64,000 nucleotides of DNA from an uncultured Eubacteriales bacterium (GTDB lineage: Bacteria > Bacillota > Clostridia > Lachnospirales > Lachnospiraceae): positions 92,838-156,837 of the forward strand of contig CASFID010000052.1 in NCBI GenBank assembly GCA_949294665.1, in the 5' to 3' direction. The notes under the pieces were generated by a model that saw only the letters and a program-made list of their open reading frames with translations, was not told the origin of the DNA and searched no databases. Position numbers and translations under genes: made by a program. Below are positions 1 to 64,000 of the stretch, in pieces. The number at the start of each line of letters is the position of its first letter. Position 1 is the stretch's first letter.

Positions 1-789
1 AAGAATCTGAAAAAAGGGCATCATGAACCGATCATCAAACAGGATCTTCTCGAAGATCTCAAGCAGGGGAATTTCATTGTATGTCTGGTACCGAAAATGG
101 ATACGCAGACAGAAACGGTAGCGGGCGCCGAGGCGGTGGTGCGCTATCACCATAAGGATCTGGGCATCGTAGATCCGGGCAGATATATCAATCTGCTGGA
201 GGAAACAAAACTGTCCCACTATCTGGATCTGTATGTTTTTGAGGAAGTGTGCAAAACACTGCACCGCTGGGAACTTGAAGATATCCCGCTTATCCCTATC
301 GCGGTGAATTTCGCGGGGGCGACGCTCAAGCAGGAGAGCATTGCGGACAAGATGCTTCGTCTTATCCAGAAATATCATGTAAGATGTGAATATCTGGAAG
401 TAGAAGTTTCGGAGTCGGGCAACGACATGAATCAGGAAATGCTTTCCGAGACGAGCAGCAAGATAAGAAAAGCGAATGTGAGAGTGATCCTCGATCATTT
501 TGGGGCGAAGGATTCGAGTTTCTCAATCCTCTCTCTGATGGAATTTGACGGACTCAAGCTCGATAAGAGCCTTATTACAAATATAGTCGGAAACACGCGC
601 AGCCGGATCGTCGCGGAGGCAGTGGTCGACATCTGCCGTCAGCTCGGAGCCTCTGTTCAGGCTTCCGGAGTGGAGACGCAGGATCAGTTTAATGTCTTAA
701 AAGAACTGGGATGTGATTATGCTCAGGGTACCCTGTTTAATAAACCGATCACTATAGAGACGTTTGAAGTCAGGTATCTGAAAGGCTGA
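1..789 (+). CDS. EAL-domain protein, degenerate, 5' end cut by window edge
   Basis: The frame is open from base 1, so the true start lies outside the window; the first internal ATG (97) would remove the start of the EAL fold. EAL domains hydrolyse cyclic di-GMP or, when degenerate, only bind it. Visible motifs: GAEAVVRY in place of EALLRW, the Asn in AVNFAG, Glu in LEVEVSE, the Lys in LKLDK and the QG in YAQGTLFNKP. The metal-binding DDFG motif reads DHFG, and AEGVE reads ASGVE, so two acidic positions are lost. I infer a non-catalytic or weak enzyme, perhaps a sensor or scaffold. It ends 3 bases before the phosphopantetheinyl transferase and is probably cotranscribed with it. Confidence 0.8.
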   Translation, partial: KNLKKGHHEPIIKQDLLEDLKQGNFIVCLVPKMDTQTETVAGAEAVVRYHHKDLGIVDPGRYINLLEETKLSHYLDLYVFEEVCKTLHRWELEDIPLIPIAVNFAGATLKQESIADKMLRLIQKYHVRCEYLEVEVSESGNDMNQEMLSETSSKIRKANVRVILDHFGAKDSSFSILSLMEFDGLKLDKSLITNIVGNTRSRIVAEAVVDICRQLGASVQASGVETQDQFNVLKELGCDYAQGTLFNKPITIETFEVRYLKG

Positions 790-792
790 AGC

Positions 793-1419
793 ATGATAAG
801 AGCATGGATCGCAGACATCACACCGCTTTATGAAGACGACTGTTACAAGAGATACTATGGAATGGTTCCGGACTTCCGCAGACAAAAGGCCGATCAGCTC
901 AAGCGGATCGGGATGAAGGCGCAGAGTATAGGCGTGTGGGCTCTCTGGCAGAAAATACGCAGCGAGTACGGACTGCCGGAAGACGCCAGGTTTAATCTCT
1001 CTCATTCGGGGAAATTCGTCATGTGCGCAGCAGAGACGGACGGCACGACGGCCAGCGTGGGCTGCGATGTGGAAGAGGTGGGCGCGCTCAGGATCAATAT
1101 TGCCAGAAGATTCTTCTGCAGAGAAGAATATGAGACTATAATGAAAGAGAGTTCAGATGAGGAGCGGACAGATCTGTTCTACAGATACTGGGTGCTTAAG
1201 GAAAGCTTTATGAAAGCGACCGGGAAAGGTATGGCGCTCCCCGCCAACTCATTCTGCATCAGACTGGGAGAACCGCCTGTCCTGATAAGACAGCCCGTCG
1301 AGTTTCCGGAGAGATATCATTATCGTGAATACCGGCTGCCTGACGTGCCGTACAGGATGGCGGTCTGCGGAACGGATCAGGAGATTGACGAAGTGCTCCA
1401 CACGGAACTGACTTTATGA
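793..1419 (+). CDS. 4'-phosphopantetheinyl transferase, Sfp type
   Basis: This 208-aa protein should transfer the phosphopantetheine arm of CoA to a Ser of a carrier protein. The family signatures are in order: FNLSHSG at 67-73, GCDVEEV at 90-96 with the Mg-binding acids D92 and E94, RRFFCREEY near 105-113, and the WxxKE helix with W133, K136, E137 and K141 followed by the ATGKGM segment. The length fits the Sfp/Gsp group rather than the shorter AcpS. No carrier protein or synthase lies nearby, so its substrate is unknown. The start follows the upstream stop by 3 bases and has no strong ribosome site of its own, suggesting translational coupling to the EAL gene. Confidence 0.85.
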   Translation: MIRAWIADITPLYEDDCYKRYYGMVPDFRRQKADQLKRIGMKAQSIGVWALWQKIRSEYGLPEDARFNLSHSGKFVMCAAETDGTTASVGCDVEEVGALRINIARRFFCREEYETIMKESSDEERTDLFYRYWVLKESFMKATGKGMALPANSFCIRLGEPPVLIRQPVEFPERYHYREYRLPDVPYRMAVCGTDQEIDEVLHTELTL

Positions 1420-1450
1420 GAGGAGCCCTGCGCGGGCATAAATTCCTCTC
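1418..1450 (+). terminator. Stem-loop after the phosphopantetheinyl transferase
   Basis: A 7-bp stem (GAGAGGA/TCCTCTC) encloses a second GCCC/GGGC stem. It starts inside the stop codon. No T-run follows, so it may be a weak terminator or an mRNA-stabilising hairpin. Confidence 0.4.
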
Positions 1451-1530
1451 CCGGCGCCATATGGCTGACTGTTACTATATACTTTCTGTAAGATAAAGGG
1501 GAATATAAACAGTACATAAGGAGGAAGACC

Positions 1531-2436
1531 ATGGAAGATTTAACATTTGGCGAGCAGATCAAGATCATTCTTGGAAGAAAAGGAATGACTATCAAGCAGC
1601 TGGCCGAGCAGATCGAGATCAGGACAGGAAAAAAGATGTCAAGACAGAATCTCACGCAGCGCCTCGGACGGGATAATTTCCAGGAGCAGGATATGAGAAT
1701 GATCGCGGAGATTCTTGATTGCCCGTTTCATCTGAGCATCCTGTCGGAGATTCCCGCGCAGCCACATAGCAATAGCACAGCGTCTGTGGAGGCGGCGCCT
1801 GCGCGCAGGGACGCGCCAGAGAATACACAGACAAAAAGAGCCGGGGAGGAGAGAGGGTATCAGGAACACCAGGCGGCTGAAGAAGAAGACAGAGTGGAAG
1901 AAAGGGACATGACGATCGAAGAAAGGGATATGACGATCGGAGAACTCTATGAGATCCACAGAGAACTGTCTGAACTCGAGGAGAACGCCAGAGCGGGGGA
2001 ACCCGTAGAAGAGATCAAGAAGGAACTGAAGGAAAAAGTTGAAAAGACGCCCGGAGAAGAAGACGGGACCGTTCGGATACAGACTGTGGGGACAGAGGGC
2101 GGAGCGGCAGGCGCTCCAGGAGAGGACAGCCCCGCCCCGGTCGATGCAGGCGGCGATAAGAACCGCAGGGACCGCGCGGAAGATGATTTTGAACCGGTTA
2201 TTTCCTATCATGACGCAGAGGAAGACAGAGAAAACGGCGAAGTGAATCCGTATACAGGGCGGGAGTACCAGTCCAACAGTGTCCGTATGCATCCGACGAG
2301 GATCGGTTACGTCCAGGTGTACGACCGCACGATCCACAAGTGGACGGATATGACGGAGTGGGCGTTTCTCGGACTGCAGGAGAGAAAAAAGGCTCTGCTC
2401 GGAAAATCATACGAGCCGCCGATCTATCTTGACTGA
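1531..2436 (+). CDS. Helix-turn-helix protein with long acidic linker and conserved C-terminal segment
   Basis: A 301-aa protein with strong ribosome site AGGAGG just upstream. Residues 1-70 look like an XRE-type HTH fold (FGEQIKIILGRKGMTIKQLA, then SRQNLTQRL). Residues 80-235 are a charged, low-complexity linker rich in Glu, Arg and Ala, with a short repeat (EERDMTI twice). Residues 240-301 form a compact tail containing NPYTGREYQSNSV, a WTDMTEWAFLGLQER stretch and a PPIYLD end. I do not recognise the tail. The layout suggests a DNA-binding head joined by a flexible tether to an interaction module. It precedes dgt by 42 bases in the same direction. Confidence 0.6.
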   Translation: MEDLTFGEQIKIILGRKGMTIKQLAEQIEIRTGKKMSRQNLTQRLGRDNFQEQDMRMIAEILDCPFHLSILSEIPAQPHSNSTASVEAAPARRDAPENTQTKRAGEERGYQEHQAAEEEDRVEERDMTIEERDMTIGELYEIHRELSELEENARAGEPVEEIKKELKEKVEKTPGEEDGTVRIQTVGTEGGAAGAPGEDSPAPVDAGGDKNRRDRAEDDFEPVISYHDAEEDRENGEVNPYTGREYQSNSVRMHPTRIGYVQVYDRTIHKWTDMTEWAFLGLQERKKALLGKSYEPPIYLD

Positions 2437-2478
2437 CAGCAGGATGCGAATACTGGAATAAGGAAAGGAGCAGGACAG

Positions 2479-3885
2479 ATGGAGTGGAAAACACTGCTGT
2501 CTCCGAGGCGTGAAAGGGAGAACCCGGGAAAACTGCGGTCAGCTGACTTGAGAAGTGAGTTTGAGAAAGATTATCATCGCATCATCGGGAGTGCGTCTTT
2601 CAGACGCCTGCAGGATAAGACTCAGGTATTTCCTCTGGATCAGAGCGATTTTATACGGACGAGACTGACGCATTCTCTGGAAGTATCGTCCCTGGGAAAG
2701 TCTCTGGGACAGAATATAGGAGAAAATATCCTTAAGTTCCGCGGACATTCGGGGTTTACACCACAGATGAAAGAAGACATCTCGCACATTCTGGAATGTG
2801 CCGGTCTGATACACGATATCGGGAATCCGCCCTTTGGACATTTCGGGGAGACCGCAATCCGCGAATGGTTTGCGAGAAATCTCCCCGTACTTATTTTCAA
2901 AGGGAAACCTGTGGGAGACATACTCACTGACCGGATGAAACAGGATTTTCTTCATTTTGAAGGCAATGCACAGGCTCTGCGTCTTGTCACGAAGCTCCAC
3001 TATCTTGTGGATGAGCATGGAATGAATCTGACGTTTGCCCTGCTCAACACGATTATCAAATATCCGGTCCCGTCTACGGCCATCCGTAAGGACAGCGGCA
3101 ATATCAAAGAGAAGAAGATGGGATATTATCTGGCCGACGAGGAAGTGTTCAAAAAGGTGACCGAGACTACAGGAGCCGGCGGAAACAGGCATCCTCTCAC
3201 ATATATCCTGGAAGCGGCAGATGATCTTGCTTATAAGACTGCAGATATCGAGGATGCGTTTGTGAAAGGTTTTATTACCTTTCAGACGCTGGAGAAGGAA
3301 CTGGAGCCACTGGAAAAAAGCGCCGGACAGTCGCCTTTCAGACCGCTGGACAAACTGCATCAGCTCCGGGAGCGCGGGCTGAAACGAGGAGTCAGCAATC
3401 CGGAGTCCTACGCGGTCAAGAACTGGATCATCAGTCTGCAGGGATTCCTGATCAACTGTGCGACTTTCGGATTTACCTCTCATTATGACAGTATCATGGA
3501 GGGGGCATGCAGACAGGATCTGTTCGCAGGCACGTTCGGAGAGAAACTGATAGAACTGCTGGGAGATATGGCGTCCCGCTATGTATTTTCCTCTATGGAG
3601 ATCTACAAGATGGAGGTGGCGGAGGCGGCTATCCTGGATGCGCTTATGGACAAGCTGGTCCGGGCGGTGCTGTATTATGACACAGATATCAGGCAGGATA
3701 CGATCGATATGCGTGTCATATCATTTATATCTGACAATTATAAAAATGCCTACAGGCTGAATTCGGCCGGCAGGAGTGAAGCGGAGAAACTGTATCTCCG
3801 CCTGCTCCTTGTGACCGACTATGTGTGCGGCATGACTGACAGCTATGCGAAACGTTTATATCAGGAGATGAACGGACTTATCTGA
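2479..3885 (+). CDS. dgt: Deoxyguanosinetriphosphate triphosphohydrolase (dGTPase)
   Basis: A 468-aa HD-domain enzyme that cleaves dGTP to deoxyguanosine and triphosphate, shaping dNTP pools. Early RLQDKTQVF and RTRLTHSLEV (metal-ligand H65) are typical; the HD pair is H112-D113 in HDIGNPPFGHFGE; ILEAADDLAYKTADIEDA holds the third metal-ligand Asp. The length matches the longer Firmicutes Dgt group. A good ribosome site (AAAGGAG) precedes the ATG. Its last 8 bases overlap the convergent gene on the other strand. Its physiological dNTP preference cannot be judged from sequence. Confidence 0.92.
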   Translation: MEWKTLLSPRRERENPGKLRSADLRSEFEKDYHRIIGSASFRRLQDKTQVFPLDQSDFIRTRLTHSLEVSSLGKSLGQNIGENILKFRGHSGFTPQMKEDISHILECAGLIHDIGNPPFGHFGETAIREWFARNLPVLIFKGKPVGDILTDRMKQDFLHFEGNAQALRLVTKLHYLVDEHGMNLTFALLNTIIKYPVPSTAIRKDSGNIKEKKMGYYLADEEVFKKVTETTGAGGNRHPLTYILEAADDLAYKTADIEDAFVKGFITFQTLEKELEPLEKSAGQSPFRPLDKLHQLRERGLKRGVSNPESYAVKNWIISLQGFLINCATFGFTSHYDSIMEGACRQDLFAGTFGEKLIELLGDMASRYVFSSMEIYKMEVAEAAILDALMDKLVRAVLYYDTDIRQDTIDMRVISFISDNYKNAYRLNSAGRSEAEKLYLRLLLVTDYVCGMTDSYAKRLYQEMNGLI

Positions 3886-4855
3886 CGTTGTCATCCTGAC
3901 GGAAATCGCCGGCTGAGCCGCATGGCCCCACACACCGGCACCAGTGTCCGAAATCCGCCCCGTCATTTCGCTCGTTCTCACTCAAGCCGGCCGCAGATAT
4001 ATAGGCTCGGGTGAACCTGGGAAAACCGAAGAGATCTGCCGCGCGCGCCTCATGTGGATCGTAGATGCCCGGGACTCCAAGCCATAACCGGTCGTTTTCT
4101 TCAATGAGCAGCAGATGGCCGTAATTGCGGCAGCCGTGGAGCAGAAAACTGTTGTTGGCGAGATGCCAGAATCTGCGCGGGAGAATTGAAAGATCGGACC
4201 GCCGGATCTTCTTTACCCGGGGCAGCTCTGCGGATTCGGCAGATTCCAGCGACATTTCCCCGGCAGATCCCGGAGCGGACTTTTCCGGCGTTTTGGATGC
4301 TTCTTCCGCTGTGGAGGAGCTTGTTTTTTTCTCCTCCGTATTTTCTGCCTCGTCTGCTGTCTCCTGCGGGGAGCCGGGCGGTTCTGCCTCGTCTGTTGTC
4401 TCCTGTGGGGAGCCGGGCGGTTCTGCCTCGTCTGCTGTCTCCTGCGGGGAGTCGGATGTGTTCTGATCGGTCAGTAGAAGCATATCTGTACTTACATTGA
4501 AGAAAAATGACGATGCCATCCAGAACAGCTGGAGTGACTTCCCTGCAAACCGGATCAGAAATCCGTCGATCTGTGTAAGGGATCGGTTCTGCGGAAAATG
4601 GATTTCCGATACGGACAGGCGGACTGCTATGTTTCTGCCGCAACAGTTCAGATCGGCTATATGTGCGCCGATCAGATGTTCCTGCTCGCGGTAAAACGCG
4701 ATCAGTTCAAGAGCGGACGAGTTCCCGGCAGAGACGCCTTTCGCATGTATCTGCAGGATGCATGACTGATAATGGCGCGAGACCTTGATAAATCCTACGT
4801 TGCGCCGGCGGTTTGCGTTTTCATATTCATATAGATAATAAGTACCCGGATTCAT
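3878..4855 (-). CDS. DUF6128-like protein with 13-residue acidic repeats
   Basis: A 325-aa protein of unknown function. The N-terminal ~120 residues form one predicted globular region (YLYEYENANRRRNVGFIKVS start). The middle is a low-complexity hinge made of three 13-aa units of the type SPQETADEAEPPG, then Glu/Ser/Ala-rich sequence. The C-terminal part (FWHLANNSFLLHGCRNYGHL, WLGVPGIYDPHEARAADLFG, FGHWCR) resembles, from memory, the Lachnospiraceae DUF6128 domain. No signal peptide or membrane span is visible. It is convergent with dgt, overlapping by 8 bp, and divergent from tadA. Confidence 0.65.
   Translation of the reverse strand: MNPGTYYLYEYENANRRRNVGFIKVSRHYQSCILQIHAKGVSAGNSSALELIAFYREQEHLIGAHIADLNCCGRNIAVRLSVSEIHFPQNRSLTQIDGFLIRFAGKSLQLFWMASSFFFNVSTDMLLLTDQNTSDSPQETADEAEPPGSPQETTDEAEPPGSPQETADEAENTEEKKTSSSTAEEASKTPEKSAPGSAGEMSLESAESAELPRVKKIRRSDLSILPRRFWHLANNSFLLHGCRNYGHLLLIEENDRLWLGVPGIYDPHEARAADLFGFPRFTRAYISAAGLSENERNDGADFGHWCRCVGPCGSAGDFRQDDNVR
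4350..4451 (-). repeat. 39-bp tandem repeat, about 2.6 copies, in the DUF6128-like gene
   Basis: Units beginning near 4350, 4389 and 4428 differ by only a few bases and keep the reading frame, giving the SPQET(A/T)DEAEPPG peptide repeat. Such coding minisatellites can change copy number by slippage. Confidence 0.85.
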
Positions 4856-4963
4856 AGTTTACCTCTGATCTTGTCTCTTTTCAGTTTAGTTTATTCCCTG
4901 AGACCGGAAAAAAGAACAGAACGGGAACGGAACAGGGCACAAAACCGGGAGGAAAGGAAATAT

Positions 4964-5479
4964 ATGTCCACGGAGAGAACAGATATCGGTACAGAACAGA
5001 GGAATCTTGATGAAAAATATATGCGCGAAGCGATCCGGCAGGCGAAAAAAGCCTACAAACTGGATGAAACGCCCATCGGCTGTGTGATCGTCCATGACGG
5101 GAAAATCATAGGCAGAGGATATAACCGCAGGAATACGGACAAGAGCCCGCTCGCACATGCGGAGATATCCGCGATCAGGAAGGCGGGAAAGAAGCTGGGA
5201 GACTGGCGCCTGGAGGAGTGTACTCTCTATGTGACACTGGAGCCGTGCCAGATGTGCGCCGGAGCGATCGTGCAGTCGCGCATCCCCCGGGTAGTGGTCG
5301 GATGTATGAACCCCAAAGCCGGGTGCGCCGGCTCGATCCTTAATCTGCTGGATGTAAAAGAGTTCAATCATCAGGCGGAGCTTACCACCGGGGTGCTCGG
5401 GGAAGAGTGCAGCGCACTGATGACAGGATTTTTCCGCGAACTGCGGGACCGGAAGAAGATGCAGAAGAAGTCGCTGTAG
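4964..5479 (+). CDS. tadA: tRNA-specific adenosine deaminase
   Basis: Deaminates A34 to inosine in the tRNA-Arg(ACG) anticodon. The zinc-deaminase signature is complete: H65-A-E67 in LAHAEISAI and C95/C98 in EPCQMC. The frame is open upstream to 4871, but the ATG at 4964 has a good ribosome site (GGAGGAAAGG) and gives the family's usual size (171 aa), so I choose it. The C-terminal MTGFFREL region is typical. Transcribed away from the DUF6128-like gene and closed by a terminator. Confidence 0.93.
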   Translation: MSTERTDIGTEQRNLDEKYMREAIRQAKKAYKLDETPIGCVIVHDGKIIGRGYNRRNTDKSPLAHAEISAIRKAGKKLGDWRLEECTLYVTLEPCQMCAGAIVQSRIPRVVVGCMNPKAGCAGSILNLLDVKEFNHQAELTTGVLGEECSALMTGFFRELRDRKKMQKKSL

Positions 5480-5488
5480 ATAAAGAAA

Positions 5489-5517
5489 AACCCCTCCGGA
5501 TCAGGAGAGGTTTTTTT
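5489..5517. terminator. Bidirectional rho-independent terminator between tadA and the DUF2798-like gene
   Basis: A near-perfect stem (AACCCCTCC/GGAGAGGTT, one mismatch) is flanked by seven T on the plus side and an A-rich run on the other, so it can end transcription of both convergent genes. It overlaps the stop codon of the minus-strand gene. Confidence 0.8.
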
Positions 5518-5995
5518 CTGCTGTGAGAACTTTTTCTTTCTCACGGAATATCTGTCTGAACAGAAAGCGGACGAACGGTCCGGCGTACAACATCTGCCAG
5601 AAGAATGCGACCGGAAAGTTCAGCGCAGCGGTCTGCAGCCATACTGCAATAAACTGGCTTCCGGCTTCTTTGAATAAGATTGTCGCAGCGAGGCTCATGA
5701 GCGGACACATCCATGCGACAGATACTACAGAGATCACAACAACAAGATGGAACGGATTTTCCTTTTCCGGATCCACGATGCGGAACGCGGCTTTCTTTGC
5801 GAAATGTCCCACAAAAAAGAAATCCAGTATAAAAGCGATCGGAGCCATGATCACAAATTCATGAAAAGCGGACAGAAATACGGTATTGTCCATACCGCCC
5901 GTATTCAAAGCGATGTTATAGCAGATCATTGCATAGACCATGACGAATACCATCATAATGGTAAAAATTATTTCCTGGAACTTGGTTTTTGGCAT
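5501..5995 (-). CDS. DUF2798-like four-helix membrane protein
   Basis: A 164-aa membrane protein beginning MPKTKFQEIIFTIMMVFVMV, typical of the DUF2798 family, whose members carry paired two-helix units. Four hydrophobic segments are visible near residues 9-30, 42-65, 80-105 and 118-142, followed by a short basic/acidic cytoplasmic tail. The function is unknown. A strong ribosome site (AAGGAGGA) lies 7 bases before the ATG. It shares a bidirectional terminator with tadA. Confidence 0.78.
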   Translation of the reverse strand: MPKTKFQEIIFTIMMVFVMVYAMICYNIALNTGGMDNTVFLSAFHEFVIMAPIAFILDFFFVGHFAKKAAFRIVDPEKENPFHLVVVISVVSVAWMCPLMSLAATILFKEAGSQFIAVWLQTAALNFPVAFFWQMLYAGPFVRFLFRQIFREKEKVLTAEKNLS

Positions 5996-6096
5996 AAAAA
6001 ATCCTCCTTGATGACAATAAACAGAAAAATGTGTTGTTCGTTATCATTCAGGAGAATGTGCGTTTCCAATAAGACCAAAAATCCGTTATTCTTTTT

Positions 6097-6360
6097 TACG
6101 TGCATTGCGCTTCGAGCTTGATCCACAGTCGTTACCCCGGCAGTTAACTCAGTCCAGGCGCCCTCACGGCACCCGGGAGGTCCTGCTTAGTGCTGCTCCG
6201 TTCCCGACCTGACACGGTTCACAGGTTCCCGTCGCGTGAGACCCGGACATCAACGTCACTTACCGGGGGCAGCCCTGCAGACTGCCGCCCTCTGCGCAAT
6301 ATCACCCCTGCTATAGCGGATTGCAGGTACAAGGTACCGCTAACACCCCGGCTGCACGAG
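6097..6360 (-). ncRNA. ffs: Signal recognition particle RNA, large bacterial type with Alu domain
   Basis: Read on the minus strand, the sequence contains the SRP hallmarks in order: GGTGTTAGCGG, TGTACCTGCAATCCGCTATA (Alu domain), GGGAACCTGTGAACC, then GTCAGGTCGGGAACGGAGCA, the apical helix 8 loop bound by Ffh. The 5' CGTGCA (6353-6358) pairs with TGCACG at the 3' end (6099-6104), closing a molecule of about 264 nt. Layout and conserved blocks match the B. subtilis scRNA, including an Alu domain absent from E. coli 4.5S RNA. A consensus promoter lies directly upstream. The exact 3' end is uncertain because no clear T-run follows. Confidence 0.93.
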
Positions 6361-6365
6361 CTTTA

Positions 6366-6394
6366 ATTTTACATGGTTTTCATGTAAATGTCAA
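6366..6394 (-). promoter_or_regulatory. Promoter of the SRP RNA
   Basis: On the minus strand TTGACA (6389-6394), a 17-bp spacer and TAAAAT (6366-6371) form a near-perfect sigma-A promoter. The predicted start at about 6359 matches the 5' edge of the SRP RNA. Confidence 0.88.
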
Positions 6395-6488
6395 CGGATG
6401 AGAGTGAGAAAATTGTAACAGATGTAAGAAATTGAAGAAATGCATAATTGATGATAAAATAGTCTGAAAAACAGAACGGAGTGCGCAG

Positions 6489-8216
6489 ATGAACATTCTT
6501 TTAGCGGCGATAAATGCAAAATATATTCATTCCAATCTTGCGGTGTACAGTCTGAAAGCCTATGCCCGGAAGTATGCTGATGAGATCAGGATCGCAGAGT
6601 ATACGATCAACCAGACGGCGGATGAGATCCTGATGGATATTTACGGGCGGCGGCCGGATCTCCTGTGTTTTTCCTGTTATCTGTGGAATATCAGTTATGT
6701 AAAGCGGCTGATACGGGAGATCCCCAAAGTACTTCCCGGGGTAAGGATATGGCTTGGCGGTCCGGAGGTTTCTTATAGCGCAGAGAAAATACTGAAAGAA
6801 TACCCTGAACTGTCAGGGATCATGTGCGGGGAGGGTGAAGAGACATTCCTTGAACTCGCGGAATACTGCCATGCAGAAGAAGCGGCGTCAGACGGCGCTA
6901 TGCCGGCGCCCGGGCCGTCTCTGTCAGAGATACGCGGGATCGTGTATCGGGACGGCGGGGGGAATGTCCGGGTTACCTCGTCCCGTCCGGCGATTGAACT
7001 GAGCCGTGTTCCGTTTGCATATGAGCATATCGGAGACTTTCAGAACCGGATCATCTATTACGAGTCGAGCAGGGGCTGCCCGTTCTCGTGCAGCTACTGT
7101 CTGTCTTCTATCGACAGATGCCTCCGTTTCCGGGACGTTGAGCTTGTGAAGAGGGAGATCCAGTTTTTTATCGATCATGAAGTGCCCCAGGTGAAATTCG
7201 TAGACCGGACATTCAACTGCCGCCATGACCATGCCATGGAAGTGTGGAGATATATCAAAGACCATGACAGAGGCATTACAAATTTTCATTTCGAGGCGGC
7301 GGCAGATCTTCTCAATACAGATGAGATCGAGCTGATCCGTAGCATGCGTCCGGGCCTTATCCAGCTTGAGATCGGCGTACAGTCCACCAATGAGAGGACT
7401 ATATGTGAGATCAAAAGGAAGATGGATCTGGCACGGGTAGAACGCGCGGTGGACCTGGTCCGTGAGAACAGGAATGTTCACCAGCATCTGGATCTGATCG
7501 CGGGGCTTCCCTTTGAAGACTATGACAGCTTCGCGAAATCATTTGACCGCGTATACTCCATGAGACCGGACCAGCTTCAGCTGGGATTTCTGAAAGTGCT
7601 GAAAGGCTCGCTCATGCATGAGAGAGCAGAGGAATACGGACTCGTGTATCAGGACGGACCTCCTTATGAAGTCCTGTCGACGAAATGGCTGCCCTATTCC
7701 GATGTGATCCGACTTAAAAAGATCGAGGAGATGGTAGAAGTCTATTACAACAGCGGGCAGTTCAGAAATACGGCAGAGCACATAGAGAAAGAGTTTTCGG
7801 GGCCCTTTGCCATGTACAGCGCGCTGGCGTCATACTATGAGAAGAACGGTCTTTTTAAGATCAGCCACTCCAGGATCGCGAGATATGAGATCTTATACCG
7901 TTTTCTGAAAGAGCGCGTCCCGGATGCCAAAAACATGGATGAATATACAGAGTGGTTGACATTGGACCTGTATCTGAGGGATAATGTGAAAAACCGTCCC
8001 CGGTTTCTCCCGGAGAATAAGGTTGGGCATGACGAGGCGGCTTCCTTCTATAAAAGAGAGGAAGAAGAACGGCGGTATCTGAGAAGTTACAGGGGATATG
8101 ACAGGCGCCAGATGCGCAAGATGACGCATCTGGAGCGGCTCTTCGGAAGACTGATTCTCTTTGATTACCGGGAGAGAGATCCGCTGAGCGGTGATGCGGC
8201 AATATATCAGATATAA
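6489..8216 (+). CDS. B12-binding/radical SAM protein (DUF4080 type)
   Basis: A 575-aa protein. Residues 1-125 form a cobalamin-binding-like Rossmann fold (LLAAINAKYIHSNLAVYSL, LGGPEVSY, IMCGEGEETF). The radical SAM core follows with the CxxxCxxC cluster motif at C197, C201 and C204 (GCPFSCSYC), and EIGVQSTN and HLDLIAGLPFE further on. The C-terminal ~200 residues (STKWLPYSDV onward) match the DUF4080 extension as I recall it. Members are common in Clostridia; the substrate is unknown. The B12 domain lacks an obvious DxHxxG motif, so cobalamin binding is uncertain. A 33-codon gene follows at once. Confidence 0.85.
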   Translation: MNILLAAINAKYIHSNLAVYSLKAYARKYADEIRIAEYTINQTADEILMDIYGRRPDLLCFSCYLWNISYVKRLIREIPKVLPGVRIWLGGPEVSYSAEKILKEYPELSGIMCGEGEETFLELAEYCHAEEAASDGAMPAPGPSLSEIRGIVYRDGGGNVRVTSSRPAIELSRVPFAYEHIGDFQNRIIYYESSRGCPFSCSYCLSSIDRCLRFRDVELVKREIQFFIDHEVPQVKFVDRTFNCRHDHAMEVWRYIKDHDRGITNFHFEAAADLLNTDEIELIRSMRPGLIQLEIGVQSTNERTICEIKRKMDLARVERAVDLVRENRNVHQHLDLIAGLPFEDYDSFAKSFDRVYSMRPDQLQLGFLKVLKGSLMHERAEEYGLVYQDGPPYEVLSTKWLPYSDVIRLKKIEEMVEVYYNSGQFRNTAEHIEKEFSGPFAMYSALASYYEKNGLFKISHSRIARYEILYRFLKERVPDAKNMDEYTEWLTLDLYLRDNVKNRPRFLPENKVGHDEAASFYKREEEERRYLRSYRGYDRRQMRKMTHLERLFGRLILFDYRERDPLSGDAAIYQI

Positions 8217-8232
8217 GAAAGGAAATATTACA

Positions 8233-8334
8233 ATGAATTTTCATGATAAAAAGGTCAGACGGATCATTTCTATTATTATACTCCTACTGATCGTAGCTAT
8301 GGTGGTGACAATGGTGCTGCCGTACATTGTATAA
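8233..8334 (+). CDS. 33-aa single-span membrane miniprotein
   Basis: A short frame with ribosome site AGAAAGGAAA and ATG start. It encodes a basic head (NFHDKKVRR), one hydrophobic helix of about 20 residues rich in Ile, Leu and Val, and a short PYIV tail. Size and design recall small stress-related membrane proteins such as Prli42, but the sequence match is too weak to assign it. It sits between the radical SAM gene (16 bases upstream) and the AIR-synthase-like gene, all on one strand. Confidence 0.6.
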   Translation: MNFHDKKVRRIISIIILLLIVAMVVTMVLPYIV

Positions 8335-8361
8335 ACAGAGGCGGTATCAGAGGTGAACAGG

Positions 8362-9408
8362 ATGAGGATCGGGAAGATCACGCAGACCGCATGGCAGCGC
8401 TTTGTCAGAAGGCGGCTGCATACAGGAAAAAAAGATGCGTTGTTCGAGGCGTCGCCCTGGGAGACGTGTTCCGCTCTCCCCCCGGAGACGGGAGAGAGAT
8501 ATGTATGGGCAGACGTCCATATCACAGGGGACAGTCCCCGGGCCGGATATTATGCTGTATATCATGCGGCAGGAGAACTTGCCTCCCATGGCGTGTGCGC
8601 CATGGGAGCGTCGGTCTATGTCCTTCTCCCCGCCGGGAGCGGAGAGGATATGCTCGGCGGACTTGCGGCAGAAGCAGACCGTGCCTGCGAGGAATTGGAT
8701 ATACAGATGGCAGGATTCCAGGGCGAGGTGTCGGGCGCCGTCATGCATACCGTTGTATCTGTAAGCGCGGCGGGGATGCTGCGCGACCGGGCGCCGGAAA
8801 AGCAAAGCCGGAGGCCGGACCGCGGCAAAGAGCAGGAAGATAGGGAAATTATTCTCTGCGGATATGCCGGTCTGGAGGGAACGCTCCGTATCCTGAGTGA
8901 AGCAAGGGAAGACCTGGAGAAGAGATTTGTCTCTGCGTTTCTTGACCAGACCAGGAAACTGGAAAGCGAACTGACAAGCCCAAAGCAGATCCTGGAGGTA
9001 TATAAATGCGATGGGGAAGCGGCGGTGCGACAGATCGGAAGCGGCGGTATCCTGGCGGCTCTCTGGGCAATCTCAGAGACAGAGCGCACGGGATTTGAGA
9101 TCGAACTGCCGCGGATCGCGCTGAAACAGGAGACTGTGGAGATATGCGAGACTTACCGGTTGAACCCGTATCTTATGACCTCTGCAGGGAGCTATCTCAT
9201 ACTGACGACAGAGGCAGAAGAAGTTCTGGGAAGGCTGGAGGGAGCAGGAGCCCGGGCGTTCAGACTCGGCGCCGCAAGACATCAGAACGCCCGGGTGATC
9301 CGAAATGGCGCAGAAGTCAGATATCTGGACAGACCGGCGCCGGATGAGCTGGAGCGGTGGAGGTCGGAAAGCAGCAGTATGGCAGCAGGAGGAGAAGAAG
9401 ATGAGTGA
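8362..9408 (+). CDS. AIR synthase-related protein
   Basis: A 348-aa protein with the PurM/HypE-type two-domain look: an N-terminal half containing VWADVHITGDSP, AVYHAAGELASHGVCAMGAS (the family's metal/nucleotide segment) and a C-terminal half with SGGILAALWAISETERTGFE. The usual acidic Mg-ATP ligands are not obvious, so catalysis is unproven. An in-frame GTG at 8353 would overlap the AGAGG ribosome site, so I place the start at ATG 8362, 8 bases downstream of that site. It overlaps the next gene (Lrp-type) by 8 bp, implying tight coupling. Confidence 0.6.
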   Translation: MRIGKITQTAWQRFVRRRLHTGKKDALFEASPWETCSALPPETGERYVWADVHITGDSPRAGYYAVYHAAGELASHGVCAMGASVYVLLPAGSGEDMLGGLAAEADRACEELDIQMAGFQGEVSGAVMHTVVSVSAAGMLRDRAPEKQSRRPDRGKEQEDREIILCGYAGLEGTLRILSEAREDLEKRFVSAFLDQTRKLESELTSPKQILEVYKCDGEAAVRQIGSGGILAALWAISETERTGFEIELPRIALKQETVEICETYRLNPYLMTSAGSYLILTTEAEEVLGRLEGAGARAFRLGAARHQNARVIRNGAEVRYLDRPAPDELERWRSESSSMAAGGEEDE

Positions 9409-9904
9409 GAATAAGGATGATTTAAGGATTGAAATACTGAAATATCTGGAGAAACACAGCCGGGTAGATCTGAGTGAACTGGCGGCGCTTATGGGCGCGG
9501 AAGAGGCGGAAGTGGCGAATGAGATGGCAAAGATGGAGCAAGAGAAGATCATCTGCGGCTACCACACGCTGATCGACTGGGACAAGACGGGGATTGAGAC
9601 GGTGACCGCTCTGATCGAAGTGCGGGTGACTCCCCAGAGAGACAGGGGATTTGACCGGATTGCCGAGAGAATCTACAACTATCCGGAGGTATACGCGGTG
9701 TATCTTATTTCCGGGAGCTACGATCTGCTCGTAACGCTCGAGGGCAGGAGCCTGAAGGAAGTCTCGCGTTTTGTGTCGGAGAAGCTCTCTCCCATCGAGG
9801 GCGTACTCAATACTGCGACGCATTTCATCCTGAAGAAATACAAAGACCACGGCACAATTATGGGGCATAGGAAAGAGTCGGAAAGGATGCTGGTGACGCC
9901 GTAA
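9401..9904 (+). CDS. Lrp/AsnC-family transcriptional regulator
   Basis: A 167-aa regulator. Residues 1-60 form the winged HTH (ILKYLEKHSRVDLSELAALM) and residues 65-150 the RAM/AsnC ligand-binding domain (GIETVTALIEVRV, VYAVYLISGSYDLLV, VLNTATHFIL). The frame is open back to 9305, but the ATG at 9401 follows AGGAGGAGAA and fits family length. Overlaps: 8 bp with the upstream gene and 1 bp with the downstream aminotransferase, so the regulator and enzyme are translationally coupled. It probably senses an amino acid and controls the adjacent operon. Confidence 0.9.
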   Translation: MSENKDDLRIEILKYLEKHSRVDLSELAALMGAEEAEVANEMAKMEQEKIICGYHTLIDWDKTGIETVTALIEVRVTPQRDRGFDRIAERIYNYPEVYAVYLISGSYDLLVTLEGRSLKEVSRFVSEKLSPIEGVLNTATHFILKKYKDHGTIMGHRKESERMLVTP

Positions 9905-11073
9905 TGAGAAATCCGTTATCAAAAAAGATCATAGATATCCAGCCCTCCGGGATCCGTAAGTTCTTTGACGTGGCAAATGAAATGAAAGACGCGATCTCCC
10001 TGGGCGTGGGCGAACCGGACTTTGACACACCCTGGCGGATCAGGGAAGAGGGAATATTTTCTCTGGAAAAGGGCAGGACGTTCTACACATCCAATGCGGG
10101 ATTAAAGGAGCTCAGGCAGGAGATAAGCAGTTATCTCGAGCGGAAGATCCATGTGTCATACGATCCGATGAGAGAGACGCTGGTCACAGTCGGAGGAAGC
10201 GAGGCTATCGATGTGGGGCTTCGCTGCATGCTTGATCCGGGAGATGAAGTGCTGATCCCGCAGCCAAGCTACGTCTCCTATCTGCCCTGTACAGTCATGG
10301 CGGGCGGCGCTGCAGTGGTGATCCCGCTGAAGTACGAGAATGAATTTAAGCTGACGGTGGAAGATCTTGAGAGGTATACCACGCCTGCGACAAAGATCCT
10401 GATCATGCCGTTCCCGAATAATCCCACCGGCTCCATCATGACAAGAGAGGACCTGGAACCGGTGGCTGAATTTGTAAAAGAACACGATCTGTATGTGATG
10501 TCAGATGAGATCTACTCTGAACTTACTTATCAGTCAGAGCATGTCTCCATTGCAGGCCTGCCGGGAATGAGAGAGCGGACACTGGTGATAAACGGCTTTT
10601 CCAAAGGCTTTGCCATGACAGGCTGGCGGCTTGGTTACTGCTGCGGCCCGGAAGTCCTCATCGAGCAGATGACAAAGCTTCACCAGTTCGCCATTATGTG
10701 TGCTCCTACGACAAGCCAGTATGCGGCGGTCGAGGGGCTGAGAAACTGTGAGGGAGACGTGGAGCAGATGAGACGCTCCTACAACCAGAGACGCCGTTTC
10801 CTCATGCATGAGTTCAGACGGATAGGCCTGGAATGTTTCGAGCCGTTCGGGGCATTCTATGTGTTCCCGAGCATAAAGGAATTCGGCATGAGTTCGGAAG
10901 AATTTGCCACAAGACTCCTCCGGGAGGAGAAAGTGGCCGTCGTCCCGGGGAACGCGTTCGGAGACTGCGGGGAAGGATTCCTGCGGATCTCGTACGCATA
11001 TTCTCTGGATGATCTCAAAGAAGCGCTGGGACGGCTGGAGCGGTTTATCACCGGGCTGAGAGAAAGGCGGTAA
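9904..11073 (+). CDS. Class I/II PLP-dependent aminotransferase
   Basis: A 389-aa fold-type I aminotransferase. Seen are ISLGVGEPDFDTP, VTVGGSEAIDVGLR, the FPNNPTG loop, VMSDEIYSELTY (PLP-binding Asp and Tyr) and the Schiff-base lysine K234 in GFSKGFAMTGWR. C-terminal FLRISYAYS carries the carboxylate-binding Arg. It is closest in feel to PatA/aromatic or alanine aminotransferases, but the amino acid specificity cannot be read. The start codon overlaps the Lrp-type gene's stop (TAATG). Confidence 0.9.
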   Translation: MRNPLSKKIIDIQPSGIRKFFDVANEMKDAISLGVGEPDFDTPWRIREEGIFSLEKGRTFYTSNAGLKELRQEISSYLERKIHVSYDPMRETLVTVGGSEAIDVGLRCMLDPGDEVLIPQPSYVSYLPCTVMAGGAAVVIPLKYENEFKLTVEDLERYTTPATKILIMPFPNNPTGSIMTREDLEPVAEFVKEHDLYVMSDEIYSELTYQSEHVSIAGLPGMRERTLVINGFSKGFAMTGWRLGYCCGPEVLIEQMTKLHQFAIMCAPTTSQYAAVEGLRNCEGDVEQMRRSYNQRRRFLMHEFRRIGLECFEPFGAFYVFPSIKEFGMSSEEFATRLLREEKVAVVPGNAFGDCGEGFLRISYAYSLDDLKEALGRLERFITGLRERR

Positions 11074-11102
11074 TATTATGAAAACGACGGGGGATAAGCG
11101 AA

Positions 11103-11606
11103 ATGCTGAATATCGTTCTTCTTGAGCCGGAGATCCCGGCAAACACAGGGAATATAGGCAGGACGTGCGTTGCGTCCGGCGCCAGACTCCATCTGATCGA
11201 GCCTCTGGGATTCAGCCTGAGCGAAAAGGCGCTGAAGCGGGCGGGCATGGACTACTGGAAAGACCTGGATGTGACTACCTATATCGACTATCAGGATTTT
11301 CTGGACAAAAATCCGGGCGCAAAGATCTATATGGCGACAACGAAAGCGCGAAAGGTCTATACGGAAGTCTCCTTTGAACCGGACTGCTATATCATGTTCG
11401 GCAAAGAAAGCGCAGGCATCCCGGAGGAACTTCTTGTGCAGAACAAAGCAAACTGCATCAGGATTCCCATGCTGGAGAAGATCCGCTCCCTGAATCTTGG
11501 AAACTCCGTTGCGATCGTCCTGTATGAGGCTCTGAGGCAGAACGGGTTTGCCGGGATGGAACGGCAGGGGGAGCTGCATTATCTGGACTGGGAAGGCCAG
11601 AAGTGA
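11103..11606 (+). CDS. trmL: tRNA (cytidine/uridine-34-2'-O)-methyltransferase
   Basis: A 167-aa minimal SPOUT methyltransferase that 2'-O-methylates the wobble base of tRNA-Leu isoacceptors. N-terminal LEPEIPANTGNIGR (8-20) and the C-terminal trefoil-knot segments MFGKESAGIPEE, IPMLEKIRSLNLGNSVAI and LYEALRQ are diagnostic, and length equals E. coli TrmL within a few residues. It lies 29 bases after the aminotransferase and precedes the V-ATPase promoter region. Confidence 0.93.
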   Translation: MLNIVLLEPEIPANTGNIGRTCVASGARLHLIEPLGFSLSEKALKRAGMDYWKDLDVTTYIDYQDFLDKNPGAKIYMATTKARKVYTEVSFEPDCYIMFGKESAGIPEELLVQNKANCIRIPMLEKIRSLNLGNSVAIVLYEALRQNGFAGMERQGELHYLDWEGQK

Positions 11607-11627
11607 TATTATGCATTTTCCGACATA

Positions 11628-11660
11628 AAACTGTCTCCTGACATCAGATGGCCGAACTGT
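11628..11660 (+). repeat. Partial copy of the structured element found before the AI-2E gene
   Basis: The stretch GTCTCCTGAC, then CAGATGG and GAACTGTTA, repeats the 3' half of the element at 20848-20928 with a few changes. The matching 5' half is not visible, so this copy cannot fold the same way. Confidence 0.6.
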
Positions 11661-11688
11661 TATCAAAACGACCGAAAATGTCGAAATT

Positions 11689-11730
11689 CCTTTGTAATAT
11701 TTGGCGTACTGATGTAAAATATTACAAAGG
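11689..11730 (+). promoter_or_regulatory. V-ATPase promoter embedded in a perfect 13-bp inverted repeat
   Basis: TTGTAA (11692-11697), a 17-bp spacer and TAAAAT (11715-11720) form the promoter. CCTTTGTAATATT at 11689-11701 and its exact reverse complement at 11718-11730 surround it, with a 16-bp centre. The left arm covers the -35 box and the right arm overlaps the -10 box, as expected for a repressor operator. The regulator is not identifiable. Confidence 0.75.
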
Positions 11731-11829
11731 TGCATTAATAACCTGTCCATATCCACTCTTTGAATGAAAGAAGGAGTAATGGAAAAACTAAGAAAACAGA
11801 AATGAGATTGGGAAGGTGGTGGATAAAAT

Positions 11830-12138
11830 ATGGTAGAAGAGACGATCCAGGCGATCCGCGAAACTGAGAAACAGGCGCATGAAATCGTGGAGAATGCCCG
11901 CCGGGAAAGCGAATGCATCCTGAATGAGGCCCAGGAGCGCGCCGCTCAGATCAGGGATGAGATCATACAGAGCGCGCAGGCAGAAGCGTCGGCACAGGCC
12001 GAGAAGGCACATCTTGCAGGAGAGAAGGCGGAGAACAGTGCAAAAGCCGGATATGAAGAAGAGACGGCAAAGCTTAAGACTTCTGCCGGGGAGAAAGAGA
12101 AAGAAGCGGTGGAGATGGTGATCTCCCTGCTGGCGTAA
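11830..12138 (+). CDS. ntpF: V-type ATPase peripheral stalk subunit (H/G-like)
   Basis: A 102-aa, almost entirely coiled-coil protein (EETIQAIRETEKQAHEIVE, continuous heptads rich in Ala, Glu and Lys). Such proteins pair with subunit E to make the peripheral stalk of V/A-ATPases. It is the first gene of the nine-gene operon, in the same place as ntpF in E. hirae. GGGAAGGTGG precedes the ATG. A hairpin follows before subunit I. Confidence 0.85.
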   Translation: MVEETIQAIRETEKQAHEIVENARRESECILNEAQERAAQIRDEIIQSAQAEASAQAEKAHLAGEKAENSAKAGYEEETAKLKTSAGEKEKEAVEMVISLLA

Positions 12139-12147
12139 TGAACGTCA

Positions 12148-12167
12148 GTTACTGTTCAGACAGTAAC
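12148..12167 (+). promoter_or_regulatory. Intercistronic hairpin between ntpF and ntpI
   Basis: A perfect 7-bp stem (GTTACTG/CAGTAAC) with a 6-base loop lies in the 89-base gap. No T-run follows. It may mark an mRNA processing or stability point that sets stalk-to-membrane subunit ratio. Confidence 0.5.
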
Positions 12168-12227
12168 AAACAGCAGGATAGAAATAAGTGGCGCGCAAGC
12201 GTCATGCAGCAAAGGAGGGAAAGATAA

Positions 12228-14722
<2,495 letters not shown>

Positions 14723-14802
14723 GCTGTGTTGGCACGGATATCTTCATACAGATATGTGTCAGAGGAACATGAGAGACCAGAACGAAGAAGGAGAGCGAGG
14801 AA

Positions 14803-15396
14803 ATGAGTGGACTGGATAAAATGAAAGCCCGGATTCTCGAAGAGGCGCAGAGCACCGCGCAGGAGATCACCGACAAGGCAAAGGCGGACGCCGAGGCGGC
14901 GGTGCAGGCCGCACGGGAGTCGGCCGAAGCCGAAGCGGCAGGTATCCTCGAGCGCGCAAAGCGCGACGCGGCGGATTATGCGGACCGCATAGATTCCTCG
15001 ATGGACATGCAGAGGAAACAGGCTGTCCTTGCCGCAAAGCAGGAAGTGATCGGCGATGTGCTGGAGACGGCGTACAATGCAGTGATGGATCTGGACGATG
15101 AGAAATATTTTGAAATGCTTGAAAAGCTTCTTGAGAAGCATGTTCTGTCCGGCGACGGAACGATCTGCTTCTCAGAGAAAGATCTGGAACGGATGCCAGC
15201 CGGATTTGAAGACAAGATCAGGAACGTTGCCGCATCAAAAGGCGGAAGTCTTGAAATATCAAAGAAACCGGAGAAGATGGACGGCGGATTCCTGCTCGTC
15301 TACGGCGGTATAGAGGAAAACTGCACGATCAGGGCGGTATTTGATTCTAAGAGAGAAGAATTATCAGATCAGGTGAACAGGCTTCTGTTCGGATAA
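14803..15396 (+). CDS. ntpE: V-type ATPase subunit E (peripheral stalk)
   Basis: A 197-aa subunit: a long N-terminal coiled coil (residues 1-100, Ala/Glu/Lys-rich) and a globular C-terminal domain ending VRAVFDSKREEL-like sequence (ENCTIRAVFDSKREELSDQV) that caps the catalytic head. The AAGGAGAG ribosome site precedes the ATG. Its 80-base distance from ntpK is the widest among the membrane-stalk genes. Confidence 0.9.
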   Translation: MSGLDKMKARILEEAQSTAQEITDKAKADAEAAVQAARESAEAEAAGILERAKRDAADYADRIDSSMDMQRKQAVLAAKQEVIGDVLETAYNAVMDLDDEKYFEMLEKLLEKHVLSGDGTICFSEKDLERMPAGFEDKIRNVAASKGGSLEISKKPEKMDGGFLLVYGGIEENCTIRAVFDSKREELSDQVNRLLFG

Positions 15397-15420
15397 AGCG
15401 CAGATGTTAGGAGGGTTAAC

Positions 15421-16392
15421 TTGAGTAATACAAAATATACTTATGCGGTGGCGCGCATCCGCGCACTGGAAGTATCCCTGTTCTCTGATGCGTTTATCGA
15501 ACAGCTCTTATCGTGCAAAAGCGCGGGGCAGGTCCTGCAGTCTGTGGTCGAAAAAGGCTGGGGCGACATGGACACCGGCAGCGACGCCGAGGCGGTGCTA
15601 AAGCGCGAGGAAGAGAAGGCATGGGAAGTCATCCGCGACGTCGCGCCGGATATGAGTGTCTTCGACGTGCTTTCTTACCCAAAGCTGTATCACAATCTGA
15701 AAGCAGCGGTCAAAGAGGTGAGCACAGGTGTGAAGAACCCTGCCATGTTCTATGACGACGGCCCGATTTCCGGGGAGGAAATGTACCGGATCATAGAGAG
15801 CAGAGAGTTCTCCCGTCTTCCGGGCAATATGTCCCGGACAGCGCAGGAGGCTCTGGACACACTGCTCCATACCGGAGACGGCCAGCTGTGCGATATCATC
15901 GTAGACAGGGCGGCTCTTGACGCCATTGAAGAGGCAGGAAAGAAATCGGGAGAACCGATCATAGAGAACTACGCAGATACAACGGTCGCTATCGCGGATA
16001 TCAAGATCGCCGTCCGATCCCAGAAAACGGGGAAGAGCGCAGACTTTATGAGAAGCGCTATGGCGGAGTGCAAAAGCTTAAGTCTTGATCAGTTGATCCG
16101 CGCGGCTCTCTCCGGCGCAGAGGAGATCGCCCAGTATCTGGAGGGCACGTCCTATGCCGGGGGCGCAGACGCGTTAAGGGAGTCTCCGTCCGCATTTGAG
16201 CGGTGGTGCGACAACCGAATGATCGAGACTCTGAGGTCTCAGAAATATGAGACGTTTTCCGTCGGGCCCCTGCTGGGCTATCTGATCGCCAGAGAGAACG
16301 AGATCAAGACGGTGCGGATCATTCTGACCGGGAAACAGAACGGATTTACGGATGATGCGATCCGGGAAAGGATAAGGGAGATGTATGTATAA
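15421..16392 (+). CDS. ntpC: V-type ATPase subunit C (socket between rotor and central shaft)
   Basis: A 323-aa, mostly helical subunit of the C/AC39 family. Begins TKYTYAVARIRALEVSLFS, a typical start of bacterial V-type subunit C. C-terminal GYLIARENEIKTVRIILTGK is the family's most conserved segment. The start is TTG at 15421, 5 bases after AGGAGGG; no better start fits. It overlaps the next gene by 8 bp. Confidence 0.92.
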   Translation: MSNTKYTYAVARIRALEVSLFSDAFIEQLLSCKSAGQVLQSVVEKGWGDMDTGSDAEAVLKREEEKAWEVIRDVAPDMSVFDVLSYPKLYHNLKAAVKEVSTGVKNPAMFYDDGPISGEEMYRIIESREFSRLPGNMSRTAQEALDTLLHTGDGQLCDIIVDRAALDAIEEAGKKSGEPIIENYADTTVAIADIKIAVRSQKTGKSADFMRSAMAECKSLSLDQLIRAALSGAEEIAQYLEGTSYAGGADALRESPSAFERWCDNRMIETLRSQKYETFSVGPLLGYLIARENEIKTVRIILTGKQNGFTDDAIRERIREMYV

Positions 16393-16708
16393 GATTGCAG
16401 TGGTCGGCGATTACGACAGTATCTACGGTTTCGCCACATTGGGGCTTAGCATCTGCCCTGTGAGAGACCGGGAAGAAATACGTGACAGACTCCGCACTCT
16501 TGCGGAGGAGGAATATGGGATCATCTATATCACAGAAGCTGCGGCGGCCGCAGCGGGGGATGAATTGGAAAAGTATCGTGAGAAGACTCTGCCGGCGATC
16601 ATCCAGATACCTGGAGTATCCGGCAATACCGGAGCAGGCGTCGCGAACGTGAAGAAAACGGTGGAACAGGCGGTCGGATCAGATATTCTGTTTGGAGGAG
16701 TAAGCTAA
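16385..16708 (+). CDS. ntpG: V-type ATPase subunit F (central shaft regulator)
   Basis: A 107-aa subunit with a CheY-like fold. [20 protein letters not shown] and the IIYITEAAA and LPAIIQIPG segments are diagnostic. It binds subunit D in the rotor shaft. It corresponds to ntpG in E. hirae naming. It overlaps ntpC by 8 bp and ntpA by 1 bp. Confidence 0.92.
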
Positions 16709-18474
16709 TGAGCACAGGAGTGATTAAAAAAGTCGCAGGACCTCTTGTCATCGCAGAGGGAATGCGTGATGCAAATATGTTTGACGTGGTCCGTGTGTCG
16801 AATCAGCGTCTGATCGGCGAGATCATTGAGATGCACGGAGACGAGGCGTCGATTCAGGTATACGAGGAGACATCGGGATTAGGGCCGGGCGAGCCGGTGG
16901 AATCCATGGAAGTTCCGATGTCCGTCGAGCTGGGACCGGGACTGATCACAAGTATCTATGACGGAATCCAGCGGCCGCTCGACGATATTATGAAGATTTC
17001 GGGAAATAACTTAAAGCGCGGCGTGGAAGTGCCGTCCTTGAAGAGAGATCTGAAATGGGAATTCGTTCCCACAGTGAAAGCCGGCGATGAAGTGGAAAGC
17101 GGGGATGTGATCGGTACTGTTCAGGAGACTGTTCTTGTACAGCAGAAGATCATGGTCCCATACGGCATGAAAGGAACTGTAAAAGAGATCAAATCAGGAG
17201 AGTTTACGGTAGAGGAAGTGGTGGCTGTCCTGGAGACGGCCGAGGGAGACAAGGAACTGACGCTGATGCAGAAATGGCCGGTCCGCAGGGGAAGGCCATA
17301 CCGGAAAAAGCTTGCGCCCAAAATGCCGCTTGTGACAGGGCAGAGAGTCGTCGACACATTTTTCCCTATCGCAAAAGGCGGTGTAGCGGCAGTGCCAGGC
17401 CCGTTCGGAAGCGGAAAGACCGTGATCCAGCATCAGCTTGCGAAGTGGGCGGAAGCGGATATCGTCGTCTACATCGGCTGCGGTGAGCGAGGCAATGAGA
17501 TGACGGATGTTCTGAACGAATTTCCGGAGCTGAAAGATCCGAAGACAGGTCAGCCTCTGATGCAGAGGACCGTTCTGATCGCAAATACGTCGGATATGCC
17601 TGTGGCCGCCCGCGAGGCGTCTATCTACACAGGTATCACGATCGCAGAGTATTTCCGTGATATGGGGTATTCGGTGGCTCTGATGGCGGACTCTACGTCC
17701 CGCTGGGCGGAAGCGCTCAGGGAGATGTCTGGCCGTCTGGAAGAGATGCCCGGAGAGGAAGGATATCCGGCATATCTGGGAAGCCGTCTGGCACAGTTCT
17801 ATGAGCGCGCCGGACATGTGATCTCTCTCGGAAAAGAAGGACGCGAAGGAGCGCTCTCTGTGATCGGCGCGGTATCCCCGCCGGGTGGTGATACGTCCGA
17901 ACCGGTGTCCCAGGCGACACTCCGTATCGTGAAGGTGTTCTGGGGACTGGATTCAGCGCTTGCGTATAAGAGACATTTTCCGGCTATTAACTGGCTGAAC
18001 AGCTATTCGCTGTATCTGGATGATATGGAGAACTGGTTTAACGAAAATGTAGCGTCTGACTGGATAGAAGGACGTCAGAAGATGATGACGCTCCTCCAGG
18101 AAGAAGCGGAACTTGAAGAGATCGTGAAGATGGTCGGTATGGATGCGCTCTCTCCCGGGGACCGTCTGAAGATGGAAGCGGCCCGCTCTATTCGAGAGGA
18201 CTTCCTGCATCAGAATTCCTTCCATGAGATCGACACCTATACGTCGCTTAAGAAACAGCACATGATGATGCTCCTTGTAAATGCTTTCTACGACAGGGCG
18301 GTAAAGGCTCTCTCGGAAGGGGCGTCTCTTCAGAAGCTGATCTCAATGCCTGTCAGGGAGCAGATCGGACGATTCAAATATGTGCAGGAGGATGCACTGG
18401 ACGAGGAATACAAGAAAGTAGATGAAGAGCTGACCGCCCAGATTGCGGATGCTTTTGTAAAGGAGGGCCGCTAA
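16708..18474 (+). CDS. ntpA: V-type ATPase catalytic subunit A
   Basis: A 588-aa catalytic subunit hydrolysing (or making) ATP at three sites in the head. The P-loop GPFGSGKT is near residues 231-238, preceded by the ~90-aa non-homologous insertion that separates A subunits from F-type beta ([13 protein letters not shown] region). Further motifs: GCGERGNEM with the catalytic Glu, [29 protein letters not shown] and [13 protein letters not shown]. The start overlaps the ntpG stop (TAATG); ntpB follows after the stop with no gap. Confidence 0.97.
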
Positions 18475-19845
18475 ATGCCAAAAGAGTACAGAACCATACA
18501 GGAAGTAGCCGGACCGCTGATGCTCGTTCGCGGCGTGGAAGGCGTGACATATGATGAGCTTGGAGAGATCGAGCTCGCGGGCGGCGAGACAAGGCGATGC
18601 AAGGTGCTGGAGGTAGACGGAAGCGACGTGCTTGTACAGCTCTTTGAGAGCTCCACGGGAATCAATCTGTCCAACAGTAAAGTGCGTTTCCTTGGGAGGA
18701 GCATGGAACTGGGAGTTTCCGAGGATATGCTGGGACGTGTCTTTGACGGTCTGGGACGGCCGATCGACGACGGACCGGAGATCCTGCCGGAAGCCCGCAT
18801 GGACGTGAACGGACTGCCTATGAATCCGGCGGCCAGAAGCTACCCGGAGGAGTTTATCCAGACGGGAGTGTCCGCCATCGACGGACTGAACACACTGGTC
18901 CGCGGCCAGAAGCTGCCGATCTTCTCGGCATCCGGTCTTCCCCATGCACAGCTTGCCGCACAGATCGCGAGACAGGCAAAGGTGCTTGGAAAGGATGAGA
19001 ATTTCGCCGTTGTATTTGCTGCGATGGGTATTACCTTTGAAGAATCTAACTTCTTCGTGGAAAGTTTCCGCGAGACAGGAGCCCTCGACCGTACAGTGCT
19101 GTTCGTCAATCTTGCGAATGACCCGGCCATCGAGCGTATCGCTACGCCGAAGATGGCACTGACGGCAGCAGAGTACCTTGCGTTTGAAAAGGATATGCAC
19201 GTGCTTGTTATCCTGACAGATATCACAAACTACGCGGACGCACTCCGTGAAGTGTCCGCCGCACGAAAAGAAGTGCCCGGGCGCCGCGGCTATCCGGGAT
19301 ATATGTACACGGATCTCGCATCGATCTATGAGAGAGCGGGAAGGCAGAGAGGCAAGAAGGGAAGCATTACCATGATCCCGATCCTGACCATGCCTGAGGA
19401 TGACAAGACGCATCCGATCCCCGATCTGACCGGATATATCACAGAGGGACAGATCATCTTAAGCCGTGAGCTTTACCGCAAGGGAGTCACACCGCCTATC
19501 GACGTACTGCCGTCTCTGTCCCGTCTGAAAGATAAGGGAATCGGCGAGGGCAAGACACGCGCGGACCACTCCAACACCATGAATCAGCTCTTCGCCGCTT
19601 ATGCCCGCGGAAAAGATGCAAAAGAACTCATGGTCATCCTGGGAGAGGCCGCTCTGACCGAGATCGACCTTATGTACGCGAAATTTGCAGACGCATTCGA
19701 GCAGGAATACGTCTCACAGGGATATAACACCGACCGCAGCATCGAAGAAACGCTGGATATCGGCTGGAAACTGCTCCGTATGCTGCCACGTACCGAACTC
19801 AAACGAATCGACGACAAATACCTGGATGAGTACTATGCCGATTAG
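18475..19845 (+). CDS. ntpB: V-type ATPase regulatory subunit B
   Basis: A 456-aa non-catalytic partner of subunit A. Start [20 protein letters not shown], central [18 protein letters not shown] where subunit B has a degenerate P-loop, [35 protein letters not shown] split over residues ~240-275, and the [17 protein letters not shown] segment. It follows ntpA directly. A 215-base repeat-rich gap separates it from ntpD. Confidence 0.97.
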
Positions 19846-19859
19846 CAGTTCCGCGGTGC

Positions 19860-19919
19860 GCGGACGCCGGAAAAGCGGCGTGCAAGCTTGCTTGCATAAG
19901 GCGCAGTTCCGGCGTCCGC
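19860..19919 (+). repeat. Long GC-rich palindrome between ntpB and ntpD
   Basis: A perfect 13-bp inverted repeat (GCGGACGCCGGAA at 19860-19872, complement at 19907-19919) encloses a second palindrome (TGCAAGC at 19881-19887, GCTTGCA at 19890-19896). No T-run follows, so simple termination is unlikely. The central GCTTGCATAAG resembles the element at 23553-23596. Confidence 0.85.
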
Positions 19920-19948
19920 ATAGGGCGGTCAGCCCGCAGTGAGATGGA

Positions 19949-20021
19949 GCAGAGCGGAATCGAACTGCCGCGGAAGAGGAAGGGAAAAGCGGCGGGGCAG
20001 AGCGGAATCGAACTGCCGCGG
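19949..20021 (+). repeat. Two exact 25-bp direct repeats in the ntpB-ntpD gap
   Basis: A 25-bp unit starting GCAGAGCGGAATCG and ending CTGCCGCGG occurs at 19949-19973 and 19997-20021, 48 bp apart. GCAGTTC at 19845-19851 is the inverse of its GAACTGC core. The spacer contains AGCGGCGGG. Origin unknown. Confidence 0.9.
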
Positions 20022-20060
20022 TATGGAAACGGGTAGAATGAGTATAAAGGAGGTGGCGTT

Positions 20061-20717
20061 TTGGCGGCAAAACAGGTGAATCCGACCAGAATGGAACTGA
20101 CGCGTCTGAAAAGAAAGCGGGTTACCGCGATCCGCGGACACAAGCTTTTAAAGGATAAACGCGATGAATTGATGCGCCAGTATCTTGATCTGGTCCGTGA
20201 GAATATGGAAGTGCGTAAGAGAGTAGAGTCAGGTATTAAATCCGCGAACCGTAACTTTGTCATAGCCAAGGCGGGGATGTCGGAGGCGGCGCTTAACACC
20301 GCTCTTATGTCTCCCAAACAGGAGATCAGTCTGGAAGCGGGCGAGAAGAATGTTATGAGTGTCGATATTCCGACTTTTGAGTATAAGACAAGAACTGCGG
20401 ACGAGAATGACATCTATTCCTATGGATTTGCGTTTACATCCAGCGATCTGGACGGAGCAGTCAAGTCGCTGGCGGATATCCTTCCCGATATGATCTGGCT
20501 CGCCGAGTGTGAGAAAGCCTGCCAGCTTATGGCGGCGGAGATTGAGAAGACACGGCGGCGCGTCAATGCGCTGGAGCATGTGATCATTCCGGAGACGGAG
20601 GAGAGCATCAAGTATATTACGATGAAGTTGGACGAGAATGAGAGAAGCACTCAGATCCGTCTGATGAAAGTGAAAGATATGATGCTTGAGGACGCGCATC
20701 ATTACAGTGAGAAATAG
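20061..20717 (+). CDS. ntpD: V-type ATPase subunit D (central rotor shaft)
   Basis: A 218-aa coiled-coil shaft subunit. PTRMELTRLKRKRVTAIRGHKLLKDK (read across residues 8-34) is the family signature, and the C-terminal RRVNALEHVIIPETEESIKY returns as the second helix of the shaft. Annotated start is TTG 20061, which follows AAAGGAGGTGGCG closely; MAAKQVNPTR is the expected N-terminus. It is the last gene of the operon and is closed by a strong terminator. Confidence 0.95.
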   Translation: MAAKQVNPTRMELTRLKRKRVTAIRGHKLLKDKRDELMRQYLDLVRENMEVRKRVESGIKSANRNFVIAKAGMSEAALNTALMSPKQEISLEAGEKNVMSVDIPTFEYKTRTADENDIYSYGFAFTSSDLDGAVKSLADILPDMIWLAECEKACQLMAAEIEKTRRRVNALEHVIIPETEESIKYITMKLDENERSTQIRLMKVKDMMLEDAHHYSEK

Positions 20718-20727
20718 TTGATAAAAT

Positions 20728-20771
20728 ACAGGGGACCTGAAAATCGGACAGATTTCAGGTCCTGTTTTTTT
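20728..20771 (+). terminator. Rho-independent terminator of the V-ATPase operon
   Basis: GGGACCTGAAA pairs with TTTCAGGTCCT around a short loop, followed by seven T (20765-20771). Confidence 0.9.
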
Positions 20772-20795
20772 CAGGAACAGTTGCAGTTTATGCCT

Positions 20796-20823
20796 TTGAC
20801 ACGTCAGACAGATATGTTACAAT
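20796..20823 (+). promoter_or_regulatory. Promoter of the AI-2E-family permease gene
   Basis: TTGACA (20796-20801), a 16-bp spacer with a TG near its end, and TACAAT (20818-20823). The start near 20830 would put the structured element at 20848-20928 in the 5' UTR. Confidence 0.75.
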
Positions 20824-20847
20824 GGAAACGATCAATCCTAACGAAGA

Positions 20848-20928
20848 GTAACAGTCTGGCGCGTGTCAGCAGCGGATTCTTACGCAGGTATAAATCCGTC
20901 TCCTGACGACAGATGGATGAACTGTTAC
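20848..20928 (+). promoter_or_regulatory. Structured 5' UTR element, three nested stems
   Basis: GTAACAGT (20848-20855) pairs with ACTGTTAC (20921-20928); GTCAG (20865-20869) with CTGAC (20903-20907); CGGATT (20873-20878) with AATCCG (20893-20898). Internal loops separate the stems. It ends about 10 bases before the ribosome site. I match it to no named riboswitch class. Confidence 0.55.
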
Positions 20929-20950
20929 AAGAAAAAATTCTGGAGGGGCT

Positions 20951-22168
20951 ATGAATCTGGACAATAAGAGTATCAAACAATTAAGACAGCTTATTCTTTT
21001 TACAATCGTTATACTGATCGCGCTGTGGAATTATGCGATCATTTTTGAATGGATCGGTTTTGCTTTCGGGATCATCTTCCCGTTTCTGCTCGGCGGAGCG
21101 ATCGCGTTCGTGCTGAACGTACCGATGAATTTTCTCGAAGAGAAAATATTTCGCAACAGATATCTGAAAGATAAAAAGGCGGCAAAGAAGATCGCCAGGC
21201 CGGTCAGTCTTATCCTGACGATCGCTCTCGTGATCGGCGTGGTTGTCCTGGTCATGTTTGTAGTGATCCCGGAATTGACTACGACAGTGCTTTCTCTCGG
21301 AAAGACGATCCGTACATTCGTGCCGGACGCACAGCGTTTCCTGGAAGAACTGTTTACAGATAACAGTGAGGTGAGGGCGTGGCTTGACGGCCTGAATCTT
21401 GATATTGACAGGCTCATGGCCAGCGCCATGTCATTCTTCCAGAACGGTGCGGGAGATGTGTTGAATTCAACGATGTCCGCCATCGGCTCTATCGTGAGCG
21501 GAGTAGCGACTTTTGTGATCGCATTCGTTTTTGCATGCTATGTACTTCTGCAGAAAGAAAAGCTTCGCGTGCAGGTGATGAAAGTCATGTACGCGTTTTT
21601 CCCGGAAGCAAGAGTGGAGTGGTGTTTTGAAGTCTGTTCTCTGACGGCGAAGTCATTCTCCAGCTTTCTGACAGGACAGTGCGTTGAGGCGCTGATTCTG
21701 GGATTCATGTTTTTCGTTGTCATGAGCATCATTAACATGCCGTATGCGCTTCTGGTTGCTGTTCTGATCGCGTTTACGGCTCTGATCCCGATCTTCGGCG
21801 CTTTCATCGGCTGCTTTGTAGGGGCGTTTCTGATACTTATGGTAGATCCGCTCCAGGCGCTTGCCTTTGTGATCATGTTCCTGATCCTGCAGCAGATCGA
21901 GGGTAATCTGATCTATCCGAAAGTCGTAGGCGCCTCGGTAGGACTTCCGTCTATCTGGGTGCTGGCTGCAGTGACGATCGGCGGCAATCTTATGGGAATC
22001 GTAGGAATGCTGATCTTCATACCGATCGTATCGGTGGTATATACATTATTCCGGGCGAGCGTATATAAGCATTTGCGAAGAAAACACAGGGATATAAGGA
22101 CTGCCAGAAAGGAAAAGGCGGACGCCTCGGAGGATGATTCCGCGCTCAAAGATGACAATCAGGGATAA
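20951..22168 (+). CDS. AI-2E-family (PerM/UPF0118) membrane permease
   Basis: A 405-aa integral membrane protein with about eight hydrophobic segments, starting with two paired spans (residues 15-65) and one near 80-105. The middle soluble stretch (110-165) and the conserved FIALIPIFGAFIGC-like segment (ITALIPIFGAFIGC region near 275) with GASVGLPSIWVLAAVTIGG are typical. Members were first linked to autoinducer-2 export but others export other ions or metabolites, so the substrate is open. The charged tail after residue 370 is cytoplasmic. Own promoter and structured leader. Confidence 0.88.
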   Translation: MNLDNKSIKQLRQLILFTIVILIALWNYAIIFEWIGFAFGIIFPFLLGGAIAFVLNVPMNFLEEKIFRNRYLKDKKAAKKIARPVSLILTIALVIGVVVLVMFVVIPELTTTVLSLGKTIRTFVPDAQRFLEELFTDNSEVRAWLDGLNLDIDRLMASAMSFFQNGAGDVLNSTMSAIGSIVSGVATFVIAFVFACYVLLQKEKLRVQVMKVMYAFFPEARVEWCFEVCSLTAKSFSSFLTGQCVEALILGFMFFVVMSIINMPYALLVAVLIAFTALIPIFGAFIGCFVGAFLILMVDPLQALAFVIMFLILQQIEGNLIYPKVVGASVGLPSIWVLAAVTIGGNLMGIVGMLIFIPIVSVVYTLFRASVYKHLRRKHRDIRTARKEKADASEDDSALKDDNQG

Positions 22169-22211
22169 GCGAACTTCTGACCGGAAGAGGGCATGAAAAA
22201 GAAAAAAACAC

Positions 22212-22240
22212 TTGAAAAACTGTGCTTCTTATGGTATCAT
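22212..22240 (+). promoter_or_regulatory. Promoter of rpsF-ssb-rpsR
   Basis: TTGAAA (22212-22217), a 17-bp spacer and TATCAT (22235-22240). The ~95-base leader that follows holds a hairpin (CCCGTA/TACGGG, 22293-22310) just before the ribosome site, a place where S6:S18 autoregulation acts in other Firmicutes. Confidence 0.8.
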
Positions 22241-22341
22241 GATAAACCGTGACGTACTGTCGGATCCTGTCCGGTCAGTTTTCATAATTCCTTGCTCCCG
22301 TATGGATACGGGGGCCAGAGACCATAAGGAGGTGCAAGAAC

Positions 22342-22629
22342 ATGAATAAGTATGAATTAGCTGTTGTTGTGAGCGCAAAACTCGAAGACGAAGCAAGAGC
22401 GGACGTGATCGAGAAAGTAAAAGCTCTTATCACACGTTTCGGCGGCAATGTAACAGACGTGGACGAGTGGGGCAAGAGAAGATTCGCTTACGAGATCCAG
22501 AAGATGACAGAAGGATATTACTACTTCGTACACTTCGAGGCTGAAGCTACGGTTCCGGGCGAAGTGGAACAGCGTATCCGCATTATGGACAACGTGCTCA
22601 GATATTTATGCGTGAAACAGGAAGCATAA
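22342..22629 (+). CDS. rpsF: 30S ribosomal protein S6
   Basis: A 95-aa S6 with the family's NKYELAVVVSAKLED start, VTDVDEWGKRRFAYEIQKM core and RIMDNVLRYLCVK end. It binds 16S rRNA with S18 in the platform of the small subunit. The AAGGAGGTG ribosome site is optimal. First gene of the usual rpsF-ssb-rpsR cluster. Confidence 0.98.
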   Translation: MNKYELAVVVSAKLEDEARADVIEKVKALITRFGGNVTDVDEWGKRRFAYEIQKMTEGYYYFVHFEAEATVPGEVEQRIRIMDNVLRYLCVKQEA

Positions 22630-22645
22630 GCGGACAGAGGTATAT

Positions 22646-23089
22646 CTGAATAAGGTAGTGTTAGTAGGACGGTTGACAAGAGATCCTGAAGTCAGATATT
22701 CACAGGGAGAAAATGCAACGGCAGTTACAAGATATACGCTTGCCGTTGACCGCAGATTCAAAAGGGAGGGAGAACCCACCGCAGATTTTATTCCGTGTGT
22801 TGTGTTCGGCCGTTCCGGAGAGTTTGCAGAGAAATATTTCCGTCAGGGAATGCGCGTTTCTATTTCCGGCCGTATCCAGACCGGGAGCTACACGAACAAG
22901 GACGGTGTGAAAGTTTACACAACGGAAGTGATCGTGGAAGATCAGGAATTCGCAGAGAGCAGAGCTGAGAGCGAGGCAAACAGGTCATCCTATCAGCAGT
23001 CTGCGCCGGCGCCGGCTCCAAGCGCACCGGCAGGAGACGGATTTATGAATATCCCGGATGGCATTGATGAGGAGTTACCGTTCAATTGA
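22646..23089 (+). CDS. ssb: Single-stranded DNA-binding protein, apparent CTG start
   Basis: A 147-aa OB-fold protein coating single-stranded DNA. The universal N-terminus NKVVLVGRLTRDPEVRYSQG is encoded only if translation starts at the CTG at 22646, 5 bases after AGAGG; the first conventional start (GTG 22658) would drop four conserved residues and lies 17 bases from the ribosome site. No ATG, GTG or TTG exists in frame between. The OB fold spans 1-105, then a Ser/Ala/Pro-rich linker and the acidic tip DEELPFN that recruits partners. Confidence 0.93.
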   Translation: MNKVVLVGRLTRDPEVRYSQGENATAVTRYTLAVDRRFKREGEPTADFIPCVVFGRSGEFAEKYFRQGMRVSISGRIQTGSYTNKDGVKVYTTEVIVEDQEFAESRAESEANRSSYQQSAPAPAPSAPAGDGFMNIPDGIDEELPFN

Positions 23090-23220
23090 CCGGAAACACT
23101 GAGTGAGCGCAAGGCGCAGGTGCAGCGCGCGGATTTAGTGTGAGGTCGTTCGATTTCTCCGGCGGAGTATCTTCGATCCTGGGAAATTGAATTTTATTAT
23201 TAAGAAAGGAGATAATCATC

Positions 23221-23487
23221 ATGGCTTACGAAAAGGGAAGCAGACCTGAGGGTGGCTACAAGAGAAGAGGACCGGCCCGCAGAAGAAAAAAAGTCTGCGT
23301 ATTCTGTGGTAAAGAGAACAATGAGATAGATTACAAGGACGTAGCAAAGTTAAAGAAATATGTTTCTGAGAGAGGCAAGATCCTTCCGAGAAGGATCACA
23401 GGAAACTGCGCGAAACACCAGAGAGCTCTTACGGTAGCGATCAAGAGAGCAAGACATATTTCTCTGATGCCTTACGTTCAGGACTGA
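23221..23487 (+). CDS. rpsR: 30S ribosomal protein S18
   Basis: An 88-aa S18. [19 protein letters not shown] and the [20 protein letters not shown] segment are diagnostic; the CxxC and later Cys/His could bind zinc. AAAGGAGATAATC precedes the ATG. The 131-base gap after ssb contains an imperfect GC-rich hairpin but no clear promoter. A terminator follows. Confidence 0.98.
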
Positions 23488-23497
23488 TTACGAGATA

Positions 23498-23542
23498 AAA
23501 AGCTGATTTCGGAGGGAAATTCCCTTAGAAGTCAGCTTTTTT
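23498..23542 (+). terminator. Terminator of rpsF-ssb-rpsR
   Basis: AAAAGCTGA and TCAGCTTTT form the base stem and AGGGAA/TTCCCT an inner stem; six T close it. Confidence 0.9.
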
Positions 23543-23552
23543 GCGCGATACG

Positions 23553-23602
23553 CCCGGCAAGCGGCCGCATGCTTGCATGAGCGGGTATTTGCCGGGTATA
23601 AT
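23553..23602 (+). promoter_or_regulatory. Palindrome with embedded promoter before the cysteine hydrolase gene
   Basis: CCCGGCAA (23553-23560) and TTGCCGGG (23589-23596) form an 8-bp inverted repeat. Within it lies TTGCAT (23573-23578), and an 18-bp spacer leads to TATAAT (23597-23602). GCTTGCATGAG at the centre resembles the centre of the 19860-19919 palindrome. Confidence 0.6.
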
Positions 23603-23652
23603 AATGCCATACAAAAACATAATACAGTAACGATTGCTTTGGAGGATGGAAT

Positions 23653-24183
23653 ATGGCGAACATTCTTTTTCTGATCATAGATATGCAGAACGGATTTATG
23701 AACAACTATACCGCGGGGCTTGTGGAAAAGATACGTGATTTTCAGGAGGGTATCGCAGATCATGTGATCACGGCAGGGACGCGCTATGTTAATCATGACC
23801 ATACAGCCTGCTATGTGTTTGAAGGATGGAAGAGCTGCATGGCAGGTTCGGAAGAAGCGGAGATCGTACCGGAACTCCGGGGATGCATGCAGAGAGTGTT
23901 TGACAAGGACAAGTACAGCTGCTGGAATGAGGAGATGCAGGCGTTTATCCGTGAGAATAAAGTGAAAAAGATATTTTTTGCGGGCGTGAATACGGGATGC
24001 TGTGTCCTGCACAGCGCCATGGACAGCTATAATGACCTGGTAGACTGCGCGGTGATAGAGGACCTGTGCGGCTCCACGTCAGGGGAAGAAGAACATGAGG
24101 CGGCGCTTGTTGTTCTTCGGAGCTGTATCACGAAAGAACGTGTGATAACGGCAGATATGGCATATGAGGAAATCTGCGGTTGA
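23653..24183 (+). CDS. Isochorismatase-family cysteine hydrolase
   Basis: A 176-aa alpha/beta hydrolase of the nicotinamidase/isochorismatase superfamily. The catalytic triad can be read: D10 in LIIDMQNGF, K87 in DKDKYSCW and C117 in GVNTGCCVL. The nicotinamidase metal site (DxHxxxH) is not seen, so nicotinamide is not the obvious substrate. Monocistronic with its own promoter and GGAGGAT ribosome site. Confidence 0.85.
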   Translation: MANILFLIIDMQNGFMNNYTAGLVEKIRDFQEGIADHVITAGTRYVNHDHTACYVFEGWKSCMAGSEEAEIVPELRGCMQRVFDKDKYSCWNEEMQAFIRENKVKKIFFAGVNTGCCVLHSAMDSYNDLVDCAVIEDLCGSTSGEEEHEAALVVLRSCITKERVITADMAYEEICG

Positions 24184-24248
24184 ACGGGAAGTAAGGAATT
24201 TGGGAAATCAGAGATGAGAGATCAATAATGACCGTCCATAAAATTAGA

Positions 24249-24277
24249 TTGTATTTTCACCTCCGTTACGCTATAAT
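24249..24277 (+). promoter_or_regulatory. Promoter of fba
   Basis: TTGTAT (24249-24254), 17-bp spacer, TATAAT (24272-24277). The leader to the start codon is about 75 bases. Confidence 0.85.
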
Positions 24278-24360
24278 AGAAAAGGATTTATAAAACCAGA
24301 CAAATCCCGTCGGCCGCAGTGTCTCTTGCGGCGGGGAGGCAGAATTGGAGGAGAAGAAAT

Positions 24361-25224
24361 ATGTTAGTATCAGCAACAGAAATGCTTCAGAAAGCAAAGG
24401 CAGGTCACTACGCAGTAGGACAGTTTAACATCAACAACCTCGAGTGGACAAAAGCGATTCTTTTGACAGCGCAGGAGTGCAATTCACCGGTTATCCTCGG
24501 TGTGTCAGAAGGCGCTGGAAAATACATGGCAGGATATAAGACAGTTGTAGGTATGGTAAACGGTATGCTTGAAGAGCTGAACATCACTGTACCGGTCGCA
24601 CTTCATCTGGATCACGGCAGCTATGACGGATGCCTGAAATGTGTAGAGGCAGGATTCTCCTCTATCATGTTCGACGGATCACACTATCCGATCGATGAGA
24701 ACGTAGCCAAGACAACAGAGCTTGTCAAGATCGCGCATGACCATGGCATGTCCCTTGAGGCTGAAGTCGGAGCGATCGGCGGAGAGGAAGACGGCGTGAT
24801 CGGAAAAGGCGAGTGCGCAGATCCTGACGAGTGCAAGAGGATTGCGGATCTCGGCATTGATTTCCTGGCAGCGGGAATCGGAAATATCCACGGCGTATAC
24901 CCGGATAACTGGGAAGGATTAAGCTTCGAGACTCTGGATGCGATCCAGCAGAAGACAGGCGATATGCCGCTTGTACTCCACGGCGGTACGGGAATCCCGG
25001 ATGATATGATCAAAAAAGCAATCAGTCTGGGCGTTGCAAAGATCAATGTCAATACAGAATGCCAGATCGTATTCGCAGAGGCTACACGCGAGTATATCGA
25101 AGCGGGCAAGGACAAACAGGGCAAAGGCTTCGATCCGCGTAAACTCCTGAAACCGGGTACAGAAGCAATCATGGCTAAGGTGAAAGAGAAGATGGAATTA
25201 TTCGGTTCTGTTGGACAGGCCTGA
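24361..25224 (+). CDS. fba: Class II fructose-bisphosphate aldolase
   Basis: A 287-aa zinc aldolase cleaving fructose 1,6-bisphosphate in glycolysis. Motifs: GQFNINNLEW, the zinc-ligand segment ALHLDHGS, EAEVGAIGGEEDG with the catalytic acidic loop, GIGNIHGVYP with a second zinc His, and VLHGGTGIPDD with the third. The frame is open back to 24319, but ATG 24361 follows GGAGGAGAAG and gives the normal N-terminus. Monocistronic. Confidence 0.97.
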   Translation: MLVSATEMLQKAKAGHYAVGQFNINNLEWTKAILLTAQECNSPVILGVSEGAGKYMAGYKTVVGMVNGMLEELNITVPVALHLDHGSYDGCLKCVEAGFSSIMFDGSHYPIDENVAKTTELVKIAHDHGMSLEAEVGAIGGEEDGVIGKGECADPDECKRIADLGIDFLAAGIGNIHGVYPDNWEGLSFETLDAIQQKTGDMPLVLHGGTGIPDDMIKKAISLGVAKINVNTECQIVFAEATREYIEAGKDKQGKGFDPRKLLKPGTEAIMAKVKEKMELFGSVGQA

Positions 25225-25253
25225 AAAATTTGAAAAAATTTTTTGAATTTCAC

Positions 25254-25282
25254 TTGCCTTTTTGGAGTGATTGAGTTATACT
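25254..25282 (+). promoter_or_regulatory. Promoter between fba and glnN
   Basis: TTGCCT (25254-25259), 17-bp spacer, TATACT (25277-25282), preceded by an A/T-rich tract that could act as an UP element. Confidence 0.7.
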
Positions 25283-25301
25283 GACACACGTAGACATGAA
25301 C

Positions 25302-25337
25302 AAGGGCGTTCCAAGATAGCTTGGTACGCCCTTTTTT
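25302..25337 (+). terminator. Terminator-like hairpin in the glnN leader (possible attenuator)
   Basis: AAGGGCGT then CCAAG pair with CTTGG then ACGCCCTT around the loop ATAG, with one T-T mismatch; six T follow. It lies about 13 bases past the predicted glnN transcription start and also 78 bases after the fba stop, so it may end fba transcripts, attenuate glnN, or both. Confidence 0.8.
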
Positions 25338-25408
25338 GTGATTGCGACGAGCCAGAGTCCGGGCCTGCCCGCGCGGCTCTCAAAATGACGAAAAGGAAGG
25401 AATCAAAC

Positions 25409-27523
25409 ATGAGTACAGAAAAGATCAACGTAGCTGAAATCTTTGGAGAAAATGTTTTTAACGACACGGTGATGCAGGAGCGTCTTCCGAAGAAAGTTTA
25501 CAAGAACCTGAAGAAGACGATCGAGGAAGGCAAAGAACTGGATCTTGAGACTGCTGACGTCATCGCGCATGAGATGAAAGAGTGGGCGATCGAGAAAGGC
25601 GCGACGCACTATACACACTGGTTCCTGCCGTTGACAGGAGTTACGGCGGAGAAACATGATTCATTCATTTCCGCACCGCTGCCAAGCGGCAAAGTGCTGA
25701 TGAGCTTCTCAGGAAAGGAGCTGATCAAGGGAGAGCCGGATGCATCTTCATTTCCGTCGGGAGGATTAAGAGCCACTTTCGAGGCGAGAGGATATACAGC
25801 ATGGGACTGCACGTCTCCGGCATTTGTAAGACAGGATGCGGCGGGCGCTACGCTCTGCATTCCGACGGCGTTCTGTTCCTATACAGGAGAGGCGCTGGAT
25901 CAGAAGACGCCGCTTCTGCGTTCAATGGAAGCGATCAATAAGCAGGCGCTTCGTCTGCTCAGACTGTTTGGAAATACCACATCGAAGAAAGTTACGCCGT
26001 CTGTAGGACCGGAACAGGAGTATTTCCTTGTGGACGCCGAGAAGTTCGAGCAGAGGAAAGACCTTATCTATACAGGACGTACATTATTTGGGGCAATGCC
26101 GCCGAAAGGACAGGAACTCGACGATCACTACTTCGGAACGATCCGCCAGAGGATCGCAGCGTTTATGAAAGACGTCAATGAAGAATTGTGGAAAGTCGGA
26201 GTTACGGCTAAGACACAGCACAATGAGGTTGCTCCTGCGCAGCACGAACTGGCGCCGATCTATTCTGAGGCGAACATCGCGGTAGATCATAACCAGATCG
26301 TGATGCAGACATTAAAGAGAGTTGCGTGCAGACACGGTCTGAAATGTCTTCTTCACGAGAAACCGTTCGCAGGCGTCAACGGTTCCGGAAAACACAACAA
26401 CTGGTCTATTACGACGGATGACGGCATCAACATGCTCGATCCCGGCAAGACGCCTCATGAAAACACACAGTTCCTGCTTGTGCTGGCCTGCATCCTAAGA
26501 GCGGTCAACATGCATGCGGACCTCTTAAGAGAATCTGCGGCAGATCCCGGAAATGACCACAGACTCGGAGCGAACGAGGCTCCGCCGGCGATCATCTCCA
26601 TATTCCTCGGAGCGCAGCTTGAGGACGTATTGGAGCAGCTTATCAGCACCGGCGAGGCAACGCACAGCATTAAGGGCGGCAAGCTTGAAACAGGAGTCCG
26701 TACACTTCCGGAGCTGTCCAAAGATGCGACAGACAGAAACCGTACATCGCCGTTTGCTTTTACGGGAAATAAATTCGAGTTCCGTATGGTCGGTTCCCGT
26801 GATTCTATCGCGTCCCCGAATATCGTACTCAACACGATTGTGGCGGAGTCGTTTGCAGATGCGTGCGACGTACTGGAAGCAGCAGATGATTTCGATCTGG
26901 CGGTACATGATCTGATCAAGAAATATGCGACAGAGAACCGTAGAATCGTCTTCAACGGCGACGGATACTCAGAGGCCTGGGTAGAGGAGGCTGAACGGAG
27001 AGGCCTTCCGAACATCCGCTCCATGGTGGATGCGATCCCGGCAATGGTGACGGATACAGCAGTCGGGCTGTTCGAGAGATTCGGGGTATTTACGAAAGCG
27101 GAGCTGGAGTCCCGCGCTGAGATCCAGTATGAAACTTATGCGAAAGCGATCAACATCGAGGCCCGCACGATGATCGATATGGCGAGCAAACAGTTTATGC
27201 CTGCATTCATTAAGTATACAAAGACGCTGGCAGATACTGTGAACGCAGTTACTGCGGCGGGAGCAGACGCATCTGTACAGAAAGAAGTCCTTGGTGAAGT
27301 GACAGCTCTTATGGGTGAGACAAAAAATGCGCTGGACGCTCTTGTCAAAGTGACGGAAGAGGCGGCGCAGAAAGAGGAAGGAGCCGTACAGGCGAACTTC
27401 TATCACTCAGAGGTGTTCCCGGCGATGGAAGCTCTTCGCGCCCCGGTCGATAAACTGGAGATGATCGTGGACAAAGAAGCGTGGCCGATGCCGTCTTATG
27501 GCGATCTGATCTTTGAAGTATAG
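25409..27523 (+). CDS. glnN: Glutamine synthetase type III
   Basis: A 704-aa GSIII enzyme making glutamine from glutamate, ammonia and ATP. The length is twice that of GSI-alpha. Motifs: [42 protein letters not shown] (metal-binding Glu), [34 protein letters not shown] and [20 protein letters not shown]. The frame extends to 25271 through the terminator hairpin, so ATG 25409 after AAAGGAAGG is the real start. The long leader with a hairpin suggests regulation by nitrogen status at the RNA level. Confidence 0.97.
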
Positions 27524-27558
27524 ACGTCCGAGGACTGAGAGGAAACAATGCGCAGACG

Positions 27559-28362
27559 TCAGTTCATCCGTCTGAAGTCCAGGGGCGTTGTCCCCACAGC
27601 TCTTTTGAACACTGCAATGAAGTGGCTTGAGTCGGTAAAACCTGATCGGCGGGCCACTTCCTGGACTTCAAGACGGGGTGTAGTAATCAGAAACTCTTTT
27701 GCCTTGCTGATACGGTATGAGGTGAGATATTCATAGACAGAACAGTTCAGATAACGGCGGAACAGCCTCGTCAGATACTGGGGTGTGATGAATACCTGCC
27801 TGCTGAGTTCCTCTACGGTAAGGGGGAGGAAATAACTGCTTCTGATTTCTTTTATTATGGGAAGGACGTAACGCTGATACATCGGTTCGTTTTCCGGACT
27901 GCCATGCGCACTGTCTGCGATGTGGACGAGCATGGCATAGCAGTTGACGGAGAGACGTTTCCCATCGGGCGGCTGGGAGGAGGAAATATCGATGCCGTCG
28001 TCGATCAGGCGGCCGATCTGCTTCCCCTGGCCTGCATTTACGTGGATAACCTGCCGGTTTTCCATGATCTGTGGGATCGTCCTCTCCGCCGTTCCGGTAA
28101 AGGTGGCAAATTTCACGATCCAGATATTGTCTGTTTTCTCGTAGGAATGGCGGATGAAGGGAGCAATGAGAAGACCTTCGTCTTCCAGAAGTACAAAGGA
28201 ACCTGCCGCTGTTTCTACCTTTCCGGCGCCTCTCTCTGTCTGCAGATAGTGGTAGAACGGATATCCGCCCGGGCGCGAGATATGATCCTGAGTCCAGGCC
28301 TTGCCTAACGACTCATAGGTAAAGGGTTCTGTTACAGGCACACTTCGGAAAATAATACGCAT
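27559..28362 (-). CDS. AraC-family transcriptional regulator
   Basis: A 267-aa regulator with an N-terminal cupin-like sensing half (FYHYLQTERGAGKV, SFVLLEDEGLLIAP) and a C-terminal double HTH (LTVEELSRQVFITPQYLTRL, VQEVARRSGFTDSSHFIAVF). Its GTTPLDFRRMN end is typical. It is divergent from the beta-galactosidase gene, 199 bp away, and is its most likely regulator, sensing a sugar. AAAGGAGGA ribosome site. Convergent with glnN. Confidence 0.9.
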   Translation of the reverse strand: MRIIFRSVPVTEPFTYESLGKAWTQDHISRPGGYPFYHYLQTERGAGKVETAAGSFVLLEDEGLLIAPFIRHSYEKTDNIWIVKFATFTGTAERTIPQIMENRQVIHVNAGQGKQIGRLIDDGIDISSSQPPDGKRLSVNCYAMLVHIADSAHGSPENEPMYQRYVLPIIKEIRSSYFLPLTVEELSRQVFITPQYLTRLFRRYLNCSVYEYLTSYRISKAKEFLITTPRLEVQEVARRSGFTDSSHFIAVFKRAVGTTPLDFRRMN

Positions 28363-28461
28363 AGCAGGATCCTCCTTTCTAGTGCGGTATCTTTTTTTAT
28401 CTGTTTCAAAATCTTATATTTTCTAGTTTAACATACCATACTTTCCCACGTCCAGCCAATA

Positions 28462-28491
28462 TATAATGATGGATATAGAGATCTTTATATC
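28462..28491 (+). promoter_or_regulatory. Probable -10 box and operator before the beta-galactosidase gene
   Basis: TATAAT (28462-28467) has no good -35 partner at 17 bp (TACTTT), as in activator-dependent promoters. GATATA and TATATC form an inverted repeat (28472-28491) around the expected start. Confidence 0.45.
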
Positions 28492-28561
28492 ACAGCAGTG
28501 CGGTCTTGCGAATGATGCAGGCTGAACTGTTGTTCGTTATCTGTAGAACAAGGAGGAAACT

Positions 28562-31500
28562 ATGAGAAAATTTGATTACGGCAAAGTAAAAGATCCCCGG
28601 TATTTCAGAGATGGCAGATTGGACGCGCACTCTGACCACATGTACTATGCATCTGAGGCGGATATGTTGTTGGGGAACTCGGAGTATACGGAATGTCTGA
28701 ACGGGATATGGAAGTTCCATTATGCGAAGACGTATGAGACGGCGGTCCCGGGATTCGAGAAAGAAGGATACTCCTGTGCGGACTGGGACGATATCCGCGT
28801 GCCGGCGCATATTCAGATGGAGGGCTACGATGTGCCCCAGTATGTGAACGTACAGTATCCATGGGAGGGAAGAGAGGACATCCGCCCGGGGGAGATCCCG
28901 GAGCATTTTAATCCGACATCAAGCTATGTAAAATATTTTACTGTGCCGGAGCGTATGCGGGGGAAGCGTCTGTTTATATCCTTTCAGGGCGCCGAGAGTG
29001 GCATCGCTCTCTGGTTGAACGGAGCATTTGTGGGATACAGTGAGGACTCTTTCACGCCGTCAGAATTTGAACTGACAGAATATATAAAAGACGGAGAAAA
29101 CAAACTTGCCGCGCAGGTGTTCAAGTGGACCGCGGGAAGCTGGTGTGAAGATCAGGATTTTTACTGCTTTTCTGGTATTTACCGTGATGTATATCTCTAC
29201 ACTGTGCCGGACGTCCATATCCGTGATCTGAGGATCCGCGCCGTGCCGGACGAGACGCTGACGAAGGGAAAGCTTGAAATATGTACAGAGACGTGGGGAG
29301 AAGGGAAAGCCCGATTCTCCTTGTCATACGGAGGCAGGATCTGTCTGGAAGAGGAGAGGGAACTGAGTGGAGAGAAGCGTTTCGAGTGGGAGATTGAGAA
29401 ACCGGAACTGTGGAGCGCGGAGATGCCGAACCTGTACGATCTGACCATACGGGTATACCGCCCGGACGGAATTCTGTGTGAGGTGATCCCGGAGAAAACA
29501 GGATTTCGTAGATTTGAGATCAAAGACTGTATTATGACGCTGAACGGGAAACGGATCGTGTTCAAAGGAGTCAACCGTCATGAATTCAGTTCTGTGAGCG
29601 GAAGAAATGTCTCAGAGGCGGAGTTGCGCAAAGATCTGACGATCATGAAACAGAATAACATCAACGCGATCCGTACATGCCATTATCCGAATATGTCTCT
29701 CATTTACAGGCTGTGCGACGAATACGGACTGTATATGATCGATGAGACGAATCTGGAGTCCCACGGATCATGGGATACAGCGGAGGCGACAGGAGATCAC
29801 GATTATATAGTGCCCGGAGACAGGCCGGAGTGGCTGGATCTGACGCTGGACCGCGCTAATTCCATGTATCAGAGAGACAAGAACCACCCCTCTATCCTGA
29901 TATGGTCCTGCGGAAACGAGGCTTACGGCGGGAAAGACATTTATGCGATGTCTCGGTTCTTCCACAGGGAGGATCCGACACGTCTGGTACAATACGAGGG
30001 GATTTTCCATGACCGCAGGTACAATGATACGAGCGACATAGAAAGTCAGATGTACACTCCGGTGGAGAAGATCAGGGAATATCTGGCAAAGGACCGGAGC
30101 AAGCCGTTCATCTGCTGCGAATATACTCATGCGATGGGGAATTCCTGCGGGGGAATGCACAAATATACGGATCTGACAGAGACGGAACCACTTTATCAGG
30201 GAGGATTTATCTGGGATTATATCGACCAGACGCTCGACAAAAAAGACCGGTATGGGAACAGATTTCAGGCGTATGGGGGAGATTTTGACGAGCGTCCGAC
30301 AGATTATAATTTCAGCGCCAACGGCATCGTATACGGCGGCAGCAGAGAACCGTCCCCAAAGATGCAGGAGGTGAAGTTCAATTATCAGAATATTACTGCA
30401 GAAGTGAACGCCGATAAGGTGAAAGTCATAAACAAGAATCTGTTTGTAAACACAGATACCTTCGATTGTGTCGTGACAGTGGCAAGAAATGGTGTGGAAA
30501 TCAGGAGAGAAAGTCTGGCGACAGACGTAGGACCGCTGTCTGAAAAAGTGTACAGCCTTCCGATGGAGCCGGAAAAAGTACCGGGAGAGTATGCAGTTAC
30601 GGTATCTTTCCGACTGAAAAAGGGGACGGCATGGGCCGAAGCCGGACATGAAACCGCTTTTGGACAGTATGTATATATGGTGGATCAGGAGGAGAAAACA
30701 AGCTCCAGAGCAGTGGAGGTGATCCGCAGCAAGCATAATATCGGCGTGAGAGGTGAGAACTTCCATGTTTTGTTCTCAATGACGGATGGAGGGATCGTAT
30801 CCTACCGCTATGCGGGCAAAGAGATGCTTAAGGAGATTCCAAAGCCAAACTTCTGGAGGGCGCCGGTTGACAACGATCAGGGGAATCAGATGCCGAAGCG
30901 CTATGCGCAGTGGAAGATCGCGAGCATGTACGCATCACATAAGGATTTCAGAGAAGAACCCTGCTGCACGATCCTGGAACCGGAAACAGAAGAGAACACA
31001 GGCAGGGAGGGGATCCGCTCCGTGAGAGTGACATATACATACCTTATGCCTACGATCCCGGTAAGCCGGTGCAGCATTTCCTACGAAGTGACAGGAGATG
31101 GCCGCGTGAAGACGACGATGTCCTATGATCCGGTGAAAGAGCTTGGCGATATGCCGGAATTCGGGGTGATCTTCAGACTTGACGCGGAATATGATCATGT
31201 CAAATGGTACGGCCTGGGCCCGGCCGAGACATATGCCGACAGGAAAAAAGGTGCGAAGCTGGGGATTTACGAGAATCTCGTGAAAGATAATATGGCGGCC
31301 TATATTACGCCACAGGAGTGCGGAGCCAAAGAAGAAGTGCGATATGCGTCTGTCACAGATAAGAAAGGGCGGGGACTGCTCTTTGAGATGGACAGGCAGA
31401 GCGGTCCGATGATGTTCTCTGCTCTTCCATATACCCCTCACGAACTGGAAAATGCCAGACATCCGTATGAACTGCCGCCGGTACATTACACGGTAGTTCG

Positions 31501-31621
31501 GGCGGCGCTCGGTCAAATGGGAATCGGGGGCGATGACAGCATGGGAGCCCGCACACATCCGGAGTATCTGCTGGATGCAGGCGGGAAGATGGAATTTACA
31601 TTCAGTTTCCGTGGAATCTGA
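28562..31621 (+). CDS. GH2 beta-galactosidase, LacZ type
   Basis: A 1019-aa glycoside hydrolase with the complete LacZ domain order: sugar-binding jelly roll (DVPQYVNVQYPWEG, residues ~90-105), Ig-like domain, catalytic barrel, second Ig-like and the Bgal_small_N domain (NFWRAPVDNDQGNQMPKR). The acid/base E453 is in WSCGNEAYGG and the nucleophile E520 in CCEYTHAMGNS. No signal peptide, so it acts inside the cell on imported galactosides such as lactose, N-acetyllactosamine or mucin-derived units. AAGGAGG ribosome site. It ends facing the fucosidase gene. Confidence 0.95.
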   Translation: MRKFDYGKVKDPRYFRDGRLDAHSDHMYYASEADMLLGNSEYTECLNGIWKFHYAKTYETAVPGFEKEGYSCADWDDIRVPAHIQMEGYDVPQYVNVQYPWEGREDIRPGEIPEHFNPTSSYVKYFTVPERMRGKRLFISFQGAESGIALWLNGAFVGYSEDSFTPSEFELTEYIKDGENKLAAQVFKWTAGSWCEDQDFYCFSGIYRDVYLYTVPDVHIRDLRIRAVPDETLTKGKLEICTETWGEGKARFSLSYGGRICLEEERELSGEKRFEWEIEKPELWSAEMPNLYDLTIRVYRPDGILCEVIPEKTGFRRFEIKDCIMTLNGKRIVFKGVNRHEFSSVSGRNVSEAELRKDLTIMKQNNINAIRTCHYPNMSLIYRLCDEYGLYMIDETNLESHGSWDTAEATGDHDYIVPGDRPEWLDLTLDRANSMYQRDKNHPSILIWSCGNEAYGGKDIYAMSRFFHREDPTRLVQYEGIFHDRRYNDTSDIESQMYTPVEKIREYLAKDRSKPFICCEYTHAMGNSCGGMHKYTDLTETEPLYQGGFIWDYIDQTLDKKDRYGNRFQAYGGDFDERPTDYNFSANGIVYGGSREPSPKMQEVKFNYQNITAEVNADKVKVINKNLFVNTDTFDCVVTVARNGVEIRRESLATDVGPLSEKVYSLPMEPEKVPGEYAVTVSFRLKKGTAWAEAGHETAFGQYVYMVDQEEKTSSRAVEVIRSKHNIGVRGENFHVLFSMTDGGIVSYRYAGKEMLKEIPKPNFWRAPVDNDQGNQMPKRYAQWKIASMYASHKDFREEPCCTILEPETEENTGREGIRSVRVTYTYLMPTIPVSRCSISYEVTGDGRVKTTMSYDPVKELGDMPEFGVIFRLDAEYDHVKWYGLGPAETYADRKKGAKLGIYENLVKDNMAAYITPQECGAKEEVRYASVTDKKGRGLLFEMDRQSGPMMFSALPYTPHELENARHPYELPPVHYTVVRAALGQMGIGGDDSMGARTHPEYLLDAGGKMEFTFSFRGI

Positions 31622-31634
31622 GGGAAAGAAGATA

Positions 31635-31660
31635 TCCTGCGGCGTGGAAACGCCGCAGGA
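31635..31660. terminator. Strong GC hairpin between convergent GH2 and GH29 genes
   Basis: A perfect 11-bp stem (TCCTGCGGCGT and complement) closes a GGAA tetraloop. No T-run is present on either side, but its place between convergent genes suggests a shared transcript end. Confidence 0.6.
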
Positions 31661-31693
31661 CAATATGCGAAGTATACATGGAGATCATATGTG

Positions 31694-33052
31694 TTATCCG
31701 GTCGTAATGGAGAAACCCTCCGCGTAGAATGCACCGCCCACAGGTATGCTGTCCGGAAAGATGATGACTGTGTCCTCGTCCCGGCGGAAACGGACGGATG
31801 CACCGGTACGCATACTGGTCACTTTCCTGACTGCTTTCTTCAAGGAGAAAGCGATCTGATCGGGAAGATCAGTGGCCTCCCCATATGCAAAGAAAATATA
31901 TATTATGTTTCCTTTACACGTGAAGAATGTATTTTCTCCAGAATACGGCGGGCAGATGCGCGTGCCGTAGATCCCATCTCCGAAGATCTTAAGCCATGCG
32001 CCCAGATCGCGCAGGGCACGAACGGCCGGCGCAGGAAGTTCTCCGTCCGGCTGGGGAGCGATATTAAGAGCCAGGTTTCCTCCTTTGCTGACTACATCAA
32101 GTAGGAGCAACACGAGCTGGTGCCCGCTTTTGAACGTGTCTGTATAATGGAAAGAGAATTTCTTCCCGACAGTCGTACATGTCTCCCACGGTACTGTGAG
32201 GGGATGTTCCGGCACGGTCTTTTCGGGGGTAATAAAATTCTCATATTCTCCCCCGCATGTCCTGTCGGAGACGATCAGATGAGGTTGTGCAGAGGTACGG
32301 ATTTCTTCTACGATCTCTTTGAGACGTATGTCCTGTCCCAGATTATCAGGGCGTACCCATCCGCCGTCCAGCCACAGCACATCTACTTTGCCGTAGTTTG
32401 TGCACAGTTCACGGATCTGCTGATGTGTAAATCGCACATAATTCTCCCACAGTTCAGGATATCTGCTGATATCATAATTTACATTTCGGTCCGGTGCAGT
32501 GCCAAACTGTGGGGCCCAGTAGTATTCGCTGTTCCAGTCCGGCTTGGAGAAGTATACGGATATGCCGAGTCCCTTTTTGCGGAATTCCCGGAAAAGAGAG
32601 CCGACGATATCAGCGTTTTTGTGAGTGTGGAAAGGACAACTCTCCGCCGTGATCTTATAGTCGGTAGTACAGGTGTCAAACATGCAGAACCCGTCATGGT
32701 GTTTTGTCGTGAAAAGCAGATATCTGAATCCACATTCTGCAGCGAGGGAAGCCCAACCTTCCGGATCAAATTTGACCGGATTAAATGTTCGGTTTGCATC
32801 CCGGTATTGCTGCTTGCATGTCTCGATATCTGCCCATGTCATATCTTCCTGGCTCCATATGCCGTCCCCATCGCTTAACGGCCAGCTTTCATAAGTGCCG
32901 AGCTGGCAACCGGGAGCCCAGTGCATCATCAGTCCCAGCTTCTGATCCATGAACCAGTCCAGATGTTCCCTGACTGCCTCCGAGTCGGGCGGAGTATATT
33001 CCTCCGGTGCTGTGTAATTGTGGATGCCGTTGACAATAAGTGCTTTCGCCAT
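31694..33052 (-). CDS. GH29 alpha-L-fucosidase
   Basis: A 452-aa retaining fucosidase. KLGLMMHWAPGCQLGTYESW, TTKHHDGFCMFDT, FSKPDWNSEYYW and the nucleophile D229 in VLWLDGGW mark the GH29 barrel; a beta-sandwich tail follows from about 350. There is no signal peptide, so it is predicted to be cytoplasmic, consistent with import of fucosylated oligosaccharides by the nearby ABC system. It lies 80 bases downstream of the histidine kinase gene on the same strand and may share its transcript. Confidence 0.9.
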   Translation of the reverse strand: MAKALIVNGIHNYTAPEEYTPPDSEAVREHLDWFMDQKLGLMMHWAPGCQLGTYESWPLSDGDGIWSQEDMTWADIETCKQQYRDANRTFNPVKFDPEGWASLAAECGFRYLLFTTKHHDGFCMFDTCTTDYKITAESCPFHTHKNADIVGSLFREFRKKGLGISVYFSKPDWNSEYYWAPQFGTAPDRNVNYDISRYPELWENYVRFTHQQIRELCTNYGKVDVLWLDGGWVRPDNLGQDIRLKEIVEEIRTSAQPHLIVSDRTCGGEYENFITPEKTVPEHPLTVPWETCTTVGKKFSFHYTDTFKSGHQLVLLLLDVVSKGGNLALNIAPQPDGELPAPAVRALRDLGAWLKIFGDGIYGTRICPPYSGENTFFTCKGNIIYIFFAYGEATDLPDQIAFSLKKAVRKVTSMRTGASVRFRRDEDTVIIFPDSIPVGGAFYAEGFSITTG

Positions 33053-33132
33053 AGTTTTACACTCCTTTTTTGCGGCCGGTGAAAGGCCGGGGATGATTCT
33101 AATATACTGTCTGACGGTATAGTTTGAAAGAG

Positions 33133-34920
33133 TTAAATTTTTTTATCAGGTGTACTTTTTTCATTCCGGCAGATGATGAGTGAAGCGGTGAGCCGGCCGT
33201 CCTGATCGGTGGAAAATGACAGACCGCTGTCGCCGCCGAAATGAAGCTGGATCCGTTCGTTTACATTGCGTATCCCGAAGCCATGGGACACTTTCAACCC
33301 GACATCTTTATAATGGAGATAATCGTTCAGTTTTTCGGGATCTGCGCCTTTGCCTGTGTCGGTCACATGCACACAGAGCCTGTCCGGACTTTCCCATGCC
33401 CGGAGGAAAACGGTAATGCCGGCATCTTGCCGGGAGATCCCGTGACGGATGGAATTCTCCACGAGAGGCTGCAGCGTAAATTTAGGGATAAAGATCTCCG
33501 TGTCGGGACAGTTGGATGAAACCTCCAGATTGATTTTCTGGCGAAAACGCAGCGTGTAAATAGAGATATACTCCCGGATGTTTTCCACTTCTGTGTGGAT
33601 GCTGACAAGCTGATCTGGCTCCGTGATGCTGTAGCGCATCAGATTGGCAATCGAATCTACAGTAGCTGCGATATCATCCTGATCCCGCATCAAGGCCATA
33701 TTATTGACTGTGTTCATGGCGTTCAGAACAAAATGAGGATTCATCTGTGCCTGCAGTGCGCGAAGTTCACTGATCCGCCGTTGCTCGGCGGCTTTCTGTA
33801 TCTGTTCGTTGAGACGGTTTACACGACGGACAAGCGCCCCGAAGCTTGTATTCAGGCGGCGGATCTCCAGTGGGCCCGTTATCCCCGAAAAGATAGACAG
33901 ATCCACGCTGCGCGTATCTTCGATGCTCTCGATCTTATGGGTAAGCCGTACGACTGGGAGGGTAATTCCTCTTGAGAGCAGAAGAGAGGACAGAGCTCCA
34001 ATTCCCAGAAAGATGAGCGAGCAGAACAGATAGGGAATCATGATCGCATGAAGCTGTTCTGTAATATCGCTGTATGGAGTCAGAAAGAGCAAGTGGAGTC
34101 CCCAGTCAAGCTCTGCCGTACTGTATATAAAAGAACTTCCGCCAAGGGGCACTTCCTGATGATCGGTCTCTCCCAGAAACAAAGCTCCTGATTCTGACAG
34201 GTCGGGGAGTGTGCCGGACTGGTATAAAAGCGCTCCGTCCCTGCTGAAAAGTGCAAATCCGCTGTTGTCTGTAAGCGGGTGAAATGAAAAGATCTGAGGG
34301 ATGCGGTTCGCGGGTACGCTGCACAGGAGAACTCCGACGCCGTCCTCCAGACGGGGGCCGGAATAGTGGCTGTTCTGAAGCTTTTTGGCAAAGCAAAGTC
34401 TTTCTTCCTGCCTGTCGAAAAATATATAATGAAGCGAGCCCTGTTCCAGTGCATGATTATACCAGTCTTCATGGAGAACCGTCTTTGCGCTGAAAAGACG
34501 GCTGACATGCGCAACGGTAGTATCCGGTTTGAATAAGTTACTTGCCGGGAGCGCGGGATTCAGGTAGAGAACAGAAGAAAACCCTTTATTGGAAAGCGCG
34601 CTCTGGGAGTTAAGGGTATAGGCCATCCGACTGTTGAGGGATGATTTAATCTGCAGGTCCCTGAGCTGGTCTTCCCCAACCGGCATCGACAGAAGATCTC
34701 CCAGCCCCTCGTCTGTAGTATACAGGTAAGTGAGCTGATCCAGTTCCTGTGTGAAAAGACGGCACAGTGAATTATTGGCATCGACGAGCGTGTCATAAGA
34801 TGCCAGGATCTGTTCTGTAATGGAATAGCGGAAGAGTCCGTAGGTCACCAGATTCAGTGTAAGCAGAATGCCGGATATGATCAGACAGATGATCATAAAA
34901 CTGCGCTTCGCAATACTCAT
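33133..34920 (-). CDS. Sensor histidine kinase, YesM/LytS-type
   Basis: A 595-aa membrane kinase: transmembrane helix ~10-30, large extracytoplasmic sensor (30-275), second helix ~278-305, HAMP linker (LLSRGITLPVVRLTHKIESI), the His_kinase region with phospho-acceptor His in QAQMNPHFVLNAMNTVNN, and an HATPase domain (VENSIRHGI, TDTGKGAD, GFGIRNVNERI). This is the family that controls carbohydrate uptake in Firmicutes. It overlaps the response regulator gene by 4 bp. The ligand is presumably a glycan delivered by the neighbouring binding protein. Confidence 0.93.
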   Translation of the reverse strand: MSIAKRSFMIICLIISGILLTLNLVTYGLFRYSITEQILASYDTLVDANNSLCRLFTQELDQLTYLYTTDEGLGDLLSMPVGEDQLRDLQIKSSLNSRMAYTLNSQSALSNKGFSSVLYLNPALPASNLFKPDTTVAHVSRLFSAKTVLHEDWYNHALEQGSLHYIFFDRQEERLCFAKKLQNSHYSGPRLEDGVGVLLCSVPANRIPQIFSFHPLTDNSGFALFSRDGALLYQSGTLPDLSESGALFLGETDHQEVPLGGSSFIYSTAELDWGLHLLFLTPYSDITEQLHAIMIPYLFCSLIFLGIGALSSLLLSRGITLPVVRLTHKIESIEDTRSVDLSIFSGITGPLEIRRLNTSFGALVRRVNRLNEQIQKAAEQRRISELRALQAQMNPHFVLNAMNTVNNMALMRDQDDIAATVDSIANLMRYSITEPDQLVSIHTEVENIREYISIYTLRFRQKINLEVSSNCPDTEIFIPKFTLQPLVENSIRHGISRQDAGITVFLRAWESPDRLCVHVTDTGKGADPEKLNDYLHYKDVGLKVSHGFGIRNVNERIQLHFGGDSGLSFSTDQDGRLTASLIICRNEKSTPDKKI

Positions 34921-36011
34921 AACGTTTCCTCCTTGTCAGCCAGGTTTTCCGGCAGGTCCCTGGAACTGTACAGGTTGCGGTATTCGCTTGGTGTCATGCC
35001 GGTCTGCTTCTTGAAAGATCTGGCAAAGTAGTGAGGATCTTCATAGCCGCATCCGGTGCATACGTCTTTGATGGGGATACTGATATCCTGAAGCAGTTCC
35101 TGAGCCCGCAGCAGCCGCTGCTGCGAGAGATAGCTGCTGATGGTCTGTCCGGTCACCTGTTTGAAGACTGTGCTCAGATAGGGGAGAGAAAGATTTGTAC
35201 GGTCTGCAAGCTGCGAGATATTAAATTCGGGATCGGAGAAGCATTCCTGGATTGTCATAATACATCGGGTGACGATCGGCTGTTCATACTCATTCCTCTG
35301 ACTCCGGGCATAATCCATAAGCTCCTGACAGAGAGACAGGAGATAATCCATCCGCTCTCCGGGAGACGAAAGGCGCCAGTATTCTTCCATCTTCTCCTTT
35401 TTAAATCCCGACAGCTTTGACTTATTTCTGATGATTTCAGACTGATAGGCAAAAAGATAATTTAGTAAAGTGGCGCCCAGCGTCCCTGCGGAGTCGTGGA
35501 GCAGGGCTTTTGACAGGTTGTCGGAAAGTAGGAGTTTATTGACTTCCTCATTCGCCCCTCTGCGCAGGAGAGTAAGAAGAGTGTCTCTTAGATTTTCGCT
35601 GCCTGTCAGACGGCGGATCTCATTTTTGGCCGTCAGCTCATGGCTGATCTTCTTCAGGCGGTCTTCCAGCTCTTTGATCTTCTGACGTGTGACCGGTTTT
35701 AAAATGTAGTCGGCGACACGGTATTGCAGCGCTTTCTGTGCGTATTCAAACTCGCTGTGCCCGCTCAGAAGAATGATATGGATGCTGCGGTGATTCTGAT
35801 ACAGATAGCGGGCAAGATCGATGCCGTTCATGCGGGGCATCTTAATATCTGCGATAACTACATCAGGTGGATCGGCCTCCACCATATCGATCGCCTCGGC
35901 CCCATCTGTTGCGCATCCCGACAGTTCTCCGTTAAAACTATCCCACTGAAGCATATGGCACAGTCCTTCCAGGGCAAGGTAGTCATCGTCCACAAGCAGT
36001 ACTTTTATCAT
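34917..36011 (-). CDS. Response regulator, YesN-type (receiver plus AraC HTH)
   Basis: A 364-aa regulator: receiver domain 1-120 with acidic DDD near residue 8-10, phospho-acceptor D55 in VVIADIKMPRMNG and K107-type Lys in YILKPVTRQK; a helical middle region; and an AraC double HTH at about 255-355 (FNISQLADRTNLSLPYLSTV, IPIKDVCTGCGYEDPHYFAR). It is divergent from the ABC transporter operon, its likely target. AGGAGGAATA ribosome site. Confidence 0.94.
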   Translation of the reverse strand: MIKVLLVDDDYLALEGLCHMLQWDSFNGELSGCATDGAEAIDMVEADPPDVVIADIKMPRMNGIDLARYLYQNHRSIHIILLSGHSEFEYAQKALQYRVADYILKPVTRQKIKELEDRLKKISHELTAKNEIRRLTGSENLRDTLLTLLRRGANEEVNKLLLSDNLSKALLHDSAGTLGATLLNYLFAYQSEIIRNKSKLSGFKKEKMEEYWRLSSPGERMDYLLSLCQELMDYARSQRNEYEQPIVTRCIMTIQECFSDPEFNISQLADRTNLSLPYLSTVFKQVTGQTISSYLSQQRLLRAQELLQDISIPIKDVCTGCGYEDPHYFARSFKKQTGMTPSEYRNLYSSRDLPENLADKEETL

Positions 36012-36073
36012 AGCTATATTCCTCCTCTTTTGTGGTGCTCTTCAGAACAGCGATCGGAAACGACCATCGGCTA

Positions 36074-36103
36074 ATTATAGCATATGAATACCGGATTTGT
36101 GAA
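36074..36103 (-). promoter_or_regulatory. Promoter of the two-component system genes
   Basis: On the minus strand TTCACA, an 18-bp spacer and a perfect TATAAT (complement at 36074-36079). Leader about 60 bases. Confidence 0.65.
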
Positions 36104-36182
36104 TTATTTACATTGAACAAATAGTTCTCTTCACTTTTTTAGTGGATAACGCTACATAAAAAAGATACACTTCATATAAAAT

Positions 36183-36217
36183 TTGTACCGTTGTTGTAAG
36201 CGCAGTATCAATGATAC
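36183..36217 (+). promoter_or_regulatory. Promoter and palindromic operator of the glycan ABC operon
   Basis: TTGTAC (36183-36188), 17-bp spacer and TATCAA (36206-36211). A perfect palindrome GTATCA-A-TGATAC (36205-36217) covers the -10 box, a good repressor or regulator site. Confidence 0.6.
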
Positions 36218-36258
36218 ACTTTATTCATACAAAAAACAAAAAGAACAGGGGTGATGTT

Positions 36259-37215
36259 ATGAGATCAGAAACCGTAAAACCGACCGCTATAAAAATGAAA
36301 AAAAAAGGTTTCTGGCATGTGTTCAAAAAAAATCTGCCGCTGACCATAATGGCAGTTCCCGGACTTGTTGTCATGATCCTGTTTCGCTATCTCCCTATGT
36401 CGGGACTGCTTCTGGCATTTAAGCGTTTTAGCGTAAGAGACGGTATTTTTGGAAGCGAATGGATTGGCTTCAGGAACTTTGAATTTCTGTTTAAGACAAC
36501 GGATGCATGGATCATCACACGAAACACACTCCTCTATAACGGCCTGTTTATTATACTGGACCTTGTAATGGCAGTGGCCATGGCGATCGGACTGAATGAA
36601 CTTTTAAAGAAACGAAGGGCGAAAATCTATCAGACGATCTTTATGGCTCCGTACTTTCTGTCATGGGTGGTCGTCTCGTTTATGGCATTTTCTATGTTCA
36701 GTGTGGATGACGGCCTGTTCAACCATCTGCTCCATTATTTCGGATTCTCCGGGGTGGACTGGTATTCGGAGCCGGGGAAATGGCCATTTATCCTGACGTT
36801 CTTTCAGCTCTGGAAAACAATCGGATATTCTACGGTTATGTACCTGAGTTCTCTGACGAGCATTCCGAACGATTATTATGAGGCGGCTGTCATTGATGGC
36901 GCGACGAAATGGCAGCAGATTAAAAATATTACCCTGCCATGTCTGAAGCCGATGATGATTGTTCTGACAATCCTTGCCATCGGAAGAATATTCTATGCCG
37001 ATTTCGGACTGTTCTTCCAGCTTCCAAGAGATTCGGGACCGCTGTATGACGTGACGCAGGTTATCGATACCTACGTATACAGAGCGCTGAAAGAAACCGG
37101 AAATGTTGGTATGGCGTCTGCAGCCAGCCTGTATCAGTCAATCGTAGGATTTGTCCTTGTAGTAGGAACGAATCTTGTTGTGCGGAAGATGGACCCGGAC
37201 AGCGCATTATTCTGA
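36259..37215 (+). CDS. Carbohydrate ABC transporter permease 1 (LplB-like)
   Basis: A 318-aa CUT1-family permease. Six membrane helices start near residue 30 (LPLTIMAVPGLVVMILFRYL). The EAA loop contacting the ATPase reads EAAVIDGATKWQQIKNITL around residue 215. Reading starts at ATG 36259 after AGGGGTGAT; the in-frame ATG 36211 lies inside the promoter palindrome and is rejected. Partner permease and binding protein follow. No ATPase gene is in the operon, so a shared MsmX-like ATPase encoded elsewhere is expected. Confidence 0.92.
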   Translation: MRSETVKPTAIKMKKKGFWHVFKKNLPLTIMAVPGLVVMILFRYLPMSGLLLAFKRFSVRDGIFGSEWIGFRNFEFLFKTTDAWIITRNTLLYNGLFIILDLVMAVAMAIGLNELLKKRRAKIYQTIFMAPYFLSWVVVSFMAFSMFSVDDGLFNHLLHYFGFSGVDWYSEPGKWPFILTFFQLWKTIGYSTVMYLSSLTSIPNDYYEAAVIDGATKWQQIKNITLPCLKPMMIVLTILAIGRIFYADFGLFFQLPRDSGPLYDVTQVIDTYVYRALKETGNVGMASAASLYQSIVGFVLVVGTNLVVRKMDPDSALF

Positions 37216-37230
37216 CAGGAGGAGGCATGG

Positions 37231-38169
37231 ATGAAAAACCTATTCAAAAGAAAGAAAAAGGATGAGGGCGTGCCTGATCTGACGATCAACCGGATATCGA
37301 AAAAAGCGGATGTCGTTCTCAATATCTGGTTTGCTGTATGGACACTGGCCTGTGTACTTCCTCTCCTGCTCGTAGTAATCGTATCTTTCAGCAGTGAGCA
37401 GAGTATCTTTGAAAACGGATACAGCTTTTTCCCGTCAGAGTGGAGCCTGGCAGCATATGAATTTTTCTTCAAACTGGGTGACCAGTTGATCCGATCCTAT
37501 GGGATCACGATTTTTGTGACGATAGTCGGTACGCTGTTCAGTCTTGCAATCAGCGCCAGTTTTGCATATGTACTCAGCCGCAGCGATTACGCATATAACA
37601 GGCTGCTTACATTGTTGATGCTTTTTACGATGCTGTTTAATGGCGGTATTGTTGCGACTTATATGGTGAACACACAGATACTGGGACTGGGAAACAGCGT
37701 GTGGGCGCTTATTTTTCCAATGTCGTTCAATGCATTCTATATTGTGGTGCTCAGGACATTCTATAAAAGCATACCCGTTGAGCTTATCGAGGCTGCAAGA
37801 GTGGACGGAGCCAGTGAGTTCAAGACATTTTTCAGGATCGTGCTTCCGCTTTCCAAACCGGGGATAGCAACAATCGGAATGTTTACGATGATCGCTTACT
37901 GGAACGACTGGTTTCTGGGAATGCTCTACATTGTGGATCAGGATAAATATCCGGTACAGACACTTTTATGGAGCATGCAGAACAGTCTGGAATTTATGAA
38001 ACAGTCATCGGCGAATGCACTCGAATATGCGGAGATGGCAGCAAATGCGCCTACAGACAGCGGGCGTATGGCCCTGACCGTACTGGTAGTCCTTCCGATC
38101 CTTCTGGCATATCCGTATTTTCAGAAGTATTTCGTAAAGGGACTGACTGTAGGAGGAGTAAAGGGCTGA
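37231..38169 (+). CDS. Carbohydrate ABC transporter permease 2 (YtcP-like)
   Basis: A 312-aa permease with six helices (first near 31-52, FAVWTLACVLPLLLVVIVSF) and an EAA loop (ELIEAARVDGASEFKTFFR) near residue 190. The C-terminal YPYFQKYFVKGLTVGGVKG is typical of the CUT1 second permease. Preceded by AGGAGGAGG. It forms the translocation pore with permease 1. Confidence 0.93.
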   Translation: MKNLFKRKKKDEGVPDLTINRISKKADVVLNIWFAVWTLACVLPLLLVVIVSFSSEQSIFENGYSFFPSEWSLAAYEFFFKLGDQLIRSYGITIFVTIVGTLFSLAISASFAYVLSRSDYAYNRLLTLLMLFTMLFNGGIVATYMVNTQILGLGNSVWALIFPMSFNAFYIVVLRTFYKSIPVELIEAARVDGASEFKTFFRIVLPLSKPGIATIGMFTMIAYWNDWFLGMLYIVDQDKYPVQTLLWSMQNSLEFMKQSSANALEYAEMAANAPTDSGRMALTVLVVLPILLAYPYFQKYFVKGLTVGGVKG

Positions 38170-38176
38170 CAGAAAT

Positions 38177-38191
38177 ACGTTTTCAAAACGT
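38177..38191 (+). repeat. Perfect palindrome in the gap before the binding-protein gene
   Basis: ACGTTTT-C-AAAACGT, followed by a third half-site (GACGTTTTG). It may protect the downstream mRNA, raising binding-protein levels over permeases, or be an operator. Confidence 0.55.
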
Positions 38192-38233
38192 AGAGACGTT
38201 TTGTCAAATAAAATCATTAAGAGGAGGAAGATT

Positions 38234-39784
38234 ATGAAACAAAGAACTAAGAGAATGCTGGGCCTTGGTCTTGCAGCGGCTATGACAGTGGGATTACTGG
38301 CGGGATGTGGAAACAAAAGCGACTCCGGGAGCGGAGGTTCGGATGAAGAGGGCATCACAACTCTGAAATGGTATATGTCCATCAATCCTGTGGCACCTGA
38401 TACGGACAAGGTAATCGAAAAGCTCAATGAGTATACGCGTGACAAGATCGGCGTAGAGATTGATTACAATGTAATCGCCAACCCGGACTACAAAGAGAAA
38501 ATGCCGAACCTGATCAATGCGGGCGAGTATTTCGATATCTGTTTTACAGCAAACTGGACGACAGATTATCTCCAGTTTGTAAGCAAGGATGCATATTTGG
38601 ATATTACAGAACTTCTGCCGGAATACGCAAAAGAAACTTATGACTTTATCCCTCAGGAAGTGTGGGATACGGTGAAAGTAGACGGTGAGATTTACGGAGT
38701 TCCTTCCTATAAAGAGATGGGATGGCAGGGCGGAATCGTATACAACAGTGACCTTGCAGATGAATACGGCATTGATATGAGCCAGGTTGCTACACTTGAG
38801 GATTACACTGAAGTTCTTGAGACAGTTGCCGGGAAATCAAAGGCGGCGGGACAGGATGTGATCGGCGTATCTGGCCTTGTGAATGCATGGCCAATGGCGG
38901 CACCGTATGAGTCTCTTACAGGAAATTCTACACTCCCGGCAGTTGCGGCCGTACCGGAGTATGATAACTTTAAAGATATGGCAGGAGAGACTGTATTCAA
39001 CCAGTATGAGAGCGAAGAGTACATGGACTACTGCAAGACAGTTTATTCATGGAACAAAGCAGGATACCTTGGCGGCGATCCGGTTAACTATGACAGCGAT
39101 ACAGCTAACCGTGACAATGACTTCAACAACGGTAAACTGTTCTCCTATTTCATTAAGAATGCACCGGGGAATGTAGAAATGATGTCAAATTCAAGCGGAC
39201 ACGGAGTTGGATTCGTATCGCTGATGGATCCGCTATTTGAAACAACGAGCGTGCTCAGCGGCGGTATCCTTGCAATCTCTTCCGCAAGCGAGCATCCGGA
39301 GAAGGCTCTTGAGTTCATTAACCTTCTGAATACGGACGAGTATGTTGGGACACTGATCCGCCACGGCATCGAAGGCGAGCACTATACAGCGGTCGGAGAG
39401 GACCAGGTTGACAGAACAATGGACGGTACACTTGATCCGGCGGATAACGGGTACGACTATACATACGGCTGGCAGTTTGGCACACCGTTCAACCAGAAAT
39501 GGGACATCAGTTATCCTGACAACATCGAAGAACTGTTCCAGGAGTATAATGATGCGGCTATTATCTCACAGAACAACGGTTTCTCCTTTGATATGACACC
39601 GGTAGAGACACAGGTTGCAGCCCTGACTAACGTAATTGCAGAGTACGGTCCGTCTCTTGAGACAGGATCTGTAGATCCGGAGGAATACATCCCGGCATTC
39701 CTTAAAGATCTGGAAGCAAACGGGGCACAGGATCTGATCGATGAAGTAACGACACAGGTAGAAGAATTTCAGGCGTCAAAGTAA
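38234..39784 (+). CDS. Extracellular solute-binding lipoprotein of the glycan ABC transporter
   Basis: A 516-aa binding protein. Basic start, hydrophobic stretch and lipobox LLAGC place the lipidated cysteine at C25; a Gly/Ser linker follows. The mature part (TTLKWYMSINPVAPDTDKVI) resembles the LipO/DUF3502 family that partners LplB/YtcP permeases. ATG 38234 after AGGAGGAAG is chosen over the open frame from 38201. It should capture oligosaccharides at the cell surface. Confidence 0.9.
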   Translation: MKQRTKRMLGLGLAAAMTVGLLAGCGNKSDSGSGGSDEEGITTLKWYMSINPVAPDTDKVIEKLNEYTRDKIGVEIDYNVIANPDYKEKMPNLINAGEYFDICFTANWTTDYLQFVSKDAYLDITELLPEYAKETYDFIPQEVWDTVKVDGEIYGVPSYKEMGWQGGIVYNSDLADEYGIDMSQVATLEDYTEVLETVAGKSKAAGQDVIGVSGLVNAWPMAAPYESLTGNSTLPAVAAVPEYDNFKDMAGETVFNQYESEEYMDYCKTVYSWNKAGYLGGDPVNYDSDTANRDNDFNNGKLFSYFIKNAPGNVEMMSNSSGHGVGFVSLMDPLFETTSVLSGGILAISSASEHPEKALEFINLLNTDEYVGTLIRHGIEGEHYTAVGEDQVDRTMDGTLDPADNGYDYTYGWQFGTPFNQKWDISYPDNIEELFQEYNDAAIISQNNGFSFDMTPVETQVAALTNVIAEYGPSLETGSVDPEEYIPAFLKDLEANGAQDLIDEVTTQVEEFQASK

Positions 39785-41272
39785 ATGAAACGGGATTCTG
39801 ACATGAAACGACCAAATATATTATTCATCCTGACGGATGACCAGGGCGCGTGGGCGATGCGATGCGCCGGAAATAGCGATATCTATACACCGAATCTGGA
39901 CCGGTTGGCGGGACAGGGCATGAGGTTTGACAACTTCTTCTGTGCATCTCCGGTGTGCAGCCCGGCAAGAGCATCGATCCTGACGGGCTGTATCCCATCC
40001 CGGCACGGCGTTCATGATTGGATCCGATGCGGAAGTCTTGACAGGGAAGCTCTTGGTGAATTTAAAGATCATCCGTACTTTGTAAATGAGGATAAGCCTG
40101 TGAGGTATCTGGATGGCATGGTGACATACACTGATCTGCTGGCGGGTAACGGATATCGTTGTTCCCTGTCCGGGAAATGGCATCTTGGGGACAGTATGAC
40201 ACCGCAGCATGGCTTCACAGACTGGTTTACGATAGGAAGAGGAGGCTGTCTTTATATGCAGCCTGATGTAATAGAGAACGGAGAACTGAGGATTGAGAAG
40301 CGTTATATAACCGATATGATCACAGAACATGCCCTGGCATACATTGACAAATATGCCGAAAGTTACAGGGACGCAGGAGAACCGTTCTATATAAGCGTTC
40401 ATTATACGGCTCCTCATGATCCGTGGGATGCAGACCAGCATCCTGAAGAGTTTGTGAAACTGTACCGCGACTGTGAATGCACAGCTACGCCTGACGAGCC
40501 GCTCCACCCGGATCGTATCCCTACTGCTCCCGGCGGTACGGGAGAAGAGAGAAAACGACTTCTTCGCGGATATTACGCAGCAGTCTCCGCTATGGATGCA
40601 GGAGTGGGAATGATTCTGGACCGTCTGGAAAAACGGGGACTCGCAGAGGATACGCTTGTGATCTTTACTTCAGACAATGGCATGAATATGGGACATCATG
40701 GAATATGGGGAAAGGGGAACGGGACATTTCCATTTAATCTGTTTGATACAGCGGTTAAAGTACCGTTTATTGCCCGCTGGCAGGGGGTGATTCCGAATGG
40801 CAGGGTGACGGAAAGCATGTGCAGCCATTATGATATCATACAGACGCTGAAAGAACTGCTCGACCTTAAGGGAGAACTGCCGGAAGGACTGCCGGGAAGA
40901 AGTTTTGCGCCGGTGCTTACCGGTGCGGCAGATGTCGATAATCATGTAGTAATCCTGGACGAGTACGGCTCGAGCAGGATGATCCGTAGTCGGGAGTGGA
41001 AGTATATCCACAGATATCCATACGGACCGGATGAGCTTTATCATCTTTCGGAAGATCCTGAGGAAAAGGAGAACCTGGCCAGGTGCATAACATATGACGA
41101 AGTACGGTACGAACTGTTCGACCGTCTCCAGAAATGGTATGCTCAGTATGCAGATCCGGCTGTGGACGGATCCCGCGAAGCAGTGACGGGGATGGGACAG
41201 ACGCGTCGGTCGGGGCTGTATTCCGGGGGCAGACCGGTCTATGCGGATACGACAAAATATCAGAAACTGTAA
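39785..41272 (+). CDS. Arylsulfatase-type sulfatase, Cys-type
   Basis: A 495-aa type I sulfatase. RPNILFILTDDQGAWAMRCA holds the calcium Asps; the modification motif CSPAR (C58) sits in SPVCSPARASILTG, so the active-site formylglycine is made from cysteine, requiring an anaerobic maturase (anSME) that is not in this window. GKWHLGD and TSDNGMNMGHHG complete the site. No signal peptide, so it is predicted cytoplasmic and desulfates imported sugars. It starts directly after the binding protein's stop; ATG 39803 is an alternative start. Confidence 0.93.
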   Translation: MKRDSDMKRPNILFILTDDQGAWAMRCAGNSDIYTPNLDRLAGQGMRFDNFFCASPVCSPARASILTGCIPSRHGVHDWIRCGSLDREALGEFKDHPYFVNEDKPVRYLDGMVTYTDLLAGNGYRCSLSGKWHLGDSMTPQHGFTDWFTIGRGGCLYMQPDVIENGELRIEKRYITDMITEHALAYIDKYAESYRDAGEPFYISVHYTAPHDPWDADQHPEEFVKLYRDCECTATPDEPLHPDRIPTAPGGTGEERKRLLRGYYAAVSAMDAGVGMILDRLEKRGLAEDTLVIFTSDNGMNMGHHGIWGKGNGTFPFNLFDTAVKVPFIARWQGVIPNGRVTESMCSHYDIIQTLKELLDLKGELPEGLPGRSFAPVLTGAADVDNHVVILDEYGSSRMIRSREWKYIHRYPYGPDELYHLSEDPEEKENLARCITYDEVRYELFDRLQKWYAQYADPAVDGSREAVTGMGQTRRSGLYSGGRPVYADTTKYQKL

Positions 41273-41298
41273 ACCGAAATTATAAAATGAAATTGTAA

Positions 41299-41348
41299 AC
41301 AGGATAATGCTCAACTTGACACATGACAGGTTGGGCGTTATCCTGTTT
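41299..41348 (+). terminator. Terminator of the ABC-sulfatase operon
   Basis: ACAGGATAA, GC and CAAC on the left pair with the right arm through a 17-bp stem including two G-T pairs, with a 14-base loop; only three T follow. Confidence 0.75.
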
Positions 41349-41411
41349 GGGTATATAAGTACAAAACGTTAATATAATTGGAAAGCGTTACAGCAGAAAG
41401 GAGCCATCACC

Positions 41412-43115
41412 ATGCAGTCATCAACAGATCTCAGAAGCCTGCTAAACAGGATCGATCACCGAGGATATCCCGCTTATAAAGACACAAGAGGCGCATATCA
41501 GTTCCCCGGATACGTGTTATCCATCGATCACGTTCAGGGAGATCCGTTCGCCTCACCGTCAAAGGTCAGCGTTCATGTAACGGGGCGCACGGCTGGATTT
41601 CCGCAGGAGCTATACAGGGAAGACTGTCAGAGGATCGCCCTGCAGGACGAGCTGACGAGACAGTTCGGCAGACGGGCGGAGCAGTTTGCATTTAAGGCGA
41701 AAGGCTCGGGGAAGAGCGGACTGATCTCTGTCAGCCGGTGCTCTCAGGAGGTGCTCGAGCGTACGGCGTGCCATATTGACAGGAAGAACGGAGATATTGT
41801 GCTGCGCATGGAGATTGGATTTCCGGCAAACGGGCGTACGATCAATGCGAAAGAGCTGGAGAAGATCCTCTTTGATTTTGTGCCGGAGTGTGTCAAACAC
41901 GCGCTCTTTTACAAAAATATGGATGCAAAGCGTTTAAAAGAGATTGTTGATCTTGCAGAAGATCAGCGCTATATCAGAGAGATGCTGCCGAAGATGGGAC
42001 TTTGCGCTTTCGTGGCGAACGGGAGTGTGCTTCCCAGAGAGTCGGGGATCTCTCCTCGTCCGATGAAAGGCGGAGTAAAGTTTCAGTCCCCGGAAGAACT
42101 GGAAGTGACGATGGAGCTCCCGCACAAAGGAAAGATTGCCGGTATGGGAGTCCGCAGGGGAATCACCCTGATCGTGGGAGGAGGTTACCACGGCAAATCC
42201 ACACTTTTAAAGGCATTGGAACTGGGAGTGTATGACCATATCGCGGGGGATGGCAGAGAGTATGTCATTACGGACAACACAGCCGTGAAACTGCGCGCCG
42301 AGGACGGCAGGAGCATTCAGAAGACGGATATTTCCATGTTTATCAATGATCTTCCGAACGGAAAGGATACCGTAGGATTCTGTACAGAGGATGCCAGCGG
42401 CAGTACCTCGCAGGCGGCAAATGTAGTAGAGAGCATTGAGGCAGGGACTTCTCTTCTTCTGATCGACGAGGACACGAGTGCGACCAACTTTATGATCCGG
42501 GACGAGCTTATGCAGAGAGTCATCCACCGGGACATGGAGCCTATCACCCCGTTTATCGAGCGGATACGGGAGCTGTATGACGATTACGGCATCTCCACTG
42601 TGATCGTGGCGGGAAGTTCGGGTGCTTATTTCCATGTCGCGGATACGATTATCCAGATGGACCGTTACGTGCCGAAAGATATCACAGCTTATGCGAAGAA
42701 AGAGGCGGAGAGTTACCCGGTGGTCAGCGGTCCGGAAGAGCCGGCAAAGAGACCGGATTTCCACCGGTGTCCCCGGGCGGGAAAAGGATTCCGGGAGAAT
42801 GACAGGATCAAGATGAAGACGATGGGGCGCGAGGCGGTTATGATCAATAAGGAGACCATCGACCTGCGCTATGTGGAGCAGATCGCGGACAGCGAGCAGG
42901 TGACGGCGCTTGGATACTGCATGAGGTATGCGCAGAAGCATATTATGGACGGCAGGAAAGATCTCAGACAGATCGTGGACGAACTGGAACGCGTCATAGA
43001 GAAAGGGACGCTGGCAACGCTTTGCGAGAACAGTTCCAGTATCTCCTGTATGGCTGCGCCGAGACGACAGGAGATCTTCGCGTGCTTTGACCGCTGCCGG
43101 AGTCTGAAGATGTAA
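41412..43115 (+). CDS. Predicted ATPase of the ABC class (PF09818 type)
   Basis: A 567-aa soluble protein. The N-terminal ~200 residues (LRSLLNRIDHRGYPAYKDT start) form the family-specific domain; the ABC-like core has Walker A GGGYHGKST near residue 256, the DASGSTSQAANV signature-like segment near 330 and Walker B LLLIDEDTSA near 348. No membrane partner is seen. The family is widespread and uncharacterised in bacteria; an RNA- or nucleotide-binding role has been proposed for eukaryotic relatives. AAAGGAG ribosome site. Confidence 0.85.
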   Translation: MQSSTDLRSLLNRIDHRGYPAYKDTRGAYQFPGYVLSIDHVQGDPFASPSKVSVHVTGRTAGFPQELYREDCQRIALQDELTRQFGRRAEQFAFKAKGSGKSGLISVSRCSQEVLERTACHIDRKNGDIVLRMEIGFPANGRTINAKELEKILFDFVPECVKHALFYKNMDAKRLKEIVDLAEDQRYIREMLPKMGLCAFVANGSVLPRESGISPRPMKGGVKFQSPEELEVTMELPHKGKIAGMGVRRGITLIVGGGYHGKSTLLKALELGVYDHIAGDGREYVITDNTAVKLRAEDGRSIQKTDISMFINDLPNGKDTVGFCTEDASGSTSQAANVVESIEAGTSLLLIDEDTSATNFMIRDELMQRVIHRDMEPITPFIERIRELYDDYGISTVIVAGSSGAYFHVADTIIQMDRYVPKDITAYAKKEAESYPVVSGPEEPAKRPDFHRCPRAGKGFRENDRIKMKTMGREAVMINKETIDLRYVEQIADSEQVTALGYCMRYAQKHIMDGRKDLRQIVDELERVIEKGTLATLCENSSSISCMAAPRRQEIFACFDRCRSLKM

Positions 43116-43185
43116 CAGCAGAGTCTGAAAATACAGCAAAAGACTTTACAATAAAAGGACTATAAATACGAGGAGAGACACAGAA

Positions 43186-43737
43186 ATGCAGTTAGTTGAC
43201 GGCAGACCGGAGAATACAGAAGGAAGACTTGACAAGGAAATAAGAGTATACGATCTTCTGGACTCTCTCGGCATCATATATAAAAGAGTTGACCATGAGG
43301 CGGCAATGACGATGGAAGCCTGCGAGGAGATCGACAGGACTCTGAGCGAAGGCGTGGAGAAAGGAGTTGCCATCTGTAAGAACCTGTTCCTGTGCAACCG
43401 GCAGGCAACAGACTTCTACCTGCTGCTCATTCCGGGAGACAAGCCTTTTAAGACGAAATATCTGTCTGCACAGATCGGATCTTCCAGGCTGTCTTTTGCG
43501 AAAGCGGAGCATATGGAGCAGTACCTGGATATTACGCCGGGCTCTGTGAGCGTGATGGGGCTGATGAATGACAAAGAGAAAAAAGTACGCCTCCTGATCG
43601 ACGAAGACGTCCTGCAGGATGAATATTTTGCCTGTCATCCGTGCATCAACACGTCCAGTCTGAGATTCAGGACGTCAGATCTTATGGAAAAAGTGATCCC
43701 GGCCATGGGACATGAGCCAACGATAGTGAACCTTTGA
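43186..43737 (+). CDS. YbaK/ProX-type aminoacyl-tRNA deacylase
   Basis: A 183-aa trans-editing enzyme that removes wrong amino acids (such as Ala or Cys) from tRNA-Pro. The catalytic Lys lies in CKNLFLCNRQ; SVSVMGLMNDKEKKVRLLID and the CHPCINTSSLRF segment match PrdX/ProXp-ala proteins. Ribosome site GAGGAGAG. It lies 70 bases after the ATPase gene on the same strand. Confidence 0.88.
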   Translation: MQLVDGRPENTEGRLDKEIRVYDLLDSLGIIYKRVDHEAAMTMEACEEIDRTLSEGVEKGVAICKNLFLCNRQATDFYLLLIPGDKPFKTKYLSAQIGSSRLSFAKAEHMEQYLDITPGSVSVMGLMNDKEKKVRLLIDEDVLQDEYFACHPCINTSSLRFRTSDLMEKVIPAMGHEPTIVNL

Positions 43738-43784
43738 TCACGGCGTAAACATCAGTAAAAAAACAGTGGAGATAAAAGAGTTCC

Positions 43785-43813
43785 TTGCTTTGGAAAACCG
43801 GTCTCTGTATAAT
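43785..43813 (+). promoter_or_regulatory. Promoter before the repeat-bearing membrane protein gene
   Basis: TTGCTT (43785-43790), 17-bp spacer, TATAAT (43808-43813). Confidence 0.8.
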
Positions 43814-43911
43814 AAGATATATGGAAATCTTCCGCGCTCCCGGACGGAAGATAACAGAAAGGGCGCAGGTTTCATATGGGATACCCGCCGGATACAGAAG
43901 AGGAGAAAACT

Positions 43912-44523
43912 ATGAGTGCAGAAGAAAAGATGGAAATGAAAGAAGAATCCATAACAGAAGAAAAGAACCAGGATACGCCTGCCGTTGCTGCAGACGAAAA
44001 GAATCAGGATACGCCTGCCGTTGCTGCAGAAGAGAAGAGCCAGGATGCGTCTGCCGCTGATGCAGAAGAAAAGAGTCAGAATGCGGCTCCTGCCGGAGAG
44101 AACGAATCGGAAGAGAAACATGAGGAACCGGCAGAATCGTCAGGGCAGGAAGAGGAAGTCTCCGTGGAATCTCCGCAAGAGAAAGAGGAGCAGGCAAAGA
44201 GTCCGAAGTATGACAATCAGACAGTGTTCTGGGACGATATGCCGGATTTCTCGAAAGAACAGTGGATATTGACGCATATAGGCGATGAGAATCTGCTCGA
44301 ATACCTGAAGATGGAGCATCAGAAGGAAGAAGAAAGGCAGAGGGCGAAAGATACGAGACAGAAGAGGATTCTGTCGGCGTTCCAGCTTACGATCTCGCTT
44401 GTGGCAGTTATCGTTGTGATCTTCCTTTTGAGGGACAATCCGACGGTGATGGTCAATATCCTCTATATCATAGCTATCATTGCAGCCCTCTGGATATGGA
44501 AAAACCCCAGATCAAAGCAGTGA
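43912..44523 (+). CDS. Acidic repeat protein with two C-terminal membrane helices
   Basis: A 203-aa protein of unknown function. Residues 17-65 are four degenerate 12-aa units (EKNQDTPAVAAD type), then acidic low-complexity sequence to ~100, a conserved-looking block (FWDDMPDFSKEQWILTHIGD, then LLEYLKMEHQ), a basic patch and two hydrophobic spans (about 158-175 and 182-197). The start is ATG 43912 after GAGGAGAAAA rather than 43876. No known domain recognised; it is probably tail-anchored with an intrinsically disordered cytoplasmic part. Confidence 0.65.
   Translation: MSAEEKMEMKEESITEEKNQDTPAVAADEKNQDTPAVAAEEKSQDASAADAEEKSQNAAPAGENESEEKHEEPAESSGQEEEVSVESPQEKEEQAKSPKYDNQTVFWDDMPDFSKEQWILTHIGDENLLEYLKMEHQKEEERQRAKDTRQKRILSAFQLTISLVAVIVVIFLLRDNPTVMVNILYIIAIIAALWIWKNPRSKQ
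43960..44103 (+). repeat. 36-bp coding tandem repeat, about four copies
   Basis: Units start near 43960, 43996, 44032 and 44068; the first two are nearly identical and later ones diverge, keeping the frame. Confidence 0.85.
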
Positions 44524-44576
44524 TCAAAGAATAGAAGGCACAGTGAAAACCCGCTTCACGGACAGGGAGGGATCGG

Positions 44577-47171
44577 ATGACAGCGTTTGAAAGGATACAG
44601 AGCGGCCTTCCGGGGATGGATGAACTCTTAAACTATATCCGCATGGGAGATAATGTCGTATGGAGCGTATCGGACCTGGATGATTTCAGATTCTTTGCGG
44701 TTCCCTTTGCAGAGCAGGCGATCAGGGACGGGAGAAATATCATCTATATGCGTTTTGCAGACCATGAGCCGCTTCTCACTCCACAGCCGGGACTTAAGAT
44801 ATGTGAATTTGATCCTGATAAGGGATTTGAGGCATTCACTGTGGATATCTATAACAGGATCACAGAGGAGGGGAAAGACGCGTTCTATGTGTTTGACAGT
44901 CTCTCATCTCTTCAGTCCGTCTGGTATACGGATCTGATGATGGGAAATTTTTTCCGTGTGACATGCCCATATCTTTTCCGTCTGGACACGGTGGCATATT
45001 TTCCGCTGCTGCGCGGCCGTCATTCTTTTGATGCGGTTGCACGCATCAGGGATACTACACAGCTTCTCATGGACGTTTATCATGGGGACAGGATCTATCT
45101 GCATCCGCTCAAAGTGTGGAACCGTTATTCTACGAGGATGTTCCTGCCTCACTCCTGCCGGGCGGATACAGAGTCCCCCGGGGAACTGCGGTTTGAGACG
45201 GTGGACGGCGGAGTGTCCATGAGCCGTTACTATCAGCTCGTAGAAGAAGAGGAGTCAAAGAATCAGGATCAGAATTATGACAGCCATGACAGGTTTTTCT
45301 CGCTGGCAAAGATGGATTACCAGAGGGGGATATTCAGCGAAGAGACAGAGAAACAGATCATAGAGAGCACATTGACAAAGGACTGCAGGCTCCAGGAGAT
45401 GACCCGCCGGTATTTTTGCCCCAAAGATTATTTCCAGCTCAGGGACAGGATGATCGGGAGTGGTTCCCTCGGAGGAAAAGCGTGCGGCATGCTGCTGGCA
45501 AGAAAGATCATCTATACGGGACTTCCCGAATACCGGATGTATCTTGAACCTCACGATTCGTACTATATCGGTTCGGATGTCTTTTACACATACATCGTAT
45601 CTAATAACTGCTGGGAGACGAGGATCGCTCAGAGGACGGAGGAAGGATATTTCGCGAAGGCAGGAGCCCTCAAAGAGGCGCTGCTTTCAGGGAGCTTTCC
45701 GCCGGATATCCGGGAGAAATTCCGGACAGTGCTGGAATATTTCGGACAGAGCCCGATCATAGTCCGGTCTTCCAGTTTTCTTGAGGATGGGTTCGGTAAC
45801 GCTTTCGCAGGGAAATATGAGTCTGTATTCTGTGTCAATCAGGGATCGCCGGAAGAAAGACTCGAGGCGTTTGAGGCGGCGGTCCGCACCGTCTATGCGA
45901 GTACGATGGACCTCTCTGCCCTCGAATACAGAAAACAGCGCGGGCTGCAGTACAGTGACGAACAGATGGCGGTTCTTGTCCAGAGAGTATCCGGTTCCTA
46001 CCACGGGGATCTTTTCTTTCCGACGGCGGCGGGAGTAGGATACAGCTACAGTTCCTACCGGTGGAATAAATATATGGATCCTTCCGCAGGGCTCCTGCGT
46101 ATTGTGGCGGGACTGGGGACGCGGGCGGTAGACCGTCCGGATCAGGACTATCCGAGGCTTGCTAATCTTGACCGGCCGGCAGTCCACATGCAGAGCAGCG
46201 CAGCGGAACGTCACAGATTTTCTCAGCGCGTCATGGATGTGCTGGATACGGATAAGAATGAGCTGACAAGTATGCCTGTCGATTCCCTGCTTGAAGAGCT
46301 GTCGCTCTGGTTTAAAAAGGCCGTCATGGAGAGAGACTACGAGGCAGAGAGCGCGCTGAAGCGGATGAACCGCTGGCGTCAGGTGTGGTTCGTCACCTGC
46401 CAGGGCCTCCTGGAGAATGAAAAGTTTACAACTCTTATGCAGAAGGTACTCAGGACACTGGAAGAAGTATACGGAAATCCTGTGGATATCGAGTATACGG
46501 TCAATGTAGATAAAGAAGGAGAATTCGTAGTCAATCTCCTCCAGTGCCGACCACTGTACACAGGAAGCAGAGGAACGGTCACAGAGATCCCGGATCTTGA
46601 TGAAAAAGACACTTTCTTCCGTCTGACGGATTCCTCAATGGGAAGTTCGGTGAAAGAAAAGATCGACGTCGTCGTACAGATCGATGCAAAGGCATATTAT
46701 GAGTATCCCTATGCGCTCAAGCCCCGGGCAGCGGAGGCAGTGGGGGCGATCAATGAGTGGTATCGCCGGAAAGGAAAGAATATTCTTCTTATGACGCCGG
46801 GCAGAATAGGTACATCCTCCCCGGAGCTGGGAGTGCCGGTAAGCTTTGCTCAGATCTCCGGGTTTCGGGGAATATGTGAAGTCTCGGACAGCCGGGCGGG
46901 ATATATGCCTGAGTTAAGCTACGGAAGCCATATGTTCCAGGACCTTGTAGAAGCGGGAATCTTCTACAGCGCCATCTGGAATGACGAGAGAACGCTTGTA
47001 TACAGGGAATCTATGTTCAGGGACCTGCCGGATTTATTTCCTGTCATATGCCCTGAGAAAGAAGAAATTTTCCATATATTCCGTGTGACGGAACCGGAAG
47101 GACTCTGGTTCTGGAATGACGAGCAGTCCGGAAAGACTTTATGTGGTTATGAAAGAGGCACAGAGAAATGA
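44577..47171 (+). CDS. KaiC-like degenerate domain fused to PEP/pyruvate-binding ATP-grasp
   Basis: An 864-aa protein. Residues 1-240 look like a RecA/KaiC-type fold (SGLPGMDELLNYIRMGDNVV) but the P-loop is gone: SVSDLDDFRFF replaces GxxGxGKT. Residues ~300-560 resemble the PPDK/PEP-synthase N-terminal ATP-grasp (GSLGGKACGM, PIIVRSSSFLEDGFGNAFAG, VLVQRVSGS). The ~600-864 part has QCRPL and MTPGRIGTSSPELGVPV. The phosphohistidine swivel and PEP barrel are absent, so it is not a full PEP synthase. It overlaps sbcD by 4 bp. Confidence 0.75.
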   Translation: MTAFERIQSGLPGMDELLNYIRMGDNVVWSVSDLDDFRFFAVPFAEQAIRDGRNIIYMRFADHEPLLTPQPGLKICEFDPDKGFEAFTVDIYNRITEEGKDAFYVFDSLSSLQSVWYTDLMMGNFFRVTCPYLFRLDTVAYFPLLRGRHSFDAVARIRDTTQLLMDVYHGDRIYLHPLKVWNRYSTRMFLPHSCRADTESPGELRFETVDGGVSMSRYYQLVEEEESKNQDQNYDSHDRFFSLAKMDYQRGIFSEETEKQIIESTLTKDCRLQEMTRRYFCPKDYFQLRDRMIGSGSLGGKACGMLLARKIIYTGLPEYRMYLEPHDSYYIGSDVFYTYIVSNNCWETRIAQRTEEGYFAKAGALKEALLSGSFPPDIREKFRTVLEYFGQSPIIVRSSSFLEDGFGNAFAGKYESVFCVNQGSPEERLEAFEAAVRTVYASTMDLSALEYRKQRGLQYSDEQMAVLVQRVSGSYHGDLFFPTAAGVGYSYSSYRWNKYMDPSAGLLRIVAGLGTRAVDRPDQDYPRLANLDRPAVHMQSSAAERHRFSQRVMDVLDTDKNELTSMPVDSLLEELSLWFKKAVMERDYEAESALKRMNRWRQVWFVTCQGLLENEKFTTLMQKVLRTLEEVYGNPVDIEYTVNVDKEGEFVVNLLQCRPLYTGSRGTVTEIPDLDEKDTFFRLTDSSMGSSVKEKIDVVVQIDAKAYYEYPYALKPRAAEAVGAINEWYRRKGKNILLMTPGRIGTSSPELGVPVSFAQISGFRGICEVSDSRAGYMPELSYGSHMFQDLVEAGIFYSAIWNDERTLVYRESMFRDLPDLFPVICPEKEEIFHIFRVTEPEGLWFWNDEQSGKTLCGYERGTEK

Positions 47172-48325
47172 GATTTTTTCATTTATCAGATCTTCATATA
47201 GGAAAACAGCTTCACCATTATAACCTTCACGAGGATCAGGAACATATCCTCGGGGAGGTTATTTCCTATGCGGAGAAATATCATCCCGATGCAATTGTGA
47301 TCGCAGGGGATATCTATGACAGATCTGTTCCGCCCGCCGAGGCGGTCAGCATATTTGACGATTTCCTGACGCGCCTGTGCGGGATGCATCCAGGGATCCC
47401 GGTGTTTATCATCTCCGGGAACCATGACTCGCCGCACCGTCTCGACTATGCCAGCCGTCTGCTGGGCAGTCATCAGATCTACATCGCGGCAAAAGCGCCG
47501 GAAGCAGAGGGGGAGCGGCTTAAGAAAGTGACTCTCACAGACAGTTACGGCAGTGTGGATTTCTATCTGATGCCGTTCCTGAAGCCGGGGTATGTCAGAG
47601 CGCTCTGCGGAGGGGATCTGCCCCGGAATTATACGGAGGCGGTAAGAACGGTACTGGAGCGGGAAGAGATCGATACCGGCAGACGAAATGTGCTGATATC
47701 CCATCAGTTTTATACAGGGACGGGCGCGATTCCTGAAACATGTGATTCAGAGGTATTCAGTGTGGGTGGGATCGACAACGTCGACATTTCGCTGGTGCAG
47801 GACTTTGACTATGTGGCTCTTGGGCATCTGCACGGGGCGCAGAAAGTCGGAAGGGACCATATCTGTTACTGCGGGACGCTCCTGAAATATTCGGTGAGCG
47901 AGGCAGGCCAGGAGAAGACGCTTCATATGGTGGAACTGGGTGCGAAAGGGACCCCGGTAAAGACAGAGAGACTTCCGCTCCACCCGCTCCGCGACGTGCG
48001 CCGGGTGAGAGGCGCTCTTTCGGAGGTCATAGCGGCTGCGAAGACAGAGAACAGGGACGATTATGTGAGCGTTACCCTGACGGATGAAATCGATCCGTAT
48101 AAACCTAAAGAACAGCTCGAAAAGGCGTATACCCACATCCTGGAGATCAGGATGGATAATGAGAGGACGAGGAACAGGCTTCGGTTCTCGGAAGACAAGA
48201 TCAAGATTCAGGAACCCCTGCAGGCTTTCTCTGATTTCTACCGTGAGATGCAGGGGCGCGAACTGTCAGAGGAAGAGAAGGAGATCATGGAACAGGTGTT
48301 TATCAAAGCAAGGGGGGATATGTAA
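47168..48325 (+). CDS. sbcD: Exonuclease SbcD (Mre11-type nuclease)
   Basis: A 385-aa metallophosphoesterase nuclease that processes DNA hairpins and ends with SbcC. The five motifs are visible: LSDLHIGK (D8, H10), AGDIYDR, SGNHDS, the VLISHQFYT His and GHLHGAQ. The start overlaps the upstream stop by 4 bp and its stop overlaps sbcC by 1 bp, so all three proteins are likely made together. Confidence 0.95.
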   Translation: MRFFHLSDLHIGKQLHHYNLHEDQEHILGEVISYAEKYHPDAIVIAGDIYDRSVPPAEAVSIFDDFLTRLCGMHPGIPVFIISGNHDSPHRLDYASRLLGSHQIYIAAKAPEAEGERLKKVTLTDSYGSVDFYLMPFLKPGYVRALCGGDLPRNYTEAVRTVLEREEIDTGRRNVLISHQFYTGTGAIPETCDSEVFSVGGIDNVDISLVQDFDYVALGHLHGAQKVGRDHICYCGTLLKYSVSEAGQEKTLHMVELGAKGTPVKTERLPLHPLRDVRRVRGALSEVIAAAKTENRDDYVSVTLTDEIDPYKPKEQLEKAYTHILEIRMDNERTRNRLRFSEDKIKIQEPLQAFSDFYREMQGRELSEEEKEIMEQVFIKARGDM

Positions 48326-50955
48326 TGCGTCCGGTCAGGCTTACCATGTCGGCGTTTGGATCCTATTCCGGCAAAGAAGTCATAGATTTTACGGGGATAA
48401 AGGGCGGACTATTTCTGATCACCGGGGATACGGGAGCGGGTAAGACGACGATATTTGACGCTGTCACCTACGCGCTTTATGGCAGGACGAGCGGCGGCCG
48501 GAGAGACGGGAATATGATGCGCAGCCAGTATGCCCTGGAGGATACGGAAACATATGTGGAATATGTCTTCACCTACAGAGGGGAGCAGTACACGATACGC
48601 AGGAATCCTGAATATATGCGCGCCGGAAAAAGAAAAAGGGCGGACGGAACCATCCCCCTTGTAAAAGAAACTGCCGGCGTGAGTCTCGTCATGCCCGACG
48701 GGAAAGAATATCCTGGAAAGAAGCGGGAGATAGATCAGAAGATCGAAGAGATCATGGGGCTGGACGCAGGACAGTTTACCCAGATCTCCATGATAGCACA
48801 GGGGGATTTCCTGAAACTTCTGCATGCAGAGTCAAGAGAGCGCAAGAAGATATTCTCGCGTATCTTTCAGACACAGATATTCTGGAAGATGCAGGAGGAA
48901 CTCAAAGAAACGGTAAAGTCACTCTACGTCAGTCTCAGAGAAAATGAGACGGACATATCAAGAGAGATGGCAAGAGCAGAGGTCCTGCCGGACGGGACGC
49001 CGGTGTCCGAACGCTGGGAAGAACTGATACACAGCGAACTTCCTGAGGCAAACGAGGTGGAAGACGCCCTGACGGCTGTGATCCAGGAGGGAAAGCGACA
49101 GGAAGAACGTCTCTTTGAGGAGGAACACAAGATCAGGGGAGAAGCAGAGACGCTGCGCGCCTCGATAGAGAAAAAACAGGAAATAAACCGCATCTTCGCG
49201 CTGCTTGACAAAGCAAAAGAAACACGGCAAAAGCTGGAGAGTGAACGCGCGTCATATGATGAACTGAAAAGTCAGGCGCTGATGGGAGAACGGGCGGAAC
49301 GCGCACGCAGCCTGGAGGTACAGGCTCTGCGGACGAAAAAGGAACTGGAACAGACGGAAGGCAGAGTCAGAGATCTCCTTTCCTGGCAGAAAGAGCATGA
49401 GGCAGAGGAACTTGAACTCCGGGCTGAAGCTGACAGGAGGGAAAAGGAACTCTCTGAGACAGAACCAAAGATACAGGAGCGTATCCTGAAACTTACAGAA
49501 CTGCTTCCACGCTACGACAGGCTCAGGAAACTGCGGAAAGAATACGGAGAAAAGACGTCTGCGATGGAGAGATGTCTGGAAGAGTGCAGGAAGGCGTCGG
49601 AAGAGTATGAAGAAAAGTACAGACAGTTTTTCAACGCTCAGGCAGGCCACATGGCAAGAACGCTTAAAGACGGGGAACCATGCCCGGTGTGCGGATCGCT
49701 CCATCATCCGAAAAAGGCGGAGCTTCCCCGTACCGCTCCTGATCAGAATGCCGTGGAGCAGGCAAAAGGTCTGAGGGATCAGGCGGATAAGAAACGCGCA
49801 GAAGTTCAGGAGGCATTCCAGAATGTCCGCGCCAGTCTGGAGTCGGAAGAAGCCGCGTTCCACGGACAGAAGATGACAGAAGAAGAGGCGCGGGGACAGC
49901 TCAATGCGCTGGAACAAAAGCTCCATCGGCAAAAACAGGCGGCCTCACAGGCAAAGGATCGATATATCAGAAGTGTAGAAGAGAGCCGGAGAAAGGCGGG
50001 GCAGCTCGAAAGCCTCCGGGCTCAGGAGAACGACCTTGAGAGGAGATTCGGAGAGGAACAGGAGATGTTCCGGACGGAGATACAGCGGCAGAAGTTCAAA
50101 GATCAGGAGGAATACAGAAACGCTAAGCAGTGGATCGAAGGCTGGCAGGAGAAAGAAAAAAAGACAGCGGATTACGACAAGGCTCTGATCCAGAACCGTG
50201 CGCAGATCGAGACGCTTGGGCGTCAGACTGCCGGCAGGGAGCGCAGGGATACCCAAAACGATAAAGAGAAACTGAAAAGACTCTCGGATCAGGCGGAAGA
50301 AACCCGCAGAAAGTATATAGAGATACACAGCAGAAACGAGATCAATAAGAGCGCCCGAAATGAACTGAAGAAATATTTCGACATGCAGGGAGAACTCCGC
50401 CGGAAGTACGAAATGATCAGCAACTTGAGCCGTACGGCGAACGGAAATCTCAGCGGCAGCGTGAAGCTGGATTTTGAGACTTATATACAGAGAGAATATT
50501 TCCGCCAGATCATCCAGGCGGCGAATCGCCGGCTTGCCCGTATGACGTCCAATGAGTTTATTCTTCAATGCCGGGACATCAGCGCGCTGAGCAGCCAGGG
50601 ACAGGCGGGCCTCGACCTGGACGTATATGATCTTGTGACGGATACAGTCAGAGACGTAAAGTCGCTGTCCGGCGGGGAATCATTTATGGCGGCGCTTTCC
50701 ATGGCGCTGGGGCTTGCTGATATCGTGCAGAATACGGCGGGCGCGGTGAGTCTGGAGACGATGTTTGTGGACGAGGGATTTGGTTCCCTTGACGATACAT
50801 CCCGGGAGCGGGCGATCCAGATATTAAAAGAACTTGCCGGAGAGAAAGGGCTCGTGGGTATTATTTCCCATGTCAACGAGCTGAAAGAACAGATCGACTG
50901 CAAACTGAGCATAACAAAAACCGGGCATGGAAGTCATGCCCGGTGGGTGATGTGA
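48325..50955 (+). CDS. sbcC: Exonuclease SbcC (Rad50-type ATPase)
   Basis: An 876-aa SMC-like ATPase. Walker A GDTGAGKTT near residues 33-41; two long coiled coils (about 190-440 and 470-720); zinc hook CPVCGS with C453 and C456 at the apex; SLSGGESFMAALSMALGLAD signature and a Walker B at VDEGFGSLDD near 815. It is shorter than E. coli SbcC because the coils are shorter. A hairpin overlaps its last codons. Confidence 0.95.
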   Translation: MRPVRLTMSAFGSYSGKEVIDFTGIKGGLFLITGDTGAGKTTIFDAVTYALYGRTSGGRRDGNMMRSQYALEDTETYVEYVFTYRGEQYTIRRNPEYMRAGKRKRADGTIPLVKETAGVSLVMPDGKEYPGKKREIDQKIEEIMGLDAGQFTQISMIAQGDFLKLLHAESRERKKIFSRIFQTQIFWKMQEELKETVKSLYVSLRENETDISREMARAEVLPDGTPVSERWEELIHSELPEANEVEDALTAVIQEGKRQEERLFEEEHKIRGEAETLRASIEKKQEINRIFALLDKAKETRQKLESERASYDELKSQALMGERAERARSLEVQALRTKKELEQTEGRVRDLLSWQKEHEAEELELRAEADRREKELSETEPKIQERILKLTELLPRYDRLRKLRKEYGEKTSAMERCLEECRKASEEYEEKYRQFFNAQAGHMARTLKDGEPCPVCGSLHHPKKAELPRTAPDQNAVEQAKGLRDQADKKRAEVQEAFQNVRASLESEEAAFHGQKMTEEEARGQLNALEQKLHRQKQAASQAKDRYIRSVEESRRKAGQLESLRAQENDLERRFGEEQEMFRTEIQRQKFKDQEEYRNAKQWIEGWQEKEKKTADYDKALIQNRAQIETLGRQTAGRERRDTQNDKEKLKRLSDQAEETRRKYIEIHSRNEINKSARNELKKYFDMQGELRRKYEMISNLSRTANGNLSGSVKLDFETYIQREYFRQIIQAANRRLARMTSNEFILQCRDISALSSQGQAGLDLDVYDLVTDTVRDVKSLSGGESFMAALSMALGLADIVQNTAGAVSLETMFVDEGFGSLDDTSRERAIQILKELAGEKGLVGIISHVNELKEQIDCKLSITKTGHGSHARWVM
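50922..50945. terminator. GC hairpin inside the 3' end of sbcC
   Basis: CCGGGCATG and CATGCCCGG form a 9-bp perfect stem with a 5-base loop within the last codons of sbcC. It lacks a T-run. The convergent GH13 gene stops 14 bases away, so it may mark both transcript ends. Confidence 0.5.
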
Positions 50956-50958
50956 TCG

Positions 50959-52347
50959 CTACATTATCTTAAAATATTGTACACTGTATGGCGGCATGGA
51001 TATCTGTCCGTTCAGGACGGCGATGTCCTCCGCCGTTTTTTCGTCCGCTGCGTCTGCGGCGTCATCTTTCTCTGACGATGGGGTAAGAGGAGCATATGCG
51101 CCGGGGTAAGATAATATCCGGTTGAATGTTCCGTTCAATTCATGATTATCGGCAGTGTACCCGGCGTCCGCTGCGTTGATGGCGACCAGGATACGCTCAC
51201 TGTCGGTTTTCCGCTCGAAGATCAGCTGATGATTCGTGATGACCACATTTCTGTATGAGCCGCTGCAGAGAGCATCGCTCGTTCTGCGCAGCCTGACCAG
51301 CTCTCTGATGAATGCGGTCAGTTCGTTCGGCCTGGGCTCATCAAAGCACGGGCGGAGGGCATAGTCGTTATCCGGCGCTTTTGCCCCTTCTTCGCCCCAC
51401 TCGCTTCCATAATAGATGCAGGGGATGCCCGGCATGCCGAACAGAAGACCATAGGCCAGAGGAATGTGCTCTTTTCTGGTAAGGATCGTGGCAAGTCTCG
51501 ATACATCGTGATTGTCCACAAAAGTCATAAGATGCTTTCCCCTGTAGATACACCATTGCTCCGGACCATACTGCCGGTTGAGCGAGTGAGCGATCTCGAA
51601 CATATTCATACTGTTGAAACTGGAGTATATTCCTTTGTAGCACTCGTAATTTGTGCAGCTGTGAAGCATTTCATCATTTACGATCAGATTGTAGTCTCCG
51701 AAGAGGACTTCTCCGATCAGGGCAAAGCCCGGCCGGATTTCCTCGCAGAAACGGCGGAGCCTTTTCATGAAATTGTGATCCAGACAGTAGGCCACATCCA
51801 GTCTGAGACCGTCTATTCCGAACTCTTCGATCCACATCTTCACGCAGTCCAGCAGATAATCTACAACTGCCGGGTTTTGCAGGTTCAGCTTGACCAGTTC
51901 ATAGTGTCCTTCCCATCCTTCATACCAGAAGCCGTCGTTGTAGCCGCTGTTCCCGTCGAAATTAATGTGGAACCAGTCTTTGTACTGAGAATCCCATTTC
52001 TTTTCCTGGACATCCCTAAACGCCCAGAAGCCCCGCCCGACATGATTGAATACCCCGTCGAGCATGATATTGACATCATGAGCGTGGAGCGTCTGACAAA
52101 CCTCTTTAAAATCATCATTCGTGCCGAGACGGCAGTCGATCTTCCTGAAATCCCTCGTGTCATATCCGTGGTTATCCGACTCGAAGATCGGATTCAGGAT
52201 GACAGAACCGATACCGAGTTTCTGGAGATAGTCTGCCCATTCGCCGATCTTGAGGATGCGGTGTGCGGTTACTCCGTCGTTATACACGGGCGCACCGCAG
52301 AAACCGATCGGATATATCTGGTAAAAAGTTTCATTATAAGCCCACAT
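50959..52347 (-). CDS. GH13 alpha-amylase-family glycosidase
   Basis: A 462-aa cytoplasmic GH13 enzyme. Motifs: LDGVFNHVG (region I), GLRLDVA with nucleophile Asp (II), LIGEV with acid/base Glu (III) and FVDNHDV with stabilising Asp (IV). MWAYNETFYQIYPIGFCGAP is a typical start of intracellular maltodextrin-acting members. There is no signal peptide. An Ala/Asp/Glu-rich insert (KDDAADAADEKTAED) interrupts the C-terminal beta domain. The substrate is an alpha-glucan oligosaccharide; the exact activity is unclear. Confidence 0.9.
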   Translation of the reverse strand: MWAYNETFYQIYPIGFCGAPVYNDGVTAHRILKIGEWADYLQKLGIGSVILNPIFESDNHGYDTRDFRKIDCRLGTNDDFKEVCQTLHAHDVNIMLDGVFNHVGRGFWAFRDVQEKKWDSQYKDWFHINFDGNSGYNDGFWYEGWEGHYELVKLNLQNPAVVDYLLDCVKMWIEEFGIDGLRLDVAYCLDHNFMKRLRRFCEEIRPGFALIGEVLFGDYNLIVNDEMLHSCTNYECYKGIYSSFNSMNMFEIAHSLNRQYGPEQWCIYRGKHLMTFVDNHDVSRLATILTRKEHIPLAYGLLFGMPGIPCIYYGSEWGEEGAKAPDNDYALRPCFDEPRPNELTAFIRELVRLRRTSDALCSGSYRNVVITNHQLIFERKTDSERILVAINAADAGYTADNHELNGTFNRILSYPGAYAPLTPSSEKDDAADAADEKTAEDIAVLNGQISMPPYSVQYFKIM

Positions 52348-52387
52348 GATTCAGTCCCTTTCTTTTATCGTTCCTATATTGGCCATA

Positions 52388-52426
52388 CACTCCGGCCGGG
52401 ATTTTCCGGCCCCAATGGCTCCATTC
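52388..52426. repeat. Two-tier palindrome upstream of the GH13 gene
   Basis: GCCAT/ATGGC encloses GGCCGG/CCGGCC with a GATTTT loop. In the GH13 transcript it would lie in the 5' UTR; it may also end readthrough. Confidence 0.5.
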
Positions 52427-52475
52427 AGTATACCATAAAACGGGTGGAAATAGAAGTCGAAAAGCCGATTGTGAA

Positions 52476-52504
52476 TTGACACCCGGACAGGCAAAAGCTA
52501 TACT
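52476..52504 (+). promoter_or_regulatory. Promoter of the secreted anchored protein gene
   Basis: TTGACA (52476-52481), 17-bp spacer, TATACT (52499-52504). Confidence 0.85.
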
Positions 52505-52600
52505 TTACTTAATAATAAAAACAGGATTCAGACGGACGTCAATGAAAGCGGCGGGATGCCGGCAGAGGATCCGCCGGAATGTGACAGGAGGTCTATGACA

Positions 52601-53563
52601 ATGAGAAAACGGAAATCAGCTCCTGGAAAGGTGGCGGCTTTCCTGGTGGCCCTTATGCTGATTCTGATGTTGTTTCCTTCCGATCCACATGTGCAGGCGC
52701 AGGAGCAGGAAAACAGTACGGATCAGGCCGGCGATGAGGCCGGGGAAAACAACACGGAGCAGGGAAGTGACGCAGAGCAGGAAAGCGACGCAGAGCAGGA
52801 AAGCGACGCAGAGCAGGAAAGTGACACAGACCATGAGGGCCCTGGGAATGAGAAAGAAGAGCAGACCGGGGGAGCAAAAGACAGCAGAAGCGATATCAGC
52901 CAGCTTCAGAGCACATCGGCAGTATATTATGCGGCTGAGATAATGGATGAGCGAAATGAATTTTATGAAAGTCTTAGACAGTTTCTCACGCTGAGCGCAG
53001 ATCGTTTTCAGATCTATACGGTAGCTCTGTTGAAAGGGATGCCGCCGGAAATGATAAATCAGTCAGATACCGCAGTAGAGGTGGCGCTTGACGTCCCGCG
53101 GGGGTACGATACCAGCAGTCTGGCTGTATGTGAGATAGAGGCGGACGCAGAGACTCCATCGAGAACAGAACTCGCATACAGATATGTGAATGGCCAGGTC
53201 GTGTTTGACACGGATCATTCTGGTATGTACGTGGTCATGGAGAAAAAAGTCCTGCCGGACCTTCCTGCATCGTTGGAACTTACCGCCAGGGTAGACAGGC
53301 TGGAACTGAACAAGCAGACAGATCATTCTGAGCAGGAAAGCAGCTCCGTACGGACGGACAATTCTGCGGGGACCGGAAGTTCCGGGCAGACAGAGGAGCA
53401 GACTTATACTCCGGCCGCCGTGTCAGCGGCACAAAAACTGTCGTCAGGTCCCCGGACGGGCGTTGATGATTCCGGCCCGGCCGCCGTGTGGGGCGCTGCG
53501 GCTATTGCTGCAGCCGTTGTGATTATAATTCTGCTCGTGACCATAACGAAACGAAAAAAATAG
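52601..53563 (+). CDS. Secreted, membrane-anchored surface protein
   Basis: A 320-aa protein with an N-terminal signal peptide (basic RKRKSAPGK, hydrophobic to ~28, cut near VQAQ), an acidic repeat hinge (EQESDA three times), a central domain (~110-240) whose end TDHSGMYVVMEKK resembles beta-sandwich modules of clostridial surface proteins, a Ser/Thr-rich stalk and a C-terminal membrane helix followed by TKRKK. Of three in-frame ATGs, 52601 lies 9 bases after AGGAGG and is preferred. No known enzyme motif. It precedes a cell-wall-repeat protein by 69 bases. Confidence 0.7.
   Translation: MRKRKSAPGKVAAFLVALMLILMLFPSDPHVQAQEQENSTDQAGDEAGENNTEQGSDAEQESDAEQESDAEQESDTDHEGPGNEKEEQTGGAKDSRSDISQLQSTSAVYYAAEIMDERNEFYESLRQFLTLSADRFQIYTVALLKGMPPEMINQSDTAVEVALDVPRGYDTSSLAVCEIEADAETPSRTELAYRYVNGQVVFDTDHSGMYVVMEKKVLPDLPASLELTARVDRLELNKQTDHSEQESSSVRTDNSAGTGSSGQTEEQTYTPAAVSAAQKLSSGPRTGVDDSGPAAVWGAAAIAAAVVIIILLVTITKRKK
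52764..52829 (+). repeat. 18-bp coding tandem repeat, about 3.5 copies
   Basis: Nearly identical GACGCAGAGCAGGAAAGC units encode the EQESDA hinge repeat. Confidence 0.9.
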
Positions 53564-53632
53564 CATCCTGTCAGAAAAGGACAGATTTCATTCCAGAATG
53601 AGACATCAGAATCAGGAGAGAGGGAGAAACTT

Positions 53633-55468
53633 ATGAAAAATATAAAGAAAATGAGTCTGGTTGGGATTATAATTGGACTATTGTCCCTCATAGCGGTTCC
53701 CGTAATTGCAGCCGGAGAAGAGGGGGCTGCCGGGCCAGGGGCGGAGAGCGTCGCTGTTCAGGACGGATCTGAGCCGGACGTTTCCTCAAAGGAACCGGAA
53801 TATGAGCTGAAAGGCAGCCGCCTGTACTGTGCGGAGAGTAATTCCTTTTTCACCGGGACCGGATTCGCAAAAATGACAGACGGAAGTTATTACTATGTTA
53901 TTAATGGCAGTTGGGGCAGTTCCGTTAATGATATCGTTAAAGTCACAAATTTGGAAAGCCATAACGGAGAATGGTGGCTGGTGCAAAAAGGCAGGTTTTC
54001 CCCGATCAGTACTGTGGCGAAAAACTCCAAAGGCTGGTGGCGGATCGAGAATGGAAAAGTTGATTTTAACTGCAACAGCGTAGAGAAGAACAGCAAAGGC
54101 TGGTGGAAGATCAGGAATGGAAAAGTTGACTTCTCCTATAACGGATTTGCAGAAAATAAAAACGGATGGTGGTACATCCGGAACGGCAAGGTGAACTTTG
54201 GAAAAAGCGACGTGATGAAAGCAACTGTGGACGACCGGAGCGGCTGGTGGTATGTCCGCGGCGGTCAGGTCGTGTTTACAGATACTGTTGCCAAAAACAA
54301 AAACGGGTGGTGGCGGATCGAGAATGGAAAGGTGAACTTTAACTGCAACAGCGTGGAGAAGAACAGCAAAGGCTGGTGGAAGATCAGGAATGGAAAAGTT
54401 GATTTCTCCTATAATGGATTTGCAGAAAATAAAAACGGATGGTGGTACATCCGGAACGGCAAGGTGAACTTTGGAAAAAGCGACGTGATGAAAGCAACTG
54501 TGGACGGCCGGAGCGGCTGGTGGTATGTCCGCGGCGGTCAGGTCGTGTTTACAGATACTGTTGCCAAAAATAAAAACGGATGGTGGCGGATCGAGAATGG
54601 AAAGGTCAATTTCGGTTTTAAAGGCTTCGCCCAGAACCAGAACGGCTGGTGGTACCTGACCGGCGGCAAGGTAAAGTTCAATACATATGATGTTATAAAA
54701 GGCGCATTAAATGGAGAATCCGCCTGGTGGTATGTCAGAAAAGGCCAGGTGATCCGGACATACAATGGGCTTGGGTATAATAAAAACGGCGTATGGCTTA
54801 TTGAAAACGGAAAAGTAAATTTTGGCTTTAGCGGAAAAAGGACCTTTGCCGGAGTCACATATTCTTTTACCGGAGGCAGAACCTGTGACGTCAATGGGTG
54901 GATCGATAAAGGCGATGGCTTCAGATACTATTATAAGAAAGGAGAACTCCAGAAAAATACGATCGTTGGAAATTACTACGTCGATAATTCCGGCAGACGG
55001 ATCACAGATTCTGTCGTCATGAAAGCGGTGGCTTTTGTCAATGCTCACAGCAGCGCGTCCCAGACACCGCAGCAGCGTTTCAAATCATGTTATCAATACT
55101 TGTATGGTGACGGTTATCACTATGAAAGGATCATGGGCGTGCCCGAACGAAAAGATGTGGCAGGCCGGGCGAATTACTATTTTACTAATAAAAAAGGGAA
55201 TTGCTACTGTTTCGCGGCGGCAACGGCTTATGTGTCAAAAGTGCTTGGGTTCGAGAGCCGTGTAACGTTCGGTCAGATCGCATCCGTTCACGGCGGCATG
55301 ACAAATCATAGCTGGGCAGCGCTGAAATCTAATGGGACATGGTATATCAGTGACTACTATGCTTATATGGCGACAGACTCTTCTTATCCGCGGCGTCACA
55401 CAGCGGCACATGGCGTCTATATACTGAACGTTTCAGGCGGAAAAGTGAGCTGGGAGTCCGCCCGGTAA
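53633..55468 (+). CDS. Secreted cell-wall-repeat protein with transglutaminase-like domain
   Basis: A 611-aa exported protein. Signal peptide 1-27 (VGIIIGLLSLIAVPVIAAG). Residues ~60-400 contain about 12 WW-bearing units of the pattern [13 protein letters not shown], ~20-24 aa each, resembling Lachnospiraceae cell-wall or choline-binding-like repeats. The C-terminal ~150 residues look like a transglutaminase/protease-fold domain: candidate Cys in KGNCYCFAAA, His in TNHSWAA and Asp in ISDYYAY. It probably attaches to the wall by its repeats and modifies protein or peptidoglycan. AGAGAGGGAGA ribosome site. Confidence 0.82.
   Translation: MKNIKKMSLVGIIIGLLSLIAVPVIAAGEEGAAGPGAESVAVQDGSEPDVSSKEPEYELKGSRLYCAESNSFFTGTGFAKMTDGSYYYVINGSWGSSVNDIVKVTNLESHNGEWWLVQKGRFSPISTVAKNSKGWWRIENGKVDFNCNSVEKNSKGWWKIRNGKVDFSYNGFAENKNGWWYIRNGKVNFGKSDVMKATVDDRSGWWYVRGGQVVFTDTVAKNKNGWWRIENGKVNFNCNSVEKNSKGWWKIRNGKVDFSYNGFAENKNGWWYIRNGKVNFGKSDVMKATVDGRSGWWYVRGGQVVFTDTVAKNKNGWWRIENGKVNFGFKGFAQNQNGWWYLTGGKVKFNTYDVIKGALNGESAWWYVRKGQVIRTYNGLGYNKNGVWLIENGKVNFGFSGKRTFAGVTYSFTGGRTCDVNGWIDKGDGFRYYYKKGELQKNTIVGNYYVDNSGRRITDSVVMKAVAFVNAHSSASQTPQQRFKSCYQYLYGDGYHYERIMGVPERKDVAGRANYYFTNKKGNCYCFAAATAYVSKVLGFESRVTFGQIASVHGGMTNHSWAALKSNGTWYISDYYAYMATDSSYPRRHTAAHGVYILNVSGGKVSWESAR
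54041..54586 (+). repeat. Two near-identical 273-bp tandem units in the cell-wall-repeat gene
   Basis: Unit 1 (54041-54313) and unit 2 (54314-54586) each encode 91 aa and differ at only a handful of bases, pointing to a recent duplication of four small repeats. Confidence 0.9.
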
Positions 55469-55476
55469 AAAAAATC

Positions 55477-55505
55477 TTGACATCATGAGATGTGAGGACT
55501 ATAAT
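55477..55505 (+). promoter_or_regulatory. Promoter of rplM-rpsI, perfect consensus
   Basis: TTGACA (55477-55482), 17-bp spacer, TATAAT (55500-55505). The ~110-base leader contains a ribosome site followed by an eight-codon frame (ATG at 55533) and a CAGTAT/ATGCTG stem; L13 autoregulation is possible. Confidence 0.92.
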
Positions 55506-55620
55506 ATTACAGCATGACTAAAGGAGAAACAGTATGCGCCATAGCCCCGGAGTATGCTGATTTCAAATATATAAGCTTTACAAGCAAACGTTATCTGATG
55601 ATTTTATAGGAGGAACACCC

Positions 55621-56049
55621 ATGAAAACTTATATGGCTAACCCTGACAAGATTGAAAGAAAATGGTACGTGGTTGACGCCGAAGGCTGTACACTCGGACG
55701 TCTTGCATCTGAGATCGCCAAAGTGCTCAGAGGAAAGAACAAGCCGGAGTACACACCGCATATCGATACAGGCGATTATGTGATCGTTGTAAACGCTGAG
55801 AAAGTAAAAGTAACAGGAAAGAAACTTCAGCAGAAGATCTACTACAATCACTCTGAGTATGTCGGCGGAATGAAAGAGACGACACTTGCAGAGATGATGG
55901 CTAAGAAACCGGAGAAAGTGATCGAGCTTGCTGTTAAAGGAATGCTCCCGAAAGGACCTATGGGAAGAGACATGATCAAGAAACTTCACGTATACGCTGG
56001 ACCGGATCATGCACATCAGGCACAAAAACCGGAAGTTCTGACATTTTAG
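55621..56049 (+). CDS. rplM: 50S ribosomal protein L13
   Basis: A 142-aa L13. Start [20 protein letters not shown], then [17 protein letters not shown] and [20 protein letters not shown] are diagnostic. AGGAGGAAC ribosome site. It binds 23S rRNA early in assembly and is cotranscribed with rpsI. Confidence 0.98.
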
Positions 56050-56077
56050 GTAGAGGTTGAAAGGAGGATATATAACA

Positions 56078-56470
56078 GTGGCTAACGCAAAATACTACGG
56101 AACAGGAAGAAGAAAAAAATCAGTTGCAAGAGTATACCTTGTACCGGGAACGGGCAAGATCACGATCAATAAAAGAGACATTGACGAGTATCTCGGACTT
56201 GAGACACTGAAAGTTGTTGTCCGTCAGCCGCTCGTGGCTACAGGCACGACAGACAAATTCGATGTGATCGTAAACGTAAAAGGCGGCGGTTACACAGGAC
56301 AGGCCGGAGCGATCCGTCACGGTATCGCAAGAGCGCTCCTTGAGGCAGACGCTGACTACAGACCGGTGCTTAAGAGCGCAGGATACCTTACACGTGATCC
56401 GAGAATGAAAGAGCGTAAGAAATACGGCCTTAAGGCTGCTCGTAGAGCTCCGCAGTTCTCCAAACGTTAA
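56078..56470 (+). CDS. rpsI: 30S ribosomal protein S9
   Basis: A 130-aa S9 beginning [18 protein letters not shown] after a GTG start at 56078, 8 bases after AAAGGAGG. The frame is open to TTG 56057 but that would read through the ribosome site. The basic SKR-type tail (RRAPQFSKR) that touches P-site tRNA is present. Confidence 0.98.
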
Positions 56471-56505
56471 TCAAAGCGTTTTCGCAGAATATCAAAAGAA
56501 ATCTT

Positions 56506-56534
56506 ATCCCGGAAGTTTCGGCTTCCGGGATTTT
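56506..56534 (+). terminator. Terminator of rplM-rpsI
   Basis: Perfect 10-bp stem ATCCCGGAAG/CTTCCGGGAT, 6-base loop and four T. Confidence 0.9.
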
Positions 56535-56597
56535 CTGAATAAATCTGAAATCATTTCATAGTATATGCAGGCTTATTGTGTAAAAACGCAGATGAGA

Positions 56598-57671
56598 TTA
56601 CGGCTGCTCTTCGTAACGGACCACCCGGTTTCTTCCTGCTTCTTTTCCCTTGTAAAGTGCCTGATCAGCTTCCTGTATCAGATGTTTCAGGGTGGCGATC
56701 GTTCCCTGACTTGAAACGCCGATCGTAATAGTGAATCTCAATTCTTCATTTTCCCAGGACACTGAGTTTTGTGCCACCGCGGCGCGTAACTGCTCCAGAC
56801 AGGCAGCGCTCTCTTTCAATGGCATCGGAAAGAGAAACAGAAATTCTTCTCCGCCCCAGCGGAATGCGATTGCCTCGGGCGGCAGTATATCCATCGCGAG
56901 AAATCCTAAATGTTTCAGTACTGAATCACCGGCATCGTGGCCATATGTATCGTTGAAATTTTTAAAGAAATCCACATCACCCAATGCCACGGTGACAGCT
57001 TGTTCTTTCTTTTCCCACACAGGAGTCAGTTTAGCCAGAAAGTGTTCAAATCCACGGCGGTTTTTCAGTCCGGTCAGAGCGTCCTGTTCCGCTTCTGCCG
57101 TCAGTTGATCGCTTTGATCCAGCAATTTTAAAAATATATTCTGGTAATTGCGGACAAAAATACTGCTTGTCAGTCCCAACAGCGTCAGACTGCCTGTTAC
57201 ATTTAACAGCGTAAAGAAAATTTCAGAACGGTCGTCGATTATGGTCAAAGGATCTAACAGATGATCTACCAGCTCGTCTGAGACCAGGTATCCTATAATG
57301 CACAAACAGCATGCGGTCACCTGGAAAAAGCGCTGTGTGCGGAATGAAGCATCTGTAAAACGGATATAGCTGCTTGGGATAATGAGCACCAGTAAATACA
57401 TCTGGATACCACAGTCGTCCCCCAGTACATAAACCGTCAGGCACGACTGTACTGCGATCAGCATCCAGCATAACAAATAAACCGGAACAAAGCGGCGAAG
57501 ATTAGCTGCACGTGCGTTTATAAGATAAATCAGAGCTGCTATAATATAATATGTCGGAAGATAGGACAGGTGCAGTAACAAAGAAACTATTAAATTAACT
57601 CCAGAAGTGACGGCAAATCCAATGCACATCCATCGAATTTGCTGCTCTACATTCTTCCGGATTCCATCCAT
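56598..57671 (-). CDS. Membrane diguanylate cyclase (GGDEF protein)
   Basis: A 357-aa protein: about six membrane helices in residues 15-185, then a GGDEF domain (190-355). DALTGLKNRRGFE opens it, DVDFFKNFNDTYGHDAGD binds metal and the active loop is GGEEF within FRWGGEEFLFLF, all intact, so cyclic di-GMP synthesis is predicted. The RxxD inhibitory site that normally lies five residues before the loop is missing, so product feedback should be weak. Monocistronic, divergent from the second cell-wall-repeat gene. Confidence 0.92.
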   Translation of the reverse strand: MDGIRKNVEQQIRWMCIGFAVTSGVNLIVSLLLHLSYLPTYYIIAALIYLINARAANLRRFVPVYLLCWMLIAVQSCLTVYVLGDDCGIQMYLLVLIIPSSYIRFTDASFRTQRFFQVTACCLCIIGYLVSDELVDHLLDPLTIIDDRSEIFFTLLNVTGSLTLLGLTSSIFVRNYQNIFLKLLDQSDQLTAEAEQDALTGLKNRRGFEHFLAKLTPVWEKKEQAVTVALGDVDFFKNFNDTYGHDAGDSVLKHLGFLAMDILPPEAIAFRWGGEEFLFLFPMPLKESAACLEQLRAAVAQNSVSWENEELRFTITIGVSSQGTIATLKHLIQEADQALYKGKEAGRNRVVRYEEQP

Positions 57672-57821
57672 AGGGCAGCTTCCTTTCTATAAGCAGTTTT
57701 TGCTGTGTGTAGGGTATCGTTTTACAGTTTTACATAATATTCTAGAATAATTATAACTTTATAGAGACTTGTGCGTCAACAGCTGCCATAACTTAAATTG
57801 CAATAACTTATGAGAAAGTTC

Positions 57822-57850
57822 TTGCTTATCTGATATGTGAATGATATTAT
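57822..57850 (+). promoter_or_regulatory. Promoter of the second cell-wall-repeat gene
   Basis: TTGCTT (57822-57827), 17-bp spacer, TATTAT (57845-57850). The surrounding 256-bp divergent gap is A/T-rich and holds no gene. Confidence 0.75.
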
Positions 57851-57927
57851 AAAATCGTATGTTCACAAAATAATCACAAAAAATTAAGAATTCACACATG
57901 ATGGGTGGTTCTCAGGGAGGAATTAAG

Positions 57928-60288
57928 GTGAAGAGCGCGAAACTTAAACTCATTTTTGCAGGAGCGGCCCTTGCTTTTGCAATTGCCGTAGTTCCCTGCG
58001 GGGGAACAGTAAGAGCTGCCGAGGAAAGCATATCGGAGCAGGAAAGTCAGGCTCCGGGGCTTCAAGATCCGGAGCAGCAGGGAGAAACTTCCGGTGGGGA
58101 AACTCTTCCTCCGTCGCAGCCGGATAATTCCCTGGATGAAGAGAAAGGAACTCTTTCTGTCCAGTCAGGTGATACTCAGTCAGGCGGCCCCCAGGGATCG
58201 GATAGTACCTCTGATGCAGGAGAAGAAGGGACAGACACGGCAGGAGAGACGACAGAAGAGACAGAGACAAAACCGGAAGAGGATACGGGGACGAAACCGG
58301 AACAGGATACGGAGACAGAACCGGCAGAAGAGACAGAAAAAGAACCGGTATACAGACTCTCCAATAACAGGCTGTATCGCACAGACGACGGCACACCGTT
58401 TTCCGGGACAGGCTTTGCCCGTATGGAGAATGGCGGCTATTATTACGTTGTAAACGGACGATGGAACAGTTCCCTTGACGACATTGTAAAAGTGACGAAT
58501 GTAGAAGGCCATAACGGGGAATGGTGGCTGGTGCAAAACGGCAGATTCTCACAGATCAATACGGTTGCGAAAAACTCGAACGGCTGGTACTGTATTAAGA
58601 AAGGCGTAGTTGATTTTGAATGCAACAGCGTAGAGAAGAACGAGAGCGGCTGGTGGAAGATCAAAGACGGAAAAGTCGACTTTTCCTACAACGGCTTTGC
58701 GGAAAATAAAAAGGGCTGGTGGTATATCGAAGACGGAAAAGTAGATTTCAGTGTAAACGATATCGTGAAAGGAAGAGCAGACGGTCAAAGCGGCTGGTGG
58801 TACGTGCGCGGAGGCAAGATCACGTTCACGGATACGGTTGCCAAAAACAAGAGCGGCTGGTGGTGCGTAGAAAACGGTAAGGTCAATTTCAACTGTAACA
58901 GCGTAGAGAAGAACAGCAAAGGCTGGTGGAAGATCAAAAACGGAAAAGTTGATTTTACTTATAACGGCTTTGCGGAAAATGAGAAAGGCTGGTGGTATAT
59001 TCGGGACGGCAAAGTGAGCTTTGGAACGAACGACGTGCTGAAAGGAAAAGTAGACGGCCGGAGCGGCTGGTGGTACGTGCGCGGAGGCGAGGTCACATTT
59101 ACCGATACGGTTGCCAAAAACAAGAGCGGCTGGTGGTGCATCGAAGACGGCAAGGTGAACTTCAAATGCAACAGCGTAGAGAAGAACAGTAAAGGCTGGT
59201 GGAAGATCAAGAACGGTAAAGTTGACTTTGGATACACCGGAATAGCCAGGAATGAGAAGGGCTGGTGGCGTATCGAAGACGGCAAGGTGAACTTCAAATG
59301 CAACAGTGTAGAGAAGAACAGCAAAGGCTGGTGGTACATCAGGAACGGTCAGGTTGATTTCTCTTACACCGGAGTGGCGAAGAACAGCAAAGGCTGGTGG
59401 CGTATCGAAGACGGTAAGGCCAACTTCGGATTCAAAGGATTTGCGCAGAACAATAACGGCTGGTGGTATCTGAGCGGAGGAAAAGTCCGGTTTGATACAA
59501 ACAGCGTCATAAAAGGCACGGTAAACGGCGAAAATGCATGGTGGTACGTGGACGGCGGCCAGGTGAAGCTGAACTATAACGGAGTCGGAGTCAATCAGAG
59601 CGGCGCCTGGCTCATAGAAAACGGCAAGGTGAACTTTGATTTTACAGGAAAAAAGACCTTTAACGGACTTACATACACCTTTACCAACGGACGGACTTAC
59701 AACTATCAGGATGGCTGGCAGATCCTGAATGGGAAGAGTTACTATTTCAAAAACGGCGTAAGACAAAAGAACGGTATGGCAGACGGCTATAAACTGGACA
59801 GTCAGGGACACAGTGAAACCAGAGATCTGGTGCGTTCGCTCGTAGCCTCCTGTACAAACAGCAAGATGTCCAACAGCCAGAAGATACAGGCCATCTGGAA
59901 CTGGATGCGCAATAATAACTGGACATATACCAGAACGTACGAGCACATATATCCGAGCTGGAGCTGGTACAGCGGCTGGCAGGATGATTTTGCAAAGCAG
60001 TGTATCAAGAACAGATCCGGCAACTGTTTCCGCTATGCAGCGGCATTTGGCTACATGGTAAAAGAAGCGACCGGTTATCAGGTCCGCGTGTACCATGGTA
60101 TGACAAAGGCTACGCGGGGCGGAACAACACCGCATGGATGGACCACAGTAAAAATCGGAGGCACGTGGTACGCATATGATATCGATCTGGCGAAATTCGG
60201 CTCATACAGTTCGATCTATTATCACACTCCATACAGTGTCACATCCCGGTCGATCCACCTTCAGGGATCAGCGGCTAACTTATATTAG
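57928..60288 (+). CDS. Secreted cell-wall-repeat protein with transglutaminase-like domain (larger paralogue)
   Basis: A 786-aa exported paralogue of the 53.6-kb protein. Signal peptide 1-30 ([17 protein letters not shown]). Acidic Glu/Thr-rich stretch 60-140 with [15 protein letters not shown] repeats. About 16 repeats of the GWWxIxxGKV type fill ~150-570. The C-terminal domain shows candidate triad Cys in [11 protein letters not shown], His in TPHGWTTVK and Asp in [11 protein letters not shown] 57928 follows GGGAGGAATTAAG; ATG 57898 is farther from a ribosome site. Probably a wall-attached crosslinking or cleaving enzyme. Confidence 0.82.
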
Positions 60289-60301
60289 TGATTTAAATGG
60301 T

Positions 60302-60342
60302 TATCCCCTTGAAAGACGAAATGCTTTCAAGGGGATATTTTT
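60302..60342 (+). terminator. Terminator of the second cell-wall-repeat gene
   Basis: A perfect 14-bp stem (TATCCCCTTGAAAG and complement), 8-base loop, then five T. Confidence 0.92.
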
Positions 60343-60364
60343 ACTTCCTGAATATTTTCTCATC

Positions 60365-61297
60365 TTATCTGGAACAGCGGAAGAGAAGTTCTTCCCATCT
60401 TCTGTCCACTTCTTTCTGGAAAGCTTCCAGAAGAGATTCATTGCCTTTCTGAAACAGATGCCGGAATCTCCCCTGCGGTCTCAGGAAATCTTCGATGGGC
60501 TTCTTGTTTTTCGGCTCGTAGTTCAGGATCCATTTGCCCTCGATCACTTCAAACAACGGCCAATAGCATGTCTCCACGCCCAGTTTACAGATTTCCATGA
60601 TATCCGGGGTGTTGTACCTCCAGCCCCTGGGACAGGGAGCCATGATATTAAGGAATGCAGCGCCCGGGGTATAGATCGCTCTTTCGGATTTGATATGCAG
60701 GTCTTTAAAGTTTTGTACAAAGGTAGTCTGCGCGACATATGGTATATCGTGTGCAGCCATGATGGATGCCAGATCCTTTCGGTTCTGCGGTTTGCCGTTA
60801 CTCTGGGCGCCCACCGGTGTCGTTGTCGTATCCGCATACATGGGCGTAGCCGATGACCGCTGGATTCCCGTGTTCATGTAGGCCCCGTTGTCATAGCATA
60901 CATAGACCATGTCGTGGTTTCTCTCCATGGCGCCGGAGAGCGACTGAAGACCGATGTCGTAGGTCCCGCCGTCGCCGCCGAAAGTAATGAACTTGTACGT
61001 TGCGTCCAGTTTTCCCTTGCGTTTTAACGCTTTGTATGCCCCTTCCACGCCGCTTAGCGTCGATCCGGCATTTTCAAAAGCATTGTGTATGTAGCTGTCC
61101 TGCCATGACGTATAAGGATATGTAAATGTGGATACCTCCAGACAGCCTGTGGCATTCCCGATCACTGCGTGATCTCCCTCGTGAAGTCCGCGCAGTACAT
61201 TTCTCACTGCGATAGTGCCTCCGCATCCCGCGCACATTCTATGCCCTGGAGCGAGACGCTCCGGTTTATTCATTATCTCTTTAAAATTATAAGCCAT
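60365..61297 (-). CDS. porB: 2-oxoacid:ferredoxin oxidoreductase, beta (TPP) subunit
   Basis: A 310-aa thiamine-diphosphate and iron-sulfur subunit. GHRMCAGCGGTIAVRNVL carries cluster Cys; GDGGTYDIGLQSLSGA and CYDNGAYMNTGIQRS form the TPP/Mg site. Last gene of the four-gene operon, 15 bases after alpha. The order gamma-delta-alpha-beta equals the T. maritima por operon. Pyruvate is the default substrate for the family, but the Ile-type T-box upstream argues for a branched or longer 2-oxoacid. Confidence 0.92.
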   Translation of the reverse strand: MAYNFKEIMNKPERLAPGHRMCAGCGGTIAVRNVLRGLHEGDHAVIGNATGCLEVSTFTYPYTSWQDSYIHNAFENAGSTLSGVEGAYKALKRKGKLDATYKFITFGGDGGTYDIGLQSLSGAMERNHDMVYVCYDNGAYMNTGIQRSSATPMYADTTTTPVGAQSNGKPQNRKDLASIMAAHDIPYVAQTTFVQNFKDLHIKSERAIYTPGAAFLNIMAPCPRGWRYNTPDIMEICKLGVETCYWPLFEVIEGKWILNYEPKNKKPIEDFLRPQGRFRHLFQKGNESLLEAFQKEVDRRWEELLFRCSR

Positions 61298-61312
61298 CTT
61301 CTGCGTCCCTCC

Positions 61313-62494
61313 TTATTCCCTGAGTCCCATATAGCGATAGGTTTCGCCGGCGTCATCCTGATCGATCATCTTCTGCAGATCGCCGAATACCTGTTCCATA
61401 TCTTCCACTCGAACATCGCGTCCTCCCAGGCCGTATATTATATTTGTAGCGAGAGCGGAACTTCTTGCGCGAAAAAGCGCCGACATCACGTCAGCTCCCA
61501 GCGGCCCGCCGTGATTGGAATATCCTTCGGCCCGGTCCATAACAGCGACTGCCTTTACATTTTTCAGCGCTTCGGCAATCTTTTCCGCAGGGAAGGGGCG
61601 ATAAAGCCTGATCTTTAGAAGACCGACTTTCTCGCCCTTTTCCCTGAGCCTGTCAATGGCATCCTTTGTGGTGCCTGCTGCCGAACCGATCATCACGACG
61701 GCGCGCTCTGCGTCTTCCAGACGATACGCCTCGAAAAGACCGTACTCTCTGCCGGAGATTTCCGCGAATTCTTTCGCCACATCCAGCACGGTCTGTTCCA
61801 CATGCTTCATGCCCTCTGCCTGATTTCTCTTTGCTTCCATATAGTAGTCGGTTATGGAGTAGGGGCCTACGGCCATGGGACATTCCGGATTCAGAAGATA
61901 GTTCTCCGGCTCATATTCTCCGACGAAAGCTCTGACGTCTTCATCTTCCAGAAGTTCGATGTTTTCAACGGCATGGCTGGTGATAAATCCGTCCTGACAG
62001 ATCATGATGGGAAGTCTGACATCCCTGTGCTCGGAAATCCGAAATGCCTGGACCATATTGTCATATGCCTCCTGGTTATTCTCCGCGTACATCTGGATCC
62101 ATCCGGAATCCCGGGCTCCCATGCTGTCCGAGTGATCGCAGTTGATATTGATCGGTCCTGACAGGGCGCGGTTTACCAGTGCAAGCGCCAGGGGAAGCCG
62201 ATTGGACGCTGCGATATAAAGTTCCTCCCACATGTACGCAAGTCCGCAGGAAGAGGTTGCCGTCAGCGCCCGTGCGCCTGCGGCGGAAGCCCCGATCGCG
62301 GCGCTCATGGAACTGTGTTCGCTCTCTACAGGGATAAATTCTGTATCCACCTTCCCGTCTGCTGCAAAAGAGGCGAAATATTGAGGGATTTCTGTAGACG
62401 GGGTGATGGGAAACGCCGGAAATACGTCTGGATTGATCTGGCGAAGAGCAAAGGCTACTGCCTCGTTTCCTGATAAGCGATCTCTTTTTGACAT
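61313..62494 (-). CDS. porA: 2-oxoacid:ferredoxin oxidoreductase, alpha subunit
   Basis: A 393-aa alpha subunit. LSGNEAVAFALRQINPDVFP and AFPITPSTEIPQ open the pyrimidine-binding domain; ESEHSSMSAAIGAS holds the TPP-activating Glu; TATSSCGLAYMWEELYIA and GARDSGWIQMYAENNQEA form the substrate side. C-terminal domain II (VGLLKIRLYRPFPAEKIAEA) follows. It sits 1 base after delta and 15 bases before beta. Confidence 0.93.
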   Translation of the reverse strand: MSKRDRLSGNEAVAFALRQINPDVFPAFPITPSTEIPQYFASFAADGKVDTEFIPVESEHSSMSAAIGASAAGARALTATSSCGLAYMWEELYIAASNRLPLALALVNRALSGPININCDHSDSMGARDSGWIQMYAENNQEAYDNMVQAFRISEHRDVRLPIMICQDGFITSHAVENIELLEDEDVRAFVGEYEPENYLLNPECPMAVGPYSITDYYMEAKRNQAEGMKHVEQTVLDVAKEFAEISGREYGLFEAYRLEDAERAVVMIGSAAGTTKDAIDRLREKGEKVGLLKIRLYRPFPAEKIAEALKNVKAVAVMDRAEGYSNHGGPLGADVMSALFRARSSALATNIIYGLGGRDVRVEDMEQVFGDLQKMIDQDDAGETYRYMGLRE

Positions 62495-62495
62495 T

Positions 62496-62798
62496 TCAAT
62501 TCACCCCTTCCATTGTAATTGCGCCAAAGGGACATGCCTTTACACAGATGCCGCATCCCTTGCAGTGGTCATAGTCGAATTCTGCTCTTCTTTTGTCGCG
62601 GACCGGAATACAGCTGTCCGGACATACCGGTGCGCATAACAGACATTGTCTGCACTTTTCTTCAATGAATACCGGTTTGACGCTGCTCCATTCGCCAGTC
62701 ATAAAATCCGCGGAGGTTCCCGCGCCTGCAATGACCATTCCCTCCGTCAGGTCCTGCCATTTTGTTTTCGTTCCCAGTCTGCTGATATCTGTTGCCAT
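62496..62798 (-). CDS. porD: 2-oxoacid:ferredoxin oxidoreductase, delta (ferredoxin-like) subunit
   Basis: A 100-aa subunit with two [4Fe-4S] motifs, CRQCLLCAPVCPDSCIP and CKGCGICVKACPFGAI, passing electrons from the TPP site toward ferredoxin. Start overlaps the gamma stop by 1 bp. Confidence 0.95.
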   Translation of the reverse strand: MATDISRLGTKTKWQDLTEGMVIAGAGTSADFMTGEWSSVKPVFIEEKCRQCLLCAPVCPDSCIPVRDKRRAEFDYDHCKGCGICVKACPFGAITMEGVN

Positions 62799-63370
62799 TA
62801 GTGCACCTCCTCAAACGCCATCTCGAGAGCCTTCATATTGCCCTCGATCACTTCTGGTTTACTTGCAAATTTGTGGTGGAAGGAGGAACGCATTTCTCTG
62901 AGAAATGTATCCTTGTCCATGATCTGAGCCACTTTTACGATCGCCGCAAGGAGCGGTGTGTTGGGGAAATACTTTCCAAGAGCCGCCATGGAGATCTTCT
63001 TTGCATCGATAATATATACGTCGCCTTTGTAGCCCTTCAGGTGAGGAATGATCTCTTCTTTCGTGCGTCCGGTATTCACCAGTATCGCGCCGTCCTCCTT
63101 CAGGCCGCTGGTCACATCGACCGCATCCAGCAGAGATTCATCCACGACCACGACGTACTGCGGATCATAGATATTGGAGTGTGCGCGGATCACGGTGTCA
63201 CTGATCCGGTTATAGGCGGTGATCGGCGCGCCCATACGTTCCGGACCATATTCCGGGAAGCCCTGCACATATTTGCCCGTCTGGAATGCCACATCCGCGA
63301 GGAGCAGAGCGGCAGTCTTTGCGCCCTGACCGCCCCGGCCATGCCATCTGATTTCTGTGTGGTTACTCAT
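62798..63370 (-). CDS. porC: 2-oxoacid:ferredoxin oxidoreductase, gamma subunit
   Basis: A 190-aa gamma subunit starting EIRWHGRGGQGAKTAALLLA, the family signature, with GFPEYGPERMGAP further on. First gene of the operon, with an AAAGGATG ribosome site. The ~165-base stretch between it and the T-box terminator contains a further ATGCCAG/CTGGCAT hairpin but no promoter, so transcription should come through the T-box. Confidence 0.93.
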   Translation of the reverse strand: MSNHTEIRWHGRGGQGAKTAALLLADVAFQTGKYVQGFPEYGPERMGAPITAYNRISDTVIRAHSNIYDPQYVVVVDESLLDAVDVTSGLKEDGAILVNTGRTKEEIIPHLKGYKGDVYIIDAKKISMAALGKYFPNTPLLAAIVKVAQIMDKDTFLREMRSSFHHKFASKPEVIEGNMKALEMAFEEVH

Positions 63371-63534
63371 GTTCGTTCTTCATCCTTTCTCTTGTTTCGT
63401 TCTCTTGTTTTGCCATATGCCGGTCCGGTGTTTCCTGTAAACACAATCATTGGAAATCCCAAAGAGCACCTCCCGGGATTGAAAGCGGATGCCAGGGGCC
63501 CGGGCATACCCCGGACTCTGGCATGTCGCGGATA

Positions 63535-63812
63535 TAAAAAATCCGTCCCCAATAGGGACGGACCATTTGATTCCGCAACCACCCTGTTTTCCCAAACAAG
63601 TACGAATACTGCGCACCAACATACGCGGTTTCTGTAACGGGAAACACCCGTGGGAACTTACAGAAAATCTTCGGTCCCCATCCTCAGAGATGATTTTCTG
63701 GAACGGTCTTCCGCTGTCTTTCACTGCCGGCAGCTCGCTGCAGGTAAGAGTCCGTCCCTTACTCCTTCTCGTCATAGAATTTAACTTACAGAGTGCAATC
63801 TGTTTTCTGATT
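63535..63812 (-). promoter_or_regulatory. T-box leader with isoleucine (AUC) specifier, controlling the por operon
   Basis: Read on the minus strand: GACGAGAAGGAGTA (loop-E/K-turn side of stem I), an apical stem with GCGAGCTGCCGGCAGTG, then GAAA-ATC-A-TCTCTGAG. By alignment with B. subtilis glyQS (GAAA-GGC-A-TTCTTGAG) the specifier is ATC, isoleucine, at 63692-63694. The T-box CAGGGTGGTTGCGG lies at 63573-63586; its TGGT bulge fits an A discriminator, as in tRNA-Ile. The competing terminator TCCGTCCC/GGGACGGA plus six T is at 63536-63562. Uncharged tRNA-Ile should switch on transcription. Confidence 0.9.
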
Positions 63813-63818
63813 ACAGAA

Positions 63819-63847
63819 ATTTTATCTTAAAATTCTGTAAATGTCAA
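63819..63847 (-). promoter_or_regulatory. Promoter of the T-box/por transcription unit
   Basis: On the minus strand TTGACA (63842-63847), 17-bp spacer and TAAAAT (63819-63824). Predicted start near 63812 matches the T-box 5' edge. Confidence 0.9.
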
Positions 63848-64000
63848 CACAGTAATTTAACTTGAGTTTTCGCAGAATTGTCCCCCTAAGATAAATCTGC
63901 TGAGTTTTGTTATCCACAACTTTCAAAAAATGGCTAAAATATAAGGAATCCTGTTCCTTTTTGATGTAAAATTAAGCTGTCAAACAAAAACCTTACTAAA
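63848..64000. other. Upstream intergenic sequence, no gene seen
   Basis: A/T-rich sequence to the window end. No frame, hairpin or RNA is apparent beyond one isolated TTATCCACA 9-mer near 63909. Confidence 0.6.

Follow-up and report, generated by a model that had tools for sequence, protein, structure and literature searches.

Why should the genes of a 2-oxoacid:ferredoxin oxidoreductase stand behind an RNA switch that reads tRNA-Ile? The substrate of such an enzyme is hard to assign from sequence, and a switch of this kind is a rare clue to its product. The question is raised by the window, i.e. the whole stretch of 64,000 nucleotides analysed here, which ends together with its contig (position 64000) and belongs to a draft genome of 75 contigs, 95.9% complete and 5.05% contaminated. 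According to our analysis it is virtually certain that an isoleucine T-box precedes por in this window.

The T-box leader occupies, from stem I to the antiterminator, positions 63551..63784 of the minus strand (RF00230, 92.0 bits, E 8.8e-21), and in the permissive search the match from 63784 to 63551 covers the RF00230 model end to end, which bears out the T-box that a first-pass annotation had read before por from the sequence alone. It is absent from a default Rfam scan because its score lies one bit below the gathering score of 93; all seven relatives of the same leader form (form A, see below) score 96.7-107.1 bits. That the leader is not a product of chance follows from the E-value, the paired changes in its stems, the folding z-score of -2.53 and its recurrence in other species. 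A consensus promoter of its own, also claimed earlier, was found as TTGACA-17-TAAAAT at 63819..63847 (minus strand) with 11 of 12 consensus matches, slightly outside the interval 63535..63812 that had been drawn around the leader. Promoter-like sites show no excess in the region (2 found, 3.3 expected from shuffles); terminator-like sites are above expectation (8 vs 3.4 in shuffles). The intrinsic terminator UCCGUCCCUAUUGGGGACGGAUUUUUU at 63536..63562 (minus strand, -15.6 kcal/mol) shares its 5' strand UCCGUCCCU with the antiterminator, and the two structures are mutually exclusive since both need it. In the stretch from the terminator to porG, no sigma-70-like site agrees with the consensus at more than 8 of 12 positions, which is weak; a rival promoter inside it may exist, but there is no sign of one. 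The same interval contains a G+C-rich inverted repeat, ATGCCAG ... CTGGCAT (63520-63485, minus strand).

The leader had been said to show the full T-box plan, and stem I, specifier, T-box sequence and terminator are all in place, while the 3' part of the bulge is shortened. A passage in PMC7583486 describes the usual T-box as having a bulge of seven nucleotides, UGGNACC, between helices A1 and A2. In the window, the T-box sequence AGGGUGGUUGCGGA (63572..63585, minus strand, unchanged in 8 of 8 relatives) carries the bulge UGGUU at 63581-63577, two bases shorter than UGGNACC, and the leader is for this reason classed as a T-box variant. Helices AGGG/CCCU and GCGGA/UCCGU leave UGGUU unpaired in the best fold, at -8.5 kcal/mol; a reading with a seven-base bulge reaches -3.3 kcal/mol and was rejected. 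Compared with transcriptional T-boxes of the RF00230 type with a long stem I, the leader shares the specifier stem I, the region of stems II and III, UGGN, the antiterminator and the terminator, but differs in its bulge and in its target, a 2-oxoacid:ferredoxin oxidoreductase. The ileS T-box of the same genome (L014:1501-1799, minus strand) resembles it in the specifier AUC and in having an unusual bulge, UGGUUAAAA where UGGUACC would be expected; its target, unlike por, is a tRNA synthetase.

A bulge short by two bases and a score just under the gathering value could also be signs of a decayed T-box that has lost its switching, and two loci with PorG 89% identical, L030 and L031 (the latter with only 575 nt upstream), show no T-box. 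We nevertheless regard such decay as very improbable, as none of the 8 relatives departs in the bulge or in either antiterminator helix while stems I and II do vary, by paired changes, every one of the seven relatives exceeds the gathering score, and the promoter, specifier and terminator of the window leader are intact. In stems I and II of the 8 relatives, 9 pairs differ in both partners, where shuffles give 3.2, which is moderate evidence because the eight leaders are closely related and one of them supplied the structure; a helix without variation, such as the antiterminator, is no proof by itself. The short conserved bulge is a natural case in which to ask what part of UGGNACC a T-box requires for the sensing of tRNA charging.

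The specifier was read off by script from the covariance-model alignment under the TBDB rule, by which, as a section of PMC7778990 has it, the specifier is the triplet lying 2-4 nt 5' of where the specifier loop ends. The alignment puts AUC (Ile; 63692..63694, minus strand) and no other triplet at this position, in agreement with the ATC named in the first-pass annotation, and all 8 relatives of form A carry this triplet. The specifier loop reads GAAA-AUC-A-UCUC, its final four bases pairing with GAGA. Readings one base off, AAU or UCA, were rejected, since the distance from the closing helix marks AUC as the triplet and the same placement rule yields fitting amino acids in the 13 other T-boxes of the source genome. 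T-box matches number 14 in this genome, and 5 score above the gathering value; for the 13 beside that of por the rule was applied by eye on the alignments, with target genes also named by eye from their open reading frames. The fitting triplets (13/13) are CCG for proS, CUG for leuS, UUC for pheS, ACC for thrS, GUA for both ilvB and valS, UGG for trpE and again before a trpB-like gene, UAC for tyrS, AUG before metG (twice), AUC for ileS, and AAC, in a poor alignment, before an asparaginyl/aspartyl-tRNA synthetase-like gene. The agreement of the bulge bases UGGU with tRNA-Ile, which had been taken as independent confirmation, holds as well: the discriminator of tRNA-Ile(GAU) is A in two complete genomes of the same genus, and UGGU is complementary to ACCA. 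This fit lends weak support, because a pattern search of the source draft genome did not find its own tRNA-Ile gene and a discriminator A is common among tRNAs.

Downstream of the leader, as the earlier reading had it, lie the four por subunits, all on the minus strand in the order porG-porD-porA-porB, and this unusual target recurs in other species. The gamma subunit porG (62798..63370; PF01558) and the ferredoxin-like delta subunit porD (62496..62798) score above the cut-offs of TIGR02175 (212 bits) and TIGR02179 (92 bits), respectively. The alpha subunit porA (61313..62494; PF01855, PF17147) reaches 488 bits with NF040682 (cut-off 550) and the beta subunit porB (60365..61297; PF02775) 346 bits with NF008819 (cut-off 405); a gene of the opposite strand converges on porB. 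Among curated models por is closest to pyruvate synthase, though below the equivalog cut-offs, and more distant from the alpha model of 2-ketoisovalerate:ferredoxin oxidoreductase (Vor; 322 vs a cut-off of 646). The likeness to the PorGDAB pyruvate/2-ketoisovalerate enzyme lies in the presence of four subunits and in the gamma and delta matches; the differences are that neither alpha nor beta reaches any of the listed equivalog cut-offs, and that control is by isoleucine. Two more POR_N proteins are encoded in the source genome, a single-chain PFOR-like frame of 1190 codons and a frame of 365 codons. A search for PorG relatives in viral contigs found none. Elsewhere in the window, a large bacterial signal recognition particle RNA was located at 6098-6359 (minus strand, 194 bits).

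PorG of at least 64% identity occurs in 40 genomes of a 150-genome sample of the family, and 5 of 58 genomes of the genus have a PorG match at E 1e-40. In all, 234 por loci were examined, among which species may be duplicated. The Lachnospiraceae set (L028-L141, 114 loci) comes from three PorG searches, two of which contributed their best 30 and best 80 loci, and 108 of the 114 have at least 350 nt upstream; two further sets (L157-L185, 29 loci, and L204-L294, 91 loci) cover, together with the locus of the window, all 121 genomes that match at E 1e-45 out of the 398 phylum genomes searched. Two stem I models, R1 built from five leaders and R2 from 18, whose E-values are rough and which may miss divergent T-boxes, detected an upstream T-box at 18/114, 12/29 and 0/91 loci, i.e. 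at 30 of 234; by the same tests none precedes por at the other 204, including 96 of the 114 in the Lachnospiraceae set. Of the 30 leaders, which span five family codes, 29 have the specifier AUC and one has AUA, both isoleucine codons.

This uniformity does not mean that R2 simply selects isoleucine, since it also detects T-boxes with other specifiers beside por, located just beyond it at many loci of the phylum and mostly before serS as judged by eye (e.g. L218:8293-8393 in the set L204-L294). In that set R2 gave 23 matches at E up to 1, of which the 20 inspected include none upstream of porG, and the remaining 3 (E 0.64-0.97) have coordinates beyond porG. A specifier-blind T-box pattern found 27 of the 30 T-box loci and none of the 204 others. 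Its first version missed some forms and was widened once later forms were known, so that 27/30 is partly achieved by construction and 0/204 is the informative part. Por might still be an ordinary pyruvate or broad 2-oxoacid enzyme, whose T-box reports starvation in general and reads isoleucine by coincidence; the pyruvate synthase models and the many T-box-less loci of the Lachnospiraceae set are in keeping with it. We consider this a poor candidate, given that the specifiers are isoleucine in 30 of 30 leaders, across five family codes and four leader forms, and that the genome already encodes a single-chain PFOR-like protein.

The leaders fall into four forms. Form A (n=8) has UGGUU and comprises the window, four genomes of the same genus, G105, G124 and Faecalicatena contorta ET52; form B (n=7) has UGGUACC, three of its carriers being titled Eubacterium sp.; form D (n=12) has UGGUAUA or UGGUACA and is spread over family codes f26, f34, f70 and f134. 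Form C (n=3; L045:1060-1300, L125:3658-3890, L136:3683-3930) retains stem I, stem II and AUC with a degenerate, non-canonical T-box sequence, and has a conserved hairpin CGUAAAUGG/CCGUUUACG overlapping the terminator loop. In one of these loci, between the T-box leader and porG, we also observed a Clostridiales-1 RNA (RF01699, 89.8 bits, L045:1299-1468). A quick tree of PorG from the 114 loci requires at least 8 changes in T-box presence, which leaves room both for a single old T-box lost many times and for several gains.

Beside the RNA anatomy, the isoleucine specifier of all 30 por leaders and the gene and genome context, which are established here, we infer tRNA binding, antitermination, induction and the activity, direction and substrate of the enzyme. 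Charged tRNA-Ile would let the terminator form and leave por switched off. Uncharged tRNA-Ile(GAU) would pair by its anticodon with AUC and by its ACCA end with UGGU, and, once bound, would hold the antiterminator, so that RNA polymerase could read into porGDAB. Por would then work in the reductive, CO2-fixing direction toward an isoleucine precursor, and the likeliest reaction would be the formation of 2-oxobutyrate from propionyl-CoA, CO2 and reduced ferredoxin, feeding the ordinary ilv steps.

Threonine ammonia-lyase was searched for with TIGR01127 at E 1e-30 in 24 por genomes, 12 with and 12 without the T-box. None of the 12 form D carriers (7 genera; genomes 92-100% complete) gave a match, while 8 of the 12 T-box-less genomes did (7 of 12 above the cut-off; 8 of 9 genera). 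The T-box-less dozen was chosen from 17; of the 5 omitted, three (G550, G529 and G410) fall in the one genus in which none of the 4 tested members matched. Fisher's test on these counts yields 0.001-0.005, for genomes that are not independent. The source genome itself has the enzyme (450 bits), as do 138 of 150 genomes of the family, including all 40 por carriers (in G040 and G089 the matches are partial and below the cut-off). The idea that por replaces a lost threonine ammonia-lyase was therefore rejected for the family of the window, where por would be at most a second route. A search for citramalate synthase that covered these 150 family genomes found it above the cut-off in none.

Two genomes have por and threonine ammonia-lyase side by side. 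In G433, porGDAB is preceded by a PAS_6/HTH regulator, threonine ammonia-lyase (538 bits) and RidA and immediately followed by an acetate/propionate kinase, though a single operon is uncertain because about 390 nt separate RidA from porG; in G247 the end of threonine ammonia-lyase is 84 nt from porG. These ilvA-por clusters have no T-box, and their Por may degrade 2-oxobutyrate. In the Lachnospiraceae set the neighbours of por, judged by eye with porB resolved in part of the loci, are diverse and mostly uninformative. Weaker hints come from CoA-transferases in the vicinity of por at four loci, of which two are near-copies (the two enzymes scanned are under the cut-off), and from a sodium-dependent transporter 3' of porB, seen in F. 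contorta and also in L064, a locus without a T-box by R1 and R2. We also noted a protein of about 304 amino acids 3' of porB in 10 of the 12 form D loci (e.g. L187:4027-4941, minus strand), the contigs of the other two ending inside por. It is weakly CbiT methyltransferase-like (45 bits vs a cut-off of 78), has no Pfam match, and occurs near por in the Lachnospiraceae loci L042, L053, L126 and L136 too.

From the specifiers, the absence of threonine ammonia-lyase in form D and the adjacency of por and threonine ammonia-lyase in G433 and G247, it would be logical to suggest that Por leads to an isoleucine precursor, and we are fairly confident that por serves isoleucine synthesis. As to the precursor itself, we lean towards 2-oxobutyrate made from propionyl-CoA, switched on by uncharged tRNA-Ile, a reading supported by the existence of a separate single-chain PFOR-like protein for pyruvate in the source genome. 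Counting against it are the pyruvate synthase models nearest to por, the T-box-less majority of loci (204/234), and the ilvBN-ilvE operon of the source genome, whose T-box is for valine and not for isoleucine. Also in this genome, a LeuA-like frame of 668 codons (L026, contig C59 from 6904) has, as judged by eye, an AraC-type helix-turn-helix-like end.

The valine control of ilvBN-ilvE would be explained if, under the same switch, Por carboxylated 2-methylbutyryl-CoA to 3-methyl-2-oxopentanoate, from which an aminotransferase would give isoleucine, the source being 2-methylbutyrate. Synthesis of isoleucine from 2-methylbutyrate is found in rumen anaerobes, and the proposed reaction would also account for specifiers that all read isoleucine and for the lack of threonine ammonia-lyase. 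We hold this reaction to be unlikely, however: an enzyme of this kind would be expected to serve all three branched-chain amino acids, while none of the 30 por leaders has a valine or leucine specifier, the 2-ketoisovalerate enzyme model is far under its cut-off, and the threonine ammonia-lyase next to por in G433 and G247 speaks for 2-oxobutyrate.

For 2-oxobutyrate, the reaction itself is known. A passage of PMC7476758 reports that anaerobes convert propionate to 2-ketobutyrate by a ferredoxin-dependent route, and a formate-lyase route is also suggested there for some of them; that passage names no gene, and what is presented here is a candidate gene set with its regulator. In full-text searches for T-box together with ferredoxin oxidoreductase or 2-oxoacid, no title indicated a paper on por, and the word oxidoreductase is absent from the main texts of the T-box papers PMC2494555, PMC3766115 and PMC7778990. 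The link of this known reaction to por genes, as predicted here from sequence, did not turn up in the literature searched, a scope that leaves two older T-box surveys outside.

More speculatively, a dedicated family of ferredoxin-dependent 2-oxobutyrate synthases, marked by the isoleucine T-box, might carboxylate propionyl-CoA in Bacillota-type anaerobes and be the main source of 2-oxobutyrate where threonine ammonia-lyase is absent, and the T-box of Lachnospiraceae might have evolved new switching parts, such as the five-base bulge and the alternative hairpin of L045, L125 and L136. We put this forward as a tentative extension. If the proposed function of Por is true, it would offer genes for the ferredoxin-dependent route from propionate to isoleucine in anaerobes, and it would mean that some Lachnospiraceae couple a low-potential CO2-fixing step to their amino acid supply.
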